Below, piece after piece: positions 1 to 52,085 of a DNA stretch of 52,085 nt (the first letter of the stretch is position 1; each line of letters begins with the position of its first letter). The notes below the pieces were generated by a model. The model searched no databases and was not told the DNA's origin. It saw only the letters and a program-made list of their open reading frames with translations. Source of the DNA: Verrucomicrobiota bacterium (GTDB lineage Bacteria; Verrucomicrobiota; Verrucomicrobiia; Limisphaerales; J093); assembly GCA_022710935.1 (NCBI GenBank), contig JAKLFY010000045.1, forward strand, positions 1 to 52,085, given 5' to 3'. Both the position numbers and the translations under genes were made by a program.

Positions 1-272
1 TCGCCCCAATGACCCGTCGAGTGAATCGCCACGGCGTCGAGCATGTCAAACCAGTCCACCTGGGCGACGGTTGAGGGCGAGGCCCAGACTGGTCCGATCA
101 GGAAGATCGGCTTGAACCAGATCTTCCTTGGGGGGAGGAAGAGCTGGGACAGATCGGTATCACTTCGACCGGTCACACCCTTCAGGAACTCGAAGTAATC
201 CACCGGGGGCAGGTTACGCCCGGCGGCCTGGAACTCGTGTATGCGATAGAGAGCATCGTCAAAGGGGTTCAT
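1..272 (-). CDS. Hypothetical protein, partial (runs off the left edge)
   Basis: An open frame starts with ATG at 272 and stays open for 90 codons to the window edge, so the C-terminus is missing. The product begins MNPFDDALYRIHEFQAAG and contains the segment DYFEFLKGVTGRSDTDLSQ. Its ATG overlaps the TGA of the upstream 175-aa gene as ATGA, which implies translational coupling. I do not recognise a family. Position, downstream of the methyltransferase-helicase and its partner, suggests it belongs to the same accessory module of the island. Confidence 0.6.
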   Translation of the reverse strand, partial: MNPFDDALYRIHEFQAAGRNLPPVDYFEFLKGVTGRSDTDLSQLFLPPRKIWFKPIFLIGPVWASPSTVAQVDWFDMLDAVAIHSTGHWG

Positions 273-796
273 CGGGGCTCCTTGGATGCGGGGGATGAGA
301 CAGTTTCGGAGGCGGAATCAAACGGCAGACGGAACTGGGCGGTGGAGAAGCGCAAGTCCTCCCAGTAATTGGCGTCGTCGGCGGGGAGGGGTTCGACCCG
401 AAAGGGGAAAGCCAGACGCACGATGGCAGGACCGCGCAAGAGCACCGCCGGGACACCCCGAACCAGAACCGTCCCCTCGGCAGCCCTCCCCATCACCCTC
501 GGGAGGTCCAGGGCCACGCAGACCACGCCGATGCGCCGCTCGAATCGGCACAGCCGGCCTTCGAAGAAGACGGGGAGGACACCCGGCTTGCTGTTATCGG
601 GCAGGATCAAATCGCGGACGTGAATGAAGCTCTGCCGCACTTCGCCATTCCAGCAGACGGGGACGAAAGACTCGCCGGCCACACGGACTTCCTGGCCGAT
701 GAACCGCTCCAGGCGGCGGTCGATGTCCCATTTGGGGCGTTGGGGCAACGGCGTGGTCGAAATCGGTTCCATCACATCCTCGGTCGGGTCCAACAA
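269..796 (-). CDS. Hypothetical protein coupled to the methyltransferase-helicase
   Basis: A 175-aa product with no transmembrane segment or signal peptide and no motif I recognise. It lies 32 bp downstream of the large helicase gene on the same strand and overlaps the next gene by ATGA, so the three probably form one transcript. ATG at residue 9 (MEPISTTPLPQRPKWDID) is an alternative start, because the first eight codons crowd the end of the helicase gene. Balanced residues such as WDIDRRLERFIGQEVRVAGE support a real soluble protein rather than a shadow frame. The function is unknown. Confidence 0.55.
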   Translation of the reverse strand: MLDPTEDVMEPISTTPLPQRPKWDIDRRLERFIGQEVRVAGESFVPVCWNGEVRQSFIHVRDLILPDNSKPGVLPVFFEGRLCRFERRIGVVCVALDLPRVMGRAAEGTVLVRGVPAVLLRGPAIVRLAFPFRVEPLPADDANYWEDLRFSTAQFRLPFDSASETVSSPASKEPR

Positions 797-828
797 AGCA
801 AAACGAACAAAGCAACAGAGGTTCTCAT

Positions 829-3800
829 CTACTCCTCCTGGTCCGTGATCGGGGTTGCCAGAGGATCTCCTTCGAGTGCCGGGTTAGGTTCGGCCTCGAA
901 CTCAAGCCGGCCCGGGGCCTGGTTCTTGGTGAGGTCCAGTTCGTTTTCGATTTCCTGCTGTCGGCGCGTCAACTCCGCCAAGCGATCGGCGTACTCGAAT
1001 GCCGCGCCCATTTGGGCCTGGGTATCCACCAATCGCTTGCGTGCGTCCGCGAGGTTGCGGGTGAGGGTCTCGACGACGTCTTCAAGATGCTGGATCGCGC
1101 GTTCGACCGAGCGGATGGTGCCGTGGGCGGTGTCGGTGACTTTTGCCGTGTATGTGGTTTCACCCTTGAGGACGATTTCAGGTCCACCCATGAAGGTGTC
1201 GGCAACAAAGACCTGGAAGCCGGCAATGGCGCCGACCTGGCGCTCGGCGTGGGTGCCACGCATGCGCTCGGCCCGCCGGAGTAACAACTCACCGGCGATG
1301 CCGCGATCACGAATCTCCTGACCTTCGATGGTCATTTGGAACTTGTCGCCAGTGGTGTCCTGCCTGGTGCCGATGTCCTGGCGGACGGCATCGAGGCGTT
1401 GTTCAAGTCGGGGGATTTCGTCGGTGAGATGGCGGACCCGGCTGCGGAGTTTGAACTGGGTCTCCTGATGCTCGCAATGCAGTCGGCTCAAGCGGGCAAC
1501 CTCGGCGTCGATGCGCGCCTTCTCGATTACGAGCGGATTGCCCGACGCGATGGCCTTGACCTCGGCGTACGTCAGTGCGGCACCGTCGATGTCCTCGATG
1601 CGGCGCAGGTCGGTCTCGCCGGTCATCACCTGCGCGATGAACCGCGCTTTGTTCTCCAGAACCTGCCAGGCGTACGCATCGAAGGACTGTTCGGTAACGT
1701 AACGGTAAACCCGGATTTCGGCATTCGAGTTGCCCTGACGCAGGATGCGGCCTTCGCGTTGCTCGACATCCGCCGGCCTCCAGGGCGCGTCCAGGTGATG
1801 CAAGGCGATCAACCGTTCCTGGACGTTGGCGCCAGTACCCATCTTTTGGGTGCTGCCGAAGAGGATGCGAACCTTGCCGGCCCGCACGTCGCGGAAGAGC
1901 TGCAACTTGGCCGCATCCGATTCGGCGTCCTGGATGAAGGCGGTCTCGCCGGCGGGAATGCCTCTTGCCACCAGCTTGTCGCGCATGTCTTCGTAAACGG
2001 AGAACCCTTGGCCGCCGGTCGGCACGGAGAGGTCGCAGAACACCAGTTGCGCCGAACGCTCGGCTGCCGTCTCCCGCCATATGCGCTCGATCTCCGCCAC
2101 GGCCTTGTTGACCTTGCTGTCGGGATGATCGGGCAGACGAGGGTCATGCAGGCGAAGGTCGAGGGCGGCTTTGCGCCCATCGGTGGTGACGAGCAGCATG
2201 TTGTCCTCGCGCGGGTCAACGCGGCCCATGCGCAACGCGTCGGCCCTTTCAACGAGCGAGGCGACGATTTCTTTCAACTCCGGCGAGCAGGGGGCGCTGA
2301 TGACGGTCGGCTTGCCACCGTGCAGGTCCGGTACGGGCAGCTTGAGCATCGCCTGGGTCTGAATGTCCGCCACCTGCCGGAACATCTGCATCAACTCAGG
2401 GACGTTCGAGAACTTACAGAATCTGGTGTGCAAGCGGTACCCGGAGCCGTCTGGGGCCAGTTCCATGGCGGTGACCGGCTCGCCAAAGGTGGCCGCCCAA
2501 GCGTCGAAGTGGGCGACGTTCTGCGCCTTGAGCGTGTCCATCTGGAGGAACCGCTGCATGGTGAACATCTCGGCCACGCTGTTGGCGATGGGCGTGCCGG
2601 TGGCGAACACGACCCCGCCGCCACCGTTGATCCGCTGGATGTGCTGCACCTTGAGGAACATGTCCAGGGCGCGCTGGGAGGCGGTCTGAGGCAAGCCGGC
2701 GATCCGCGTCATCTTCGACACGTAAAACAGGTTCTTGAAGGCATGGCTTTCGTCGGTGGCCAACGAGTCGACGCCCAGTTCTTCAAAAATCAGTCCGTCG
2801 TCCTTCTTCTCGTCAGCCGCCAAGTCCTTGAGTTTGGTTTCCAACTGCTTCTTGGCGCGCTCCAAGGCCTTCACGATCCGGGAATCGCCCTCCTTGCGCT
2901 GCTGTTCGATGGCCAGCGCCAACTCCCGCAACTGCTCGTGGAAGAACTCCTCCTGGGTCTCACGCGACACCGGGATTTTTTCGAAGCCGGAGTGGGTGAC
3001 GATGACCGCATCCCAGTTGCCCGTGGCGATCCGACTCATCAGCGTCTTGCGCCGCTCCTTCACGAAATCGTCCTTCGTCGCGACGAGGATGTTGGCGCCC
3101 GGATAGAGCGCGAGGAACTCGGAAGCAAACTGGCCCAGCATGTGGTTCGGAACCACGATCAGAGGTTTGCGCGCCAGGCCCAAGCGCCTCTTTTCCATCG
3201 CCGCGGCACAGACGATGTACGACTTGCCGCTGCCCACGACCTGTGCGAGGAGGCAGTTGGGTGTCTGCAGGATGCGCCAGACGCTGGCTTTCTGATGTGG
3301 GCGCAGGACGATGGCCGGGCTGGCACCGGGCAGCGTCAGGTGCTCCCCGTTGAACGTCCGCAGCCGGGTGTGGTTGAACTCGTCGTTGTACTTTCGGACC
3401 AGCCGTTCACGGCGTTCGTCGTCCTGCCACAGCCACTGCTTGAACCGTTCCTTGAGCTTCTCCTGCTTGTCGCGGGCCGCCTCGGTGGCCGGGCCGTTGA
3501 CCACGTCGCGTTCGGTGTGTGGGTCATGGTCATAGACCGTCGGCACCCGGAGGTTGAGCGCGTCTTCGATCAACTCCAGGGCACTGCGCTGGTCTGTGCC
3601 CCACTCGGTCGTGTTCGCGACGCAGAAGCGAACGCCATAGTCCCCGCGCACCACCCAGAGGCCCAGTTGTGGGGCGTGACTGACCGTGATGCCCGATTCT
3701 CCCAGCGTCGCTTCCGCAAACCGCTGAATGTCCTCCGCCGGAATCCACGTACTGCCCAACCGGACGTCGATCTCGGTGGCCGACAGGTCTACCGGCTGCA

Positions 3801-6027
3801 CCTGCCGCAGCGCGTCGACGTTCGGTTTGAACTGTTCGTCCACCAAAGCAGCCGCTTCGGCTGCCGCCAACTTCGCCCGGACATTGCCGGAGAGGTACTC
3901 GTCCTCGGTCTCCCAGCGGCGGGTCTGGGGATTGAGGAAGATGAGGCCCTTGAGGTCGGGGATGCACTCGGAGGGTTGGCGGTGGAGCAGAGCCGCGATG
4001 AACTCCAGGTCCACGCACCCGCGTTCGTTCAACGTCACCAGCAATGCCTCCTGAGCGGTGCTGACCTGGGGGACGGGCCGCTGCTTCTGGATGGTACGTT
4101 CATGGAAGATCGCCGCCTTGGTGGCTCGGCCCGTCTCCTTGTCGTACTGCTCCAGGGACAACAGCAACGGCAGGTCGGGGTCGCCACGAAAGGCAGAGGT
4201 ATTGGCTCGGGCGGAGACGGGGCCAAGCCGGGCGACAAAGCTGTCGTAGGTGCGGTTCAGGTGCTCGCGGGCGGCGACGACCTCTTCGTCCAGCGCCCCG
4301 TTCAGTTGCGACCGCAGACACTGGCGCACGGCGTCGCGGACGCGCATCAAGCCGCGGACGCGTTTGGCGACCTGGCCGGACAGCCCGGTGAGAACCTGGA
4401 GCGAGTCGCCGTCGCGGATGGCGATCTGCTCGTTGACGAGGGTGTAGGCGTTGGGCTTGATGTGGTCCGGGGCGGGGAAGGACTCCGCCGGGGTGGGGGC
4501 AACCACGCGCCGAACCTCGGGCTTGAATACGTCCCGCGGCAGGAGCGCAATGGCTTCGGCGAGTTGCTCGGCGAGGTCGCGGCGGTTGCTGACGAGGGTG
4601 GGTTCGCCCCGTCCGTACATCTTCCCTTCGAGCCGCATCTCGCCCAGCATCATCTCGGGGTGGGCAGCAAAGTACTCGTTGATGGCGATGGTCTCGCCTA
4701 GGGAGTTGGTGATTTCCTCCGCGCCCGCCTTCCACGCCGGGCCGGAGGGGAGTTCGCCGGGCAGGCGTTTGCGTAGAACTACGATGTCGGCGGTGACCTC
4801 GGTGTTGGCGTTCCGCTTGAAGGCGTCATTGGGCAGGCGGATGGCCCCGAGCAGGTCGGCCTGGTGGGCGACGCACTCACGCAGGGCGGCATCGTGTTTG
4901 TCGAGCGTGCCCTTGGACGTGATGAACAGGATCAAGCCGCCGGGACGGACCTTGTGCAGGGCGGCGGCGAAGAAGTAATCGTGAATGAGGAACTTCCAGG
5001 CCTTGAACCGAGGATCGTGAACCATGAAGTCCCCGAACGGGATGTTTCCCAAAGCCACATCGTAGAAACCGTCGGCGAGTTTGGATTCCTCGAAGGGCTG
5101 ATGCCGGATGTCGGCGTCGGGATAGAGCTGCTTGGCGAGTCGGGCGGTGATCGAATCGATCTCGATCCCGGTGATGAGGGACCGGGCGTGCATCTCGTCG
5201 GGCATCAGGCCGATGAAGTGGCCGAGGCCGAGAGCCGGTTCAAGGATACGGCCGTGCGTGAAGCCGAGTCGCTCCAGCGCCGCGTACATGGCGCGAACGA
5301 CGACGGGCGCGGTGTAGTGGGCGTTGAGGGTGGTGGCGCGCGCCGATTCGAGTTCCTCGGGCGTCAGGACTTGCTCCAGCCGCTCGCGCTGTTCCTTCCA
5401 CTCCTCATTCCACGGGTTGAAGGCCTGCGGTAGACCGCCCCAGCCGACGTAACGCACCAGCACGCGCTTCTCCCGGTCGGTCGCCGCGCGGCCGTCCGCT
5501 TCGAACTGCTTCAACAACTCGATGGCCGCGAGGTTGTCCTGGTACTTGCGCTTGAGCGAACCGGCCCCGATGTGGTCCGCGTCCGTGATCCGGTAATTGC
5601 GTTGGTTGCGGAGCGGTTCGGGTTCAGTGGGCGCCGGCCCGAAGGAAACCCATTCTTCCTCGTTGGCTAGTCCTGCTCGGGCGGCAGGTAGATGTACCTC
5701 TCCCGCACGATCTCCCAGGCCCGGTCCTGGGCCTGGCGCGGTGTCAAGCCCTGCTGGATGAAGTGCCGGCGCAGCGAGTCCAGTTCCGCCTCGGTCTTCT
5801 CCTCCGCCTCCAGCAACATCGTGTGCAGTTGGCCTTTGGCCTCCAGTTCCGCCACCAGCCTCGGGCAGAATCGGCGCCAGTGCTTCTCGGCCAGGAGGCC
5901 GTAGGCGGTCAAGGGTGTCCTCATGGTTCAGCGTCTCCCCGGAAAACAACTCCAGTTGCAGCTCATCGTACCCGCACCTCCCCCGCGTTCGTCCCCCCAC
6001 TCTCAACTTCAACATGCCGCCCCACAA
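829..6027 (-). CDS. DarB-like DNA methyltransferase-helicase (SNF2/DEAD superfamily 2)
   Basis: Very large protein joining an N6-adenine-type methyltransferase to a superfamily 2 helicase, the layout of phage P1 DarB and of similar proteins on integrative elements. Visible motifs, numbered from 6027: SAM-binding ILEPALGLGHFIG (about 261-273), a catalytic NPPF-like NIPFGDF (about 328-334), Walker A VVGSGKS (about 930), DEAH-type TDESHAFKN (about 1090), TGTPIANS, and motif VI EQREGRILRQGN (about 1424). P1 DarB acts against host restriction; an anti-restriction or plasmid-protection role here is inference. The N-terminus is doubtful: the first 120 codons overlap a convincing 85-aa gene in another frame and read like a shadow, while family-like sequence begins around NYRITDADHIGAGSLK. 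No ATG, GTG or TTG lies between that gene's stop and this segment, so a frameshift or unusual initiation near 5,690 is likely. Confidence 0.85.
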   Translation of the reverse strand: MWGGMLKLRVGGRTRGRCGYDELQLELFSGETLNHEDTLDRLRPPGREALAPILPEAGGGTGGQRPTAHDVAGGGGEDRGGTGLAAPALHPAGLDTAPGPGPGLGDRAGEVHLPAARAGLANEEEWVSFGPAPTEPEPLRNQRNYRITDADHIGAGSLKRKYQDNLAAIELLKQFEADGRAATDREKRVLVRYVGWGGLPQAFNPWNEEWKEQRERLEQVLTPEELESARATTLNAHYTAPVVVRAMYAALERLGFTHGRILEPALGLGHFIGLMPDEMHARSLITGIEIDSITARLAKQLYPDADIRHQPFEESKLADGFYDVALGNIPFGDFMVHDPRFKAWKFLIHDYFFAAALHKVRPGGLILFITSKGTLDKHDAALRECVAHQADLLGAIRLPNDAFKRNANTEVTADIVVLRKRLPGELPSGPAWKAGAEEITNSLGETIAINEYFAAHPEMMLGEMRLEGKMYGRGEPTLVSNRRDLAEQLAEAIALLPRDVFKPEVRRVVAPTPAESFPAPDHIKPNAYTLVNEQIAIRDGDSLQVLTGLSGQVAKRVRGLMRVRDAVRQCLRSQLNGALDEEVVAAREHLNRTYDSFVARLGPVSARANTSAFRGDPDLPLLLSLEQYDKETGRATKAAIFHERTIQKQRPVPQVSTAQEALLVTLNERGCVDLEFIAALLHRQPSECIPDLKGLIFLNPQTRRWETEDEYLSGNVRAKLAAAEAAALVDEQFKPNVDALRQVQPVDLSATEIDVRLGSTWIPAEDIQRFAEATLGESGITVSHAPQLGLWVVRGDYGVRFCVANTTEWGTDQRSALELIEDALNLRVPTVYDHDPHTERDVVNGPATEAARDKQEKLKERFKQWLWQDDERRERLVRKYNDEFNHTRLRTFNGEHLTLPGASPAIVLRPHQKASVWRILQTPNCLLAQVVGSGKSYIVCAAAMEKRRLGLARKPLIVVPNHMLGQFASEFLALYPGANILVATKDDFVKERRKTLMSRIATGNWDAVIVTHSGFEKIPVSRETQEEFFHEQLRELALAIEQQRKEGDSRIVKALERAKKQLETKLKDLAADEKKDDGLIFEELGVDSLATDESHAFKNLFYVSKMTRIAGLPQTASQRALDMFLKVQHIQRINGGGGVVFATGTPIANSVAEMFTMQRFLQMDTLKAQNVAHFDAWAATFGEPVTAMELAPDGSGYRLHTRFCKFSNVPELMQMFRQVADIQTQAMLKLPVPDLHGGKPTVISAPCSPELKEIVASLVERADALRMGRVDPREDNMLLVTTDGRKAALDLRLHDPRLPDHPDSKVNKAVAEIERIWRETAAERSAQLVFCDLSVPTGGQGFSVYEDMRDKLVARGIPAGETAFIQDAESDAAKLQLFRDVRAGKVRILFGSTQKMGTGANVQERLIALHHLDAPWRPADVEQREGRILRQGNSNAEIRVYRYVTEQSFDAYAWQVLENKARFIAQVMTGETDLRRIEDIDGAALTYAEVKAIASGNPLVIEKARIDAEVARLSRLHCEHQETQFKLRSRVRHLTDEIPRLEQRLDAVRQDIGTRQDTTGDKFQMTIEGQEIRDRGIAGELLLRRAERMRGTHAERQVGAIAGFQVFVADTFMGGPEIVLKGETTYTAKVTDTAHGTIRSVERAIQHLEDVVETLTRNLADARKRLVDTQAQMGAAFEYADRLAELTRRQQEIENELDLTKNQAPGRLEFEAEPNPALEGDPLATPITDQEE
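5667..5924 (-). CDS. Small conserved-looking protein preceding the methyltransferase-helicase
   Basis: An 85-aa product beginning MRTPLTAYGLLAEKHWRRF and ending AWEIVRERYIYLPPEQD. It is rich in charged helical residues and has the composition of a real protein, unlike the overlapping N-terminal 120 codons of the helicase frame. A GGGGAG stretch lies upstream of its ATG at 5924. It ends just before the helicase reading frame becomes protein-like, which fits a small gene directly upstream and coupled to it. No domain is recognised. Ribosomal frameshifting from this gene into the helicase frame is another possibility. Confidence 0.55.
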   Translation of the reverse strand: MRTPLTAYGLLAEKHWRRFCPRLVAELEAKGQLHTMLLEAEEKTEAELDSLRRHFIQQGLTPRQAQDRAWEIVRERYIYLPPEQD

Positions 6028-6042
6028 CCCTGTTCGATTCTC

Positions 6043-6258
6043 TCAGGATCTATGACGGACGCTCGGGCTAGTCAACCGCCCGGGCGCAAGGCGGCGGGAA
6101 CACTGCCTTTTCGATTCGCCTTCGACGGTGGGCCGCCCGTCTTGTGGCGAGCTGAGGAGAGAATGGTGCTGATTGTAGAGCGACCACAGGAATCGACGCA
6201 GTTGCACGCCCCCGCCAGTGTCGGGGCAATCACGAATACACTGCGCGATCTGGTTCAT
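6043..6258 (-). CDS. Possible small protein (MNQIAQCIRDCPD...)
   Basis: From ATG 6258 this frame gives a 71-aa product whose first half (RDCPDTGGGVQLRRFLWSLY) is protein-like, while the second half is arginine-, proline- and serine-rich like a shadow frame. It may be an intact small island gene or one whose 3' half is lost. It ends 15 bp before the extreme upstream start of the helicase frame. Confidence 0.35.
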   Translation of the reverse strand: MNQIAQCIRDCPDTGGGVQLRRFLWSLYNQHHSLLSSPQDGRPTVEGESKRQCSRRLAPGRLTSPSVRHRS

Positions 6259-6297
6259 GGCGTGCTGGTGGCGGGCTGGAGCGATGTGGGGTTGCAT

Positions 6298-6718
6298 AAG
6301 CCTCCTTCGGCAAATCCGCGAACGGTGTTCGCATGGAGTCTATCAGGAATCGAGGGCCAAACCAAACGGCCAGAGGATGCTCTGGGCGGGCACAGGGCAT
6401 GGGTGGTTTCAACGAGAGCGCCGACCACCTTCCGTCGGCATGCACCGGGGTCCGCGTCCGGCTTCGCCGCGCGGGCCGGAACCTGGGGAAACCCGCAAAG
6501 AAACGTGACCCCAGACGTCCAAGGAGGTGGGCACGAAAACCCGCGCGGGCCGGTGGGGCAGCCGCCCAGTGAGCGGGTTGGCAGACACCGAGCGGCTGCG
6601 GCCCGCGCCTGATCAACCAGCTGGCATCCTGACGAGTCCGGTGCTCCGGCAACGGCCACTCCCATGATGCAGCGGCCGATGCGAGTTCGGCCCTACCGAT
6701 TGTCGTTGGCCACACGGC
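6298..6718. other. No convincing gene between the small ORF and the HTH gene
   Basis: Open frames on both strands are arginine-, proline- and alanine-rich and show no protein-like stretch. No repeat or hairpin was noticed. It may hold the promoter for the leftward helicase module, but I cannot point to one. Confidence 0.4.
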
Positions 6719-6922
6719 TCACCTCGTGTCGCGGAGGAAGCGGTCTATCTCCTGCTTCGGAATGAGGATGTGGCGCAACGCGCGGGAGGGGCGGAGCAGT
6801 CCACGCAAGATGAGGCGGCGGATGCTCTTGTCGCAAACGCCCAGCATGCGCGCGGTCTCCTGCACGCTGTAGGCGAGCCTGGGCGGGGTCCCGTTCAAGG
6901 GAGGTTGTGCTGTCGTGTCCAT
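6719..6922 (-). CDS. Excisionase-like helix-turn-helix protein
   Basis: A 67-aa product with a MerR/excisionase-type winged HTH: YSVQETARMLGVCDKSIRRL is the helix-turn-helix, and RHILIPKQEIDRFLRDTR the wing and closing helix. Such proteins act as recombination directionality factors or small regulators on integrative elements. The internal ATG at 6922 is preferred over an ATG 23 codons upstream, because the extra residues are not family-like. It lies 72 bp downstream of a truncated methyltransferase on the same strand. Its 3' end encodes EIDRFLRDTR, the same site at which the RIT element interrupted a related gene at 10,326/13,759, so this is an intact counterpart of that target. Confidence 0.75.
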   Translation of the reverse strand: MDTTAQPPLNGTPPRLAYSVQETARMLGVCDKSIRRLILRGLLRPSRALRHILIPKQEIDRFLRDTR

Positions 6923-6994
6923 GAGATGTTCCGGAGGGCGAGTGCGTCCCGAATGACCGTCTCGCTGCTCCAAGACGCCAGTCGTGGACAACCG

Positions 6995-7408
6995 TTAAAA
7001 GCGAACAGGCAGAGTGTGATCAGGCATCGCGAAGCACATCGACGCTTGCCAGACCTGATCGAGTTGGTCGAGGAAGGCTTTGTAGTCGGTGATGTGGCCC
7101 ATCTGGCCAGGATGGTCGTGGTAGCGTTTGAGAGTCCAGTAGGGCGGGGAGGTTAGCACGAGGTGGACACTGCGCGGGCGGAGCGTGCGAGGTTGCCTGA
7201 CATCGCCGCATTCGAGGGAGTGGCGGGTGGGCACCCGGTGGACAGCGGCGACTATCTCGTCAGTCAGTTTTGGATCCCGTGCGATGTTCGGCAGATCGAG
7301 TTGGAGGTTGGAGAGCCGGAGCCCTCCGGGGACAAAGGAGTCGAGTCCCGGCGGGCACCCCGGCTCTTCGAGGGTCGGCGGAGCAGTGGTTGGCCGGGTG
7401 TCGCGCAT
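6995..7408 (-). pseudogene. Truncated site-specific DNA methyltransferase (N4-C/N6-A, SPPY motif)
   Basis: The frame from ATG 7408 encodes HRVPTRHSLECGDVRQ followed by VHLVLTSPPYWTLKRY, the catalytic (S/D)PPY motif of exocyclic amino methyltransferases, and then GQMGHITDYKAFLDQLDQVW. In the family this is followed by the SAM-binding part and the rest of the enzyme. Here the frame stops about 16 residues later, after an unrelated tail, leaving about 137 aa. The missing part is not found in the next 300 bp, which hold the HTH gene, so a deletion joined the two. It is presumably inactive. Confidence 0.7.
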
Positions 7409-7850
7409 CGTGATCCAGCTCGACAGTCGGTGACGCCGGCCAGAAGCGAACACGGGGGTTGGCCATGTGGAGGTGAAGGCATCGAATCCAAGGGGAAGAT
7501 GAATGCCGTCGATTGCCAGCTGAAGCTCCCTCGAGACGGTTTGCGAGCGCGAGGATCAGGGGAGCCAAACGGACGGGCGCGTTGCGGGTTCGATCTGCGG
7601 GCCGTTGTCACCCCGACTTGTCACCCGCCGCCGATCGAAGGGGGCACTGCGGTGCGTTTCGGTCCGCTGCCAACCATCCGTCAGTTAGGTGAAGAACGAG
7701 GCTGCGTCCCTTCGAGTCCCCGCCGGCACCGATGGAGCAGACAACGGAGCGAGGATCCGGAGACCAGTGCGCTACCTTGGCGGTGTGGGGATCGCCATCA
7801 AACGTGGCGCAGCGGTTGACGGTTTGTACCGGCGAGCGCACCTTGGCGCC
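7409..7850. other. No recognised gene between divergent methyltransferase remnant and prepilin gene
   Basis: Frames here are short or of shadow composition. The rightward frame into the prepilin gene is open from 7689, but its first 54 codons are not family-like, so I treat them as untranslated. The segment should carry the divergent promoters. Confidence 0.4.
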
Positions 7851-8615
7851 GTGAACACCCCAGTGCAGCCGTCCAGAAGCGCGTTCACGCTCATCGAACT
7901 TCTCGTCGTCATCGCCATTATTGCGATCCTCGCGGGCCTGCTCTTGCCGGCACTCGCGCGCGCGAAGTTCCAGGCCAAGGTCGTCAACTGCACCTCCAAC
8001 TATCGCCAGTGGGGCATCGCCGCGAGCCTTTACGCAGGCGACACTCCGCAAGGCCGACTGCCTGCGTTCCGCATGCCCCGCACCGGCCTCAACCCGTGGG
8101 ATGTCTCCTCCGACATGGTGCCGGGCTTGCAGCCCTACGGCCTGACGGTGGCCATGTGGTTCTGCCCTGTGCGACCGGCGGAGTTCCGGGACGCCGACGC
8201 CTGGTACCGTGCGCAGACCCATGGTCAGGGCATCGGCAACGTGGACGACCTTAACAAATACCTGCGCCGGCAGTACGACAACTTCGCCATCATCAACCAT
8301 TGTTGGTGGGTACCACGACCCCTCGACGACGGCGAGTTGTTCCCCACGCCGAAAACCGCCGGCACCTTCAGTCGCACGCAGGACGGTTGGCCGAGCAAGG
8401 CCGAAGACGCCGCCGCGGCCATTCAGCCGATCATCACCGATCTCTGTCTGGCGGAGGGGACCAGGAACACCAACGTCTCCAAAGCGACGGGCGGGCACTC
8501 GATCGGCAGGAACCTGGTCAACGTGAACCTCACCTTCGCCGACGGCCACGTCGAGACCCGTCCGCGCGCGAAGCTGCAGTGGCAGCAATCCGGCAACTGG
8601 ACCACGTTCTATTAG
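7851..8615 (+). CDS. Prepilin-type N-terminal methylation domain protein (H-X-DG type)
   Basis: The product starts (GTG 7851) [20 protein letters not shown] and continues as a long hydrophobic helix, the class III type IV prepilin signal cleaved before Phe. The -1 residue is Ala rather than the usual Gly, as is common in Verrucomicrobiota and Planctomycetota. The helix is followed by a roughly 210-aa extracytoplasmic domain ending in [12 protein letters not shown], the DG-H signature of the processing-associated H-X9-DG family. These proteins are exported pseudopilin-like proteins of mostly unknown role. GTG is chosen because it leaves a short basic leader. It lies within the island as apparent cargo. 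Confidence 0.8.
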
Positions 8616-8658
8616 GCGCGGCTCTCTTCTTGGCTTTGCCCGACTTGCCCTGCGCTTG

Positions 8659-8874
8659 TCACCGGGGCTTGCGGCCAGTTTCGCCCTTAACGGCCTTGGC
8701 GGTCTTGCCACCCGAGTAGGCGGCCAGTTCGGCATCGATCCTGGCGAGCCGGTTTCGCGGCGTTTCCTTCTGTTGGAGCAGTTTGACGATCTGCTTCAGG
8801 TCAGCAGATGTCTGTTGCGTCAGCGTCCAGATCGCGGTTTGTCGCTGCAGAGGTGCCGTGATCGGCCAGGGCAC
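8659..8874 (-). CDS. Small basic protein, possibly truncated by a stop
   Basis: A 71-aa frame from ATG 8874 with a helical, charged core (LKQIVKLLQQKETPRNRLAR) and a Lys/Gly-rich tail. After its TGA the same frame continues as another Lys-rich stretch (QAQGKSGKAKKR), which suggests the stop arose in an originally longer low-complexity tail. It is convergent with the prepilin gene (43-bp gap). No function is recognised. Confidence 0.4.
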   Translation of the reverse strand: MPWPITAPLQRQTAIWTLTQQTSADLKQIVKLLQQKETPRNRLARIDAELAAYSGGKTAKAVKGETGRKPR

Positions 8875-8950
8875 GCCGCCTCAGGCTTTCGCAAGACGCC
8901 CGGAGGACTCACCCCGGTGCGATCGCGGTCGCGTCGGGGATGCCCCGCCC

Positions 8951-10018
8951 TCAGCGCCCGCCTTTCAAAGCACGATCCAGCCGGGACAACTGCTCAACCG
9001 ATCCGGGTGCCAGCGTGCCGTCCTGGTAAATGCCAACGTTGAAGGTCATCGGGGCTTGGTGTTGGTTGCACGTTTGCACGTTGCGCAGGATCGCCTCGTC
9101 ACTGTAGAGCGGCGCCGGAATCGGTGTGTCGAGTTGCGTGTGCACCCAAGCCCGGTCCTCCAAACACGTCCAGCCAAACCACTGCAGGCCGTTGTCCAGG
9201 TAGCGACCCCGGGCCGGCGATTCGAGGTTCACCAACTCCCCGGCCCAGTAATCCTGGTGCGTGGTGTAGAGGTACGTCTCGGCGACTCCGGGATTGTAGG
9301 TCACCAGGCGGTCTGGATAGCCGGCCTTGCCCGCCGCCGTGAACCGTTCCCATGGGAACTGGAAGCCGCTCATGTCCGTGGTCACGCTGTTGTGCGGTCC
9401 GCGGGGATCGAGGGAATAGGGGCTGTCGAACCACCAGGCCTTGATCAGCTTCCGGTACCGGTTGCCCAGCCACGACACGATCTCCATGAGGTTCTCCGCC
9501 AGGTGGTCCTTCTTGACCGCATGATAGCCGACCGCCTGTTCCCAAGCCGCGTCCTGGCCGCTGTTGCAGGAATGGTTGTAGTAGAGAAGCAAGTGTTTGC
9601 CTTTGGCCGCGAGCCCTTCGGCCAATTCCTGGATCAAGTCGCGCTCGCAGGTCCGTCCTGGGAGAATCCGGTCGAGCACCGGATGCGGCGCCGGGAGCCG
9701 TTGCAGCGCGTGCGCGATGGTGAACAGGACGTAGTCGGCGCCGCTGCGATCGATCGCGGCGATGAAGCCCTTGAGGTCGAAGTCGGCGACGGCCTGGGGA
9801 AACGCCTTGGCGGGACCGGTACGAGGCACAGTCTGCGCGGTCCAGTGGACGCCGATACCGAACCGGCAGCCGGCGAGCCAGTCGGTGTTAGCTCGGACGT
9901 AGCCGCCGGCCTCAGGCTCGGTGTTTGGCGATCGTGCGCCAACGACTCGGTTGGCCACTGGCAGGGCGGTTGCGGCCAGCATTGTTCCCACGAATCGGCG
10001 TCGGGTCGTATGTTCCAT
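8951..10018 (-). CDS. Tat-exported GH29-like (alpha-L-fucosidase-type) hydrolase
   Basis: The protein starts MEHTTRRRFVGTMLAATALP, a twin-arginine signal. The mature part resembles the catalytic barrel of GH29 alpha-L-fucosidases: RFGIGVHWTAQTVP (about 52-65), GADYVLFTIAHALQRLPAP, ERDLIQELAEGLAAKGKHL, and KAWWFDSPY around residues 193-200, where Asp198 would be the nucleophile. At 355 aa it lacks the C-terminal beta domain of many GH29 enzymes. The substrate is unproven: the family removes fucose from glycans, but several Verrucomicrobiota relatives are uncharacterised. The ATG at 10018 is preferred to one eight codons upstream because it places the RR pair normally. From its start to 10,234 I see no other gene. 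Confidence 0.7.
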   Translation of the reverse strand: MEHTTRRRFVGTMLAATALPVANRVVGARSPNTEPEAGGYVRANTDWLAGCRFGIGVHWTAQTVPRTGPAKAFPQAVADFDLKGFIAAIDRSGADYVLFTIAHALQRLPAPHPVLDRILPGRTCERDLIQELAEGLAAKGKHLLLYYNHSCNSGQDAAWEQAVGYHAVKKDHLAENLMEIVSWLGNRYRKLIKAWWFDSPYSLDPRGPHNSVTTDMSGFQFPWERFTAAGKAGYPDRLVTYNPGVAETYLYTTHQDYWAGELVNLESPARGRYLDNGLQWFGWTCLEDRAWVHTQLDTPIPAPLYSDEAILRNVQTCNQHQAPMTFNVGIYQDGTLAPGSVEQLSRLDRALKGGR

Positions 10019-10234
10019 CGCGGTCACCTTCGGTTCAGTCAATTCGGCTCAAACGGGTTCTCAAGCCGCATGAGACTACCCTCGGGTACTGGATCCCTCC
10101 AGTACAAGTCGTCCAACCACCTGAGGGTAGCGCCGGCGGTAGCCGCAGCCGGTTATGGAGTCGGGCCCCGGGATGGGCAAGGGGAGGACCACTGCCGTCT
10201 CCGTCTTCGCCTGGTAGGATTCGAGGGTCGGTAG

Positions 10235-10326
10235 GGCGACTTTGCCCTGGCGGCCACGGCCCGGTGCGCCGCCTTATGTGGTGGATGGATCCTTGGGGTG
10301 CCAATCTCCAAAGACGAGATCGACCG
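10235..10326 (+). pseudogene. HTH/excisionase-like gene interrupted by the RIT element (5' part)
   Basis: The plus-strand frame ending GVPISKDEIDR stops matching a protein exactly at 10,326, where the RIT element begins. Across the element the frame resumes at 13,759 as FLCDTRQPSR. Joined, they read PISKDEIDRFLCDTR, matching IPKQEIDRFLRDTR at the end of the intact HTH gene at 6719-6922. The frame has a stop at 10,232 and no start, so the gene was already decayed or was truncated upstream. Confidence 0.6.
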
Positions 10327-10352
10327 TAATGCCGCGCGCGGCATTACGGTCG
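10321..10352. repeat. 32-bp perfect palindrome at the left RIT junction
   Basis: The sequence at 10321-10336 is the exact reverse complement of 10337-10352, with no loop. It starts with the shared core cgaccg and ends in the first six bases of the left inverted repeat. The right junction lacks the central 20 bp, so the two ends of the element are not symmetrical here. Confidence 0.85.
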
Positions 10353-10447
10353 TTAGGCCGAGTTCTGATTAATGCCGAGTCGAGGGGGCGATTCCCGCGG
10401 AAAGCGAAGGAATCGCCCGGTTTTCGTCGTTGCGACTCGGCATTATC
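10347..10447 (+). repeat. Left inverted repeat of the RIT element (101 bp)
   Basis: Exact reverse complement of 13658-13758 over 101 bp. Its inner end overlaps the stop codon of the third recombinase gene. It contains nested smaller inverted pairs: aatgccgagtcg with cgactcggcatt, and inside them gggcgattcc with ggaatcgccc. These are likely recombinase binding arms. Confidence 0.95.
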
Positions 10448-11444
10448 AGAGGCTCTGGAGGAAGGTTAATAACTGGTCGGACGGCCGGAAGCGGCGCGAT
10501 GGTCCAACGAAGGGTTCGGTCTTGGCAAGGGCCTGCTCCTTGAGTTGCATGCTGGCGTGGAAGTACACGTCTGCCGTCTTCATGTATTCATGGCCGAGCC
10601 ATAGCGCAATGACGGAGCGATCTACGCCGCTTTGCAGCAGTTCCATTGCAAGCGTATGGCGCAATACATGGGCGGAGACTCTTTTGGTCTTGAGCGAGGG
10701 GCATTCGGCGCGTGCTACTGCCAGGTGCTTGGCGAGCAGGTATTCCACGCCATCTCGACTCATGGCCTCACCGCGCGCATTGGGAAAGAGCACATCGTTG
10801 GGCTGTCCACTTCGCTCTCGCAGCCAAGCGCGTAGTGCTGTCACGCTATCTTTGCGCAGCGGGACGCAGCGTGTCTTACGCCCTTTGCCGGTACAGCGTA
10901 CGTGGGCACCAGGACCCAACGTCACATCTTGACAACGAAGACCCAGCAACTCGGAAACACGCAGGCCAGTCTGTACCGCGACCAACAACCAGGCGTGGTC
11001 GCGCCGGCCAGACCAAGTGTTCTGATCTGGGGCGGCCAGCAGGGCCTCGGTTTCGGCTCGACTCAAGAAGTCCACAGGCCTCTTGGTGAAGCGTTTGCTG
11101 GGGATCGCCAGAACCCGCTGCGCTACGGCCCCGAAGCCAGGTTCCCGCAGCGCGACATAGTGGAAGAATGAGTGGACGGCCGCCAAACGCACGTTCCGGC
11201 TCTGTGGCGTGTTATGTCGCTCCTTTTCTAAATGCTCCAGGAAGCGACCGATGAACGGAGCATCCAGGTCCTGGACACTCAAGGCGGTGGGGGTCTTCTT
11301 GAGGCGGCACTGAGCGAAGGCAAAGAGGAGACGAAAGGAGTCACGGTAATTCGCGATTGTGTGCGGGCTGGCATTGCGCTGGTCCATAAGCCGCTCCGTG
11401 AAGAATGCCTGGAGCAACTCGGAGAGGGTGGCGAGGCTTTTCAT
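10446..11444 (-). CDS. ritC: RIT tyrosine recombinase, third gene (RitC)
   Basis: A 332-aa tyrosine recombinase. The N-terminal SAM-like core-binding domain (about 8-115) has the typical NASPHTIANYRDSFRLLF. The catalytic residues are all present: Arg162 in TGLRVSELLGL, Lys187 in GKGRKTR, His259 and Arg262 in HVLRHT, His285 in WLGHEYMKT and Tyr294 in ADVYFHAS. Its ATG at 11444 overlaps the second recombinase's TGA as ATGA, with GGAGG seven bases upstream. Its stop touches the left inverted repeat. In RIT elements the three enzymes are thought to act together on the end repeats; the individual roles are not settled. Confidence 0.92.
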   Translation of the reverse strand: MKSLATLSELLQAFFTERLMDQRNASPHTIANYRDSFRLLFAFAQCRLKKTPTALSVQDLDAPFIGRFLEHLEKERHNTPQSRNVRLAAVHSFFHYVALREPGFGAVAQRVLAIPSKRFTKRPVDFLSRAETEALLAAPDQNTWSGRRDHAWLLVAVQTGLRVSELLGLRCQDVTLGPGAHVRCTGKGRKTRCVPLRKDSVTALRAWLRERSGQPNDVLFPNARGEAMSRDGVEYLLAKHLAVARAECPSLKTKRVSAHVLRHTLAMELLQSGVDRSVIALWLGHEYMKTADVYFHASMQLKEQALAKTEPFVGPSRRFRPSDQLLTFLQSL

Positions 11445-12370
11445 CGCTTCGCCTCCTTCCGCACGCAACGCTGCGTGGCCAAGCGCAACAACTCCGGTGC
11501 CGCCTCAAGATACCAGTAAGTGTCACGGACGTGGGCGTGACCGAGATAAGTGGACAACTCGGGCAAGTGTGCCTCCACGTTGGCCTTGGACCGATACCAG
11601 CGCACCAGGGTTTCAATGGCAAAGTGGTGCCTCAGATCGTGCAGCCGTGGCTCATGCCGGTCGCCAGCCTGGAGCAAGCCGATTTGGCGCACGACCTTAC
11701 GGAACCACTGATGCACCGTGGAGTAGCATAAACGGGTTCCCCGCTCGGAGACAAAGAAGCCAGAACCGACCGGTTGCGGAAAAGCTTCGTCACGGAGGGC
11801 GGCGTAATGCCGAAGGGCCTGTTGGCTGGAGCGATGGAGGGGCACCAGTCGCAATTTGTCGCCTTTGGCGTGGCGAACGGTCACCACGCCACGGGTGAGA
11901 TCCACGTCCTGACGATCCAAAGCAACGGCTTCACCAACGCGCATGCCGGTTACGGCCAGCAACCCGATCAAGGTGGCGTAGGAAGCGCCTTTGAGGTGGC
12001 AGTTGGGATCAATCTCGCGTGTGGCCTGCATCAACCGGAGGATGTCCCCCGCCCGGTAACGGTAGGGGTCTCGCCGAGCACAGTGGTAGGGCAACAATCG
12101 CTGGGCGGGAATCTCGGTCCGGGGGTCCAGTGCACTCAGATGTTGCGCGAAGCGACGCACTACGCCCAGGCGGTGGGCCTTCTGCTTTAGCGGGAGGTGG
12201 GTGGGGTAGGTCGCCCATGTCACCGCCAGCTTGGTGGTGATGAAGGGCGCGCGTTTCTGCTCGGCGAATCGGACGAAATGACGGAGCAGATTGTCGATCC
12301 CCCGTAGCTTGTACCCAAGCTGACGGCGGAGGTTTAGGTAGTTGTCCAGATGCCTGGCGAGCGGTTTCAT
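11441..12370 (-). CDS. ritB: RIT tyrosine recombinase, second gene (RitB)
   Basis: A 309-aa tyrosine recombinase starting MKPLARHLDNYLNLRRQLGY. Catalytic residues are Arg144 (TGMRVGEAVAL), Lys169 (RHAKGDKLRL), His244 and Arg247 (HDLRHHFA), His278 (YLGHAHVRD) and Tyr287 (TYWYLEA). A strong GGAGGTGCGCG ribosome binding site precedes the ATG, which overlaps the first gene's stop as ATGA. The next gene starts within its stop codon in the same way, so the three are one transcription and translation unit. Confidence 0.92.
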   Translation of the reverse strand: MKPLARHLDNYLNLRRQLGYKLRGIDNLLRHFVRFAEQKRAPFITTKLAVTWATYPTHLPLKQKAHRLGVVRRFAQHLSALDPRTEIPAQRLLPYHCARRDPYRYRAGDILRLMQATREIDPNCHLKGASYATLIGLLAVTGMRVGEAVALDRQDVDLTRGVVTVRHAKGDKLRLVPLHRSSQQALRHYAALRDEAFPQPVGSGFFVSERGTRLCYSTVHQWFRKVVRQIGLLQAGDRHEPRLHDLRHHFAIETLVRWYRSKANVEAHLPELSTYLGHAHVRDTYWYLEAAPELLRLATQRCVRKEAKR

Positions 12371-13605
12371 CGCGCACCTCCAGGCCAAGGTTGAGCCAGC
12401 CTGCGCAGCACTTTGAGGTCGACCTTCGCATAGATTTGGGTGCTCTGGGCCCCTTGGTGTCTGAGGACCTGTCCGATTTGGGCCAAAGAGGCGCCTCCCC
12501 GAAGCATGCGGATGGCCAGACCGTGGCGGAGCAAATGGGCGCCTTTATGCGGAGGATCAAGCTGAGCTCGTACCAGCGCGCGCCGAACCAAGCCCGCCAC
12601 GCTGCCCGAACCTGCGAAGCCCTGATACGGGGCCTTGCAGCGGAGGAAGACCTGACGCGAGGACTCGATCGAGCGGCGCGTCTTCAGATAGTGCGCAATC
12701 GCTCGGCCCACGTCATGCGGCAGCGGTAAACGATCCACCCTCCCACCCTTGCCGCGGACTGATACTTCCCCAGCACCCCAGTCGAGATCCTCCAAACGAA
12801 GCTGCGCCACCTCACCGGCCCGCAGCCCCAAGCGAGCCAAAAGTAAGAGGACGGCATAGTCTCGGCGGCCCGTCCTCCGACGCTGGTCGCAACTCCTCAG
12901 GAGTCTCCTGACCTGCACCACGTCCAGGGATTTGGGCAGTTCTGCCAAACCCCGGGCCGCAACCTTGGGCACCGCGTTTGCCAGGGGCCTGCGGATGCGA
13001 CCCTCCTGCAACAGAAAGCCGAAGAAGCTCCGCAGAACCTTCGTCGCGGACTGGAGGGATCGCCGACCGTAGCGCGCACTGGCCTGGAGGATGAAATCGG
13101 CCGCATCGCCTGCCCGCAACTGACGAAGGCGGGCCTGACCATCGGAGAACCGGTGTTTGAGGAAACGCCGAAGCACCCCCAGATACACGCTGACGGACCC
13201 ACGGAGAAGACCTCGTTGCTGGAGCAGGAACTGCTCGTAATCACCCACGAGACGATCCACGGAGTTCCGCGCGCAGGGGACCCGAGGGAGGGGGATGAGA
13301 CCGGTCTGGCGCAGGTGCTGGAGCAGTAGTGTCAGTGTACATGACTCGCCGCCGTCGCGGCTGTAGGTCCTCCATCGTGCTTCGAGAAAGGCTGCCGATT
13401 GCCGTTCGTCAAGCTGCTCCAACCCGAGGCCTTGATCGGCGAGCCATTGGCTGAGGTTCGCCGCCAAGTGCAGCTTGCTCCTACACCTGTGCCGGGAGTA
13501 GCCCTGCCGAACCAGAAGAGTCGCAAAGCCGTCCAAGTGGGGCGCCAAAGGACCTGACCGCAGTGGAACCAAGTCCTGGGGTTGCGGACAAAAGAACTCG
13601 ATCAT
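12367..13605 (-). CDS. ritA: RIT tyrosine recombinase, first gene (RitA)
   Basis: A 412-aa tyrosine recombinase. Starting at ATG 13605 puts an AAAGGAA ribosome site ten bases upstream; another ATG lies at 13614. The frame stays open outward through the right inverted repeat, but that part is not protein-like. The N-terminal half (about 1-230) holds the core-binding domains. The catalytic residues are Arg262 (LGLRAGEVAQL), Lys286 (RGKGGR), His357 and Arg360 (HLLRHG), His383 (LRHQGAQST) and Tyr392 (QIYAKVD). It is the promoter-proximal gene of the trio, 53 bp from the right inverted repeat. Confidence 0.92.
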   Translation of the reverse strand: MIEFFCPQPQDLVPLRSGPLAPHLDGFATLLVRQGYSRHRCRSKLHLAANLSQWLADQGLGLEQLDERQSAAFLEARWRTYSRDGGESCTLTLLLQHLRQTGLIPLPRVPCARNSVDRLVGDYEQFLLQQRGLLRGSVSVYLGVLRRFLKHRFSDGQARLRQLRAGDAADFILQASARYGRRSLQSATKVLRSFFGFLLQEGRIRRPLANAVPKVAARGLAELPKSLDVVQVRRLLRSCDQRRRTGRRDYAVLLLLARLGLRAGEVAQLRLEDLDWGAGEVSVRGKGGRVDRLPLPHDVGRAIAHYLKTRRSIESSRQVFLRCKAPYQGFAGSGSVAGLVRRALVRAQLDPPHKGAHLLRHGLAIRMLRGGASLAQIGQVLRHQGAQSTQIYAKVDLKVLRRLAQPWPGGAR

Positions 13606-13657
13606 AGGTGTCATTTCCTTTCGTTGAGTGGTGATGTGGAGAGGAAAGTGCCACCCA

Positions 13658-13758
13658 GATAATGCCGAGTCGCAACGACGAAAACCGGGCGATTCCTTCG
13701 CTTTCCGCGGGAATCGCCCCCTCGACTCGGCATTAATCAGAACTCGGCCTAACGACCG
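13658..13758 (-). repeat. Right inverted repeat of the RIT element (101 bp)
   Basis: Exact reverse complement of 10347-10447, including the nested inverted pairs. Its outer end carries the core cgaccg that joins the interrupted HTH frame. The promoter for the recombinase trio probably lies within it or in the 52 bp between it and RitA. Confidence 0.95.
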
Positions 13759-14143
13759 CTTCCTGTGCGATACCCGCCAACCGAGCCGTTCCAGGGCTAC
13801 CGGGCAGAGCGTTGCCACCCGGCCTTGTCACCCGCCGGCGGCAGTCGGGACTCGGTGGTGGCGCGTGGGATCGTGCACGCTTGGAGGTTCATCGGTCAGA
13901 ATGTTCGACGTCGGCCGCGTTAAGCCTTGTTGGCGGCGCGTGACACATCGGCTCGGGCGAGGAATTCGGAGATCAGTGTTCGGCGGTTAGAGGGGACCGG
14001 GATTTGCGAAGCAGCTTTCGCAGAAACGCGGGAAGCCTTGTTCGCTTTCCTGTTTCCGGCACGACTGGTTCAGTGAAACGCGCATGGTGGCGCGGCGTCG
14101 CCTGTGGGCTCCCCCATCTTGTGCGTTCTCGGCCGCGAGAGCC
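13759..14143. other. 3' remnant of the interrupted HTH gene, then no recognised gene
   Basis: The first bases (13759 on) continue the interrupted HTH frame as FLCDTRQPSR. The remainder up to the next HTH gene has only shadow-like frames. No repeat was noticed. Confidence 0.45.
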
Positions 14144-14374
14144 ATGAACCTGTCAGACATGTTGCAGAGCACCGTCAGGGTGGAGCCGTTGTTGGTTCGA
14201 CCGGAGCAGGCAACGCTGATCTTGGGGAGCGTTGAATTGCTGCATGATCTGGTCGGGGCGGGCTGGTTGCGGCCCGTGATCAGTCGCAAACGCCTGACGC
14301 TGTATTCCTTGACCGACCTGCAGGGATGCGTGGCCCGGCTGGAAGCCGGGGAGAACCTGGAGACGCCGGCGTGA
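14144..14374 (+). CDS. Excisionase-like HTH protein next to the integrase
   Basis: A 76-aa product from ATG 14144. The segment PEQATLILGSVELLHDLVGA is a helix-turn-helix in which the usual Ala-x-x-Leu-Gly pattern is visible. It is followed by GWLRPVISRKRLTLYSLTDL and a helix ending RLEAGE, the pattern of excisionase-family recombination directionality factors. It converges on the integrase gene with a 15-bp gap, a usual int/xis neighbourhood. An upstream in-frame ATG at 14084 would add 20 non-family residues. A role as the island's excisionase is inference. Confidence 0.65.
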   Translation: MNLSDMLQSTVRVEPLLVRPEQATLILGSVELLHDLVGAGWLRPVISRKRLTLYSLTDLQGCVARLEAGENLETPA

Positions 14375-14389
14375 AATCCGATCACTGGC

Positions 14390-15409
14390 TCACGCGTGAA
14401 CACTGGTTGCCAGGTCAATGTCAGGATCGATGGGCAGCAGTTTGGCGTAGTGCTTCTGCGTGGTCGCCACCTCGTCGCCCATCCAGATCGCGATTTTGTA
14501 GATCGAACACCCACGACTGGCCAGAAGGCTGCCGAACGTGTGTCGCATGATGTGGGGCGTGACCCAACGGAAGCCCAACGGTTCGAGGTAGCGGAAGTAC
14601 GGGCGATCGAAGTCGTAACGATACAGGGATTTGCCCTGCTCAACGTCCGGCCGCAGCATGAATGGCGAGCGGAGACCGTACTCGGTGAGGAACTCGCGAA
14701 ATTCCTTGGTCAACGGAACGGTCCGCTCTTCCTTGTCCTTGGGTTCAAAAGTCGGCGTCTTGCGGACGTGGAGCAAACCCTGATCGAGATCAAACCAGTC
14801 GGGGCGAGCCTGAATGATCTCGTTCTTGCGGAGGCCTGCGTGGAAGCCGCAGTAGAAAATGAACTTCAATTCAGGGCTTGGCGCCCCAGCAATGATCTGG
14901 TCGCGTTGCTCGAATGTGCAGAACCGGCGCCGGGGCACCGAGATGACCCGGCCCATCCGAACCTCCGCCGCCGGGTTGTCATGTGTCAAGGCGCGCTGCA
15001 CCGCCCAGCCGAAAAACGAGCGCAACGCCATGACGTAAGTTTGGGCGCTGGACTCGCTGACTTCCTCCCGCTGTTCGTCGTAAAAGCGCTGGACCTCTTG
15101 CGTGGTGATCGAGGCGGTGTCTAGCCAGCCGATTGACCTTGCGAACTTGCGCAGGATCGCCCCTTTGCTGTCAGCGCTGGCAGCGCTGAAGTTGTGATGT
15201 GCCAACTGATACGCCAGGAAAGTATCGATGTCGGCAGCCAATCCCTCGGTCGGATTGAGATTGGGGCGCTTGATGATTTGCGCCGCCCTCTTGACTGCCA
15301 GCACGTAGTCGTTGGTTTTCAGCGAGACGAAGATGCGACGACCCTCCTCCTGGTGAGCGAACCAGAAGGTCCGGCCTCGCTGGTAGAGGCCCTTGATTTT
15401 CTCTCCCAT
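14390..15409 (-). CDS. Tyrosine integrase of the genomic island
   Basis: A 339-aa phage-type integrase. It has an N-terminal arm-binding-like segment (KIKGLYQRGRTFWFAHQ, residues 4-45), a core-binding SAM-like domain (about 58-150), and a catalytic domain with Arg194 (HAGLRKNEII), Lys in KDKEERTVPL (about 224-226), His286 and Arg289 (HIMRHTFGS), Asp312 in WMGDEV where many relatives have His, and nucleophile Tyr321 (QKHYAKLLP). It starts 3 bp after a small gene that repeats its N-terminal segment. The tRNA-Val gene 440 bp upstream is the probable attachment site. It catalyses integration and, with an excisionase, excision. Confidence 0.9.
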   Translation of the reverse strand: MGEKIKGLYQRGRTFWFAHQEEGRRIFVSLKTNDYVLAVKRAAQIIKRPNLNPTEGLAADIDTFLAYQLAHHNFSAASADSKGAILRKFARSIGWLDTASITTQEVQRFYDEQREEVSESSAQTYVMALRSFFGWAVQRALTHDNPAAEVRMGRVISVPRRRFCTFEQRDQIIAGAPSPELKFIFYCGFHAGLRKNEIIQARPDWFDLDQGLLHVRKTPTFEPKDKEERTVPLTKEFREFLTEYGLRSPFMLRPDVEQGKSLYRYDFDRPYFRYLEPLGFRWVTPHIMRHTFGSLLASRGCSIYKIAIWMGDEVATTQKHYAKLLPIDPDIDLATSVHA

Positions 15410-15412
15410 AAG

Positions 15413-15742
15413 CTAGGAGTTGGATGCCTGGATTGCAGCGTTGATCCGCTCCGCTCGTGCAACCGCGGCCTCGACTTCACCGGTATTGAGGCAGACATGG
15501 AAATCGACCCAGAAGGCGCCTTTGCTCACGTACATGCGCCGCCAGATTGGGGGAGGCTGCTGTTGGTCCAATGCAGTACGGAGGTCTTTCAGCCGGACCA
15601 GGGCCAATCGGTAGTTGTTGGTTTCCAGCGAGACAAAACGCCGACTACCGCCTTTCTGGTGAGCGAACCAAAAGGTGTTGCCTCGCTGGTAAAGTCCGCG
15701 TATTTTTTCGCGCGTGACAGTTTTTGATTGCAGACCACTCAT
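15413..15742 (-). CDS. Stand-alone protein duplicating the integrase N-terminal segment
   Basis: A 109-aa product from ATG 15742. Residues about 8-50 (REKIRGLYQRGNTFWFAHQ, then RRFVSLETNNYRLALVRLKD) are closely similar to the first 45 residues of the adjacent integrase. The rest (about 51-109, ending VEAAVARAERINAAIQASNS) has no match in the integrase. No catalytic residue is present, so it cannot recombine DNA. It lies directly upstream of the integrase on the same strand, with 3 bp between stop and start. A plausible role is binding the same arm sites to modulate integration; this is inference. Confidence 0.65.
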   Translation of the reverse strand: MSGLQSKTVTREKIRGLYQRGNTFWFAHQKGGSRRFVSLETNNYRLALVRLKDLRTALDQQQPPPIWRRMYVSKGAFWVDFHVCLNTGEVEAAVARAERINAAIQASNS

Positions 15743-15772
15743 CGGTACAGGGCACATAGTTGCGCTGCCGAA

Positions 15773-15797
15773 AAGTGTGACAATCGCTGTCACACTT
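15773..15797. repeat. Inverted repeat upstream of the integrase genes
   Basis: Two 10-bp arms, aagtgtgaca and tgtcacactt, are separated by atcgc. The site lies 31 bp before the start of the first integrase-cluster gene, a position suited to an operator or a recombination protein site. Confidence 0.6.
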
Positions 15798-15803
15798 GTC
15801 AAG

Positions 15804-15831
15804 TTTATGGGGGTCTATGGGCCTCTATGGG
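15804..15831 (+). repeat. Three direct repeats of tatggg at exact 10-bp spacing
   Basis: tatggg occurs at 15806, 15816 and 15826, the last two within tctatggg. Helical phasing between integrase and tRNA is what one expects for integrase arm-type sites in an attachment region. Confidence 0.55.
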
Positions 15832-15849
15832 CTTGCGTAAGTGCTTGAT

Positions 15850-15924
15850 GCGCGCTTAGCTCAGTGGAAGAGCACTTCCTTCACACGGAAGGGGTCGCAG
15901 GTTCAAGTCCTGCAGCGCGCACCA
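15850..15924 (+). tRNA. tRNA-Val (anticodon CAC)
   Basis: The acceptor arm gcgcgct pairs with agcgcgc. The D arm has tagctcagt, the anticodon stem is cttcc/ggaag with loop ttcacac (anticodon CAC, reading GUG), and the T arm has gttcaagtc. The CCA end is encoded at 15922-15924. It sits beside the integrase cluster and is the likely island integration site. The reverse strand gives the frequently misannotated peptide LQDLNLRPLPCEGSALPLS. Confidence 0.95.
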
Positions 15925-15926
15925 TG

Positions 15927-15955
15927 ATCTTTCCGCTCCTGCGTCGCGGAAAGAT
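15927..15955 (+). terminator. Hairpin just after the tRNA, possible terminator
   Basis: A perfect 10-bp stem (atctttccgc / gcggaaagat) with a 9-nt loop starts 3 nt after the CCA end. No T tract follows, so it is at best a weak intrinsic terminator or a processing signal. From here to 16,230 no gene is seen. Confidence 0.4.
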
Positions 15956-16114
15956 GTGGGCTGGAAAAGCGCAAAACCGCGCCGGGTCCGAACGATGGAG
16001 GAATGCAACATCGTGCTCCCATGGGAGAACGCCTTCAAGACCGACACAATCCCCCCCGCTTCCCTTTCGGGGCGCGTGCAATGATCGCCCTGGTCGTTCA
16101 TTGCTGAAGATCTT

Positions 16115-16137
16115 CCAGCGCTGCGCAGCAGCGCTGG
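16115..16137. repeat. 10-bp-stem hairpin downstream of the oxidoreductase gene
   Basis: ccagcgctgc and gcagcgctgg flank a 3-nt loop. It lies about 95 bp past the stop of the leftward oxidoreductase gene and may end its transcript, though no T run is present. Confidence 0.4.
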
Positions 16138-16230
16138 CGCAGCGCGGCGACCAGGGCGTGCGCGGGCACGGCCGGTGCAAGAGTACCCGTTGCTTTCGTT
16201 GCGGCTTTGCCGCGCTGCGAAACAACCGGG

Positions 16231-17580
16231 CTAGAGGACTTTGGTCTGTCCGGGGATGGCGATGGGGTAGTGTCCGTTGGCGTCGGGCAGGACCGGGGCA
16301 TCGGCGTCCATAGTCAGTTGTTCGAGGCCGGGGGCCAATTCGAGATTCGAGGCGAAGGCGTCGTCCCAGGTGATCATCTGGCCTGATTCGCAGGCCATGC
16401 GGCCCATGATGGCGGTGAAGCACGATTTGGCGCAGTGCTCGGTCTCGTTGTAGGGCTTGTCGTTGCGGATGGCGTCGAAGAGGAGGTCGTGTTCGACCTG
16501 GTACTGATCGCAGGGCGGGCCCTGGTACCGCCAGGCGAGGTTTTCGGAGGCGAGGTTATGGCCTTTGAAGAGGCGCGGTTGGGGCTGGCCTTCGCCGAGG
16601 ATGCCGCAGCCTTTGGCCCCGTGGATGATGTCGCCGAAGAAGTCGTAGCAGCGGGTCATGTGACGGCCCTGGGCGAAGAGGCGGGTGCCGTCGGCGAAGG
16701 TGTACTCGGCGGCATAGTGGTCGAACAACTGGTCGGCGTCGGCGCGGACCTGGCGTCCGCCCATGCCCTGGACGGAGACAGGCCAGGCGTTTTTGACCCA
16801 GCAGCAGACATCGATGTTGTGGATGAGCCAATCGACGATGAAGCTGCCGTTGAGCCAGGTGAAGCAACTGTAGTTGGCGATCTGGTAGGCCAGTTCGCTC
16901 ATGCCCGCCTGGCGGGGGCTGACGCCGACCGGACCATGCATGCGGTAGGCCCAGGCGGTGATGACATCGCCGATGAGGCCGTCGTGGATCTGCCGGACCG
17001 CTTCTTCGAGCGGTTTCGAGTGTCGGCTCATGAGGCCGCCGGCGACCTTGAGGTTCTTCTCGGCGGCGCGCTTGCCGATCTGCAAGACGAGCCGGGTGCC
17101 TGGGGCGTCCACGGCAAAAGACTTTTCCATGAACACATGCAGCCCTTTCTCGACCGCGTGGGCGAAGTGAATCGGGCGGAACGCAGGGGGCGTGGCCAGC
17201 AGCACAACATCCCCGCGACTGAGCGTGTCCATCGCCCGCTTGAAACCGTCGAGGCCAACGAAGCGCCGTTCGGGCGGGACGGCGACCTGTTTGGGGAACT
17301 GGGCCGACAGGCCCTTGAGGCTGTTGTCGAGCCGATGCGGGAAGAAATCGGCCATGGCCCAGAGCTGCGTGGGGCCTTTGGTCGACAAGGCCTGGCCGGC
17401 GGCGCCGGTGCCGCGTCCGCCGCACCCGATGAGTGCGATCTTGATTGTGTTGTTCTCGGCGGCGTAGCCGGGGCGGGCGATGGCGACGGTTGCGACGGTT
17501 CCGGCAGCGAAGGCGGCGGAGGTTTTGAGGAACTCGCGGCGGCTGGGGCGGGCGGAGGGTGAGGAGGAGGAGGGATTCAT
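16231..17580 (-). CDS. Tat-exported Gfo/Idh/MocA-family oxidoreductase
   Basis: A 449-aa NAD(P)-dependent oxidoreductase. SRREFLKTSAAFAAGTVATV (13-32) is a twin-arginine signal. KIALIGCGGRGTGAAGQA starts the Rossmann fold (about 47-64). VEKGLHVFMEKSFAVDAP carries the family's Glu-Lys pair (Lys153), with Ser where Pro is usual. WLIHNIDVCCW (about 265-275) is the C-terminal domain's substrate and catalytic region. Secreted members are numerous in Verrucomicrobiota and act on sugars or inositols; the substrate here is unknown. The upstream 308 bp hold only a heptamer array and the divergent permease start. Confidence 0.88.
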   Translation of the reverse strand: MNPSSSSPSARPSRREFLKTSAAFAAGTVATVAIARPGYAAENNTIKIALIGCGGRGTGAAGQALSTKGPTQLWAMADFFPHRLDNSLKGLSAQFPKQVAVPPERRFVGLDGFKRAMDTLSRGDVVLLATPPAFRPIHFAHAVEKGLHVFMEKSFAVDAPGTRLVLQIGKRAAEKNLKVAGGLMSRHSKPLEEAVRQIHDGLIGDVITAWAYRMHGPVGVSPRQAGMSELAYQIANYSCFTWLNGSFIVDWLIHNIDVCCWVKNAWPVSVQGMGGRQVRADADQLFDHYAAEYTFADGTRLFAQGRHMTRCYDFFGDIIHGAKGCGILGEGQPQPRLFKGHNLASENLAWRYQGPPCDQYQVEHDLLFDAIRNDKPYNETEHCAKSCFTAIMGRMACESGQMITWDDAFASNLELAPGLEQLTMDADAPVLPDANGHYPIAIPGQTKVL

Positions 17581-17640
17581 GATCGGGGTTAACGTTTGGA
17601 GTATGATGCGCGCGGATGAGCCGGAGCGGCGAATGTTGGA

Positions 17641-17675
17641 CGTTCAACGCTCAACGCTCAAGGTTCAACGTTCAA
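17641..17675 (+). repeat. Five tandem heptamers (cgttcaa type)
   Basis: Units are cgttcaa, cgctcaa, cgctcaa, ggttcaa and cgttcaa with no interruption. The array lies in the divergent intergenic region between the oxidoreductase and permease genes. The rest of 17581-17888 shows nothing further. Confidence 0.85.
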
Positions 17676-17888
17676 CATTTGATGAAGGGCGGACATGGAT
17701 GTTGGGCGGTGAACGCTGCGCGTCGAACAACACGGTTCATGGCGAAGGGCTCGATTGTTTGAGTTCGCGTTGGGCATTGCTCGATGATGCCTTGGCGCGG
17801 ATGGTCGCCCGGCCCGATACGGATGGCAAGGATTGTTCTTGCGCGATTCGGCCTTGGAGTTTGGGGCTGCGCTTCTAGACTCGGGCGC

Positions 17889-19637
17889 GTGTTGACACTG
17901 TTTCCCGTGGTGGACCGGGAATTGCGGACGGCGGCACGGCGATCGAAGACGCACTGGGTGCGACTGGCCGCCGCGACGGCCGCGTTTGTGGTCAGCGCCT
18001 GGATTGCTCTGTGGGTTGCCAAGACGCAGACGCCCGTGACGGCGGGGCGGTGGCTGTTCTCGTATCTGACGATTCTGGCGTTCGGCTACTGTCTGTTGGT
18101 CGGCCCGTTCATCACGGCGGACTGCATCAGCGAGGAGAAGCGCGAAGGGACGTTGGGGCTGCTTTTTCTGACCGAATTGCGGAGTTACGACGTGGTGTTG
18201 GGGAAGTGGCTGGCGAACTCGCTGGCGGGCTTTTACGGGTTGCTGGCCATCCTGCCGGCGCTGGGGATTCCGCTGCTGATGGGGGGAGTGACGGCGGGGG
18301 AGTACGGGCGGACGGCCCTGGCGGTGGTGAACGCCATCCTGTTCTCGCTGACGGTTGGGATGTTTGTTTCGACGCTCAGCCGCGATCAATCGAAGGCCAT
18401 TCTCGGATCGGCGGTGGCGATTCTGGGCGTCAGCGGGTTGATTCCCGGCCTGGCGGCGGTATTCAGCTCGGGTCTGTTTACCCGAGCGCTGCCCAATCCG
18501 TTGCCGGCGGCCCTGATGAGTCCGGCCTACACGGGGTATCTGGCGAGCGAACGCGTGTACACGACGGCGCCGGGTGCGTTTTGGGTTTCCCTGGCGCTGG
18601 TGTGCGGGATGAGCTGCCTGTGCATGGGGCTGACGGCCGTCTGGCTGCCGCGGCTGTGGCGGGAGAGTCCGGAGGAGAAACCGATTGCGCATCGCTGGCT
18701 GTGGCGGCTGGGCTACACGGCGGGGTGGCGGGCGACGTACAAGCGGCGGCTCGAGACGAATCCGGTGTATGCGGTTGCCGCCCGGCTGCGGTGGCCGCAT
18801 TGGGTTTTCTGGGCTTTGGTGTCGCTGGTCGCGGTGAACGTCTACTGGCTGACGCACGGCTACCGCACCAACACCGGGGCCTCAGCCTTCCACACCTACT
18901 TTACCCACGCGCTGGTGTTCACGAACCGGGTCTGGTTGTGCGTGATGGCCTGCCGTTTCTGGATCGAGGCGCGCCGCACGGGGGCTCTCGAGTTGATTCT
19001 CACCTCGCCGATGCCGGCGCGCACGCTGCTGCGCGGTCATTGGCGCGCGCTGTGGCTCTTGTTTGCCGGGCCGGTGGCGGTGATCGCCCTGCTGCACGTC
19101 TCCTACATCGGAGAGAACTGGCGGCTTGCGGCCCAGCGCGGCCCGTTCAGCTCCGGCCTGATGCAGCACTACGCCTTCAGCGCCGGGAGCAGCCTGCTCA
19201 ACTTCGTGACCGACGTGTTCGCCATCTGTTGGCTGGGGGCGTGGCTGAGCCTGGCGTCGCGCCGCCCGACCTTTGTGATTCTGAAGACCTTTGCCTGGGT
19301 TGTGTTGGGGCCATGGACGCTGGGCATCCTGTTTCCGAATCTCTCCTCGCTGCTCCCGGTGAAGGTCATGACCTATCTCAACACCAGCTCGGTCCTGCGG
19401 GCGCTTGGGGGCGGAATGGTCGGTTACTCGATGGTGTTCCGGACCTTGGGCTGGGTGGGGAAGAATGTGCTGATCATCCTGTGGGCGCGCAGTCGGCTGC
19501 GGCGGCATCTCCGGAGCGCGGCGGCGCAGACCCATGAATGGGAGTTGGGCGCCCGGTTCAGACGGCGGCGGTCGCGTCCGCATGTTCCATGGACCATGCC
19601 GCACGTGGTGGCCGGCGAATCGAGGACCTTGCCGTGA
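17889..19637 (+). CDS. ABC-2-type transporter permease with two permease halves
   Basis: From GTG 17889 the product (582 aa) starts MLTLFPVVDREL, matching the start of the following paralogue (MTLFPIVQREL); the upstream open frame is not family-like. Many hydrophobic helices are seen. The segment EEKREGTLGLLFLTELRSYD (about 83-102 from GTG) and, in the second half, EARRTGALELILTSPMPART are the same amphipathic motif, so the protein has two related halves, as in two fused ABC-2 permease subunits. No ATPase gene is adjacent. The substrate is unknown. The C-terminus is Arg-rich and cytoplasmic. Confidence 0.75.
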   Translation: MLTLFPVVDRELRTAARRSKTHWVRLAAATAAFVVSAWIALWVAKTQTPVTAGRWLFSYLTILAFGYCLLVGPFITADCISEEKREGTLGLLFLTELRSYDVVLGKWLANSLAGFYGLLAILPALGIPLLMGGVTAGEYGRTALAVVNAILFSLTVGMFVSTLSRDQSKAILGSAVAILGVSGLIPGLAAVFSSGLFTRALPNPLPAALMSPAYTGYLASERVYTTAPGAFWVSLALVCGMSCLCMGLTAVWLPRLWRESPEEKPIAHRWLWRLGYTAGWRATYKRRLETNPVYAVAARLRWPHWVFWALVSLVAVNVYWLTHGYRTNTGASAFHTYFTHALVFTNRVWLCVMACRFWIEARRTGALELILTSPMPARTLLRGHWRALWLLFAGPVAVIALLHVSYIGENWRLAAQRGPFSSGLMQHYAFSAGSSLLNFVTDVFAICWLGAWLSLASRRPTFVILKTFAWVVLGPWTLGILFPNLSSLLPVKVMTYLNTSSVLRALGGGMVGYSMVFRTLGWVGKNVLIILWARSRLRRHLRSAAAQTHEWELGARFRRRRSRPHVPWTMPHVVAGESRTLP

Positions 19638-19715
19638 GGCGCATCTTTCGCGAATGTCGAACTCTGAGATGAAGACGGGGGCTGGGGATCATTCGAGCGG
19701 CGTCTCGACTGTGCC

Positions 19716-21290
19716 ATGACGCTTTTCCCGATCGTCCAGCGCGAGTTGCTTGTGGCGTCGCGCCGCCCGGGCGCCTTCCGGGCGCGGCTGGTGGCGGCGG
19801 CTTTGGCGGTGGCGGTGGGTGGGATCAGTCTGTGGTACCAGGGCGAATGGACGGGGGCGACGGGGATCGGAAGGGATCTGTTCCACACGCTGGCTTTTGT
19901 TGGATACCTGTTTTGCCTGGCTGCGGGCCCGCTGTTCACGGCGGATGTCCTGAGCGAAGAAAGGCGGGACGGGAGCTTGGGGCTGCTGTTCCTGACCGAC
20001 CTGCGCAGTTACGACATTGTGGGCGGCAAGCTGGTTGCGGCGTCGGTGACCGCGCTATTCAGCCTGATGGCGGCCCTGCCGGTATTGGCGATTCCGATCC
20101 TGCTTGGCGGCGTGCGTCTGGTCGAATTCGGGGCGGTGGCCCTGGTTCTGGGCAATGCGCTGTTCTTCTCGCTCGCGGTGGGCATGTGCGTTTCGGCGGC
20201 GAGCACCCAGGCGCGGAGCGCGTTCGCGCTCGCCGTGTTCATCCTGTTCCTGTTTGCCGGCGTCGGCCCGTGGCTGCGGTCGGTCATCGGGAGCAACACG
20301 GGCCTTGGCATTCTGCTGGCCGCCAACCCCAGCTCGGCACTCGAACTGGCGTCGGGCGTGGCGGCGAACCGGGAGGGCGCCGTCCTGGGCTGGGCGTTGT
20401 CGGGGACGCACGGTTTGGCGTGGCTGTTTCTGGGGAGCGCCGCCTGGCTGACGCAGCGGGCGTGGCGGGAGCAGGGCGTGCTGAAGGCGGGCGCGTTGTG
20501 GCGGGACCGCTGGCACATGCTCAATTACGGCACGGCGATCGAGCGCCAACACGCGCGCCGGCGCCTGCTGGATCGAAATCCGGTTCTGTGGCTGGCGGGC
20601 CGCAACCAGCTCAAGATCCGGCTGCTGTGGGGGGCTGTTGGGCTGGCGTTGTTCGTCTGGTTGCTGTGGCGCTGGCGGATGGGGATGGCGAGCGACACCT
20701 GGAACAGCACGTTCCTGATCGCCCTGTTCCTGCACGCCCCGCTGAAGTGGCTGATGGCCTCCGAGGCGAGCCAGCGCTGGACGCAGGAACGGCAGACAGG
20801 CGCCCTCGAACTGCTCCTGACCACGCCATTGTCCGTCGCCGAGATCCTGCGGGGCCACTGGCTGTCCCTGGGTCGGCTGTTCGGCGCGCCTGCGCTGGCC
20901 ATCCTGGCCGTGGAGGTCTTCACGCTGGCGGCCAGCGAGGGGCTCAACGGGCTGGGATCGGACATGGGGCTGATGACGCTGGTCGGGGCGCTGGTGTTCA
21001 TCTGGGACCTGTATGCGCTGGCGTGGGTCGGTCTGTGGCTGGGACTGTCGAGCCGCAAAGCCAACCAGGCATTCATCGGCACGGCGGTGCGCATCCTTGT
21101 TGTGCCCTGGGCGGTCTTCCTGTTCGCGCTGTTCTTCACGGGCGTTCAGGGGCCGCTCGCCCTGCCCCTGCTCTGGCTGGTCGTGTGCGGTCTGTGCAAC
21201 CTGACGTTCCAGCGCTGGGCGCGGGAGAACCTGCGCGGGCTGCTCCGGGAATTGGCTCCCGGACGCCTCGGCCATGCGGCGGCCAACTGA
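19716..21290 (+). CDS. ABC-2-type transporter permease, paralogue of the preceding gene
   Basis: A 524-aa membrane protein, 78 bp downstream of and parallel to its paralogue. Shared landmarks are PIVQRELLVASRRPGAFRAR at the N-terminus, EERRDGSLGLLFLTDLRSYD in the first half, and RQTGALELLLTTPLSVAEIL then RGHW in the second. The two genes probably arose by tandem duplication and may form a heterodimeric membrane part. The ATPase must be encoded elsewhere, if one is used at all. The gap to the next gene (310 bp) holds a copy of the terminal-inverted-repeat element. Confidence 0.75.
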   Translation: MTLFPIVQRELLVASRRPGAFRARLVAAALAVAVGGISLWYQGEWTGATGIGRDLFHTLAFVGYLFCLAAGPLFTADVLSEERRDGSLGLLFLTDLRSYDIVGGKLVAASVTALFSLMAALPVLAIPILLGGVRLVEFGAVALVLGNALFFSLAVGMCVSAASTQARSAFALAVFILFLFAGVGPWLRSVIGSNTGLGILLAANPSSALELASGVAANREGAVLGWALSGTHGLAWLFLGSAAWLTQRAWREQGVLKAGALWRDRWHMLNYGTAIERQHARRRLLDRNPVLWLAGRNQLKIRLLWGAVGLALFVWLLWRWRMGMASDTWNSTFLIALFLHAPLKWLMASEASQRWTQERQTGALELLLTTPLSVAEILRGHWLSLGRLFGAPALAILAVEVFTLAASEGLNGLGSDMGLMTLVGALVFIWDLYALAWVGLWLGLSSRKANQAFIGTAVRILVVPWAVFLFALFFTGVQGPLALPLLWLVVCGLCNLTFQRWARENLRGLLRELAPGRLGHAAAN

Positions 21291-21308
21291 AGAGCGAATG
21301 AACGGCCA

Positions 21309-21492
21309 GTGCATCTGTAGGTTGTCGGTGGAAATCGAGTTTGCGCCGCGTGGGGGCACGCGGCCTACAGAATGGCATCCTCAACTTGGCCGTGTCCCCT
21401 GGCCCGGCGTCTGCACCGATGTCTGTCCTTGCGCCGCGTGGGGGCACGCGGCCTACACCGGGCGACATAACACCGACAACAATCAGATGCAC
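21309..21492 (+). repeat. TIR element, copy A (184 bp)
   Basis: The ends gtgcatctg...gttgtcggtg and the reverse complement caccgacaac...cagatgcac match at 19 of 22 positions. Inside are two hairpins of the form gccgcgtg-gggg-cacgcggc (21345-21364 and 21433-21452). It is about 50 bp longer than copies B and C. See also 23841 and 32340. Confidence 0.8.
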
Positions 21493-21600
21493 CCGCGGTC
21501 CTCGCGGCGTTATTCTTCGCGCTTGGCGAGTCTGGCTGCGAATGCTAGAGAGTCTTCGCGCGAAGCCGCCCCTGGTTCGTTCCGGGGAGACAGACATGGC

Positions 21601-22461
21601 ATGATTATCGTCACGGACAGTCGGTGCACCACCTATCAGCAGTTCGGGCATCCCGAACGGCCGCAGCGTATCAGTCTGACCGTCGAGCGTCTGAGGGCGC
21701 AGAGCGAGATCGAGCTGGTTTGGGCGGAGCCGGTGCCGGTGACCGAGCCGCAGCTCGAGCGCGCTCACACGCGGTCCTTTCTCGAACGGCTGAAGGTGTT
21801 GGCGGACTTCGACTCGGACACGGCGGCGCATCCGGACATTCGCGCGCACGCGGAGCGGAGCGCTGGGGGGGCGCTCTACGCCCTGCAGAGGGCTCTCGAG
21901 GGCAAGACGGCTTTCAGTCTGCTGCGTCCGCCGGGGCATCATGCGACGCCGGACCGGGCGATGGGTTTCTGTTATCTGAACTCGGCGGCGATTGCGGCGA
22001 TGGAGGCCCGGACCAAGGGCGTCGGGCGGGTGGCCGTTTACGACTTCGATGTGCATCATGGGAACGGCACGGAAGATATCCTGCTGAGCCAGGACCAATG
22101 CGCCTACTTTTCCGTGCACCAATTCCCATGCTATCCGGGCACCGGGAGCGATTCCTATGGCAACGCGCATAATTACCCCGTGGCGCCCGGTGCGGCTCGA
22201 GAGGACTACCGCGAGGCGCTGGTCAGGGCGCTCGACGATTTGAAGCGGTTCAAGCCGGAACTGGTGGTGGTCTCCGCGGGGTTCGATGCCTACTGCGGCG
22301 ATCCGCTCAGCGACGCGGCCCTGCAAGAGGAGGATTTTGGCTGGCTGGGCCGCTCGATTCGGGAATTGGGCGTGCCGGCTTTCAGCCTGCTCGAAGGCGG
22401 TTACAGTCGCGACCTGCCCGATCTCATCTTCGCCTATCTGCGCGGCCTGGACGGGAAATGA
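21601..22461 (+). CDS. Histone deacetylase / acetylpolyamine amidohydrolase family protein
   Basis: From ATG 21601 a 286-aa class II HDAC-like deacetylase. Family residues are complete: HPERPQR near the N-terminus, His113-His114 in RPPGHHA, metal ligands Asp148, Asp150 and His152 in YDFDVHHGNGT, Asp229 in SAGFDAYCGDP, and the gatekeeper Tyr268 in LEGGYS. Bacterial members remove acetyl groups from small amines or proteins using Zn. The longer frame upstream runs through the repeat element and is rejected; GGGGAGA lies 13 bp before the ATG. No partner gene is obvious. Confidence 0.85.
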   Translation: MIIVTDSRCTTYQQFGHPERPQRISLTVERLRAQSEIELVWAEPVPVTEPQLERAHTRSFLERLKVLADFDSDTAAHPDIRAHAERSAGGALYALQRALEGKTAFSLLRPPGHHATPDRAMGFCYLNSAAIAAMEARTKGVGRVAVYDFDVHHGNGTEDILLSQDQCAYFSVHQFPCYPGTGSDSYGNAHNYPVAPGAAREDYREALVRALDDLKRFKPELVVVSAGFDAYCGDPLSDAALQEEDFGWLGRSIRELGVPAFSLLEGGYSRDLPDLIFAYLRGLDGK

Positions 22462-22547
22462 GGAGAGCCGCCGCCGGCTAGCGCGCGTTTTTTACACTCC
22501 GTCCGTGCACGTGTTGATGAGACTTCGCAAGATGAAAGCCATGCGGG

Positions 22548-23744
22548 CTAGTACCGCTCCTTCTCGGCCAGAGCGGCAATCAACTCGAGTTTCCAGGGCT
22601 CGACCCGCGGGGCTACCGAACAGGCGGTGCTGAGGATGTAGCCGCCTCCCGTCGCGCCATCGCGAAGGCAACGTCGCGCCTCGGCCTCGACTTCGTCGGG
22701 GGCGCGATACGCCAGCAAGGCGACGGAGTTCATGTTGCCCTTGATAAAGAGGCGTCCTTCGATCTGTCGCTTCGCCGCCGCCAAATCCACGTCGCCCAAG
22801 GGCGGGGGATCCAGCGTGTCCAAACCTTCCGTCTCGGTCTCGATCATGAGATCGAGACGATCTCCGATCCGTCCGCACGTGTGGGTGTAAACGGGCACGC
22901 CCGCCGCGCGGATTGCCCGCGCGACCCTGCGTTCGTACGGCAGGACAAAACCGGCGTAGGCCGCTCTCGAGAGGAAGCCCGCGCCTGCGAACGCCGACGA
23001 TACGAGCACGGCGTCCGCCCCGCGCCGCGCCTGAGCCACGCCCCAGGCGATCGAGGACTCCGTCAGCCGGTCGAGAAAGGCCCGCGTCTTGCCCGGATCG
23101 GTCACCAGCGCCATGAGGGCCTCCTCGTAGCCGAACAGCTCCATGAAATGCGTGAAGGGCGAGAACACCTCGCCATGGACCGAGACGGCTCCGCGCGTCA
23201 ACGCCCGCACCCGGGCGATGGTGTCTCCGAAGTACCCGGGAATCTCGCGCAGGAGGCCCGGGGACGCTTTGCCGTCGATCCACGGAACGTGACAGACGTT
23301 CCACCAATAGCCTGCGAGGGCGTCAAGAGCGTCGAGATGATCCGGATCGAGCCGGGCAAAGTCGGCGCGCGGCAATGGAGCTTGGGTGGCGAGGCGATGC
23401 TGCGGGTTGTCGTCGGGTGGGACCGTTGTGCAACTGCCGTCGGCCCACCGAAGTCGTGTCCCTTCGTCCGTGGCGTCGATCTGCCGGACGCGCGAGAGCA
23501 GGTTCGGGGGGCGGCCGGGGAGGTTGACGAGGATGCCATCGAACCGGTAGCGCTGTTGGAGACGGACCAACGCCTGGGCGAAGCCCTCGGTAGTGAACCA
23601 GATTTCGTGCGGGGCGATGCCGCTGTGCAGGAAGTAGTGGCCCAAGGCGAGTTGGCAGAACACCGGCACGCGATCCGGCAAGAGATGCCGCATGGCGCAT
23701 CGGACGCGCTCGCGCGAGTCCATCCTGGATTCGGCCTTTGACAT
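22548..23744 (-). CDS. Uroporphyrinogen-decarboxylase-like methyltransferase (MtaA/MtbA type)
   Basis: A 398-aa URO-D superfamily protein from ATG 23744. THTCG puts His288 and Cys290 in the H-x-C pair, and Cys375 in STACS supplies a third ligand: the zinc site of corrinoid-dependent MtaA/MtbA methyltransferases, which haem-synthesis HemE lacks. DRVPVFCQLALGHYFL and the barrel segment IRAAGVPVYTHTCG are typical. It may transfer methyl groups to or from a corrinoid protein, but no corrinoid protein or CoM-type partner is in the window. An alternative start is Met8. The upstream 367 bp hold repeat copy B. Confidence 0.75.
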   Translation of the reverse strand: MSKAESRMDSRERVRCAMRHLLPDRVPVFCQLALGHYFLHSGIAPHEIWFTTEGFAQALVRLQQRYRFDGILVNLPGRPPNLLSRVRQIDATDEGTRLRWADGSCTTVPPDDNPQHRLATQAPLPRADFARLDPDHLDALDALAGYWWNVCHVPWIDGKASPGLLREIPGYFGDTIARVRALTRGAVSVHGEVFSPFTHFMELFGYEEALMALVTDPGKTRAFLDRLTESSIAWGVAQARRGADAVLVSSAFAGAGFLSRAAYAGFVLPYERRVARAIRAAGVPVYTHTCGRIGDRLDLMIETETEGLDTLDPPPLGDVDLAAAKRQIEGRLFIKGNMNSVALLAYRAPDEVEAEARRCLRDGATGGGYILSTACSVAPRVEPWKLELIAALAEKERY

Positions 23745-23840
23745 GGTCGCGGGGGAACGGACTGGTTTGTCTGAACCGCAGACTGCATAGGGCGGCGCAC
23801 GGCGCGTGTCGAGCGCCGATGTCAATCGGTCCGGTCGGCA

Positions 23841-23973
23841 GTGCATGAGGAGGTTGTCGATGGGAATCGAGTTTGCGCCGCGTGGGGGCACGCGGCCTAC
23901 AGCGGGAGTCTCCATCCGTTGTAGGCCCGGTAGCCTCACCGGGCGACAGAACACCGACAACAATCAGATGCGC
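23841..23973 (+). repeat. TIR element, copy B (133 bp)
   Basis: Same ends and hairpin 1 as copy A, and the same length as copy C, which it matches closely in the opposite orientation. Hairpin 2 is gcccggt/accgggc with a 6-nt loop. It lies in the divergent intergenic region between the URO-D-like gene and the permease. Confidence 0.8.
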
Positions 23974-24111
23974 CGTCCGATCGGTCCGGATGCGCATTTC
24001 GATTGACGCTGGCATTCCGGGCTGGCAGAGGTTGCCGCCGGCTGGCAAACGCCGCGGATGGTCCCCGGCGGGCGCGGCATCGTGCGATGTGCCGGGCCGG
24101 CTGTTGAACCC

Positions 24112-25359
24112 GTGAGCGCGGAAGTTAAGGAGTACCTGGCGATTGCGATCTTCGCCCTGACCTACCTGCTGATCAGCGGGCGGAGGCTGAAGATCCTGCC
24201 GCTGAACCGGCCGGCATCGGCCCTGTTGGGCACGGTGCTGATGGTTGTGGCGGGGGTGCTGACGCCCGAGGAGGTCTATCGGGCCGTGGATTACGACACC
24301 CTGGTGCTGCTGCTGGGGATGATGCTGATTTCGTCCTACCTGTTTCTCGCCGGCTTCTTCGATTGGGCGGCAGATCGGGTGCTGACGATTGCCCGCACCC
24401 CGCAACGGATGCTCCTCTATCTGATCGTTGCTTCCGGCGTGTTGTCCGCCTTGCTTGTCAATGACACGGTCTGTCTGATGCTCACGCCCTTGGTCGTGGC
24501 GGTGATGGTGCGCGGCGGTCTGCCCTTGCCGCCCTACCTCTTGGCTCTGGCCATGAGCGCCAACATCGGCAGCGCGGCCACATTGGTCGGCAACCCCCAA
24601 AACATGATCATTGGCGGCCTTTCGGGCATTCCGTTCGCCCGATTCTCGATGGCGATGCTCCCGGCAGCCGCGGTGGGATTGGCCATCGAATACGCCGTGC
24701 TGCGCATCGGTTTTCATCGCGTGCTGCGCGCCGCGCGCATTCAGATACCAGCCGGGCCCGCCCCGCAACTCGATCGGCGGCTTTTCGGACTCTGCTGTCT
24801 GGTGCTGGGCTGCACCTTCGCGGGCTTCCTTGCCGGGCTGAACCTGGCCTGGACCGCTCTGGCCGGAGGGGCCTTGATCATGGTTCTTGCCCGGCGCGAC
24901 ACGCATGAGGTTCTCAAGCTGGTGGACTGGCACTTGCTGGTCTTCTTTGCCGCCCTGTTCGTGGTGGTCGAAGCTTTGAATGCCACCGGCCTGCCCGACC
25001 AGATCTACGGTCCTGTGCGCGGTCTCTTCGGTCACACGCCCGCCGCCCAGGGCTGGAATCTCGCCTGGTTCTCCGCTCTCGGCTCGAACATCTTCTCGAA
25101 TGTCCCTTTCGTTTTGGTGGCTGGGAAGTGGATTCCGAACTTCGTCGAGCCGGAGCGGATGTGGCAAGTGATGGCCCTGGCAACGACGTTTGCCGGCAAC
25201 CTCACCATCCTCGGATCGGTCGCCAACATCATTGTCGTCGAGTCCGCCCGCAAACACGTCGAGGTCGGATTCTGGGACTACGCGAAGTTCGGTCTGCCGG
25301 TGACGGTGCTGACGCTGGTGGCAGGGATGCTGATCCTGCTCGGGTCGACGGATGTTTGA
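24112..25359 (+). CDS. SLC13/ArsB/NhaD-type anion permease
   Basis: From GTG 24112 ([20 protein letters not shown]) a 415-aa protein with about 11-12 hydrophobic helices. [17 protein letters not shown] and [20 protein letters not shown] are the paired substrate and ion-binding hairpin motifs of the ion-transporter superfamily (citrate/arsenite/Na+-H+ antiporters). The second half repeats the pattern in [14 protein letters not shown] and [15 protein letters not shown]. It probably moves an anion or exchanges Na+; the substrate cannot be told. The preceding 54 codons lack family features. Confidence 0.82.
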
Positions 25360-25413
25360 TGGAGCTTGGCGGGGTCCGACTGCCCTTTGCACTGACGGAG
25401 TGCAATATGCGGG

Positions 25414-26718
25414 TCAGGGCGGCGCGCTCGGGAAGCCCGGGACCCATTCTCCGCCGATCATCACCGCGGCAACGGGCTGGCGGTTGTGCACCAGGGCGGC
25501 AGCGACCTCGCGCAGTCCGACACTCGACGGAATGGCGATGAGGTCAGCCCATGCGCCGGGAGTGATTTCCCCGGTGCGGCCTGCAAAGCCCAGGGCCTGC
25601 GCCCCGTTGAGCGTGGCCAGGCGCAGGACGGCGCCGGGCGGCCACCCGGGGTGCGCCCGTGCAAACACCCGCATCTCCTCGAACAGATCGAGCGCGACCG
25701 CTTGGCCCCGGGGCGTTGCGACCGTGGCCAGGCTGTCGGTGCCCAGGCACACGTTGACGCCGCGCCGCATCAGTGCCGTGACAGGAAAGGGACGGTGGCC
25801 GAAATAGGCGTGGCTGCGCGGACAGTGGATCACATGGACGCGGTATCTGGCCAGGAGTTCGGCGTCGCCGCGGTCGAGGTAATTGGCATGCACGGCCAGC
25901 AGATGGTTGCCGAGGAGATTTTGGCGCGCCAGGTGTTGAATCGGGGAGATCCCGCCGCAATCGGACATATCGCGCTGGTTGCGTTCGAGCCAATCGAACA
26001 TCGGTCCCGCCCCCCTTGTGAACATCGCGTGCTCTTCCTCGGATTCGGCGATGTGCGTGGTCATGCGCCACCGGCGCCGGCGCGCGATCGCTCCGCATCG
26101 CCTGAGGAGTTCGGGCGTTGTCGAATACGGGGCGTGCGGCGAGAGAAAGGCGCGGTGGCGTCCTCGAGGGAGGGCGGCGATTGCGGCGAGGGCTTCGTCG
26201 AGGATCGCCCCGGGGGCGCGGCGACTCCTGACTCCGGTCAGTTCAATGAACGAGGTGACGCGCAAGGGGGTCGCCTGCCACATCTCCGGGAGGAGGTCAG
26301 GCACGGACTCGACATCGCCAACGACGGTGGTGCCGGTTCGGATCAGCATTTGGGCGCCGTGACGCCAGGAACGCGCGAAGTCATCGCGGTTCCACGTGCC
26401 TTTGAGCTCCGTGATGCGTTTGATCCAGTCGGTGAACGACCGCGGAGGCGCCAATTGGCCCGCCATGTGGGTGTAGTCGAGATGGCAGTGCGCGTTCACC
26501 AGACCGGGCAGCAGGGCCACTTCGCCCAGATCCGTCGGCGATCCCGCGCAGTGGGGTCGGAGGTCCTTCCACCGGCCCACGGCTTGAATACGCCCCCCGG
26601 AGACGACCACCGCGCCATTCGAGAGGCGCGGTTGGCGGATCGGCAGGACGACGCGCGCCCGCACGATCTTCAAGGGCCCGACGGTCAAGGATTCTAGAAT
26701 CCTTGAACTCCAGATCAT
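25414..26718 (-). CDS. Metal-dependent amidohydrolase (deaminase-like)
   Basis: A 434-aa TIM-barrel amidohydrolase of the cytosine / SAH / aminodeoxyfutalosine deaminase group. Metal ligands are visible: His77 and His79 in LVNAHCHLDYT, His222 in THIAESEEEH, His277 in LAVHANYL and Asp328 in LGTDSLAT. The segment RSFTDWIKRITELK resembles deaminases proposed for the futalosine menaquinone route, but no other menaquinone gene is here, so the substrate stays open. ATG 26718 is the only ATG, but a 22-bp palindrome covers codons 5-12 and the family-like sequence starts near LKIVRARVVLP, so TTG 26688, TTG 26673 or GTG 26664 could be the true start. Confidence 0.8.
   Translation of the reverse strand: MIWSSRILESLTVGPLKIVRARVVLPIRQPRLSNGAVVVSGGRIQAVGRWKDLRPHCAGSPTDLGEVALLPGLVNAHCHLDYTHMAGQLAPPRSFTDWIKRITELKGTWNRDDFARSWRHGAQMLIRTGTTVVGDVESVPDLLPEMWQATPLRVTSFIELTGVRSRRAPGAILDEALAAIAALPRGRHRAFLSPHAPYSTTPELLRRCGAIARRRRWRMTTHIAESEEEHAMFTRGAGPMFDWLERNQRDMSDCGGISPIQHLARQNLLGNHLLAVHANYLDRGDAELLARYRVHVIHCPRSHAYFGHRPFPVTALMRRGVNVCLGTDSLATVATPRGQAVALDLFEEMRVFARAHPGWPPGAVLRLATLNGAQALGFAGRTGEITPGAWADLIAIPSSVGLREVAAALVHNRQPVAAVMIGGEWVPGFPSAPP
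26685..26706. promoter_or_regulatory. 22-bp perfect palindrome at the start of the amidohydrolase gene
   Basis: tcaaggattct is followed immediately by its reverse complement agaatccttga. The half-site aaggattcta recurs at 26768. Two-fold symmetric sites like this often bind dimeric regulators; a role as operator is inference. Confidence 0.4.
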
Positions 26719-26861
26719 GGTTCGATCAAGTCAAGTTTGGCCCTCACCCCCATCTCTTTCGTTTCGCAAGGATTCTAAGGAGCGAGGCGCTGGAGAGAGG
26801 GGCGGGGAAACACGGGCCTTTTCATTGAACTGAGGACTGCGTTTGTCAGAGGCGCGCCTCG

Positions 26862-27215
26862 CTAGAGTTCTGTGTCCTGGCGCTTGCGCTTCAGGCGTGC
26901 GGCATGGGTATGTTTGGCGGCCTCGCGTTTGCCGCGGCGTTTGCGAATCTGCTGTTCGATCTTCTTAAAGACCATGTCGATCGCGGTGTAGAGGTCGCTC
27001 TGGGAATCCTCGGCGAACAAATCGGGCCCACGGACACCCAGTCGGACGGAGCAGCCGAACTGTTTCTTGGGGGCTTGGGTATGGTCGTGTTCGAGGGTGA
27101 CGCGGGCGTCGATTGCCCATCGGTTGAAATGCTCGAGCTTGTCGAGCTTCTCGAGAATGTGTTCTTCGATGGCGCTGGTCAGCGTGACATTATGCGTCGT
27201 CAGGATGAACTTCAT
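26862..27215 (-). CDS. hpf: Ribosome hibernation promoting factor, short form
   Basis: A 117-aa protein from ATG 27215: MKFILTTHNVTLTSAIEEHI is the typical first strand and helix, and DLYTAIDMVFKKIEQQIRKR the second helix with basic end. It binds the 30S subunit and stabilises inactive ribosomes in slow growth. It has the short form's length, lacking the C-terminal dimerisation domain of long HPF, and has a Lys/Arg-rich tail. The upstream extension to 27341 runs through a hairpin repeat and is not family-like. It stands apart from rpoN, its common neighbour elsewhere. Confidence 0.88.
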   Translation of the reverse strand: MKFILTTHNVTLTSAIEEHILEKLDKLEHFNRWAIDARVTLEHDHTQAPKKQFGCSVRLGVRGPDLFAEDSQSDLYTAIDMVFKKIEQQIRKRRGKREAAKHTHAARLKRKRQDTEL

Positions 27216-27278
27216 GGGCCTAAGGTGGCGCGCAACGCCGGCAAAATCCAGTGAAAGTGAGAGGCTCGATGGGCGCTC

Positions 27279-27320
27279 GCCCGGATCGATCACAGGCTGC
27301 GCGCTGGACCTGATCCGGGC
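27279..27320. repeat. 42-bp hairpin repeat, copy 1
   Basis: gcccggatc at one end pairs with gatccgggc at the other. It matches the copy at 37025-37066 at 39 of 42 positions. It lies between the MFS gene's stop and the hpf start and may end transcription from the MFS side. Confidence 0.75.
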
Positions 27321-27495
27321 CAGCCCTGCATTTCTCACCACTTTTTGCCACCGCGAAGCCGGAGTTCACAAGAGAAGTCGGCATGCAGGCTAGGAAAAGC
27401 CCGGATCTCGTTGTCATCTTCCCGGTCGTGAGAAATCCGTCTTGGCGGGTGTTTCGCGCGGCGCGGCGCGGCGTGTCTGGCTGGGCTGTTGCCTG

Positions 27496-29076
27496 TCAGG
27501 ACTTGGGATCCTCCCGCTCGTCGTCGGGCAGGGGCCGCCCGAGTGTCTCTGGCGCCCAGATCAGCGCGACAATCCCCAAGAGGTAGGAACAGGCCAGCGT
27601 CATTGCTGCCAGGCGAAAACCGGGGATCGCCGTCAGGCCGTCCAGCGCCCTGGCGAGCGGTCCCAGGACGAATGGCCCGAGGGCGGCGATGTAGCGCCCC
27701 ACGTTGTAGCAAAAACTCATGCCTGTGGTTCGCAGCCGGGTCGGGAAAAGCTCCGGGAAATAGATGGCGTAGCCGCCAAAAGGGGCCAGGGTGCAAAAGC
27801 CGAGAATGGGCCACAGATAGTAAATCTGGTGGGCCTGGTGAAAGGTCCCGAACACGAGGATCAGGCTCGCCCACGCGATCGTCAACCCGATCAGAAACGA
27901 CAGCCGTCTCCCCAGGCGTGCGGCGATGACCGTGAAAAACGTGATGCCCAGGAACGAGCCGACCTGTTGCAGGATGCCCCCGACGGATTTGAGGTGTGTT
28001 TTGCGGTCCTCGGTGATCGCACCTGCCAGGAGTTGGCTAAGCCGCTCCTTCTGATCGCCTGCGAGCGGGCCCGCCGCTGGATCGGTCGGGGCCGCCCGGG
28101 TATCGGTGGCGCGGATGCGCGAAAGCAGTTCCAGGTACTTGCGCTTCTCCTGCGCACCAAGCCCTGCCACTGCGGCGGAATGGGCTGCCGGGGTGTCCGC
28201 CCGCAGAACAGCCTCGATCTTGGGCCGGGTCTCCGCTTCGACCGTCGTGATGGCCGAGTCGATCAGCTCGGGACTGTAGAACCCCACGCCCCAGAGCCCG
28301 AGGACACCCGCCACCGCCAGACTGACACCGACGAGCGTGTTGCGCCGCCAGACCGGGACGCGGAAGAGCTCCTTGATGCTGCCAAGCTGGCGGGTCGATC
28401 CGCTCCGGACCGCAGCCGCCCGTGCGGCCACCCACTTCTCGGGTTCCTTGAGCCGCAGGAAAACGACCACCGCCACCAGGCCCGGCAACGCCCCCAGGAA
28501 ATAGAGCCCACGCCAGCCCCAGCCCAGTCTTTCGTCCGGCACGACCACGCCCAGGCTGACGGCTGCCAGGACGTTGCCTATGGCCGAGAGAGCCTGGAGC
28601 GACCCCAACGCGTGCGGGCGCGCCCTGTCGGGCATCACTTCCGCGACCAGGGCTGCGCCGACGGCGAACTCGCCGCCGACTCCTGCCCCCGCCAGGAAGC
28701 GGAAGAGGGCGAAGTAGCCCCAGCTTTGGGACAGGCCACTGAGTCCAGTGCAGGCGGCGTAGACCAGGATTGTCGTGGCCATCGTCTTGGCCCGGCCCCA
28801 GCGGTCTCCGAGCATTCCGAAGAACAGCCCGCCGGTGGCCCAACCGAGGATGAAGATCGAGGTGGCGTAGCCGCCGTAGGTGGTTTGGGTCAGGGTGTCG
28901 GCGTGGGGCAACAGGTCGCGCATCGTGATCGAGCGCGAGAGTGTGAAGATCTGTTGATCAAAGCAGTCGAAGAGCCAGCCGAAGGCGGCCAGGGCGAAGA
29001 CATACCATTGATACCGGTTTGGGAGACGCCACCAAGGGGGACCGTCGTGGTTTGGGCGGTTCGCGGCGGCGTTCAT
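27496..29076 (-). CDS. MFS transporter (sugar/metabolite:H+ symporter type)
   Basis: From ATG 29076 (MNAAANRPNHDGPPWWRLPN) a 526-aa major facilitator. The first six helices include the signature GDRWGRAKTM between TM2 and TM3 and FRFLAGAGVGGEFAVG in TM4-5. The second half carries ARLGRRLSFLIGL and PELFPTRLRTTGM, matching the sugar-porter / metabolite symporter families. A cytoplasmic insertion of about 120 residues between TM6 and the second half (TRPKIEAVLRADTPAAHSAA...) is unusual in length. The substrate is not predictable. It follows the ndk gene on the same strand with a 91-bp gap. Confidence 0.85.
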   Translation of the reverse strand: MNAAANRPNHDGPPWWRLPNRYQWYVFALAAFGWLFDCFDQQIFTLSRSITMRDLLPHADTLTQTTYGGYATSIFILGWATGGLFFGMLGDRWGRAKTMATTILVYAACTGLSGLSQSWGYFALFRFLAGAGVGGEFAVGAALVAEVMPDRARPHALGSLQALSAIGNVLAAVSLGVVVPDERLGWGWRGLYFLGALPGLVAVVVFLRLKEPEKWVAARAAAVRSGSTRQLGSIKELFRVPVWRRNTLVGVSLAVAGVLGLWGVGFYSPELIDSAITTVEAETRPKIEAVLRADTPAAHSAAVAGLGAQEKRKYLELLSRIRATDTRAAPTDPAAGPLAGDQKERLSQLLAGAITEDRKTHLKSVGGILQQVGSFLGITFFTVIAARLGRRLSFLIGLTIAWASLILVFGTFHQAHQIYYLWPILGFCTLAPFGGYAIYFPELFPTRLRTTGMSFCYNVGRYIAALGPFVLGPLARALDGLTAIPGFRLAAMTLACSYLLGIVALIWAPETLGRPLPDDEREDPKS

Positions 29077-29167
29077 CGCGGCGTCGAAGGCCGGCGCGGA
29101 TCGACCGCTGTCGGGCTGACGCCGGCTTCTCGGGCCTGGCGCGCTCCCCGTGAGCCGTGACTCGTCG

Positions 29168-30343
29168 TCATGACACCCGCCCGTAAAACCCTTCAATAAT
29201 CTGTCGGAAGTTGTTTTCCGCCACATTCACGATTCGCATCTCGCGCTTGGCGTTCTCGGCGGAGTCGCTGGCGTGGGCGGCGTTGATCATGATGTTGGAT
29301 CCGAACTCGCGCCGGATGGAACCCGGCGGCGCCTTGGTGGGATCGGTTGGCCCGAGCACATCGCGGATCTTGGCGACGGCATTGACGCCCTCGTAGACGA
29401 GGGCGATGCACTTCTCGGTGCCTGGCTGGGTCATTTGGGCCGGTTCGCACTCGCTGGGGCTGCGTCCGGCCATGAAGCGGACGATGTTCTCGAATTGGTT
29501 CTCGCCCAGGAGCGGGCCGAGCAACTCCCCGAGCTGTTGCGATTCCGATCCGCCGATGGCGAATCCGAGTTCCTTCTCGAGCACTTCCTTCGCTCGCGTC
29601 GCCACAACACTCTTGAGCTTGGTCCGCAGAATCTCCCGGACCGGGCCGTAGAACTCCATCGCCTGGGCCGTGCTCATCCGGTGCACTTTGATCCCGACGA
29701 TGAACAACCCGGTGCGCGAGAAGAAGTCGATCATGTTCCCCGGACGCCCCGTGGCGAACTTGAAGTTGTCCGGTTTGAGCAGGACAAGCGTCCGTTCCGA
29801 CTGCTCGTCCGCCGCGTAGCTGATTACCTCATCGAGGACGCCCCCTTCGGTGTCCGAGTAGCGAGCCCAGAGCTTGAGCTTGGCAATCGCTTCGTCGAGC
29901 GACGGAGCCGCCAAAACGGCGGGTTCGAAATAACGCACCTCGTCGTTGGCGTCCAGGACCAGATCGCCGTAAGTGTCGCGGATCGTCTGCCCGCCGCGGC
30001 GGTGCGGGCTGAAGTTGCCGACAACGGTTCGGACCCTGCGGACGGCGTCTTCGCCCTGGAAGAGGAGCATCATGACGCGCCTGCGGCGGCCCGATTTGGG
30101 TTCCGGGGCGAAGTTTTCGATAACGTAGTCGCGAATCAACTCCTGCACCCGCCGATCCTGGCCATCCTGCGCCGAGACGATGGACTCGCTGTATTTCTGA
30201 ACCAATTCGGCGCTGGGAGCGAACATGCGCGCCCCGACCAGCTCGACACCGGAGCGGGTGATCAACCGGGCGATGATGCCGCCGGTCCGCGACTTGTGCA
30301 GGGAGTGAGGGGTAAGAATGGCGTAAGCCAGTTGCTGGGGCAT
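29168..30343 (-). CDS. ndk: Nucleoside diphosphate kinase with two tandem domains
   Basis: A 391-aa product, more than twice the usual 140-150 aa. Residues about 4-165 form a first NDK-like domain (LAYAILTPHSLHKSRTGGII, then GQTIRDTYGD) that lacks the active-site NxxHGSDS. Residues about 183-391 form a second domain starting RTLVLLKPDN with the catalytic His357 in INAAHASDSAENAKRE. The enzyme transfers gamma-phosphate among nucleoside triphosphates through phospho-His. The first domain is probably structural or regulatory. It is followed by the MFS gene and preceded by a DUF5679 gene 12 bp upstream. Confidence 0.85.
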   Translation of the reverse strand: MPQQLAYAILTPHSLHKSRTGGIIARLITRSGVELVGARMFAPSAELVQKYSESIVSAQDGQDRRVQELIRDYVIENFAPEPKSGRRRRVMMLLFQGEDAVRRVRTVVGNFSPHRRGGQTIRDTYGDLVLDANDEVRYFEPAVLAAPSLDEAIAKLKLWARYSDTEGGVLDEVISYAADEQSERTLVLLKPDNFKFATGRPGNMIDFFSRTGLFIVGIKVHRMSTAQAMEFYGPVREILRTKLKSVVATRAKEVLEKELGFAIGGSESQQLGELLGPLLGENQFENIVRFMAGRSPSECEPAQMTQPGTEKCIALVYEGVNAVAKIRDVLGPTDPTKAPPGSIRREFGSNIMINAAHASDSAENAKREMRIVNVAENNFRQIIEGFYGRVS

Positions 30344-30355
30344 AAAACAGTGAGT

Positions 30356-30589
30356 CTACAATGTCGGAGGCGCAACCTCGACCCCGCCGGTTCCACTCGC
30401 AGGGGTGTCGGGTGCTGGTTCGGCCGCGGCGGGCGGGGCGGCCACCTTGCCGCCCAGAATTTTGAACATAACCACCCCGCAGGTGGGACATTTGCCTTTG
30501 ATCGCCTTTCGCCCGTTCTTCATCACTTCCTCGACCCCGTCGGCGATCTCCTTCTTAGCTTTGCATTTTACGCAGTAACCTTCGGCCAT
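30356..30589 (-). CDS. DUF5679 zinc-ribbon protein
   Basis: From ATG 30589 a 77-aa protein: MAEGYCVKCKAKKEI provides CxxC and KGKCPTCGVVMFKI a second CxxC, giving a four-cysteine zinc ribbon. A 30-residue Ala/Pro-rich tail follows. The domain is often found attached to topoisomerase I or alone; its role is not established. It lies 12 bp upstream of ndk on the same strand and probably shares its transcript. An ATG ten codons upstream is less likely. Confidence 0.8.
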   Translation of the reverse strand: MAEGYCVKCKAKKEIADGVEEVMKNGRKAIKGKCPTCGVVMFKILGGKVAAPPAAAEPAPDTPASGTGGVEVAPPTL

Positions 30590-30779
30590 AGAAAGCTCCA
30601 GCAGCAATGCGTCACGCACTGCTGCTGTAACGGGATAGAGCTTAAGGGGCGGGAAACCAGAGCGTCAACTGCGAAAGCTCACCCGTGCAGACTCAGCGCG
30701 GGTGGAGATCAGGTGTATCTTGCTGTTAGGAAACGACTTAAGACTTGGACGGATCGTTTCCAGGGGAGGCTTGTCGCGA

Positions 30780-32252
30780 TCACATTTCGCGGAGGGCAGT
30801 CTTGAGGATCTTGCCTGTTGCATTTCTCGGAAGCATTTCCAACTGAACGACTTTCCGAGGTAGCTTGTAGTCTGCAAGCCGGTCCTTGAGAAAGTGGAAC
30901 AAGCCCAACTCGTCGATCACAGCCCCATCGTTCATCGACACAAACGCCACCGGGTGTTCGCCCTTGCGCGGATCGGGCTTCCCGATCACTGCGGCCTCCC
31001 TCACGCCGGGATACTGGTAAATCACTTCCTCGATCTCGCGCGGATAGACGTTGATCCCGTTCACCAGGAGCATGTCTTTCTTTCGGTCGGTGATGTACGT
31101 GTACCCATCCGAGTCCATGTAACCCACATCCCCCGTGTGCAACCAGCCCTCTCGGAGTGCGCTGTCCGTTTCCTCCGGTTTGCCCCAATACCCCAGCATG
31201 ACGTTCCCGCCGCGCACGCAAACCTCGCCGGTCTCCCCGCGCGGCAACTCCTTGTTTTCGCCGTTCCGGATGCTGATCTCGACACCGAGAATCGGGAGCC
31301 CGATCGATCCCGCCTTTTGGATACCTCGGATGGGGTTCACCGACACGACGGGGCTGGCTTCACTCAGGCCGTAGCCTTCGACGAGCGGGATGGGGTGTTG
31401 CCTGGAAAACTCGCGCAGGATCTCGAGAGGGAGCGGCGCCGCCCCGCTGACGCAGAGTCGCAGCGGGAAGTCAGGCGGCAAGGGGACGTGTGCCAGTGCC
31501 CGGAAGAGCTGGGGGATGGCCGGAAGAACCGTGGCCCGATGATGCATGATCTCGCGCACAATGTTCTTGGGCGGGTTGAGCGATTTGACCAGCACGATGG
31601 TTCCGCCCACGATCAACGGCAGCAGGACGCACACCGTCAGCATGAAGCTGTGGAACATCGGCAGGACCAGCGCAAACCGATCCACCTCGACCGTCTCGAA
31701 GACGTGCCGGCAGCTCTCGACGTTGTGGAGCAGGTTCCCGTGCGAAAGCATCGCGCCCTTGGGATGCCCCGTCGTTCCCGACGTGTAAATGATCACCGCC
31801 AGGTCCTGTTCCTGCTGCCTCAGTCCGGGCCGTTCGACCGGATCCGCCGGTGCCGCGCCGAACATCTCTGTCCGCAAAAGCCCCAGGCCCGGACGGGCCG
31901 CCGTCAACCGATCGAGCGCTTCCTCCATCCCCCCTTCAGTCACCAGCACGTCAATGCCGCCATCTCCCAGGATGTAACCCACCTCGTCCGGCTTGAGAAA
32001 GTTGTTGATGGGGACGACAATGGCCCCGGCGCCGAGAATGCCGAAGAAGGCCGAGATAAACTCCGGGCAGTTCCTCAACCACAAGCCCACCCGGTCCCCA
32101 GGCTTCACACCCAACTGGGTCCGCAAATGGTGTGTGACCCAGGCGGATTGATCCGCAGAAGAGCGGTAGCTCCGCTCGGCATCGCCCCACAGAACCGCTG
32201 CTTTCGTCGCATTCCTCTCCGCCGACTGCAAAAAGGCCGTTGTCAGGTTCAT
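30780..32252 (-). CDS. AMP-forming long-chain acyl-CoA synthetase/ligase
   Basis: A 490-aa ANL-superfamily enzyme that activates a carboxylic acid to its acyl-AMP and then CoA thioester. Motifs: the P-loop IIYTSGTTGHPKGAML (about 154-169), YGLSEASPVVS, HTGDVGYMDSDGYTYITDRK, and the catalytic Lys near the C-terminus in RNATGKILKT. Length and motifs fit FadD-like fatty acyl-CoA ligases, but the chain-length specificity cannot be read. It stands alone; 160 bp separate it from the DUF5679 gene. Confidence 0.87.
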   Translation of the reverse strand: MNLTTAFLQSAERNATKAAVLWGDAERSYRSSADQSAWVTHHLRTQLGVKPGDRVGLWLRNCPEFISAFFGILGAGAIVVPINNFLKPDEVGYILGDGGIDVLVTEGGMEEALDRLTAARPGLGLLRTEMFGAAPADPVERPGLRQQEQDLAVIIYTSGTTGHPKGAMLSHGNLLHNVESCRHVFETVEVDRFALVLPMFHSFMLTVCVLLPLIVGGTIVLVKSLNPPKNIVREIMHHRATVLPAIPQLFRALAHVPLPPDFPLRLCVSGAAPLPLEILREFSRQHPIPLVEGYGLSEASPVVSVNPIRGIQKAGSIGLPILGVEISIRNGENKELPRGETGEVCVRGGNVMLGYWGKPEETDSALREGWLHTGDVGYMDSDGYTYITDRKKDMLLVNGINVYPREIEEVIYQYPGVREAAVIGKPDPRKGEHPVAFVSMNDGAVIDELGLFHFLKDRLADYKLPRKVVQLEMLPRNATGKILKTALREM

Positions 32253-32339
32253 TGGCTGGTGGTTCCGAGATGTTGGGCCGAGACTTAAAGTTCTGAGGCC
32301 CCATCAGTCAAGTGAATGCTACTCCCGCGCGCCCGGCCG

Positions 32340-32472
32340 GTGCGTCTGGTTGGTGTCGGTGTTCTGTCGCCCGGTGAGGGCACCGGGCCTACACCGGATG
32401 GAGACTCACGCTGTAGGCCGCGTGCCCCCACGCGGCGCAAACTCGATTCCCACCGACAACCTCCACATGCAC
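32340..32472 (-). repeat. TIR element, copy C (133 bp, inverted)
   Basis: In reverse complement it closely matches copy B over its whole length. Here both hairpins are perfect: gccgcgtg-gggg-cacgcggc and gcccggtg-aggg-caccgggc. It lies between divergent acyl-CoA synthetase and hrpA genes; the rest of that 427-bp gap shows no gene. Confidence 0.8.
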
Positions 32473-32679
32473 GGAATGCGTTAGAAGCCGCAAGTTTGCG
32501 CCTGACACCAATTCTTCCTGACGGTAGAGGTCTTGGCGCTTATGAGAGGCCATCTGTTCCTTTTTGAACTGCTCGGTGAGGGGTCTGGTTTATGCGAGGG
32601 CCTGCTCGGCAAGTGAGTTGGGGATCTTGAGCGGCATGTGTTCGCCCTGAGCGGTTCAACCTCAACTTGCAACCGAACG

Positions 32680-35463
32680 ATGCGTGCCGCTGCTTCCGTG
32701 AGTCCCGCCGCCTCGCTCAAGGAACTCGAGCGGCTTCTGCCGCAGTGTCTGCTGGCCGATCAACTGCGGATCGGCTGGAAGGTCACACGCTGGATCGAGG
32801 CCCACCGGCAGAGCCCGCGCGCGCCGCATGACCTGCCGCTGTGGCTCGACGAGGCGCGGGCCTCGATCGCCCGGCGGGGGCGGAGGCAGGCGGCTCTGCC
32901 CGAGCTGCGCTACCCGCCCGAGCTGCCCATCAGCGCCAAACGCAAGGAAATCCTCGATGCCTTGCGGGCGCACCAGGTGCTGATCGTCGCGGGCGAGACC
33001 GGTTCGGGCAAGACCACGCAGTTGCCGAAGATCTGTTTGGAAGCCGGTTTCGGCGTGCGGGCCAAGATCGGGTGCACGCAGCCGCGCCGTGTTGCGGCGC
33101 TCTCCCTTTCACGGCGCGTGGCCGAGGAGATCGATCGTCCGTGGGGCCGCGCCGTGGGATGCAAGATCCGGTTCTCGGATCAGACCAGTGCGGAGACGTA
33201 CGTCAAGTTCATGACCGATGGCATTCTGCTTGCCGAGGCGCAGGCCGATCCGGTGCTCAGCGAGTACGAGGTGGTGATTCTGGACGAAGCGCACGAGCGG
33301 TCTCTGAACATCGATTTCCTGATCGGTCTGCTCAAGCGTCTGCTGCCCCAGCGGAGCGATCTCAAGTTGATCGTCACCTCCGCCACGATCGACACCGAGG
33401 CCTTTGCGCGGCACTTCGATCACGCCCCCATCATCACCGTCTCGGGGCGCCTGTTCCCTGTGTCTGTGGAATACCGCCCATTCGGCGCCGACTCGGGCGA
33501 TGAAGACGGCGAGAGGGCGGAGGACGGCCGGACGTACGTCGATGCCGCGGTGGATGCGGTCCAGGACATCCTGGCCACTTCGGCCTCGGGCGACGTGCTC
33601 GTGTTCATGCCGGGCGAACGTGACATCATCGAGACGCGCGACGCCCTGCGGGAGGCGGGCGGAGGACGGCTCGAGCTTGTCCCGCTGTTTGGCAGGCTGA
33701 GCGCCGACGAACAGCAGCGCGTGTTCGCCGCAACGAAGCGGCGCAAGATCGTCATTGCGACCAATATCGCCGAGACGTCGCTGACGGTGCCGGGCATTCG
33801 GTATGTCGTGGACACAGGCCTCGGGCGGATCAGCCGCTACAATGCCCGGACCCGGACGCGGCGTTTGCCGATCGAGCCCATATCGCAGAGCAGCGCCAAC
33901 CAGCGCAAGGGCCGCTGCGGGCGCGTTGCCGAAGGGATCTGTTATCGCCTTTACAGCGAGGAGGAGTTCCAGGCCCGCCCGCTTTACACGCAGCCCGAAA
34001 TCCAGCGGGCGAATCTCGCCGATGTCATCCTGCGGATGAAGGCGTTCGATCTGGGCGAGGTCGAGGAGTTCCCTTTCATCCATCCGCCCTCGCCGGCGGC
34101 GATTGCGGGCGCGTACCTGTTGCTGGCCGAGATTGGCGCGCTCGATGCCGACCGGCGACTGACGCCCCTGGGCGAGCGGCTGGCGCGCCTGCCCGTCGAC
34201 CCGACCATTGGCCGGATGATTCTCGAGGCACAGATCGAGGGCGTCCTCGAACCGGTGCTGATCATCTCGGCCGGCCTGAGCATCCAGGATCCCCGCGAAC
34301 GCCCCGCCGACCGCCAGGACGCGGCGTCCGCGGCCCACCGCCTCTTTCAACACCCGCGCTCGGATTTCCTGACGCTGGTGCGGATTTGGGACGCCTACCA
34401 CGAGACGCTCGACTCGCTCAAGACGCAGAGCCAGATGCGCAAGTTCTGCCGCGAGCATTTCCTGTCGTTCCCCCGGATGCGCGAGTGGCGCGACATCCAC
34501 GCCCAACTCCGCGAGACCGTCGCGCACCTGGGCGGGCCGCCGGGACCCGCCGCACCGGACGATGCGGACGAAACACTCGAAGACGCGCTGGCCCAGGGAC
34601 CGCTCCCGCTTGCCTCCGAAGAATCCCGGAGCCGTATCGCGGGGCCGGATGCGTCCGCGCCATCTGGCCCCGCCGAACATCGAGATCAGCGCCGTCTCAC
34701 GACGGCGGCCGCGGGGTTCACTGCGCAGTCCAAACAGCAACAGGCCGCCTTCCGCGCGGCAGATCCCTGGTACGCCGCCGTTCATCGGTCGATTCTGACC
34801 GGCCTGTTCAGCCACGTGGCGGCCAGGAAGGAACGGAACCTGTATCGGCTGGCGGGGAATCGCGAAGCCATGGTCTTCCCCGGTTCCGGCCTTTTTGAAA
34901 GGGGAGCTGAAAGCCGTGCCGAATCGGGGCCCAAGGATGCGCCGAAAGCCCCGCCCCGTTCTCAGACACAGCCGGCCTGGATCGTCGCCGGCGAAATCGT
35001 TGAGACCTCGCGCCGTTTCGTCCGGACGGTGGCGGAGATTGACCCGCGCTGGATTGTCGATCTCGCGCCGCACCTGATCCGAAAGGCCCATCTGGACCCG
35101 CACTGGGACCCCGCCGCCGGGCGGGTTGCGGCGCTCGAGCGGGTGACCCTCAACGGCCTGGTGGTCTCGGAGAGGATGGTGTCCTACCGGCAAAGCCACC
35201 CGGCGGAGGCGACGGAGATCTTCATCCGCGCGGCGCTGATCTCCGAAGGTCTGGCCGATCACTTCCGAAGCGCCGTTCGAGTCCAAGGCAAGGCGGCGCA
35301 ATCGCCGACTCCGCGGGCCGGAGGGGCGGTTCAGGGCCACCGCGAGCAGGCCGCCCTCGGGCAATCCCGCGTTGATCCGCCGCCGCCAGACCTCGCGTCG
35401 CTGCCAGCGGCCTATCGGTTTCTGTGGCACAACCATCAGTTGCGGCAGAAGATCGAGCTTTGA
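32680..35463 (+). CDS. hrpA: ATP-dependent RNA helicase HrpA, N-terminal part (ended by in-frame TGA)
   Basis: From ATG 32680 the frame encodes the DEAH-box helicase HrpA: Walker A GETGSGKTTQ (about 106), ILDEAHERSLN (about 201), SATIDTE, TNIAETSLTVPGIRYVVDTG and motif VI QRKGRCGRVAEG (about 409), then the ratchet and OB-fold part. It stops at TGA 35461, codon 928, but the same frame continues with the missing C-terminal domain. Uninterrupted length would be about 1,457 aa against about 1,300 in E. coli. HrpA rescues collided ribosomes and remodels RNA. The stop falls between HNHQLRQKIEL and QTRLQHRLVP. A TGG-to-TGA change is the simplest explanation. Confidence 0.85.
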   Translation: MRAAASVSPAASLKELERLLPQCLLADQLRIGWKVTRWIEAHRQSPRAPHDLPLWLDEARASIARRGRRQAALPELRYPPELPISAKRKEILDALRAHQVLIVAGETGSGKTTQLPKICLEAGFGVRAKIGCTQPRRVAALSLSRRVAEEIDRPWGRAVGCKIRFSDQTSAETYVKFMTDGILLAEAQADPVLSEYEVVILDEAHERSLNIDFLIGLLKRLLPQRSDLKLIVTSATIDTEAFARHFDHAPIITVSGRLFPVSVEYRPFGADSGDEDGERAEDGRTYVDAAVDAVQDILATSASGDVLVFMPGERDIIETRDALREAGGGRLELVPLFGRLSADEQQRVFAATKRRKIVIATNIAETSLTVPGIRYVVDTGLGRISRYNARTRTRRLPIEPISQSSANQRKGRCGRVAEGICYRLYSEEEFQARPLYTQPEIQRANLADVILRMKAFDLGEVEEFPFIHPPSPAAIAGAYLLLAEIGALDADRRLTPLGERLARLPVDPTIGRMILEAQIEGVLEPVLIISAGLSIQDPRERPADRQDAASAAHRLFQHPRSDFLTLVRIWDAYHETLDSLKTQSQMRKFCREHFLSFPRMREWRDIHAQLRETVAHLGGPPGPAAPDDADETLEDALAQGPLPLASEESRSRIAGPDASAPSGPAEHRDQRRLTTAAAGFTAQSKQQQAAFRAADPWYAAVHRSILTGLFSHVAARKERNLYRLAGNREAMVFPGSGLFERGAESRAESGPKDAPKAPPRSQTQPAWIVAGEIVETSRRFVRTVAEIDPRWIVDLAPHLIRKAHLDPHWDPAAGRVAALERVTLNGLVVSERMVSYRQSHPAEATEIFIRAALISEGLADHFRSAVRVQGKAAQSPTPRAGGAVQGHREQAALGQSRVDPPPPDLASLPAAYRFLWHNHQLRQKIEL

Positions 35464-35472
35464 CAGACCCGA

Positions 35473-37053
35473 TTGCAGCACCGGCTGGTGCCCGATTTGG
35501 ACCAAGCGCTGCACCGGGCCTACGCGGAACGGCTGTCGAATGTGGGGTCGGTGGCCGACCTTAATCATCTCCTGCATGAGCGCCAGACCGAGGGAACGCC
35601 GTGGCTCTGTCTCGATGCGGCGGATCTGCTCGGGGAACACGCCGGCGCGTTCGACGGACACGCATTTCCGGATGCCGTCGCCGTTGGCACCCAACAGATC
35701 CCTGTCGCCTACGACTATGCACCCGGCGACGAGCGCGACGGCGTGACGGTCCGGTTGCCCTTCACGCTGGCGCAGGTGATCGAGCCGCATCTGCTCGACT
35801 GGGCGGTGCCGGGTCTGCGCGAGCCTCAGATTCTCCACCTTCTGCAGGCGTTGCCCAAGGATCTGCGCCGCGCGTTGATGCCGCTCGCGCCCCGGGCGAA
35901 GGAAATGGCCCAGGCCGTCAAGCCCTCCGGAAGCGCGTTTCTCCCGGCCCTGATCCGATTCATCCGGGAGCGCTACGGCGTCGAGGTGCCCGGCACGGCC
36001 TGGAGCGTCGAGTTGCTGCCGGCCCATTTGCGTCCGCGGTTCGAGATTCTCGGGCGCGAAAACCAGCCATTGGCACGCGGACGCGATCTGCGCGCGTTGC
36101 GGGTTGAACTCGAATCGCACGACACCACCATCGAGTCCGAGGCGTGGCGGAGCGCCGTGGCGCGCTGGGAGCGGTACGGGCTGAAGGACTGGACCTGCGG
36201 GGACTTGCCCGATCGCATTCAGGTCGCCGATGTTGCGGGGTTCCCAATCGAGGCCTTCCCCGCCCTGCACGTCGAGGCGGGGGAGGTCTCGCTGCGGCTG
36301 TTTCGCAGCGCCGGGTCTGCGATCGAGGCGCACGCGGGAGGCGTGCGGCGGCTGCTGGAAATGGGGCTGCAACGGGAACTCGCATGGCTCGAGAAGGATC
36401 TGCGCAGTCTGGCCCAATGGCGCGTCCTTTACATCACGATCGGGCCTGTCGATGAACTCGAATCCACGGCTTTCGCGAACTTGCGACGCCATCTGTTGAC
36501 TCCATCTGCCGCCCCGCCCCGGACGGCCGCGGCATTCGCGGCGCTGCGCGAGTCAATCCGCGCCGCAATTCGCGGCCTGGCGCCTCAACTCTCGGAGCGA
36601 CTGGGCGAGATCCTGCGTCTGCGCCAGGCCATCCTGCTCTGCCGAAAGCCGTATCCGCGAATGCGGGAGGATCTGGATCGGCTCGTGCCCGCGGGGTTCC
36701 TCGGGCACGTCCCGTTCGATCGACTCCCCCACCTTGCGCGCTATCTCAAGGCGATGCTCATCCGCGCCGAGCGCGCGGCGGTGAATCCAGCCAAGGACCG
36801 CGAGAAGCTCGATCGAGTGCAGCCCTGGATCGATGCCCTCGCTGCCATTCGGATTCGGCCCGATGCAACCGACGCCGTGCGCGCCGACCGCGATGCGTTG
36901 CGCTGGCTGATCGAGGAATTTAAGGTTTCCGTGTTTGCCCAGGAGTTGGGCACCGCGGGAACCGTGTCGCCGCGGACACTCGAACAAGGGCTGGCCGCGC
37001 TCCGAAACCGGCCCGCTCCCGCCAGCCCGGATCGATCACAGGCTCCGCGCTGA
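35473..37053 (+). pseudogene. hrpA: HrpA C-terminal part (DUF3418), in the same frame after the TGA
   Basis: The frame directly follows the TGA without a shift and encodes the DUF3418 C-terminal region of HrpA (DLDQALHRAYAERLSNVGSV, then RPRFEILGRENQPLARGRDL). A TTG at 35473 could restart translation, but no ribosome site is evident. The sequence is undamaged over 526 codons with no further stop, which argues for a very recent mutation, a sequencing error or readthrough rather than decay. Its last codons come from a 42-bp hairpin repeat, and it overlaps the convergent sulfatase gene by 18 bp. Confidence 0.75.
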
Positions 37054-37066
37054 ACCGGATCCGGGC
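37025..37066. repeat. 42-bp hairpin repeat, copy 2
   Basis: A 9-bp stem gcccggatc/gatccgggc. It contains the stop codons of both convergent genes, hrpA (37051-37053) and the sulfatase (37036-37038), and thereby sets the last residues of each. It is well placed as a bidirectional terminator. Confidence 0.8.
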
Positions 37067-38664
37067 GAGTTGGCGCTCGTGAGCGCGATGGCCTCGGCGA
37101 CGGTCTTGATTCCCGCGGGCTGCTTGTCGCCAAACGGACCGTCCGAGCTGCCGGATGGCCACGTGGCGGGATCGGCGTATTGACCGTCGTCCTTGAACTC
37201 CTTCTGCACGCGAACCAGTTCCGCTTTCAATTCGGCAAACCTGGCCGCGATTTCGGGGCGGCGGGCGTTCTCCGGCGAGTGCAGCAGGTTGCGTTGCTCG
37301 GCAGGGTCCTTGACCAGATCGAACATCTCGTAGGCGTCCTGTTTCCAGTAGTGGATGAGCTTGTGCGTGGCCGTGCGCACCCCGAGATGAGCAGCCGTGT
37401 TGTGATGGCCGGGGTCGTGGTAGTAGCGGTAGTAGACACTCGACCGCCAGTCGGACGGCGCCGCGCCGCGCAGCAGCGGAACGAGGGATCGGCCCTGCAT
37501 GGACTCGGGGACGGGCAGACCCGCCAGGTCGAGAAACGTCGGCGCAAGATCGATGTTGGCGACCAACTGCGATGGGGTGTGGCCGGCCCGGAGTCCGGGG
37601 CCGCGCGCCAGCAGCGGGACGCGCAGCCCGGGCTCGTACATGAAGCGTTTGTCGTAGAGCCCCAGATCGCCAAGATACCACCCGTTGTCCGCCGAGTAGA
37701 TGACAACGGTGTTCGCAGCCAGGCCGGCCTGGTCCAGGTAGTCCAGGATCCTCCCCACGCCGTCGTCCACGCCCTGGACGCACGCAAGATAATCCTGCAT
37801 GTAGCGCTGGTACTTCCAGCGGACAAGATCCCTGCCGGTCAGCGTCTTGCCGTCCACCGTCAGTTCCATCGGCACCTCCTGCAGCCATTGGTTGCGGGCG
37901 GGGCCTTTGAGATCGGACGGCGGCTCGATCTTGAGATCGCGGCGGGTCAGATCCCGGGCGACTGTCTGACGGTTGCGGGGAAGCGCCGCGGGGCGCGTGG
38001 CGTAGTCGTCCCAGAGCGTGTCGGGCTCCGGTATCACCCTGTCCTTGAAAAGCGCCTTGTTCCGTTCATCGGGCTCCCACGCCCGGTGCGGGGCCTTCTG
38101 ATGCAGCATCAGAAAGAACGGCTTGTCCTGCGGACGCGTCTTCAACCACTCGATGCCCAGGTCCGTGGTGATGTCCGTGCAATGGCCCTGAATCGTGAGC
38201 CGGCGTCCGGACACCAGGAACGCCGGATTCCAATACGCCCCCTGGCCGGGCAGGACAATCCAACGATCGAAGCCGGTCGGATCGGAGCCCAGATGCCACT
38301 TGCCGATCATCCCCGTGTGGTAGCCGCCGGCTTGCAGTCGCTTGGCCACATGATCGCGCGCGCCGTCGAACCGGTTGAACACCGGCACGCCATTCACATG
38401 CGAGTACTGCCCCGTCAGCAGCGTCGCGCGACTCGGTGTGCAGATCGAGTTGACAACAAAGGAATTGAGGAAGCGCACGCCCTCCCCGGCGAGGCGATCG
38501 ATGTGCGGCGTCTGATTGACCTTCGATCCGTACGCCGAGATCGCATGCTCGGCATGGTCGTCGGAGAAGATGAAGAGAATGTTCGGCCGCGCGGAGTCCG
38601 CGGCCCGCAGCGGGACACTCGCCAGGAGCATCAGGCCGAGCAGGAGACAGAGGTTGCTTTTCAT
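37036..38664 (-). CDS. Secreted sulfatase (formylglycine-dependent)
   Basis: A 542-aa type I sulfatase. Residues 1-21 are a Sec signal (MKSNLCLLLGLMLLASVPLR). Asp35-Asp36 in FIFSDDH begin the metal site. Cys75 in ICTPSRATLLTGQ is the Cys that is converted to formylglycine (C-x-P-S-R). GKWHLGS and VVIYSADNGWYLGDLG supply further active-site and Ca ligands. It hydrolyses sulfate esters of polysaccharides or glycosaminoglycans in the periplasm; the substrate is unknown. It needs a formylglycine-generating enzyme encoded elsewhere. The C-terminal GSGSARSL derives from the hairpin repeat. Confidence 0.9.
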   Translation of the reverse strand: MKSNLCLLLGLMLLASVPLRAADSARPNILFIFSDDHAEHAISAYGSKVNQTPHIDRLAGEGVRFLNSFVVNSICTPSRATLLTGQYSHVNGVPVFNRFDGARDHVAKRLQAGGYHTGMIGKWHLGSDPTGFDRWIVLPGQGAYWNPAFLVSGRRLTIQGHCTDITTDLGIEWLKTRPQDKPFFLMLHQKAPHRAWEPDERNKALFKDRVIPEPDTLWDDYATRPAALPRNRQTVARDLTRRDLKIEPPSDLKGPARNQWLQEVPMELTVDGKTLTGRDLVRWKYQRYMQDYLACVQGVDDGVGRILDYLDQAGLAANTVVIYSADNGWYLGDLGLYDKRFMYEPGLRVPLLARGPGLRAGHTPSQLVANIDLAPTFLDLAGLPVPESMQGRSLVPLLRGAAPSDWRSSVYYRYYHDPGHHNTAAHLGVRTATHKLIHYWKQDAYEMFDLVKDPAEQRNLLHSPENARRPEIAARFAELKAELVRVQKEFKDDGQYADPATWPSGSSDGPFGDKQPAGIKTVAEAIALTSANSPGSGSARSL

Positions 38665-38868
38665 GGCCGTCAGTGCGGAATGGAGATGTCGTTCAAGATC
38701 CTGGCGCGGTTTTGCCTTTCTAGCCCGCAGCGGTCCGCATCTTGGAGTCTTCGGCTTCGCCGTGTCACAAGTCCATGAGACATGCGGGCGAGCCCGATCA
38801 TGGAGCGGCGGCCGCCCTTCGCACGAGCAAATTCTGCCGCCTACCCCGTCGTTCCAGGACGCGTCTTT

Positions 38869-39195
38869 TCAGTCATGTAACTCCAGAAGGGAGGGTGATT
38901 TGGCGAAAACCAGAGTGCGGAGTCGTTGGCGCCCACCGCGAGCGGAACGGAAGCGCATCTGAAAGCTGCGCGTGTTGGACTTGGTCTTGGGGTTTTTCTG
39001 GCGCACTCGATTCACCGCCGCGTTGGCCAAGCTGACCACCACGCGTCGAATCGTCCCCAAGACCCGTGCGGCGCCGGGAGTCCGCACGCGGCTTTGATCT
39101 TCCCGCAGCGTGATGTCCAGGCAGTGGTGCAGTCGGCTTTCCACCTGGTCGTCGTCGACCTCATGCAGCACGCGGGTAAAGGGGGTCGCTTGCAT
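38869..39195 (-). pseudogene. Transposase C-terminal remnant (ISAs1-like)
   Basis: The frame encodes HEVDDDQVESRLHHCLDITL, then REDQSRVRTPGAARVLGTIR and RRVVVSLANAAVNRVRQKNP, the pattern of the C-terminal end of ISAs1-type (H-repeat) transposases where the catalytic Glu region is followed by an R-x-R-T stretch. About 100 of 350-400 residues remain; nothing upstream matches the rest. No terminal repeats were seen. It accounts for part of the 727-bp gap between the sulfatase and the exported protein; the other parts look empty. Confidence 0.55.
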
Positions 39196-39391
39196 TTTTC
39201 CAAAGGACGATTATCTTCTGTGCCAAGTTGGAGGAGGGATGGTTCACCCAAAAGGCAGGACGAATTGCGTTCACGATCCCGAGCGCCTATGTCGCGCCTC
39301 GGGATCCAAGCCCCGGAGAACCGATCGCGTCGTTCCCCGGCCTGGCTTGTCCGGCCGCCAATCCGTCGTCCAACCCAACAAGGAGGAAACC

Positions 39392-39883
39392 ATGCGTGTA
39401 TCACTCACGAACAAACTGATCGCCGGCGCCGCGGCCACACTCGCGGTGCTGGGCGTCCAGTGGTTCGATCTCACCCCGGCGGCCCGGGCTGCCGACCGCC
39501 AAACCGGGGCCCCCGCGGCCCAAATGAAGGACGGCGCGGGCGCCACGGCCCCCGCGGCGACCGTCAAGACCAGCCGGTATCCGATCCGCGGCAAACTCAA
39601 GGCCGTCGACGCCGCGGGCCACACGTTCACGCTGGTCGGCGCCGAGAAGGACCGGGTCTTCAAGACCACGGCGCAGACCGAGATCATACGGCAGGGCAAG
39701 CCGGCAACGCTGGCCGAGGCGGTTGTCGGCGACGAGGTCGGCGGCCTTGTCGAAAAGCAGAGCAACGGCACCGTCGTCGTCCTGAAGGTGCGCTTCGGAC
39801 CGAAGACCGAGGAAGAGCAGAAGGCCACGACACCGAAACGCAAGCCGCGTTCGGCCGCGGCGAAGACAGCCGACGTGCGCTGA
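39392..39883 (+). CDS. Small exported protein of unknown function
   Basis: A 163-aa product. A perfect AAGGAGG ribosome site precedes ATG 39392 by 6 bp. Residues 1-33 are a signal peptide (MRVSLTNKLIAGAAATLAVL). After an Ala/Gly-rich linker, residues about 60-130 (IRGKLKAVDAAGHTFTLVGA, then RVFKTTAQTEIIRQGKPATL) form a small beta-rich domain like the OB-type DUF5666 group, where a carried metal or ligand is not known. The tail is Lys/Arg-rich. It stands alone. Confidence 0.75.
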   Translation: MRVSLTNKLIAGAAATLAVLGVQWFDLTPAARAADRQTGAPAAQMKDGAGATAPAATVKTSRYPIRGKLKAVDAAGHTFTLVGAEKDRVFKTTAQTEIIRQGKPATLAEAVVGDEVGGLVEKQSNGTVVVLKVRFGPKTEEEQKATTPKRKPRSAAAKTADVR

Positions 39884-40081
39884 GTTGAGAGCACGTCCGC
39901 GGGCGGGCGGGCCGATTGAGGCCTGCCCGCCTCTCCTGCGCCCGTCCCCCGCCCAGCCTCTTTGCCCTCACGCATTGGCGCCGGGCTTACACAAACCTGC
40001 GGATATTTTACTTCTCATGCCGCGCGTTCCGGCTATGAATTTGGCGAGTCGGTTCATGGCGCACGATCGAAAGGATTCACA

Positions 40082-41164
40082 ATGGGACTCATGGATTATC
40101 TGAAAACGCAACTGCTCGACATCATCCAGTGGCAGGATGATTCGCGCGACACGGTTTCCTGGCGGTTCCCGGACGAGGACAAGGAAATCAAGCGCGGGGC
40201 GCAACTCATCGTGCGGGAATCCCAGGTGGCTCAGTTTGTCTATCTGGGCCAGTTCGGAGACACGTTCGGGCCGGGCAAACACTCCCTCACCACGGACAAC
40301 ATCCCCATTCTCTCGACGCTCAAGGGATGGAAATACGGCTTCGAGTCCCCATTCAAGGCCGACGTTTATTTCGTCACGACCCGCCTGTTCACCGGCAACA
40401 AATGGGGCACATCCAATCCGGTCATGATGCGTGACGCCGACTTCGGCATCGTGCGCGTGCGCGCGTTCGGCACCTACGATTTCCGGGTGATCGAGCCCAA
40501 GTTGTTCCTCAAGGAGGTCGCCGGCACCGACGCGCATTTCCGGTTGGATGAATTCGCCGACGCCATGCGTTCGCGGCTGGTGAGTGTCTTCTCCGACGCC
40601 CTCGCGAGCGCCAAGGTGCCCGTGCTCGATGTGGCCACGCGCTACTCCGAGCTGGGCGAGGCTCTCCTGCCCCTCATCAACCCCGTCCTGGCCGAGAAGT
40701 ACGGACTCGAGATGCCCAGTTTCATCGTCGAGAACGTCTCGGTCCCGCCCGAGGTGGAACAGGCCATCGACAAACGGTCGAGCATGGCCGCCATCGGCAA
40801 CCTCAACGACTACGTCAAGCTCCAGATGGCCGAAGGCATGGCCAAAGGCGAAGGCGGCGGTGGCGCCGGCGGCATGGCCGCACAGTTCGCCGTCGGCATG
40901 GCCATGGCCCAGCAAATGATGCAGCAAACCGGCGGTGTCATGGCCCAAACCACGCCCCCGATCGCCGGCGCCGGAGCCCCGGCGGCGCCGCCAGTCGGCG
41001 CGCCCCTGCCCGATCTGCTCAGCCCGGCCGACGCCGCCACGTTGCTGGGGGTCAGCGAGGCCGACGTCCTCACCGCCCTGGGCGATGGGTCCCTGAAGGG
41101 CAAGAAGATCGGCGCCACCTGGCGGATCCCCCGTGCCGCAGTCGATGAGTTCCTGAAGTCTTAG
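40082..41164 (+). CDS. SPFH-domain protein (YdjI-like) with C-terminal HTH
   Basis: From ATG 40082 a 360-aa protein. Residues 1-230 match the YdjI/virion-core-like SPFH family (MGLMDYLKTQLLDIIQWQDD, RFPDEDKEIKRGAQLIVRES, KGWKYGFESPFKADVYFVTT). A Gly/Ala/Met-rich linker (about 255-305) follows. The last 50 residues (LLSPADAATLLGVSEADVLT, then GATWRIPRAAVDEFLKS) form an excisionase-type HTH instead of the zinc ribbon or short tail usual in relatives. SPFH proteins scaffold membranes and in Bacillus act with PspA-type envelope stress proteins. The next gene is the YdjG-like partner, 43 bp on. A link between membrane state and transcription is inference. Confidence 0.8.
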   Translation: MGLMDYLKTQLLDIIQWQDDSRDTVSWRFPDEDKEIKRGAQLIVRESQVAQFVYLGQFGDTFGPGKHSLTTDNIPILSTLKGWKYGFESPFKADVYFVTTRLFTGNKWGTSNPVMMRDADFGIVRVRAFGTYDFRVIEPKLFLKEVAGTDAHFRLDEFADAMRSRLVSVFSDALASAKVPVLDVATRYSELGEALLPLINPVLAEKYGLEMPSFIVENVSVPPEVEQAIDKRSSMAAIGNLNDYVKLQMAEGMAKGEGGGGAGGMAAQFAVGMAMAQQMMQQTGGVMAQTTPPIAGAGAPAAPPVGAPLPDLLSPADAATLLGVSEADVLTALGDGSLKGKKIGATWRIPRAAVDEFLKS

Positions 41165-41207
41165 GAAGGCGCGCATCAGCCCGCTCCACATTTGAGGGAT
41201 TCGCACC

Positions 41208-42311
41208 ATGGTTGAGGCAGAGGCCCGATCGAAGTTCTCCTGTCCGGCCTGCGGGGGAGAGGCCGTATGGAATCCGGCCAAGCAGGCCTTGATCTGCGCA
41301 TTCTGCGGCACGACCTCGCCGGCGAAGATCGAGGTCTCGCCCTCTGGCGAGGAGGTGATTCAGGAAAACGACCTTGTAGCCGCCCTGCGGGCGATCCCGC
41401 AGGATCGCCGCGGTTGGCAGGCGCCCAAGACCAGCGTCCGGTGCCAGAGTTGCCAGGCCATCTCGGTGTTCGATCCCGAGCGTGTCGGCCAGCGCTGCGA
41501 CTTCTGCGGATCTTCGGCCCTGGTCCCCTACCAGGAAATCAAGGAGTCATTCCGGCCCGAGGGGCTCCTCCCGATGAAGGTCAGCGAGGCCCAGGTGCGC
41601 GAGAGCGTCCGGAAATGGTACGCAAACCGGTGGTTCGCCCCGAACAGGCTCAAGTCCGGCGCCCTCACCGACACGGTCAAGGGACTCTACATCCCGTATT
41701 GGACCTTCGACGCCCAGGTGCATGCGGACTGGACGGCGGAATCCGGTTATTACTACTACGTGACCGAAAGCTACCGCGATGCGAACGGCCAGATGAAGAC
41801 GCGGCAAGTCCGCAAGATCCGGTGGCAGGCCAGCGCGGGAGCCCTCGACCACTTCTTCGACGACGAGCTTGTCGGGGCCTCGCGCGGCGTCCAGGCCGAC
41901 CTGCTCCGCCGGATCGAGCCCTTTCCCACGAAAGAACTGGTCCGTTACGACGCCGGGTTCCTCTCGGGCTGGGTGGTCGAGCGCTACCAGATCGACCTCG
42001 TCCCCGCGGCCCAACACGCCCGCGAACGCATGGATGCGGCTGTCAGGCAGCTCTGTGCCGCCCAGGTCCCCGGCGATACGCATCGCAACCTCGAGGTCCG
42101 CGCCGACTACTCGAGCCAGACCTTCAAACACATCCTGGTTCCGCTCTGGCTCTTGACCTACACCTACGGGGCCAGGGTGTTTCAAGTCATGGTCAACGGC
42201 TACACCGGCGCCATCGCCGGACACTTCCCGAAGAGCTGGATCAAGATCATGCTCGCCGTCCTCGCCGGGCTGGCCGCCATGGCTGCCCTGGTCTGGATCA
42301 CGCAGCATTGA
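41208..42311 (+). CDS. Double zinc-ribbon membrane-anchored protein (YdjG-like)
   Basis: A 367-aa product. Two zinc ribbons occur at the N-terminus: CPACGG...CAFCG (about 12-33) and CQSCQ...CDFCG (about 80-103). A middle domain of about 200 residues has many aromatic residues (GLYIPYWTFDAQVHADWTAE), and a single transmembrane helix lies near the C-terminus (IMLAVLAGLAAMAALVWI). This layout is that of the YdjG family, encoded beside SPFH/YdjI proteins, as here. The pair probably forms a membrane-associated complex in envelope stress; this is inference from the Bacillus operon. Confidence 0.78.
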   Translation: MVEAEARSKFSCPACGGEAVWNPAKQALICAFCGTTSPAKIEVSPSGEEVIQENDLVAALRAIPQDRRGWQAPKTSVRCQSCQAISVFDPERVGQRCDFCGSSALVPYQEIKESFRPEGLLPMKVSEAQVRESVRKWYANRWFAPNRLKSGALTDTVKGLYIPYWTFDAQVHADWTAESGYYYYVTESYRDANGQMKTRQVRKIRWQASAGALDHFFDDELVGASRGVQADLLRRIEPFPTKELVRYDAGFLSGWVVERYQIDLVPAAQHARERMDAAVRQLCAAQVPGDTHRNLEVRADYSSQTFKHILVPLWLLTYTYGARVFQVMVNGYTGAIAGHFPKSWIKIMLAVLAGLAAMAALVWITQH

Positions 42312-42333
42312 CGCCGCGTCCCGCCACACTCTC

Positions 42334-42960
42334 ATGGAATGGAGCATCCAGGCCCGATCGCATCAGTGCCAAGCATGCGGCCGCGCATTTCGGAATAAGG
42401 AAACGCTGCACACCCTCTTGCGCGACGAACGCAACGCCTACCTCCGCGTTGACGTCTGCGAATCGTGCTGGGCCGGGCACTACGCCGAAGGCGCCAACCA
42501 TCAGCGCGGCTTTGTCTCGTACTGGAAAAGCCACTACTCCGCCCCGCAGCCGGCGCCCGAGCCCATCCGGCGGGAAACCGCCGAAACCCTCCTGCGCAAG
42601 CTCCTCGAACTCAATGCGCCCGAGCACGCCCCGGCCTGCTTCATCCTGGCCGCCATGCTCGAACGCAAACGCCTGCTCAAAATGAAGAGCCAGACGACCG
42701 AACAGGACCGTCGCCTCCTCATCTATGAGCATTCAAAGACAGGCGAGGTCTTCACCATCTCCGATCCCAAACTCCAGCTCGACCAATTGGAAGCCGTCCA
42801 GCGCGACGTCGCCCGCCTGCTCGAACACGGACTGGAACCCCCGCCGCCCAGCGCGCCCGAGCCGCCCCGGGAGGAGCCCGTTGCGCCAAGCGAAGACCCG
42901 GCTTCGAGCCCGGCTTCGAGCCCGGCTTCGAGCCCGGCCGAGCCTCAGAACCATGAGTGA
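42334..42960 (+). CDS. Hypothetical protein with N-terminal zinc-binding motif, upstream of rnc
   Basis: A 208-aa product. The N-terminus has CQACGRAF and CESCW, a possible zinc ribbon. The middle is helical (ETAETLLRKLLELNAPEHAP), and the tail is Pro/Ser/Glu-rich with a tandem repeat ASSP x3. It follows the zinc-ribbon membrane gene by 22 bp and overlaps the rnc start by 8 bp, so it is translationally coupled to RNase III. I do not recognise a named family. Confidence 0.75.
   Translation: MEWSIQARSHQCQACGRAFRNKETLHTLLRDERNAYLRVDVCESCWAGHYAEGANHQRGFVSYWKSHYSAPQPAPEPIRRETAETLLRKLLELNAPEHAPACFILAAMLERKRLLKMKSQTTEQDRRLLIYEHSKTGEVFTISDPKLQLDQLEAVQRDVARLLEHGLEPPPPSAPEPPREEPVAPSEDPASSPASSPASSPAEPQNHE
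42901..42936 (+). repeat. Three tandem 12-bp repeats in the coding tail
   Basis: gcttcgagcccg is repeated three times without change and encodes ASSP units at the C-terminus of the gene upstream of rnc. Copy number could vary by slippage without disturbing the frame. Confidence 0.85.
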
Positions 42961-43669
42961 TCTGGCCCGGTTGCAGGACGAGATTCAATACACGTTTCGG
43001 GATGAACGGCTGCTGCGTACTGCCCTCACGCATCCGTCGGTCGCCTACGAACTGGATCAAACCGACGAAACCAACCAACGCCTCGAATTCCTCGGCGATG
43101 CCGTTCTCCAACTGGTCCTCAGCCGCGCCCTCTATGCCCGACACCCGGATGCCGCCGAAGGGGACCTGACCAAAGCCCGCGCCCGGCTCGTCAACCGCCG
43201 TTCCCTGGCGGAGCAGGGCCGACAGATGGCGCTGGGCCGGTACCTGACACTGGGACGCGGCGAGGAACTGCAGGGGGGACGCGAGCGGCTCTCGACCTTG
43301 GCGGACGCCTTCGAAGCCCTGCTGGGCGCGCTCTTCATCGATGGAGGCTACGCCGTTGCGGAGGAGTTCGTCCTGCGACGCCTCGCCCCCACGCTCGACA
43401 TGCTCTCCGGTCCGTTGCACGCCGACAACCCCAAGGGCGAACTTCAGGAAATGCTCCAGACGGGCGCCGAGACGCCGCCGCAATACCGCATCGAACGCAC
43501 CTCGGGCCCGGACCACAACATCGAGTTCGAGTGCGCGGTCTATCATCGCGGCGTGGAATTGGGTCGCGGCCTCGGCAAAAGCAAGAAGGAAGCCGAGAGC
43601 CAAGCCGCATCCGCCGCCCTTCGGTTCCTGGGCCAGCAGCCCGACAGCGCGGCGTCCGTTTCGGATTGA
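42953..43669 (+). CDS. rnc: Ribonuclease III
   Basis: A 238-aa enzyme cleaving double-stranded RNA in rRNA and mRNA processing. The signature is NQRLEFLGDAVLQLVLS with the catalytic Glu/Asp cluster; DAFEALLGALFIDGG supplies the second acidic pair (Asp and Glu). The dsRNA-binding domain begins near NPKGELQEMLQTG and ends KSKKEAESQAASAALRFLG. ATG 42953 lies inside the end of the upstream gene. Full length for the family. Confidence 0.93.
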   Translation: MSDLARLQDEIQYTFRDERLLRTALTHPSVAYELDQTDETNQRLEFLGDAVLQLVLSRALYARHPDAAEGDLTKARARLVNRRSLAEQGRQMALGRYLTLGRGEELQGGRERLSTLADAFEALLGALFIDGGYAVAEEFVLRRLAPTLDMLSGPLHADNPKGELQEMLQTGAETPPQYRIERTSGPDHNIEFECAVYHRGVELGRGLGKSKKEAESQAASAALRFLGQQPDSAASVSD

Positions 43670-43756
43670 GGCCGCTTGCCTCAACGGTCAGCCCGCTCCG
43701 CGCGATCCATCGCTCCGCCCCTCCGGAACCGACTGACACCATCGAGTCGCCGGCGC

Positions 43757-44596
43757 TCACGGCCCCGCCACACGCAAGAAACGCGCGTCAGTGCCCGGGG
43801 CCACGGTGTGCGTGCAAAGGCCTGTGGTTGAAGTGACTGACGCCAATCGAGTCCAAACCGCCAGATCGGCGCTGGTCTCGATTGTGTAGGGAACGTCGGC
43901 AACGCCCGCCCAGGTCACCGTGCCGTCGGCGGAAATGCGCAGGAGCGGCGCCGGCACGAGAACCACACGGCGAATCCAGACGACCGCTCGTGCCGACGTG
44001 GTGTCGTCGCCAAGAAAGACGAAGTCGGGCGTCTCGTACGGATCGATCGCGCCGGAGAAGGCCGTGTAATCGCGCGCCGGGCCTTCGAGAACCGGCGCGC
44101 CGTTTGCCCGGAGTTGATAGCGATCGGGCCGGAGGGTCAGCGCATAATCGACGAAGCCTGTTCGGGTGTCGAACCCAGCGTCTTCCGCGCGGGTGAAGAG
44201 CGGCAGATCGGACTGGGCAAAGACCGCGTTGGTCCAGAAACCCAACTCGATCCCGCGCTGGTCGTGCCCCAGCACGATCACGGAGAATCCGGCGCGGTCG
44301 GGACCGCCGTGCGATTCCTGGTCGACCCGCGCGGTAAACAGCACCGTCACCCCCGCGCTCCGGTCCAGCGCGACGGGTGTCGTGCGCCCGTATCCGGCCT
44401 GCTCGAGCGCGCTGCTCCAGGTATCAAGACAGACCGCGTCATCGCCCAGCGCCTGGACCGCTCCGCCTGGAAAAGCGAGGAACGCCCAGTCTTGTTCGGC
44501 AGGCAGGGTGCGCAGCGCGCCGTCGTAGAGGGTCTGCGCTGACGCCGAAATCAGGAGCCAGGCCATCGAGACCCCGCTCAGAGCGATCCTGATCAT
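43757..44596 (-). CDS. Secreted protein with choice-of-anchor-type N-terminal domain
   Basis: A 279-aa product with signal peptide MIRIALSGVSMAWLLISASA. The mature start TLYDGALRTLPAEQDWAFLA resembles the choice-of-anchor Y group of Verrucomicrobiota exported proteins, a beta-sandwich domain of about 180 residues. The last 60 residues (YTIETSADLAVWTRLASVTS) match the short beta module often seen at the ends of secreted proteins in this phylum. The function is unknown. It converges with rnc (87-bp gap). Confidence 0.7.
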   Translation of the reverse strand: MIRIALSGVSMAWLLISASAQTLYDGALRTLPAEQDWAFLAFPGGAVQALGDDAVCLDTWSSALEQAGYGRTTPVALDRSAGVTVLFTARVDQESHGGPDRAGFSVIVLGHDQRGIELGFWTNAVFAQSDLPLFTRAEDAGFDTRTGFVDYALTLRPDRYQLRANGAPVLEGPARDYTAFSGAIDPYETPDFVFLGDDTTSARAVVWIRRVVLVPAPLLRISADGTVTWAGVADVPYTIETSADLAVWTRLASVTSTTGLCTHTVAPGTDARFLRVAGP

Positions 44597-44638
44597 ACGG
44601 CTTGCGTCTCTTGCAGGAAGGCGACGCCCATCGTTGAC

Positions 44639-45916
44639 TCACGGCGCAGGTCGTTCGAACGCCTCGATGAACTTCACGAGGGCGCGGACATCGTGGTAGT
44701 TCGCCTTCCAATTGTGGGCCTTGGCCGTGCTCTTGGGCTTGCCCTCGGCGCTCACGGTGTCGAGCCAAATCCCGTCTTCGGGCCGAATCTGATGGGTGTC
44801 GAGAAACCCCACCAGCCGCTCCAGAGCGGTCGCGTAGTCCGGATTGGGCGCATGCCGCAAGCCGTCGGTCAGGGCCGCCATCATCTCAGACTGGCTCCAC
44901 CACACCTTGTCGGTGTCATGGGCGGGTTGGTCGCCGACGCCGCGGTTGTAGAGCCCGCCGCGGACGCGATCGTAGCCGTGTTCGAGAGCGTGTTCGAGGA
45001 TGGCCGCAAAATGCGGCCACGAGCGCTCGCGCTCGAGCACTTCCTCGGCGCGAATCATCAGCCACGCGAACTCGACATTGTGGCCGTACGAAAGACCCGC
45101 GCTCCGGGCATCCGTCACAAACGACCAGTCCGGATTCCGATGAAAACAGGCCTTTCCCGCCTCGGACGGATAGAAGTGCGTCGCGTTGAGCCGCAACGCC
45201 TCGGCAAGGGACCGCCGCACATCATCGTCGCGCGTCGCCTCGCACAACTCGGCCAGCGCTTCCATCCAGTGCAGATGCGCGTTGGCGCTCTTGAGCCCGG
45301 CGACCTCGACCTCGATGCGATCGTCCTGTCGTGCAATGAACCGCCAGTCCCGCTCGTAATGCTCGCCCCAGCCGCCGTGAGTCGCATCGTGGCAATGCCG
45401 CTGGATGGTCCGAAACAGATCCAGGGCGTGTCGCAGCGGACCGGGATCGCCGCTCGCGCGGGCATATTCAACCAGGGCGTACATCACAAACGACTCGCCG
45501 TACAGGTACTTCCGGTCATTGACCGGCTTCCCATCCAGATCGGTCTTCCAATAGTAGCCGCCATGCTCGCGATCCAGAAAACGATCGAGCAAGAAACGGT
45601 AACCGTGCCCGGCCGCCTTCAGGTAATCCCGCGTGTCGCTCCGATAGCCCTTTCGATGGGCGTGGGCGAATCCCCAGACCATGCGGGCCTGGGTCACGAT
45701 CTGCTTCTCCCGCGCGGGCGACGCGGGCTTGGCCGCATCATCCGACAACACATAGCCGCCGCGCTGCCAATCGACCGCCGTGTCGTACCAGTAGGGCATC
45801 ACCTTCTCGCCCAACTGCCGCCTGTAAGCGCGGGCCGCGGACGAGAAATCGGCTGCGCCCAGACATACGGACGCAAGCCAGGGCAGGACCAGCAGAGAGG
45901 ACAGGACAAGCGTCAT
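44639..45916 (-). CDS. Secreted AGE-family epimerase/isomerase
   Basis: From ATG 45916 a 425-aa protein with signal peptide MTLVLSSLLVLPWLASVCLG. The (alpha/alpha)6 barrel of N-acylglucosamine 2-epimerases / mannose isomerases is recognisable from KVMPYWYDTAVDWQRGGYVL, REHGGYYWKTDLDGKPV, GHNVEFAWLMIRAEE and KVWWSQSEMMAALTD, with conserved His in NVEFA and QSE regions. It interconverts sugars; the substrate is not fixed. A signal peptide on this family is unusual outside PVC bacteria. The open frame upstream overlaps the greA-like gene and is a shadow. Confidence 0.8.
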   Translation of the reverse strand: MTLVLSSLLVLPWLASVCLGAADFSSAARAYRRQLGEKVMPYWYDTAVDWQRGGYVLSDDAAKPASPAREKQIVTQARMVWGFAHAHRKGYRSDTRDYLKAAGHGYRFLLDRFLDREHGGYYWKTDLDGKPVNDRKYLYGESFVMYALVEYARASGDPGPLRHALDLFRTIQRHCHDATHGGWGEHYERDWRFIARQDDRIEVEVAGLKSANAHLHWMEALAELCEATRDDDVRRSLAEALRLNATHFYPSEAGKACFHRNPDWSFVTDARSAGLSYGHNVEFAWLMIRAEEVLERERSWPHFAAILEHALEHGYDRVRGGLYNRGVGDQPAHDTDKVWWSQSEMMAALTDGLRHAPNPDYATALERLVGFLDTHQIRPEDGIWLDTVSAEGKPKSTAKAHNWKANYHDVRALVKFIEAFERPAP

Positions 45917-45979
45917 GAGTGAAAGACCTGAGGCGCAGGAGCGCCTGACCGGACTCGATCGCCACATGCGCGGGGCCCA

Positions 45980-46022
45980 GCCCGGATATCTCATAAGGCT
46001 TCGCGGAGTTATCGATCCGGGC
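45980..46022. repeat. 43-bp hairpin repeat, copy 3 (divergent)
   Basis: Ends gcccgga and tccgggc pair, and the core aaggct.cgcg is shared with copies 1 and 2. The greA-like gene's stop (46009-46011) lies inside it, so its last residues SPDR come from the repeat. Confidence 0.6.
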
Positions 46023-48039
46023 TCTGACCTGACTGAGCCGCCAAAGCCGGGTCCGTCGGTTCGGCGGCGGGGTCGGCGGAAGCCCCGGCCAAAGCATCCT
46101 CGCGGCCAGGGGCTGCGCTTTCGGGGCCGGGTTCGGGTTCGGCCGCGGGTTTGGCCGCGGGCTGGCCGGGCTGGCCGGGCTCCGCGGCGTCGTCGGCCGG
46201 AGCCTCCGCGAGCACCGCGGCGGGTGCCTCGGGGAGGGTCAGCGACTCGATGCGGTAGCGGCTCTTGTGCCCATCGAGTTCGAACTCGATCTCGTCGCCG
46301 ACCTTCCGGTTCAGCATCGATTGAGCAATCGGACTCAGGTAAGAAATGATGTGCTTGACGGGATCGAAATCCCATGCGCCCAGGATCAGAAAAGTCTCCC
46401 GGCGTCCCGTGCCGGCCTCGGTGACCTCGACGCGGGTTCCGATGCTGACAACATCAGTGCGCGGGTTGGCGAAGTCGGTGCCGCGGGCTCGGACAAGCTG
46501 GCTTTCGAGTTCGGCCTTGCGGCGCATGAGAAGGCGGTGGAGTTCCTTGGCGGCCTTGTACTCGTGATTCTCGCTGAGGTCGCCGTAGCTTCGGGCGATG
46601 GCGATGTCGCGCGAATTGGCGGGGATCTTCTTCTGGACCAGCTCGTCGTACTCCTGCTTGCGCCGTTCCAGGCTCTCCCACGAGACCACCAGCGAGGTGT
46701 CCTGTCTGCTGTGGTCGCCGGTGATCATCGACTGGACAACCGGCGAATGCTTGACGATGCGCGCCAGCAACGACCGTTTGTCCATGTCGTCGAAGCTGGG
46801 CGAAAGCTGCAGCGTCCGCGTGAGATCCTTGATCAACTCGATGTCGGCGCTCTCGATCAACTCGACCAGCAGGTCCTGGTCATCCAGGATGTAGTCGCGC
46901 AACCGGTTGGATTTCTTCTCGTTGAACTGGTCGCGCTCGATGGCGCTGAGCATGGCGCGGAACACCTCCGGACCCAGAATGTCCGCAAAGGCGTCGGAGC
47001 GTTCCTTCGCAAGCCAGAGGAGGAGTTCGCTGCTCGCGGTATGCTGGCTGATCAGGCGGGCCAGGGCGCTCTTCAGCGCGTCCAGGCGATCGTGCTCGAT
47101 CAGAAGCCTGCCGCATTCGGTGCAGAGCTTCGCCCCAACGGAGTTCATGAAACCCAACACATGGTCCGCCCACAGGGCCGGGTGAGCCTCGCGAAAGGAT
47201 TGCAGCGCGCGCTTGTGCTTGGCCGACGCAACCTGCTCGAGCACGCGCCCGGGATGCTCGATCTGGGCCCACAGGTCCTGGTCGCTCAACTCGCCCTCCC
47301 CGCGCGCCAGGCCGGCGCCCGCGCGCAGGTCGTCGCGCATGAAAACCGCCTCCAGCGCAAGGGCCGGCATGGTCCGCTGATGGGACTGGATTTCGGCGTT
47401 CAGCGCGGCAATGGCGTCCGCGATGGCCGTCTCGCGATCCGTCAGGTCGTCCAGGTTGTGCAGGATCTCCGAAGCCACAGTCAGCCGGGCCTTCAACCCC
47501 TTGGCAGCCTTGAACTCACCCATCAACCGCTCCTTCAGTGAAACCTCCTGGACCTGAAACACGATCGGCTCGTTCTTCTTGAGCGGGATCTGAAAATGGC
47601 CGCTCTTCTTCATTTCGCGCTTCGCGGCCTCCCACCACTTCTTCCAGTCCGAGGCGATCACATCGGGCGTCAGCACCCGCTGGATCTGGTCCGCCGTCGC
47701 CCGCCCCCCATAGCTCTGCAACACGAGCCGGATCAGATCCAGGTGATGCAGCGCAGCCATGTGGCGCAGTCCGGCAATGTCCGTCGCCTTCCGGGCAAGG
47801 ATGTGGTCTGGAGGGATGGCCTTGAGCGACTCGGCGGCAAACGCCAGATCCATCGAGTGGTCGGGTTTGGCCTGGAAATCGATGTTGAATCGGCCAAACA
47901 CCGTGTCGATCTGCTTGATCTGGCCGAAACCCCAACTGCGATGCACGCAGAAACCAGAGGCGGCGAGGGTGACCAGCGTCTCCACATGCTGGCGTCCAAT
48001 CTTTCCCGCCGCCACGAGCTTTTCAAATTCTTCTCTCAT
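46009..48039 (-). CDS. greA: GreA-family transcription elongation factor with long N-terminal extension
   Basis: A 676-aa protein, four times the usual GreA. Residues about 463-530 are the antiparallel coiled coil with the acidic tip ARSYGDLSENHEYKAAKE (Asp and Glu that help RNA polymerase cleave backtracked RNA). About 545-610 is the FKBP-like domain (SIGTRVEVTEAGTGRRETFL, then ISYLSPIAQSMLNRKVGDEI). The N-terminal 460 residues are helical and resemble the long extension of chlamydial GreA. A Pro/Ala/Glu-rich tail follows. It is a PVC-type feature. It is divergent from rsmB, with 49 bp between starts. Confidence 0.88.
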   Translation of the reverse strand: MREEFEKLVAAGKIGRQHVETLVTLAASGFCVHRSWGFGQIKQIDTVFGRFNIDFQAKPDHSMDLAFAAESLKAIPPDHILARKATDIAGLRHMAALHHLDLIRLVLQSYGGRATADQIQRVLTPDVIASDWKKWWEAAKREMKKSGHFQIPLKKNEPIVFQVQEVSLKERLMGEFKAAKGLKARLTVASEILHNLDDLTDRETAIADAIAALNAEIQSHQRTMPALALEAVFMRDDLRAGAGLARGEGELSDQDLWAQIEHPGRVLEQVASAKHKRALQSFREAHPALWADHVLGFMNSVGAKLCTECGRLLIEHDRLDALKSALARLISQHTASSELLLWLAKERSDAFADILGPEVFRAMLSAIERDQFNEKKSNRLRDYILDDQDLLVELIESADIELIKDLTRTLQLSPSFDDMDKRSLLARIVKHSPVVQSMITGDHSRQDTSLVVSWESLERRKQEYDELVQKKIPANSRDIAIARSYGDLSENHEYKAAKELHRLLMRRKAELESQLVRARGTDFANPRTDVVSIGTRVEVTEAGTGRRETFLILGAWDFDPVKHIISYLSPIAQSMLNRKVGDEIEFELDGHKSRYRIESLTLPEAPAAVLAEAPADDAAEPGQPGQPAAKPAAEPEPGPESAAPGREDALAGASADPAAEPTDPALAAQSGQSPDR

Positions 48040-48088
48040 ATGAGGCCATCTGTCGCTTACACTCGCAAGCGACGTACATTATTGCGAA

Positions 48089-49396
48089 GTGACGGCCCAA
48101 AAACCAAGAGAAATTGCCTGCCGCATCCTGTGGCAGCATGCCGCCGGCCCCGCGTGGGTCGAGGACCTGCTCCACATCGCCCTCGAACGCGCCTCTCTCC
48201 ACCCGCGCGACCGCGCGCTCGTCCATGAGCTGGTCTGCGGCGTCGTCCGCTGGCAGGCGGCCCTCGACTGGCTCATCGATCAGAAGACCCGGGGACGCAA
48301 ACAGAAGCCCGATCTCCGGGTGCTCCTCCGCCTCGGCCTCTACCAGATCTTCTGGCTCGACCGCATCCCCGACCACGCCACGGTCAATGAAACCGTCAAC
48401 CTCGCCCGCCAACACGGCCTGGGCGCCCAAACCGGCTTCGTCAACGCCCTCCTCCGCGGCTACGCCCGCGCGAGGGAGTCGACACGGCTCCAGCTCGAAG
48501 CGCTGAAACAAGCCCAACCCGCGGTCGGATGGTCCCATCCCGCCTGGCTCATCGACCGCTGGCAGGCGCGGTGGGGCCTCGAACCGACGGTTGCGCTGCT
48601 GGCCTGGAACAACGCCCCGGCCCACACGTTTGCGCGCGCCAATGCTCTCAAGACCGATCCGGGCCGCCTGCTGGATCGCTGGCGAGAGGAGGATGTCGAG
48701 TACGATTTCGGACGCTGGGATTGGATTCCCGAGACCCTGGTCTTCCAACTCAAGACCCATCCGCCCCTCACCAGGCTGGGCACATTCCAGGACGGTTGGT
48801 TCTATCTCCAGGACCCGAGCACCCTGCTGGCCGTCCATGCCCTCGACCCCCAGCCCGGCGATGCCGTTCTGGACGCCTGCGCAGCACCCGGAGGCAAGAC
48901 CACCTACATTGCTCAGCGCATGGCAAATCAAGGCCGGATCGTGGCCCAGGACGCCTCCGACGCCCGGCTTGGGCTCCTGCACGACAACTGCAAGCGGCTG
49001 GGGATCACATGCGTCCAGACCTGCCTGACAACCGATCCGCTGCCCGTCGATTTCGACCGCATCCTGGTCGATGCCCCTTGCTCCAACACAGGCGTCATGC
49101 GGCGACGCATCGATCTGCGTTGGCGGATCCGGCCCGAGGCGCTCCCGCGCTTGAAGGCAGCCCAAATCGATTTGCTGGACCGCGCGGCAGCCCGATTGAA
49201 ACCCGGAGGCCGCCTCGTCTATAGCACCTGCAGCCTCGAACCCGAGGAGAACCAACAGGTTGCCCGTGCCCTCCTGACCCGCCATACCGAACTGCGTCTC
49301 CAGACCGAGCGCGAACTCCTCCCGTTTCGCGATCGTGTCGACGGCGCCTATGTGGCCGTCTTTGATCGTGCGCCGGAAGAGCGGGCGGCACGCTAA
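48089..49396 (+). CDS. rsmB: 16S rRNA m5C967 methyltransferase RsmB
   Basis: A 435-aa enzyme from GTG 48089. The NusB-like N-terminal domain (about 1-140; RDRALVHELVCGVVRWQAAL) precedes the Rossmann methyltransferase: SAM motif DACAAPGGKTTYIAQ (about 267-281), DAPCSNTGVMRR with motif IV Cys, and YSTCSLEPEEN with the catalytic motif VI Cys. It methylates cytosine 967 of 16S rRNA. The stop overlaps that of the convergent transposase-domain gene by 4 bp. It replaces the usual fmt-rsmB neighbourhood. Confidence 0.9.
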   Translation: MTAQKPREIACRILWQHAAGPAWVEDLLHIALERASLHPRDRALVHELVCGVVRWQAALDWLIDQKTRGRKQKPDLRVLLRLGLYQIFWLDRIPDHATVNETVNLARQHGLGAQTGFVNALLRGYARARESTRLQLEALKQAQPAVGWSHPAWLIDRWQARWGLEPTVALLAWNNAPAHTFARANALKTDPGRLLDRWREEDVEYDFGRWDWIPETLVFQLKTHPPLTRLGTFQDGWFYLQDPSTLLAVHALDPQPGDAVLDACAAPGGKTTYIAQRMANQGRIVAQDASDARLGLLHDNCKRLGITCVQTCLTTDPLPVDFDRILVDAPCSNTGVMRRRIDLRWRIRPEALPRLKAAQIDLLDRAAARLKPGGRLVYSTCSLEPEENQQVARALLTRHTELRLQTERELLPFRDRVDGAYVAVFDRAPEERAAR

Positions 49397-49932
49397 TCGT
49401 CGCCCGCGGTATCCATGAGCACAGCCAACTGGAGCTTGTGCCCGACCAGTTGCTGAATCGAGCCCCGCACAGGCGCTTCCAACGGGCGCCCCGGCTCCGA
49501 CGCCCACTCTGTCTCCCCGATCGTGCGCCTCCAAGCCTCACCCAGAACTCGAGCGAGACTTCGTTCGATCTGAGCGCGGTTCGCGCGCCGAAACTGACGG
49601 ATTGTGTCCGCCTCCGGATGCTGGCCGGCGCAAATGTAACGGATCTGCGGGCTGTGAGCGGGCGCCAACTCGATGTCCTCCGAGGCGTAGATGCCCGCCG
49701 CGTAGCAGTACGTCAACAGGGTGAGCATCATCGGCTTGCATAGATGATCTGAGCACCCCGCCTGCGCACCTCCGGCCTCCGGCCACTCTGCTTGCACCGA
49801 GTCCAATGCCATCGTCACCAGCCCCCAGTCACCCACCCAAAGCCGCAGGTCTGTGGGCAGTTCCATCAAGGCCGGCCCGGTGCCAGGCCGACACCCGATC
49901 ACCGGAGAGTCAATGCGTATGCCTGTTTGCAT
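49393..49932 (-). CDS. Stand-alone transposase N-terminal-domain protein (DUF772-like)
   Basis: A 179-aa product. Residues about 66-125 (LCKPMMLTLLTYCYAAGIYA, SEDIELA, RYICAGQHPEADTIRQFRRA) match the helical N-terminal DNA-binding domain of IS5/IS1182-type transposases. No DDE catalytic domain follows; instead the protein ends in an unrelated helical stretch. No inverted repeats or target duplications were seen. It may be a domesticated DNA-binding protein or a surviving fragment. ATG 49866 is another possible start. Confidence 0.65.
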   Translation of the reverse strand: MQTGIRIDSPVIGCRPGTGPALMELPTDLRLWVGDWGLVTMALDSVQAEWPEAGGAQAGCSDHLCKPMMLTLLTYCYAAGIYASEDIELAPAHSPQIRYICAGQHPEADTIRQFRRANRAQIERSLARVLGEAWRRTIGETEWASEPGRPLEAPVRGSIQQLVGHKLQLAVLMDTAGDD

Positions 49933-50061
49933 CGGAGCCAGCTTCGGCCCGGAGCGTTACCGCCCTGTGGAGCCCGTGTTACGATTTGGCAACACTCCGG
50001 CCAGGGCTTGCGCGCCCATCGAGTCAGGACCACACGCAGGTGAGAAGACAAGGGGAGCTTT

Positions 50062-50096
50062 GAGATTTGAGATTCCAAATTTGAGATTTGAGATTT
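50062..50096 (+). repeat. Five tandem heptamers (gagattt type)
   Basis: Units gagattt, gagattc, caaattt, gagattt, gagattt. The same 5 x 7 layout as the array at 17641 but a different unit. It lies 27 bp upstream of the PhoU-like gene's start. Confidence 0.85.
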
Positions 50097-50123
50097 CTCG
50101 GGTCAGGGCCACATTCAACATGT

Positions 50124-50741
50124 ATGCACCCCGTTCCCGAATTGGTCGATAGCCGCCTCTACGACTTGCTCGAGGCCGAGGCCGGCCAGGCTCGCGAGAG
50201 CGTGCGTCGCCTCGCGCAGTTCCTCGACGAAGGCGGCAAGTCGCCAGCCATCCTGGTCCAACCCCTCGAATCCAGCGCCAAGATCGCCTCGGAGATCAGC
50301 GCCCATCTGATTCAGGCCACCCTCACGAGCCTGCCCAAGCCGGACATCGAGGCCCTCTCGCAGGTGATCGCCGCAATCCCCCTGGCCGCGAAGCGCTTCA
50401 CCGAGCGATTCGGCCTGGCCGCCGGCAGCCTCGCCGCCAACGATTTCGCCCCGGCCCTGAACTGGATCGAGGAGTTGACCGAGATCCTCCTCGACACCGT
50501 CCGGCAACTGCGCGGTTTCGAGAGCCTCGACCGGGTGAAGCAGCTCTACCCCAGGCTGCAGACAGTCGCTGACCGCGCCGAAGCCCTGATCCAGGAGACC
50601 GTCAACCGCGCATATGAGCGTCCGGCGGATCCGTTGGACGTTCTGAAGGTCAAGGATCTTGGCGATCATTTGACCGGGATCGTCGACCGCGCCCGCGTGG
50701 CCGGCGGGCTCATGAACGGCATTTCGCTTCAGTTCCTCTGA
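50124..50741 (+). CDS. PhoU/DUF47-like helical protein
   Basis: A 205-aa all-helical product (MHPVPELVDSRLYDLLEAEA, then GGLMNGISLQFL). Spacing of helices and lack of membrane segments fit the PhoU-related DUF47 family, which is usually encoded next to a Pit-type phosphate transporter. No transporter is seen here; the next gene is a sialidase-like protein. An alternative ATG 12 codons upstream would cross the heptamer region's end. The assignment is by fold-like composition, so moderate. Confidence 0.55.
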   Translation: MHPVPELVDSRLYDLLEAEAGQARESVRRLAQFLDEGGKSPAILVQPLESSAKIASEISAHLIQATLTSLPKPDIEALSQVIAAIPLAAKRFTERFGLAAGSLAANDFAPALNWIEELTEILLDTVRQLRGFESLDRVKQLYPRLQTVADRAEALIQETVNRAYERPADPLDVLKVKDLGDHLTGIVDRARVAGGLMNGISLQFL

Positions 50742-50947
50742 TTCTGATTTCACCTGCTGGCGCGCATTGAGGACGAGGTGAGCGGAATGCGCGCGGGAAC
50801 CTTGAACCTTGAACGGGATTCTGACTCAGAGCGCCGCATCTGAGAAAGGAATGAGATTACGACGAGGAGATTGTGTTTAGGCATTGAAAAGGTCGCGCGT
50901 CGCGTCTAACAATAGACCGCAGTCGGTGGCCGATAATTTGTCATGAC

Positions 50948-52045
50948 ATGAACTCGTCTTCATTTCTCAATCGATGCGTCTCAGCCGGATTGGCCGCGGG
51001 AGTCCTGGTCGGATTCGCGGTCATGGGGCCGCAGGCGTTTGCCGCGGGGGATCCTGCGATTGTCCATTCGGAGATCATTGTGCCGAATCCGCCCTTTGCC
51101 AGCAGTCACGCCTCGACGATTGTCGAGACACCCGACGGCCTGGTGGCCGCCTGGTTCGGCGGGAGCGAGGAGGGGGCGCCCGACGTCAGCATCTGGCTCT
51201 CACGCAACGAAGGTGGGACGGGGTGGTCCGCACCCGAGGAAGTCGCCAACGGCACCGACCCGCGCGAGTTCCGCCGCTACCCGTGCTGGAATCCCGTCCT
51301 GTTCCTGCGCAAGAACGGCCAGTTGCTGCTCTTCTACAAGGTCGGCCCCAGCCCCTCCACCTGGTGGGGCATGGTCCGCATGTCCACCGACAACGGCAAG
51401 ACCTGGGTCAAGGCGGGTCGCCTGCCCGCAGGCTATGTCGGGCCGGTTCGGAACAAACCGATCGAGATGGCGGACGGCACATTGCTGTGCGGCTCGAGTT
51501 CGGAGGACAAAGGATGGCGGGTCCGCATGGAGTGGGCGAAGGATCCTTTCGGCATCTGGTCCTGCGGCCCGTATCTGAATGCGGCGTTCACGGTGGCCGT
51601 GATTCAACCGACCATCCTGAGGCATGGATCCGGGACCTACCAATTGCTGTGCCGGTCAAAACAGGGACGGGTCATGACCTGTTGGTCCCGGGACAACGGC
51701 CAAACCTGGAGTCCGATGGACCGCACCTCGCTGCCGAACCCCAACAGCGCGATTGACGGAGTGACGCTCGATGACGGGCGCCAGCTCCTGATCTACAACC
51801 ACACCGACAAGGGCCGGGGCGTCCTGAACGCCGCCATCTCGACCGACGGCAAGATGTGGGAAGCCGTGTGCGAACTCGAAAACGAGCCGGACAGCGAGTT
51901 CTCGTACCCGGCTGCGATCCTGACCAAAGACGGCTTCGTCCACGTGACCTACACCTGGAAACGCGAGCGCATCAAACATGTCGTGCTTGACCCCTCCCGG
52001 TTCAACGGACGCGTCATGGTGGATGGCCGGTGGCCCGCACCCTAG
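50948..52045 (+). CDS. Secreted sialidase-like (BNR/Asp-box) protein
   Basis: A 365-aa product with a signal peptide (MNSSSFLNRCVSAGLAAGVL, cut near AFAAGD). Asp-box repeats S-x-D-x-G-x-x-W are visible: STDNGKTWVKA, SRDNGQTWSPM and STDGKMWEAV. The N-terminal FASSHASTIVETPDGLVAAW and FGGSEEGAPDVSIWLSR fit the exo-alpha-sialidase / neuraminidase-like beta-propeller family. Whether the substrate is sialic acid is not known; many relatives act on other polysaccharide sugars. The window ends 40 bp beyond. In the 206 bp before it I see nothing else apart from two more heptamers (cttgaac) at 50801. Confidence 0.85.
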   Translation: MNSSSFLNRCVSAGLAAGVLVGFAVMGPQAFAAGDPAIVHSEIIVPNPPFASSHASTIVETPDGLVAAWFGGSEEGAPDVSIWLSRNEGGTGWSAPEEVANGTDPREFRRYPCWNPVLFLRKNGQLLLFYKVGPSPSTWWGMVRMSTDNGKTWVKAGRLPAGYVGPVRNKPIEMADGTLLCGSSSEDKGWRVRMEWAKDPFGIWSCGPYLNAAFTVAVIQPTILRHGSGTYQLLCRSKQGRVMTCWSRDNGQTWSPMDRTSLPNPNSAIDGVTLDDGRQLLIYNHTDKGRGVLNAAISTDGKMWEAVCELENEPDSEFSYPAAILTKDGFVHVTYTWKRERIKHVVLDPSRFNGRVMVDGRWPAP

Positions 52046-52085
52046 CTCGCAAACCTCATGCCGCGTCCGCGATCCGTCAGACGCC

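Follow-up and report, generated by a model that had tools for sequence, protein, structure and literature searches.

Genes at the attachment site

The window that we analysed is an entire contig of 52,085 nucleotides from a Verrucomicrobiota bacterium, and the genes of interest are in a genomic island beside its attachment gene, a tRNA-Val (CAC) gene (15850-15924, + strand). The integrase gene, int (14390-15409, - strand), encodes a tyrosine integrase of 339 aa, whose catalytic domain falls in the phage integrase family (PF00589, E 1.1e-9, 38.8 bits against a cut-off of 27.1) and which matches the phrog_1 integrase with E 8e-45. Ahead of it, on the tRNA side, is a small gene with an ATG start and a TAG stop for a protein of 109 aa (15413-15742, - strand). 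The two genes are in the same reading frame, and their junction reads TAG CTT ATG (15407-15415, - strand), a single codon, CTT, separating the stop of the small gene from the integrase start. This is the 3-bp spacing given in the sequence-only reading of this DNA. No obvious Shine-Dalgarno sequence was seen before the int ATG.

That reading also had the two proteins sharing some 45 N-terminal residues, and we confirm a shared segment of about 39-45 residues. In a BLASTP alignment, residues 12-50 of the small protein match residues 3-41 of the integrase at 28 of 39 positions (72%, E 3e-17), and a Smith-Waterman comparison of the small protein with the integrase N-terminus gives z = 26 against shuffles. 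The duplication is thus not a product of chance, and on this similarity the small gene is a duplicate of the arm-binding-like domain at the N-terminus of its own neighbouring integrase. In the integrase the domain takes up residues 1-45 (15275-15409, - strand), and in the small protein, where the copy is called domain 1, residues 11-58 (15569-15712, - strand). In a tree of the 50-residue domain, intended to date the duplication, three topologies were all accepted.

Arm-binding (AB) domains have a layout of three strands and one helix (PMC8138268). For the integrase N-terminus strands are predicted at 8-11, 14-21 and 24-31 and a helix at 35-46, in a model that is poor overall and has pLDDT values mostly of about 40-60 in this part. 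For domain 1 of the small protein the AF2 model, which is of low confidence (mean pLDDT 57) and indicative only, has strands at 18-20, 23-30 and 33-41 and a helix at 44-60, which is the same order. The earlier description of the segment as arm-binding agrees with its position in the integrase and would agree with the fold as predicted in these low-confidence models. Fold searches with the AF2 model of the small protein returned only kinase N-lobe-like noise.

The same domain probably occurs a second time in the small protein, as a worn copy in its C-terminal half (domain 2, residues 66-105; 15428-15547, - strand), where the pattern Y...G.FW....V.L.T......A..RA..I..A recurs with a deletion of about 7 residues. 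Compared profile against profile, domain 2 scores 20.5 (hhalign P 6e-4, at an hhalign probability of only 28.7%), and column-shuffled controls have a mean of 8.5 +/- 2.1 and a maximum of 17.1, 0/300 reaching 20.5, so that the second copy is detectable over chance. Pairwise tests of domain 2 were mixed, with P from 0.002 to 0.35. The AF2 model, again with mean pLDDT 57, gives strands at 71-74 and 77-84 and a helix at 87-108, a strand-strand-helix order. Because its C-terminal half resembles a copy of the domain, the small protein is best taken as two arm-binding-like domains in tandem, of which the second is worn.

Distribution among related elements

Relatives were sought in 320 genomes of the order, and the full small protein was found in one other of them (G003, locus L016), with 66% identity over 107 residues. 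There too the small gene is 3 bp before the integrase gene and in frame with it, the junction being TAA GCC ATG, so the frame and the 3-bp spacing have been kept although the stop codon differs. In the L016 integrase gene a C run after codon 240 has one base too many, which interrupts the frame; this could reflect decay of the gene or a mistake in the assembly.

Two sister elements have recognisable integrases and no small gene. In L015 (G036) the integrase is intact and 77-78% identical to that of the window; in L056 (G001) it has about 70% identity in the first 225 residues and is interrupted by an insertion, in which there is a gene for a large serine recombinase (Resolvase and Recombinase domains, L056 8688-10760). 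The distance from tRNA to int is only about 140 bp in both, which means that the small gene is absent there and not decayed. No copy was found in L062 (G008, decayed) or L066 (G130, with a decayed integrase). Since it is missing from two sisters with recognisable integrases, the small gene is an optional, subclade-specific accessory gene. For the sequence-only reading, which looked to related islands for the two-gene arrangement and took absence or decay of the small gene there as counting against its proposal, the outcome is divided: the arrangement is kept and constrained in L016, and in L015 and L056 the gene is absent without being decayed.

A wider sample of the class (384 genomes) gave more integrases with the N-terminal domain, several of which adjoin tRNA genes (Val, Asp, Thr, Arg, Gly, Ala), and no separate small gene in the stretches examined. 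There were no homologues of the small protein in the phage, plasmid and viral-contig collections. The Pfam family DUF6538 (PF20172) is matched by the small protein at 20.9 bits (P0001) and 22.4 bits (P0003) and by the integrase at 14.4 bits, all under the curated 27-bit cut-off. In other Verrucomicrobiota there are short ORFs with a DUF6538 match, about 84-124 codons long and mostly next to tRNA genes (L092, L096, L101, L102, L104, L105). We considered these free-standing ORFs as parallels and rejected them: they are integrase-stub-like, no companion integrase was evident in the stretches read, and each is probably the stub of an integrase that stayed behind at an attachment site.

Selection on the small gene

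The selection figures come from a single pairwise comparison, that of the window with L016. For the small gene dN is.24 and dS 1.02, and for codons 1-240 of int they are.11 and 1.22. Over the whole small gene there are 36 amino-acid changes, with 55.4 +/- 3.3 expected under random placement and 0/20000 simulations as low. Domain 1 alone has 12 changes where 24.5 are expected, and domain 2 has 20 where 23.9 are expected (P 0.054). By these counts domain 1 is clearly constrained at the protein level and domain 2 scarcely so. The open frame by itself is weak evidence for selection (P 0.22).

Domain 1 keeps the residues GN and LET of the outgroup domains, whereas the integrases encoded next to it have GR and LKT, a difference that is compatible with a division of task between the two copies. 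We set aside an origin by recombination of the N-terminus of the sister integrases, as the common residues look simply ancestral.

The island end

All elements of this integrase family found here adjoin the 5' side of tRNA-Val and have a common island end. In the window its conserved part immediately before the tRNA includes GCGTAAGTGCTTGAT (15835-15849, + strand). Further out the hexamer TATGGG occurs three times without mismatch, at a spacing of exactly 10 bp (15806-15831, + strand); the window has no other triple of this kind, and 40 Markov sequences of equal length had none. A second repeated motif, TGTGACA-N5-TGTCACA, is at 15776-15794 (+ strand), and paired TGTNACA boxes also occur in related elements. 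Only by analogy are the TATGGG repeats putative arm-type sites; they do fall in the region 15,770-15,850 that the sequence-only reading had named for a test of DNA binding by the small protein. The order is tRNA, repeats, small gene, int, and the repeats would therefore fall also in the leader of the two-gene operon. A simple scan of that leader found no promoter-like site.

In both elements that have the small gene, the window and L016, TATGGG is exact in both of the repeat units closest to the tRNA, and in L015, L056 and L062, which are without it, the nearest unit reads TACAG. That the TATGGG units track the presence of the small gene is suggestive only, at two against three loci.

A decayed second island end at G003:C36 4525-4660 (L052/L054) matches nt 1-41 of the tRNA, after which the match stops. 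It seems, then, that the tRNA gene's 5' part, nt 1 to about 41, belongs to the island and that crossover takes place in the anticodon arm. For the far end of the island in the window, no second 5' fragment of tRNA-Val was found in the window or in G000.

Other genes of the window and related islands

Convergent with int is a conserved ORF of 76 aa (14144-14374, + strand), with no Pfam family above cut-off, which is a candidate for a recombination directionality factor (RDF) or excisionase. It is conserved in L015, L016 and L056, that is, with and without the small gene, and from its position and conservation only it is a better candidate for the ordinary RDF than the small gene.

Three adjacent and overlapping tyrosine recombinase genes (10446-13818, - strand), all with PF00589, resemble RIT (recombinase in trio) elements as described in PMC3414803. 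Two homologous recombinases, at about 51-54% identity, are found in G003:C12 at ~44-46 kb (L055 1-2264). The window also has an ORF of 1732 aa (829-6027, - strand) with methyltransferase-like N-terminal matches and SNF2/DEAD helicase matches; it matches mad2, BrxHI and DrmD, all partially, and is possibly anti-phage defence cargo. A Fic-domain gene is 98% identical between G003 (L055 8519-9235) and G001 (L056 2714-3430) in islands that are otherwise more divergent, hinting at recent exchange.

Proposed role and alternatives

Our preferred reading, to which we give a probability of about 0.45, is that the small protein is a free-standing bivalent arm binder which occupies or bridges arm sites, represses the int operon and so damps movement of the island. 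The N-terminal arm-binding-like domain of the integrase would have been duplicated to give the small gene, in which a second, internal copy then degenerated. Small gene and int are in one frame and probably on one transcript, and the 3-bp gap suggests that their translation is coupled. We infer that the small protein binds the arm-type repeats beside tRNA-Val, most likely and chiefly through domain 1, where it would compete with the integrase arms or bridge them. It would also repress its own operon, which we propose because the repeats fall in the operon's leader. In effect the small protein would be a damper on both integrase dosage and arm occupancy, with the island staying integrated until an RDF acts. 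Counting against this are that there are only two instances, that the gene is missing from the sisters, that domain 2 is barely constrained, that the integrase frame of L016 is interrupted, that the leader scan gave no promoter-like site and that the AF2 model is of low confidence.

We are more doubtful of a wider form of the proposal, that this is a natural control in trans in which the arm-binding domain of an integrase has been split off and doubled, a bivalent decoy or bridge translated with the integrase sets the direction or frequency of recombination, and the att repeats co-evolve with its presence. An RDF would be expected throughout the element family that it serves, and L015 and L056 have no small gene, with none found in L062 and L066 either. 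It thus cannot be a required or general directionality factor of this integrase group, and the interpretation given in the sequence-only reading is supported in part only; the small gene may work like a directionality factor in the elements that have it.

Some of the same observations could be explained in other ways. The protein could be purely a transcriptional autorepressor that binds to the TATGGG array or to the TGTGACA/TGTCACA pair in the leader and does no more than silence the int operon, outside any recombination complex. The placing of the repeats between tRNA and operon start would suit this, as would two domains per chain for binding adjacent sites, and in KplE1 there are int promoters that overlap att and are repressed by Int and RDF (PMC2951348). 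However a domain derived from the integrase that recognises integrase arm sites would almost unavoidably affect arm occupancy as well, and the leader scan gave no promoter-like element, and we think this explanation unlikely. Another possibility is a remnant, the N-terminal part of an earlier integrase that has survived at the attachment site as a neutral ORF. It would have its parallel in the stub-like DUF6538 ORFs beside tRNA genes elsewhere in the phylum, and would account for sisters without the gene and for the weak constraint on domain 2. But the amino-acid changes, in one pairwise comparison far below the neutral number for the whole gene and for domain 1, argue against a mere remnant; start, stop, frame and 3-bp spacing have been maintained over a dS of about 1, and the C-terminal half is an apparent second domain copy and not an integrase core-binding domain. 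This explanation is already disfavoured and we consider it distinctly improbable.

The spacing itself could be what matters, if translation of the small gene and not its product governs integrase synthesis, by termination and reinitiation at TAG CTT ATG. The exact in-frame 3 bp in both members and the lack of an obvious Shine-Dalgarno sequence at the int ATG fit such a leader ORF, for which however the amino-acid conservation of domain 1 would be needless, and sister integrases start without it; it seems to us very improbable. Still harder to credit is an extended recombinase with three arm-binding domains per protomer, made by stop read-through or by assembly of the small protein with the integrase. 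The shared frame, with just a stop and one codon between the genes, would allow it, but the stop codons are TAG in the window and TAA in L016, an ATG follows directly and there is no sign of recoding. Read-through as the main reading we reject because the stop codon differs. We return then to the bivalent arm binder and regard the small gene as a real, unusual and lineage-specific accessory gene, known from two genomes, for which the mechanism proposed is plausible from the sequences.

Comparison with known systems

DUF6538 (PF20172) is matched here weakly and below its cut-off, and its matches seen in the phylum fall either in frames as long as an integrase gene or in what look like stubs beside tRNA genes. 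RDFs and excisionases such as lambda Xis and TorI of KplE1 are likewise small proteins encoded beside int, and the small protein could like them act both on att DNA and on the transcription of int; it differs in that its domain is of the integrase arm-binding type. Autoregulation is known for integrase genes with a promoter overlapping the att region, which are repressible both by Int and by the RDF (PMC2951348).

The AB domains of lambda Int, Tn916 Int and others are N-terminal in tyrosine recombinases and have three strands and one helix (PMC8138268, PMC4880445), a layout that is predicted, at low confidence, for the domain described here, and the arm sites of such integrases are short tandem repeats near the core, as are the island-end repeats here. 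The difference is that here the domain is also present as a separate gene with two copies per chain, whose DNA binding we propose. Lambda Int binds its arm sites through its N-terminal domains, and which of the sites are occupied determines direction (PMC4880445). Lambda-type integrases choose direction by the arm sites that their N-terminal domains occupy.

We found no earlier description of such a small gene in the literature searched, which was limited in extent. The separated amino-terminal domain of lambda Int, supplied in trans, reportedly influenced Int function, in work by Sarkar et al. in EMBO J in 2001, which PMC5871717 cites. That was a laboratory fragment with a single domain, whereas here there is a natural gene with two. 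If our reading is right, a separately encoded arm-binding domain would be a new way to regulate the mobility of an island, and a natural example of it would allow a simple test of arm occupancy in trans.
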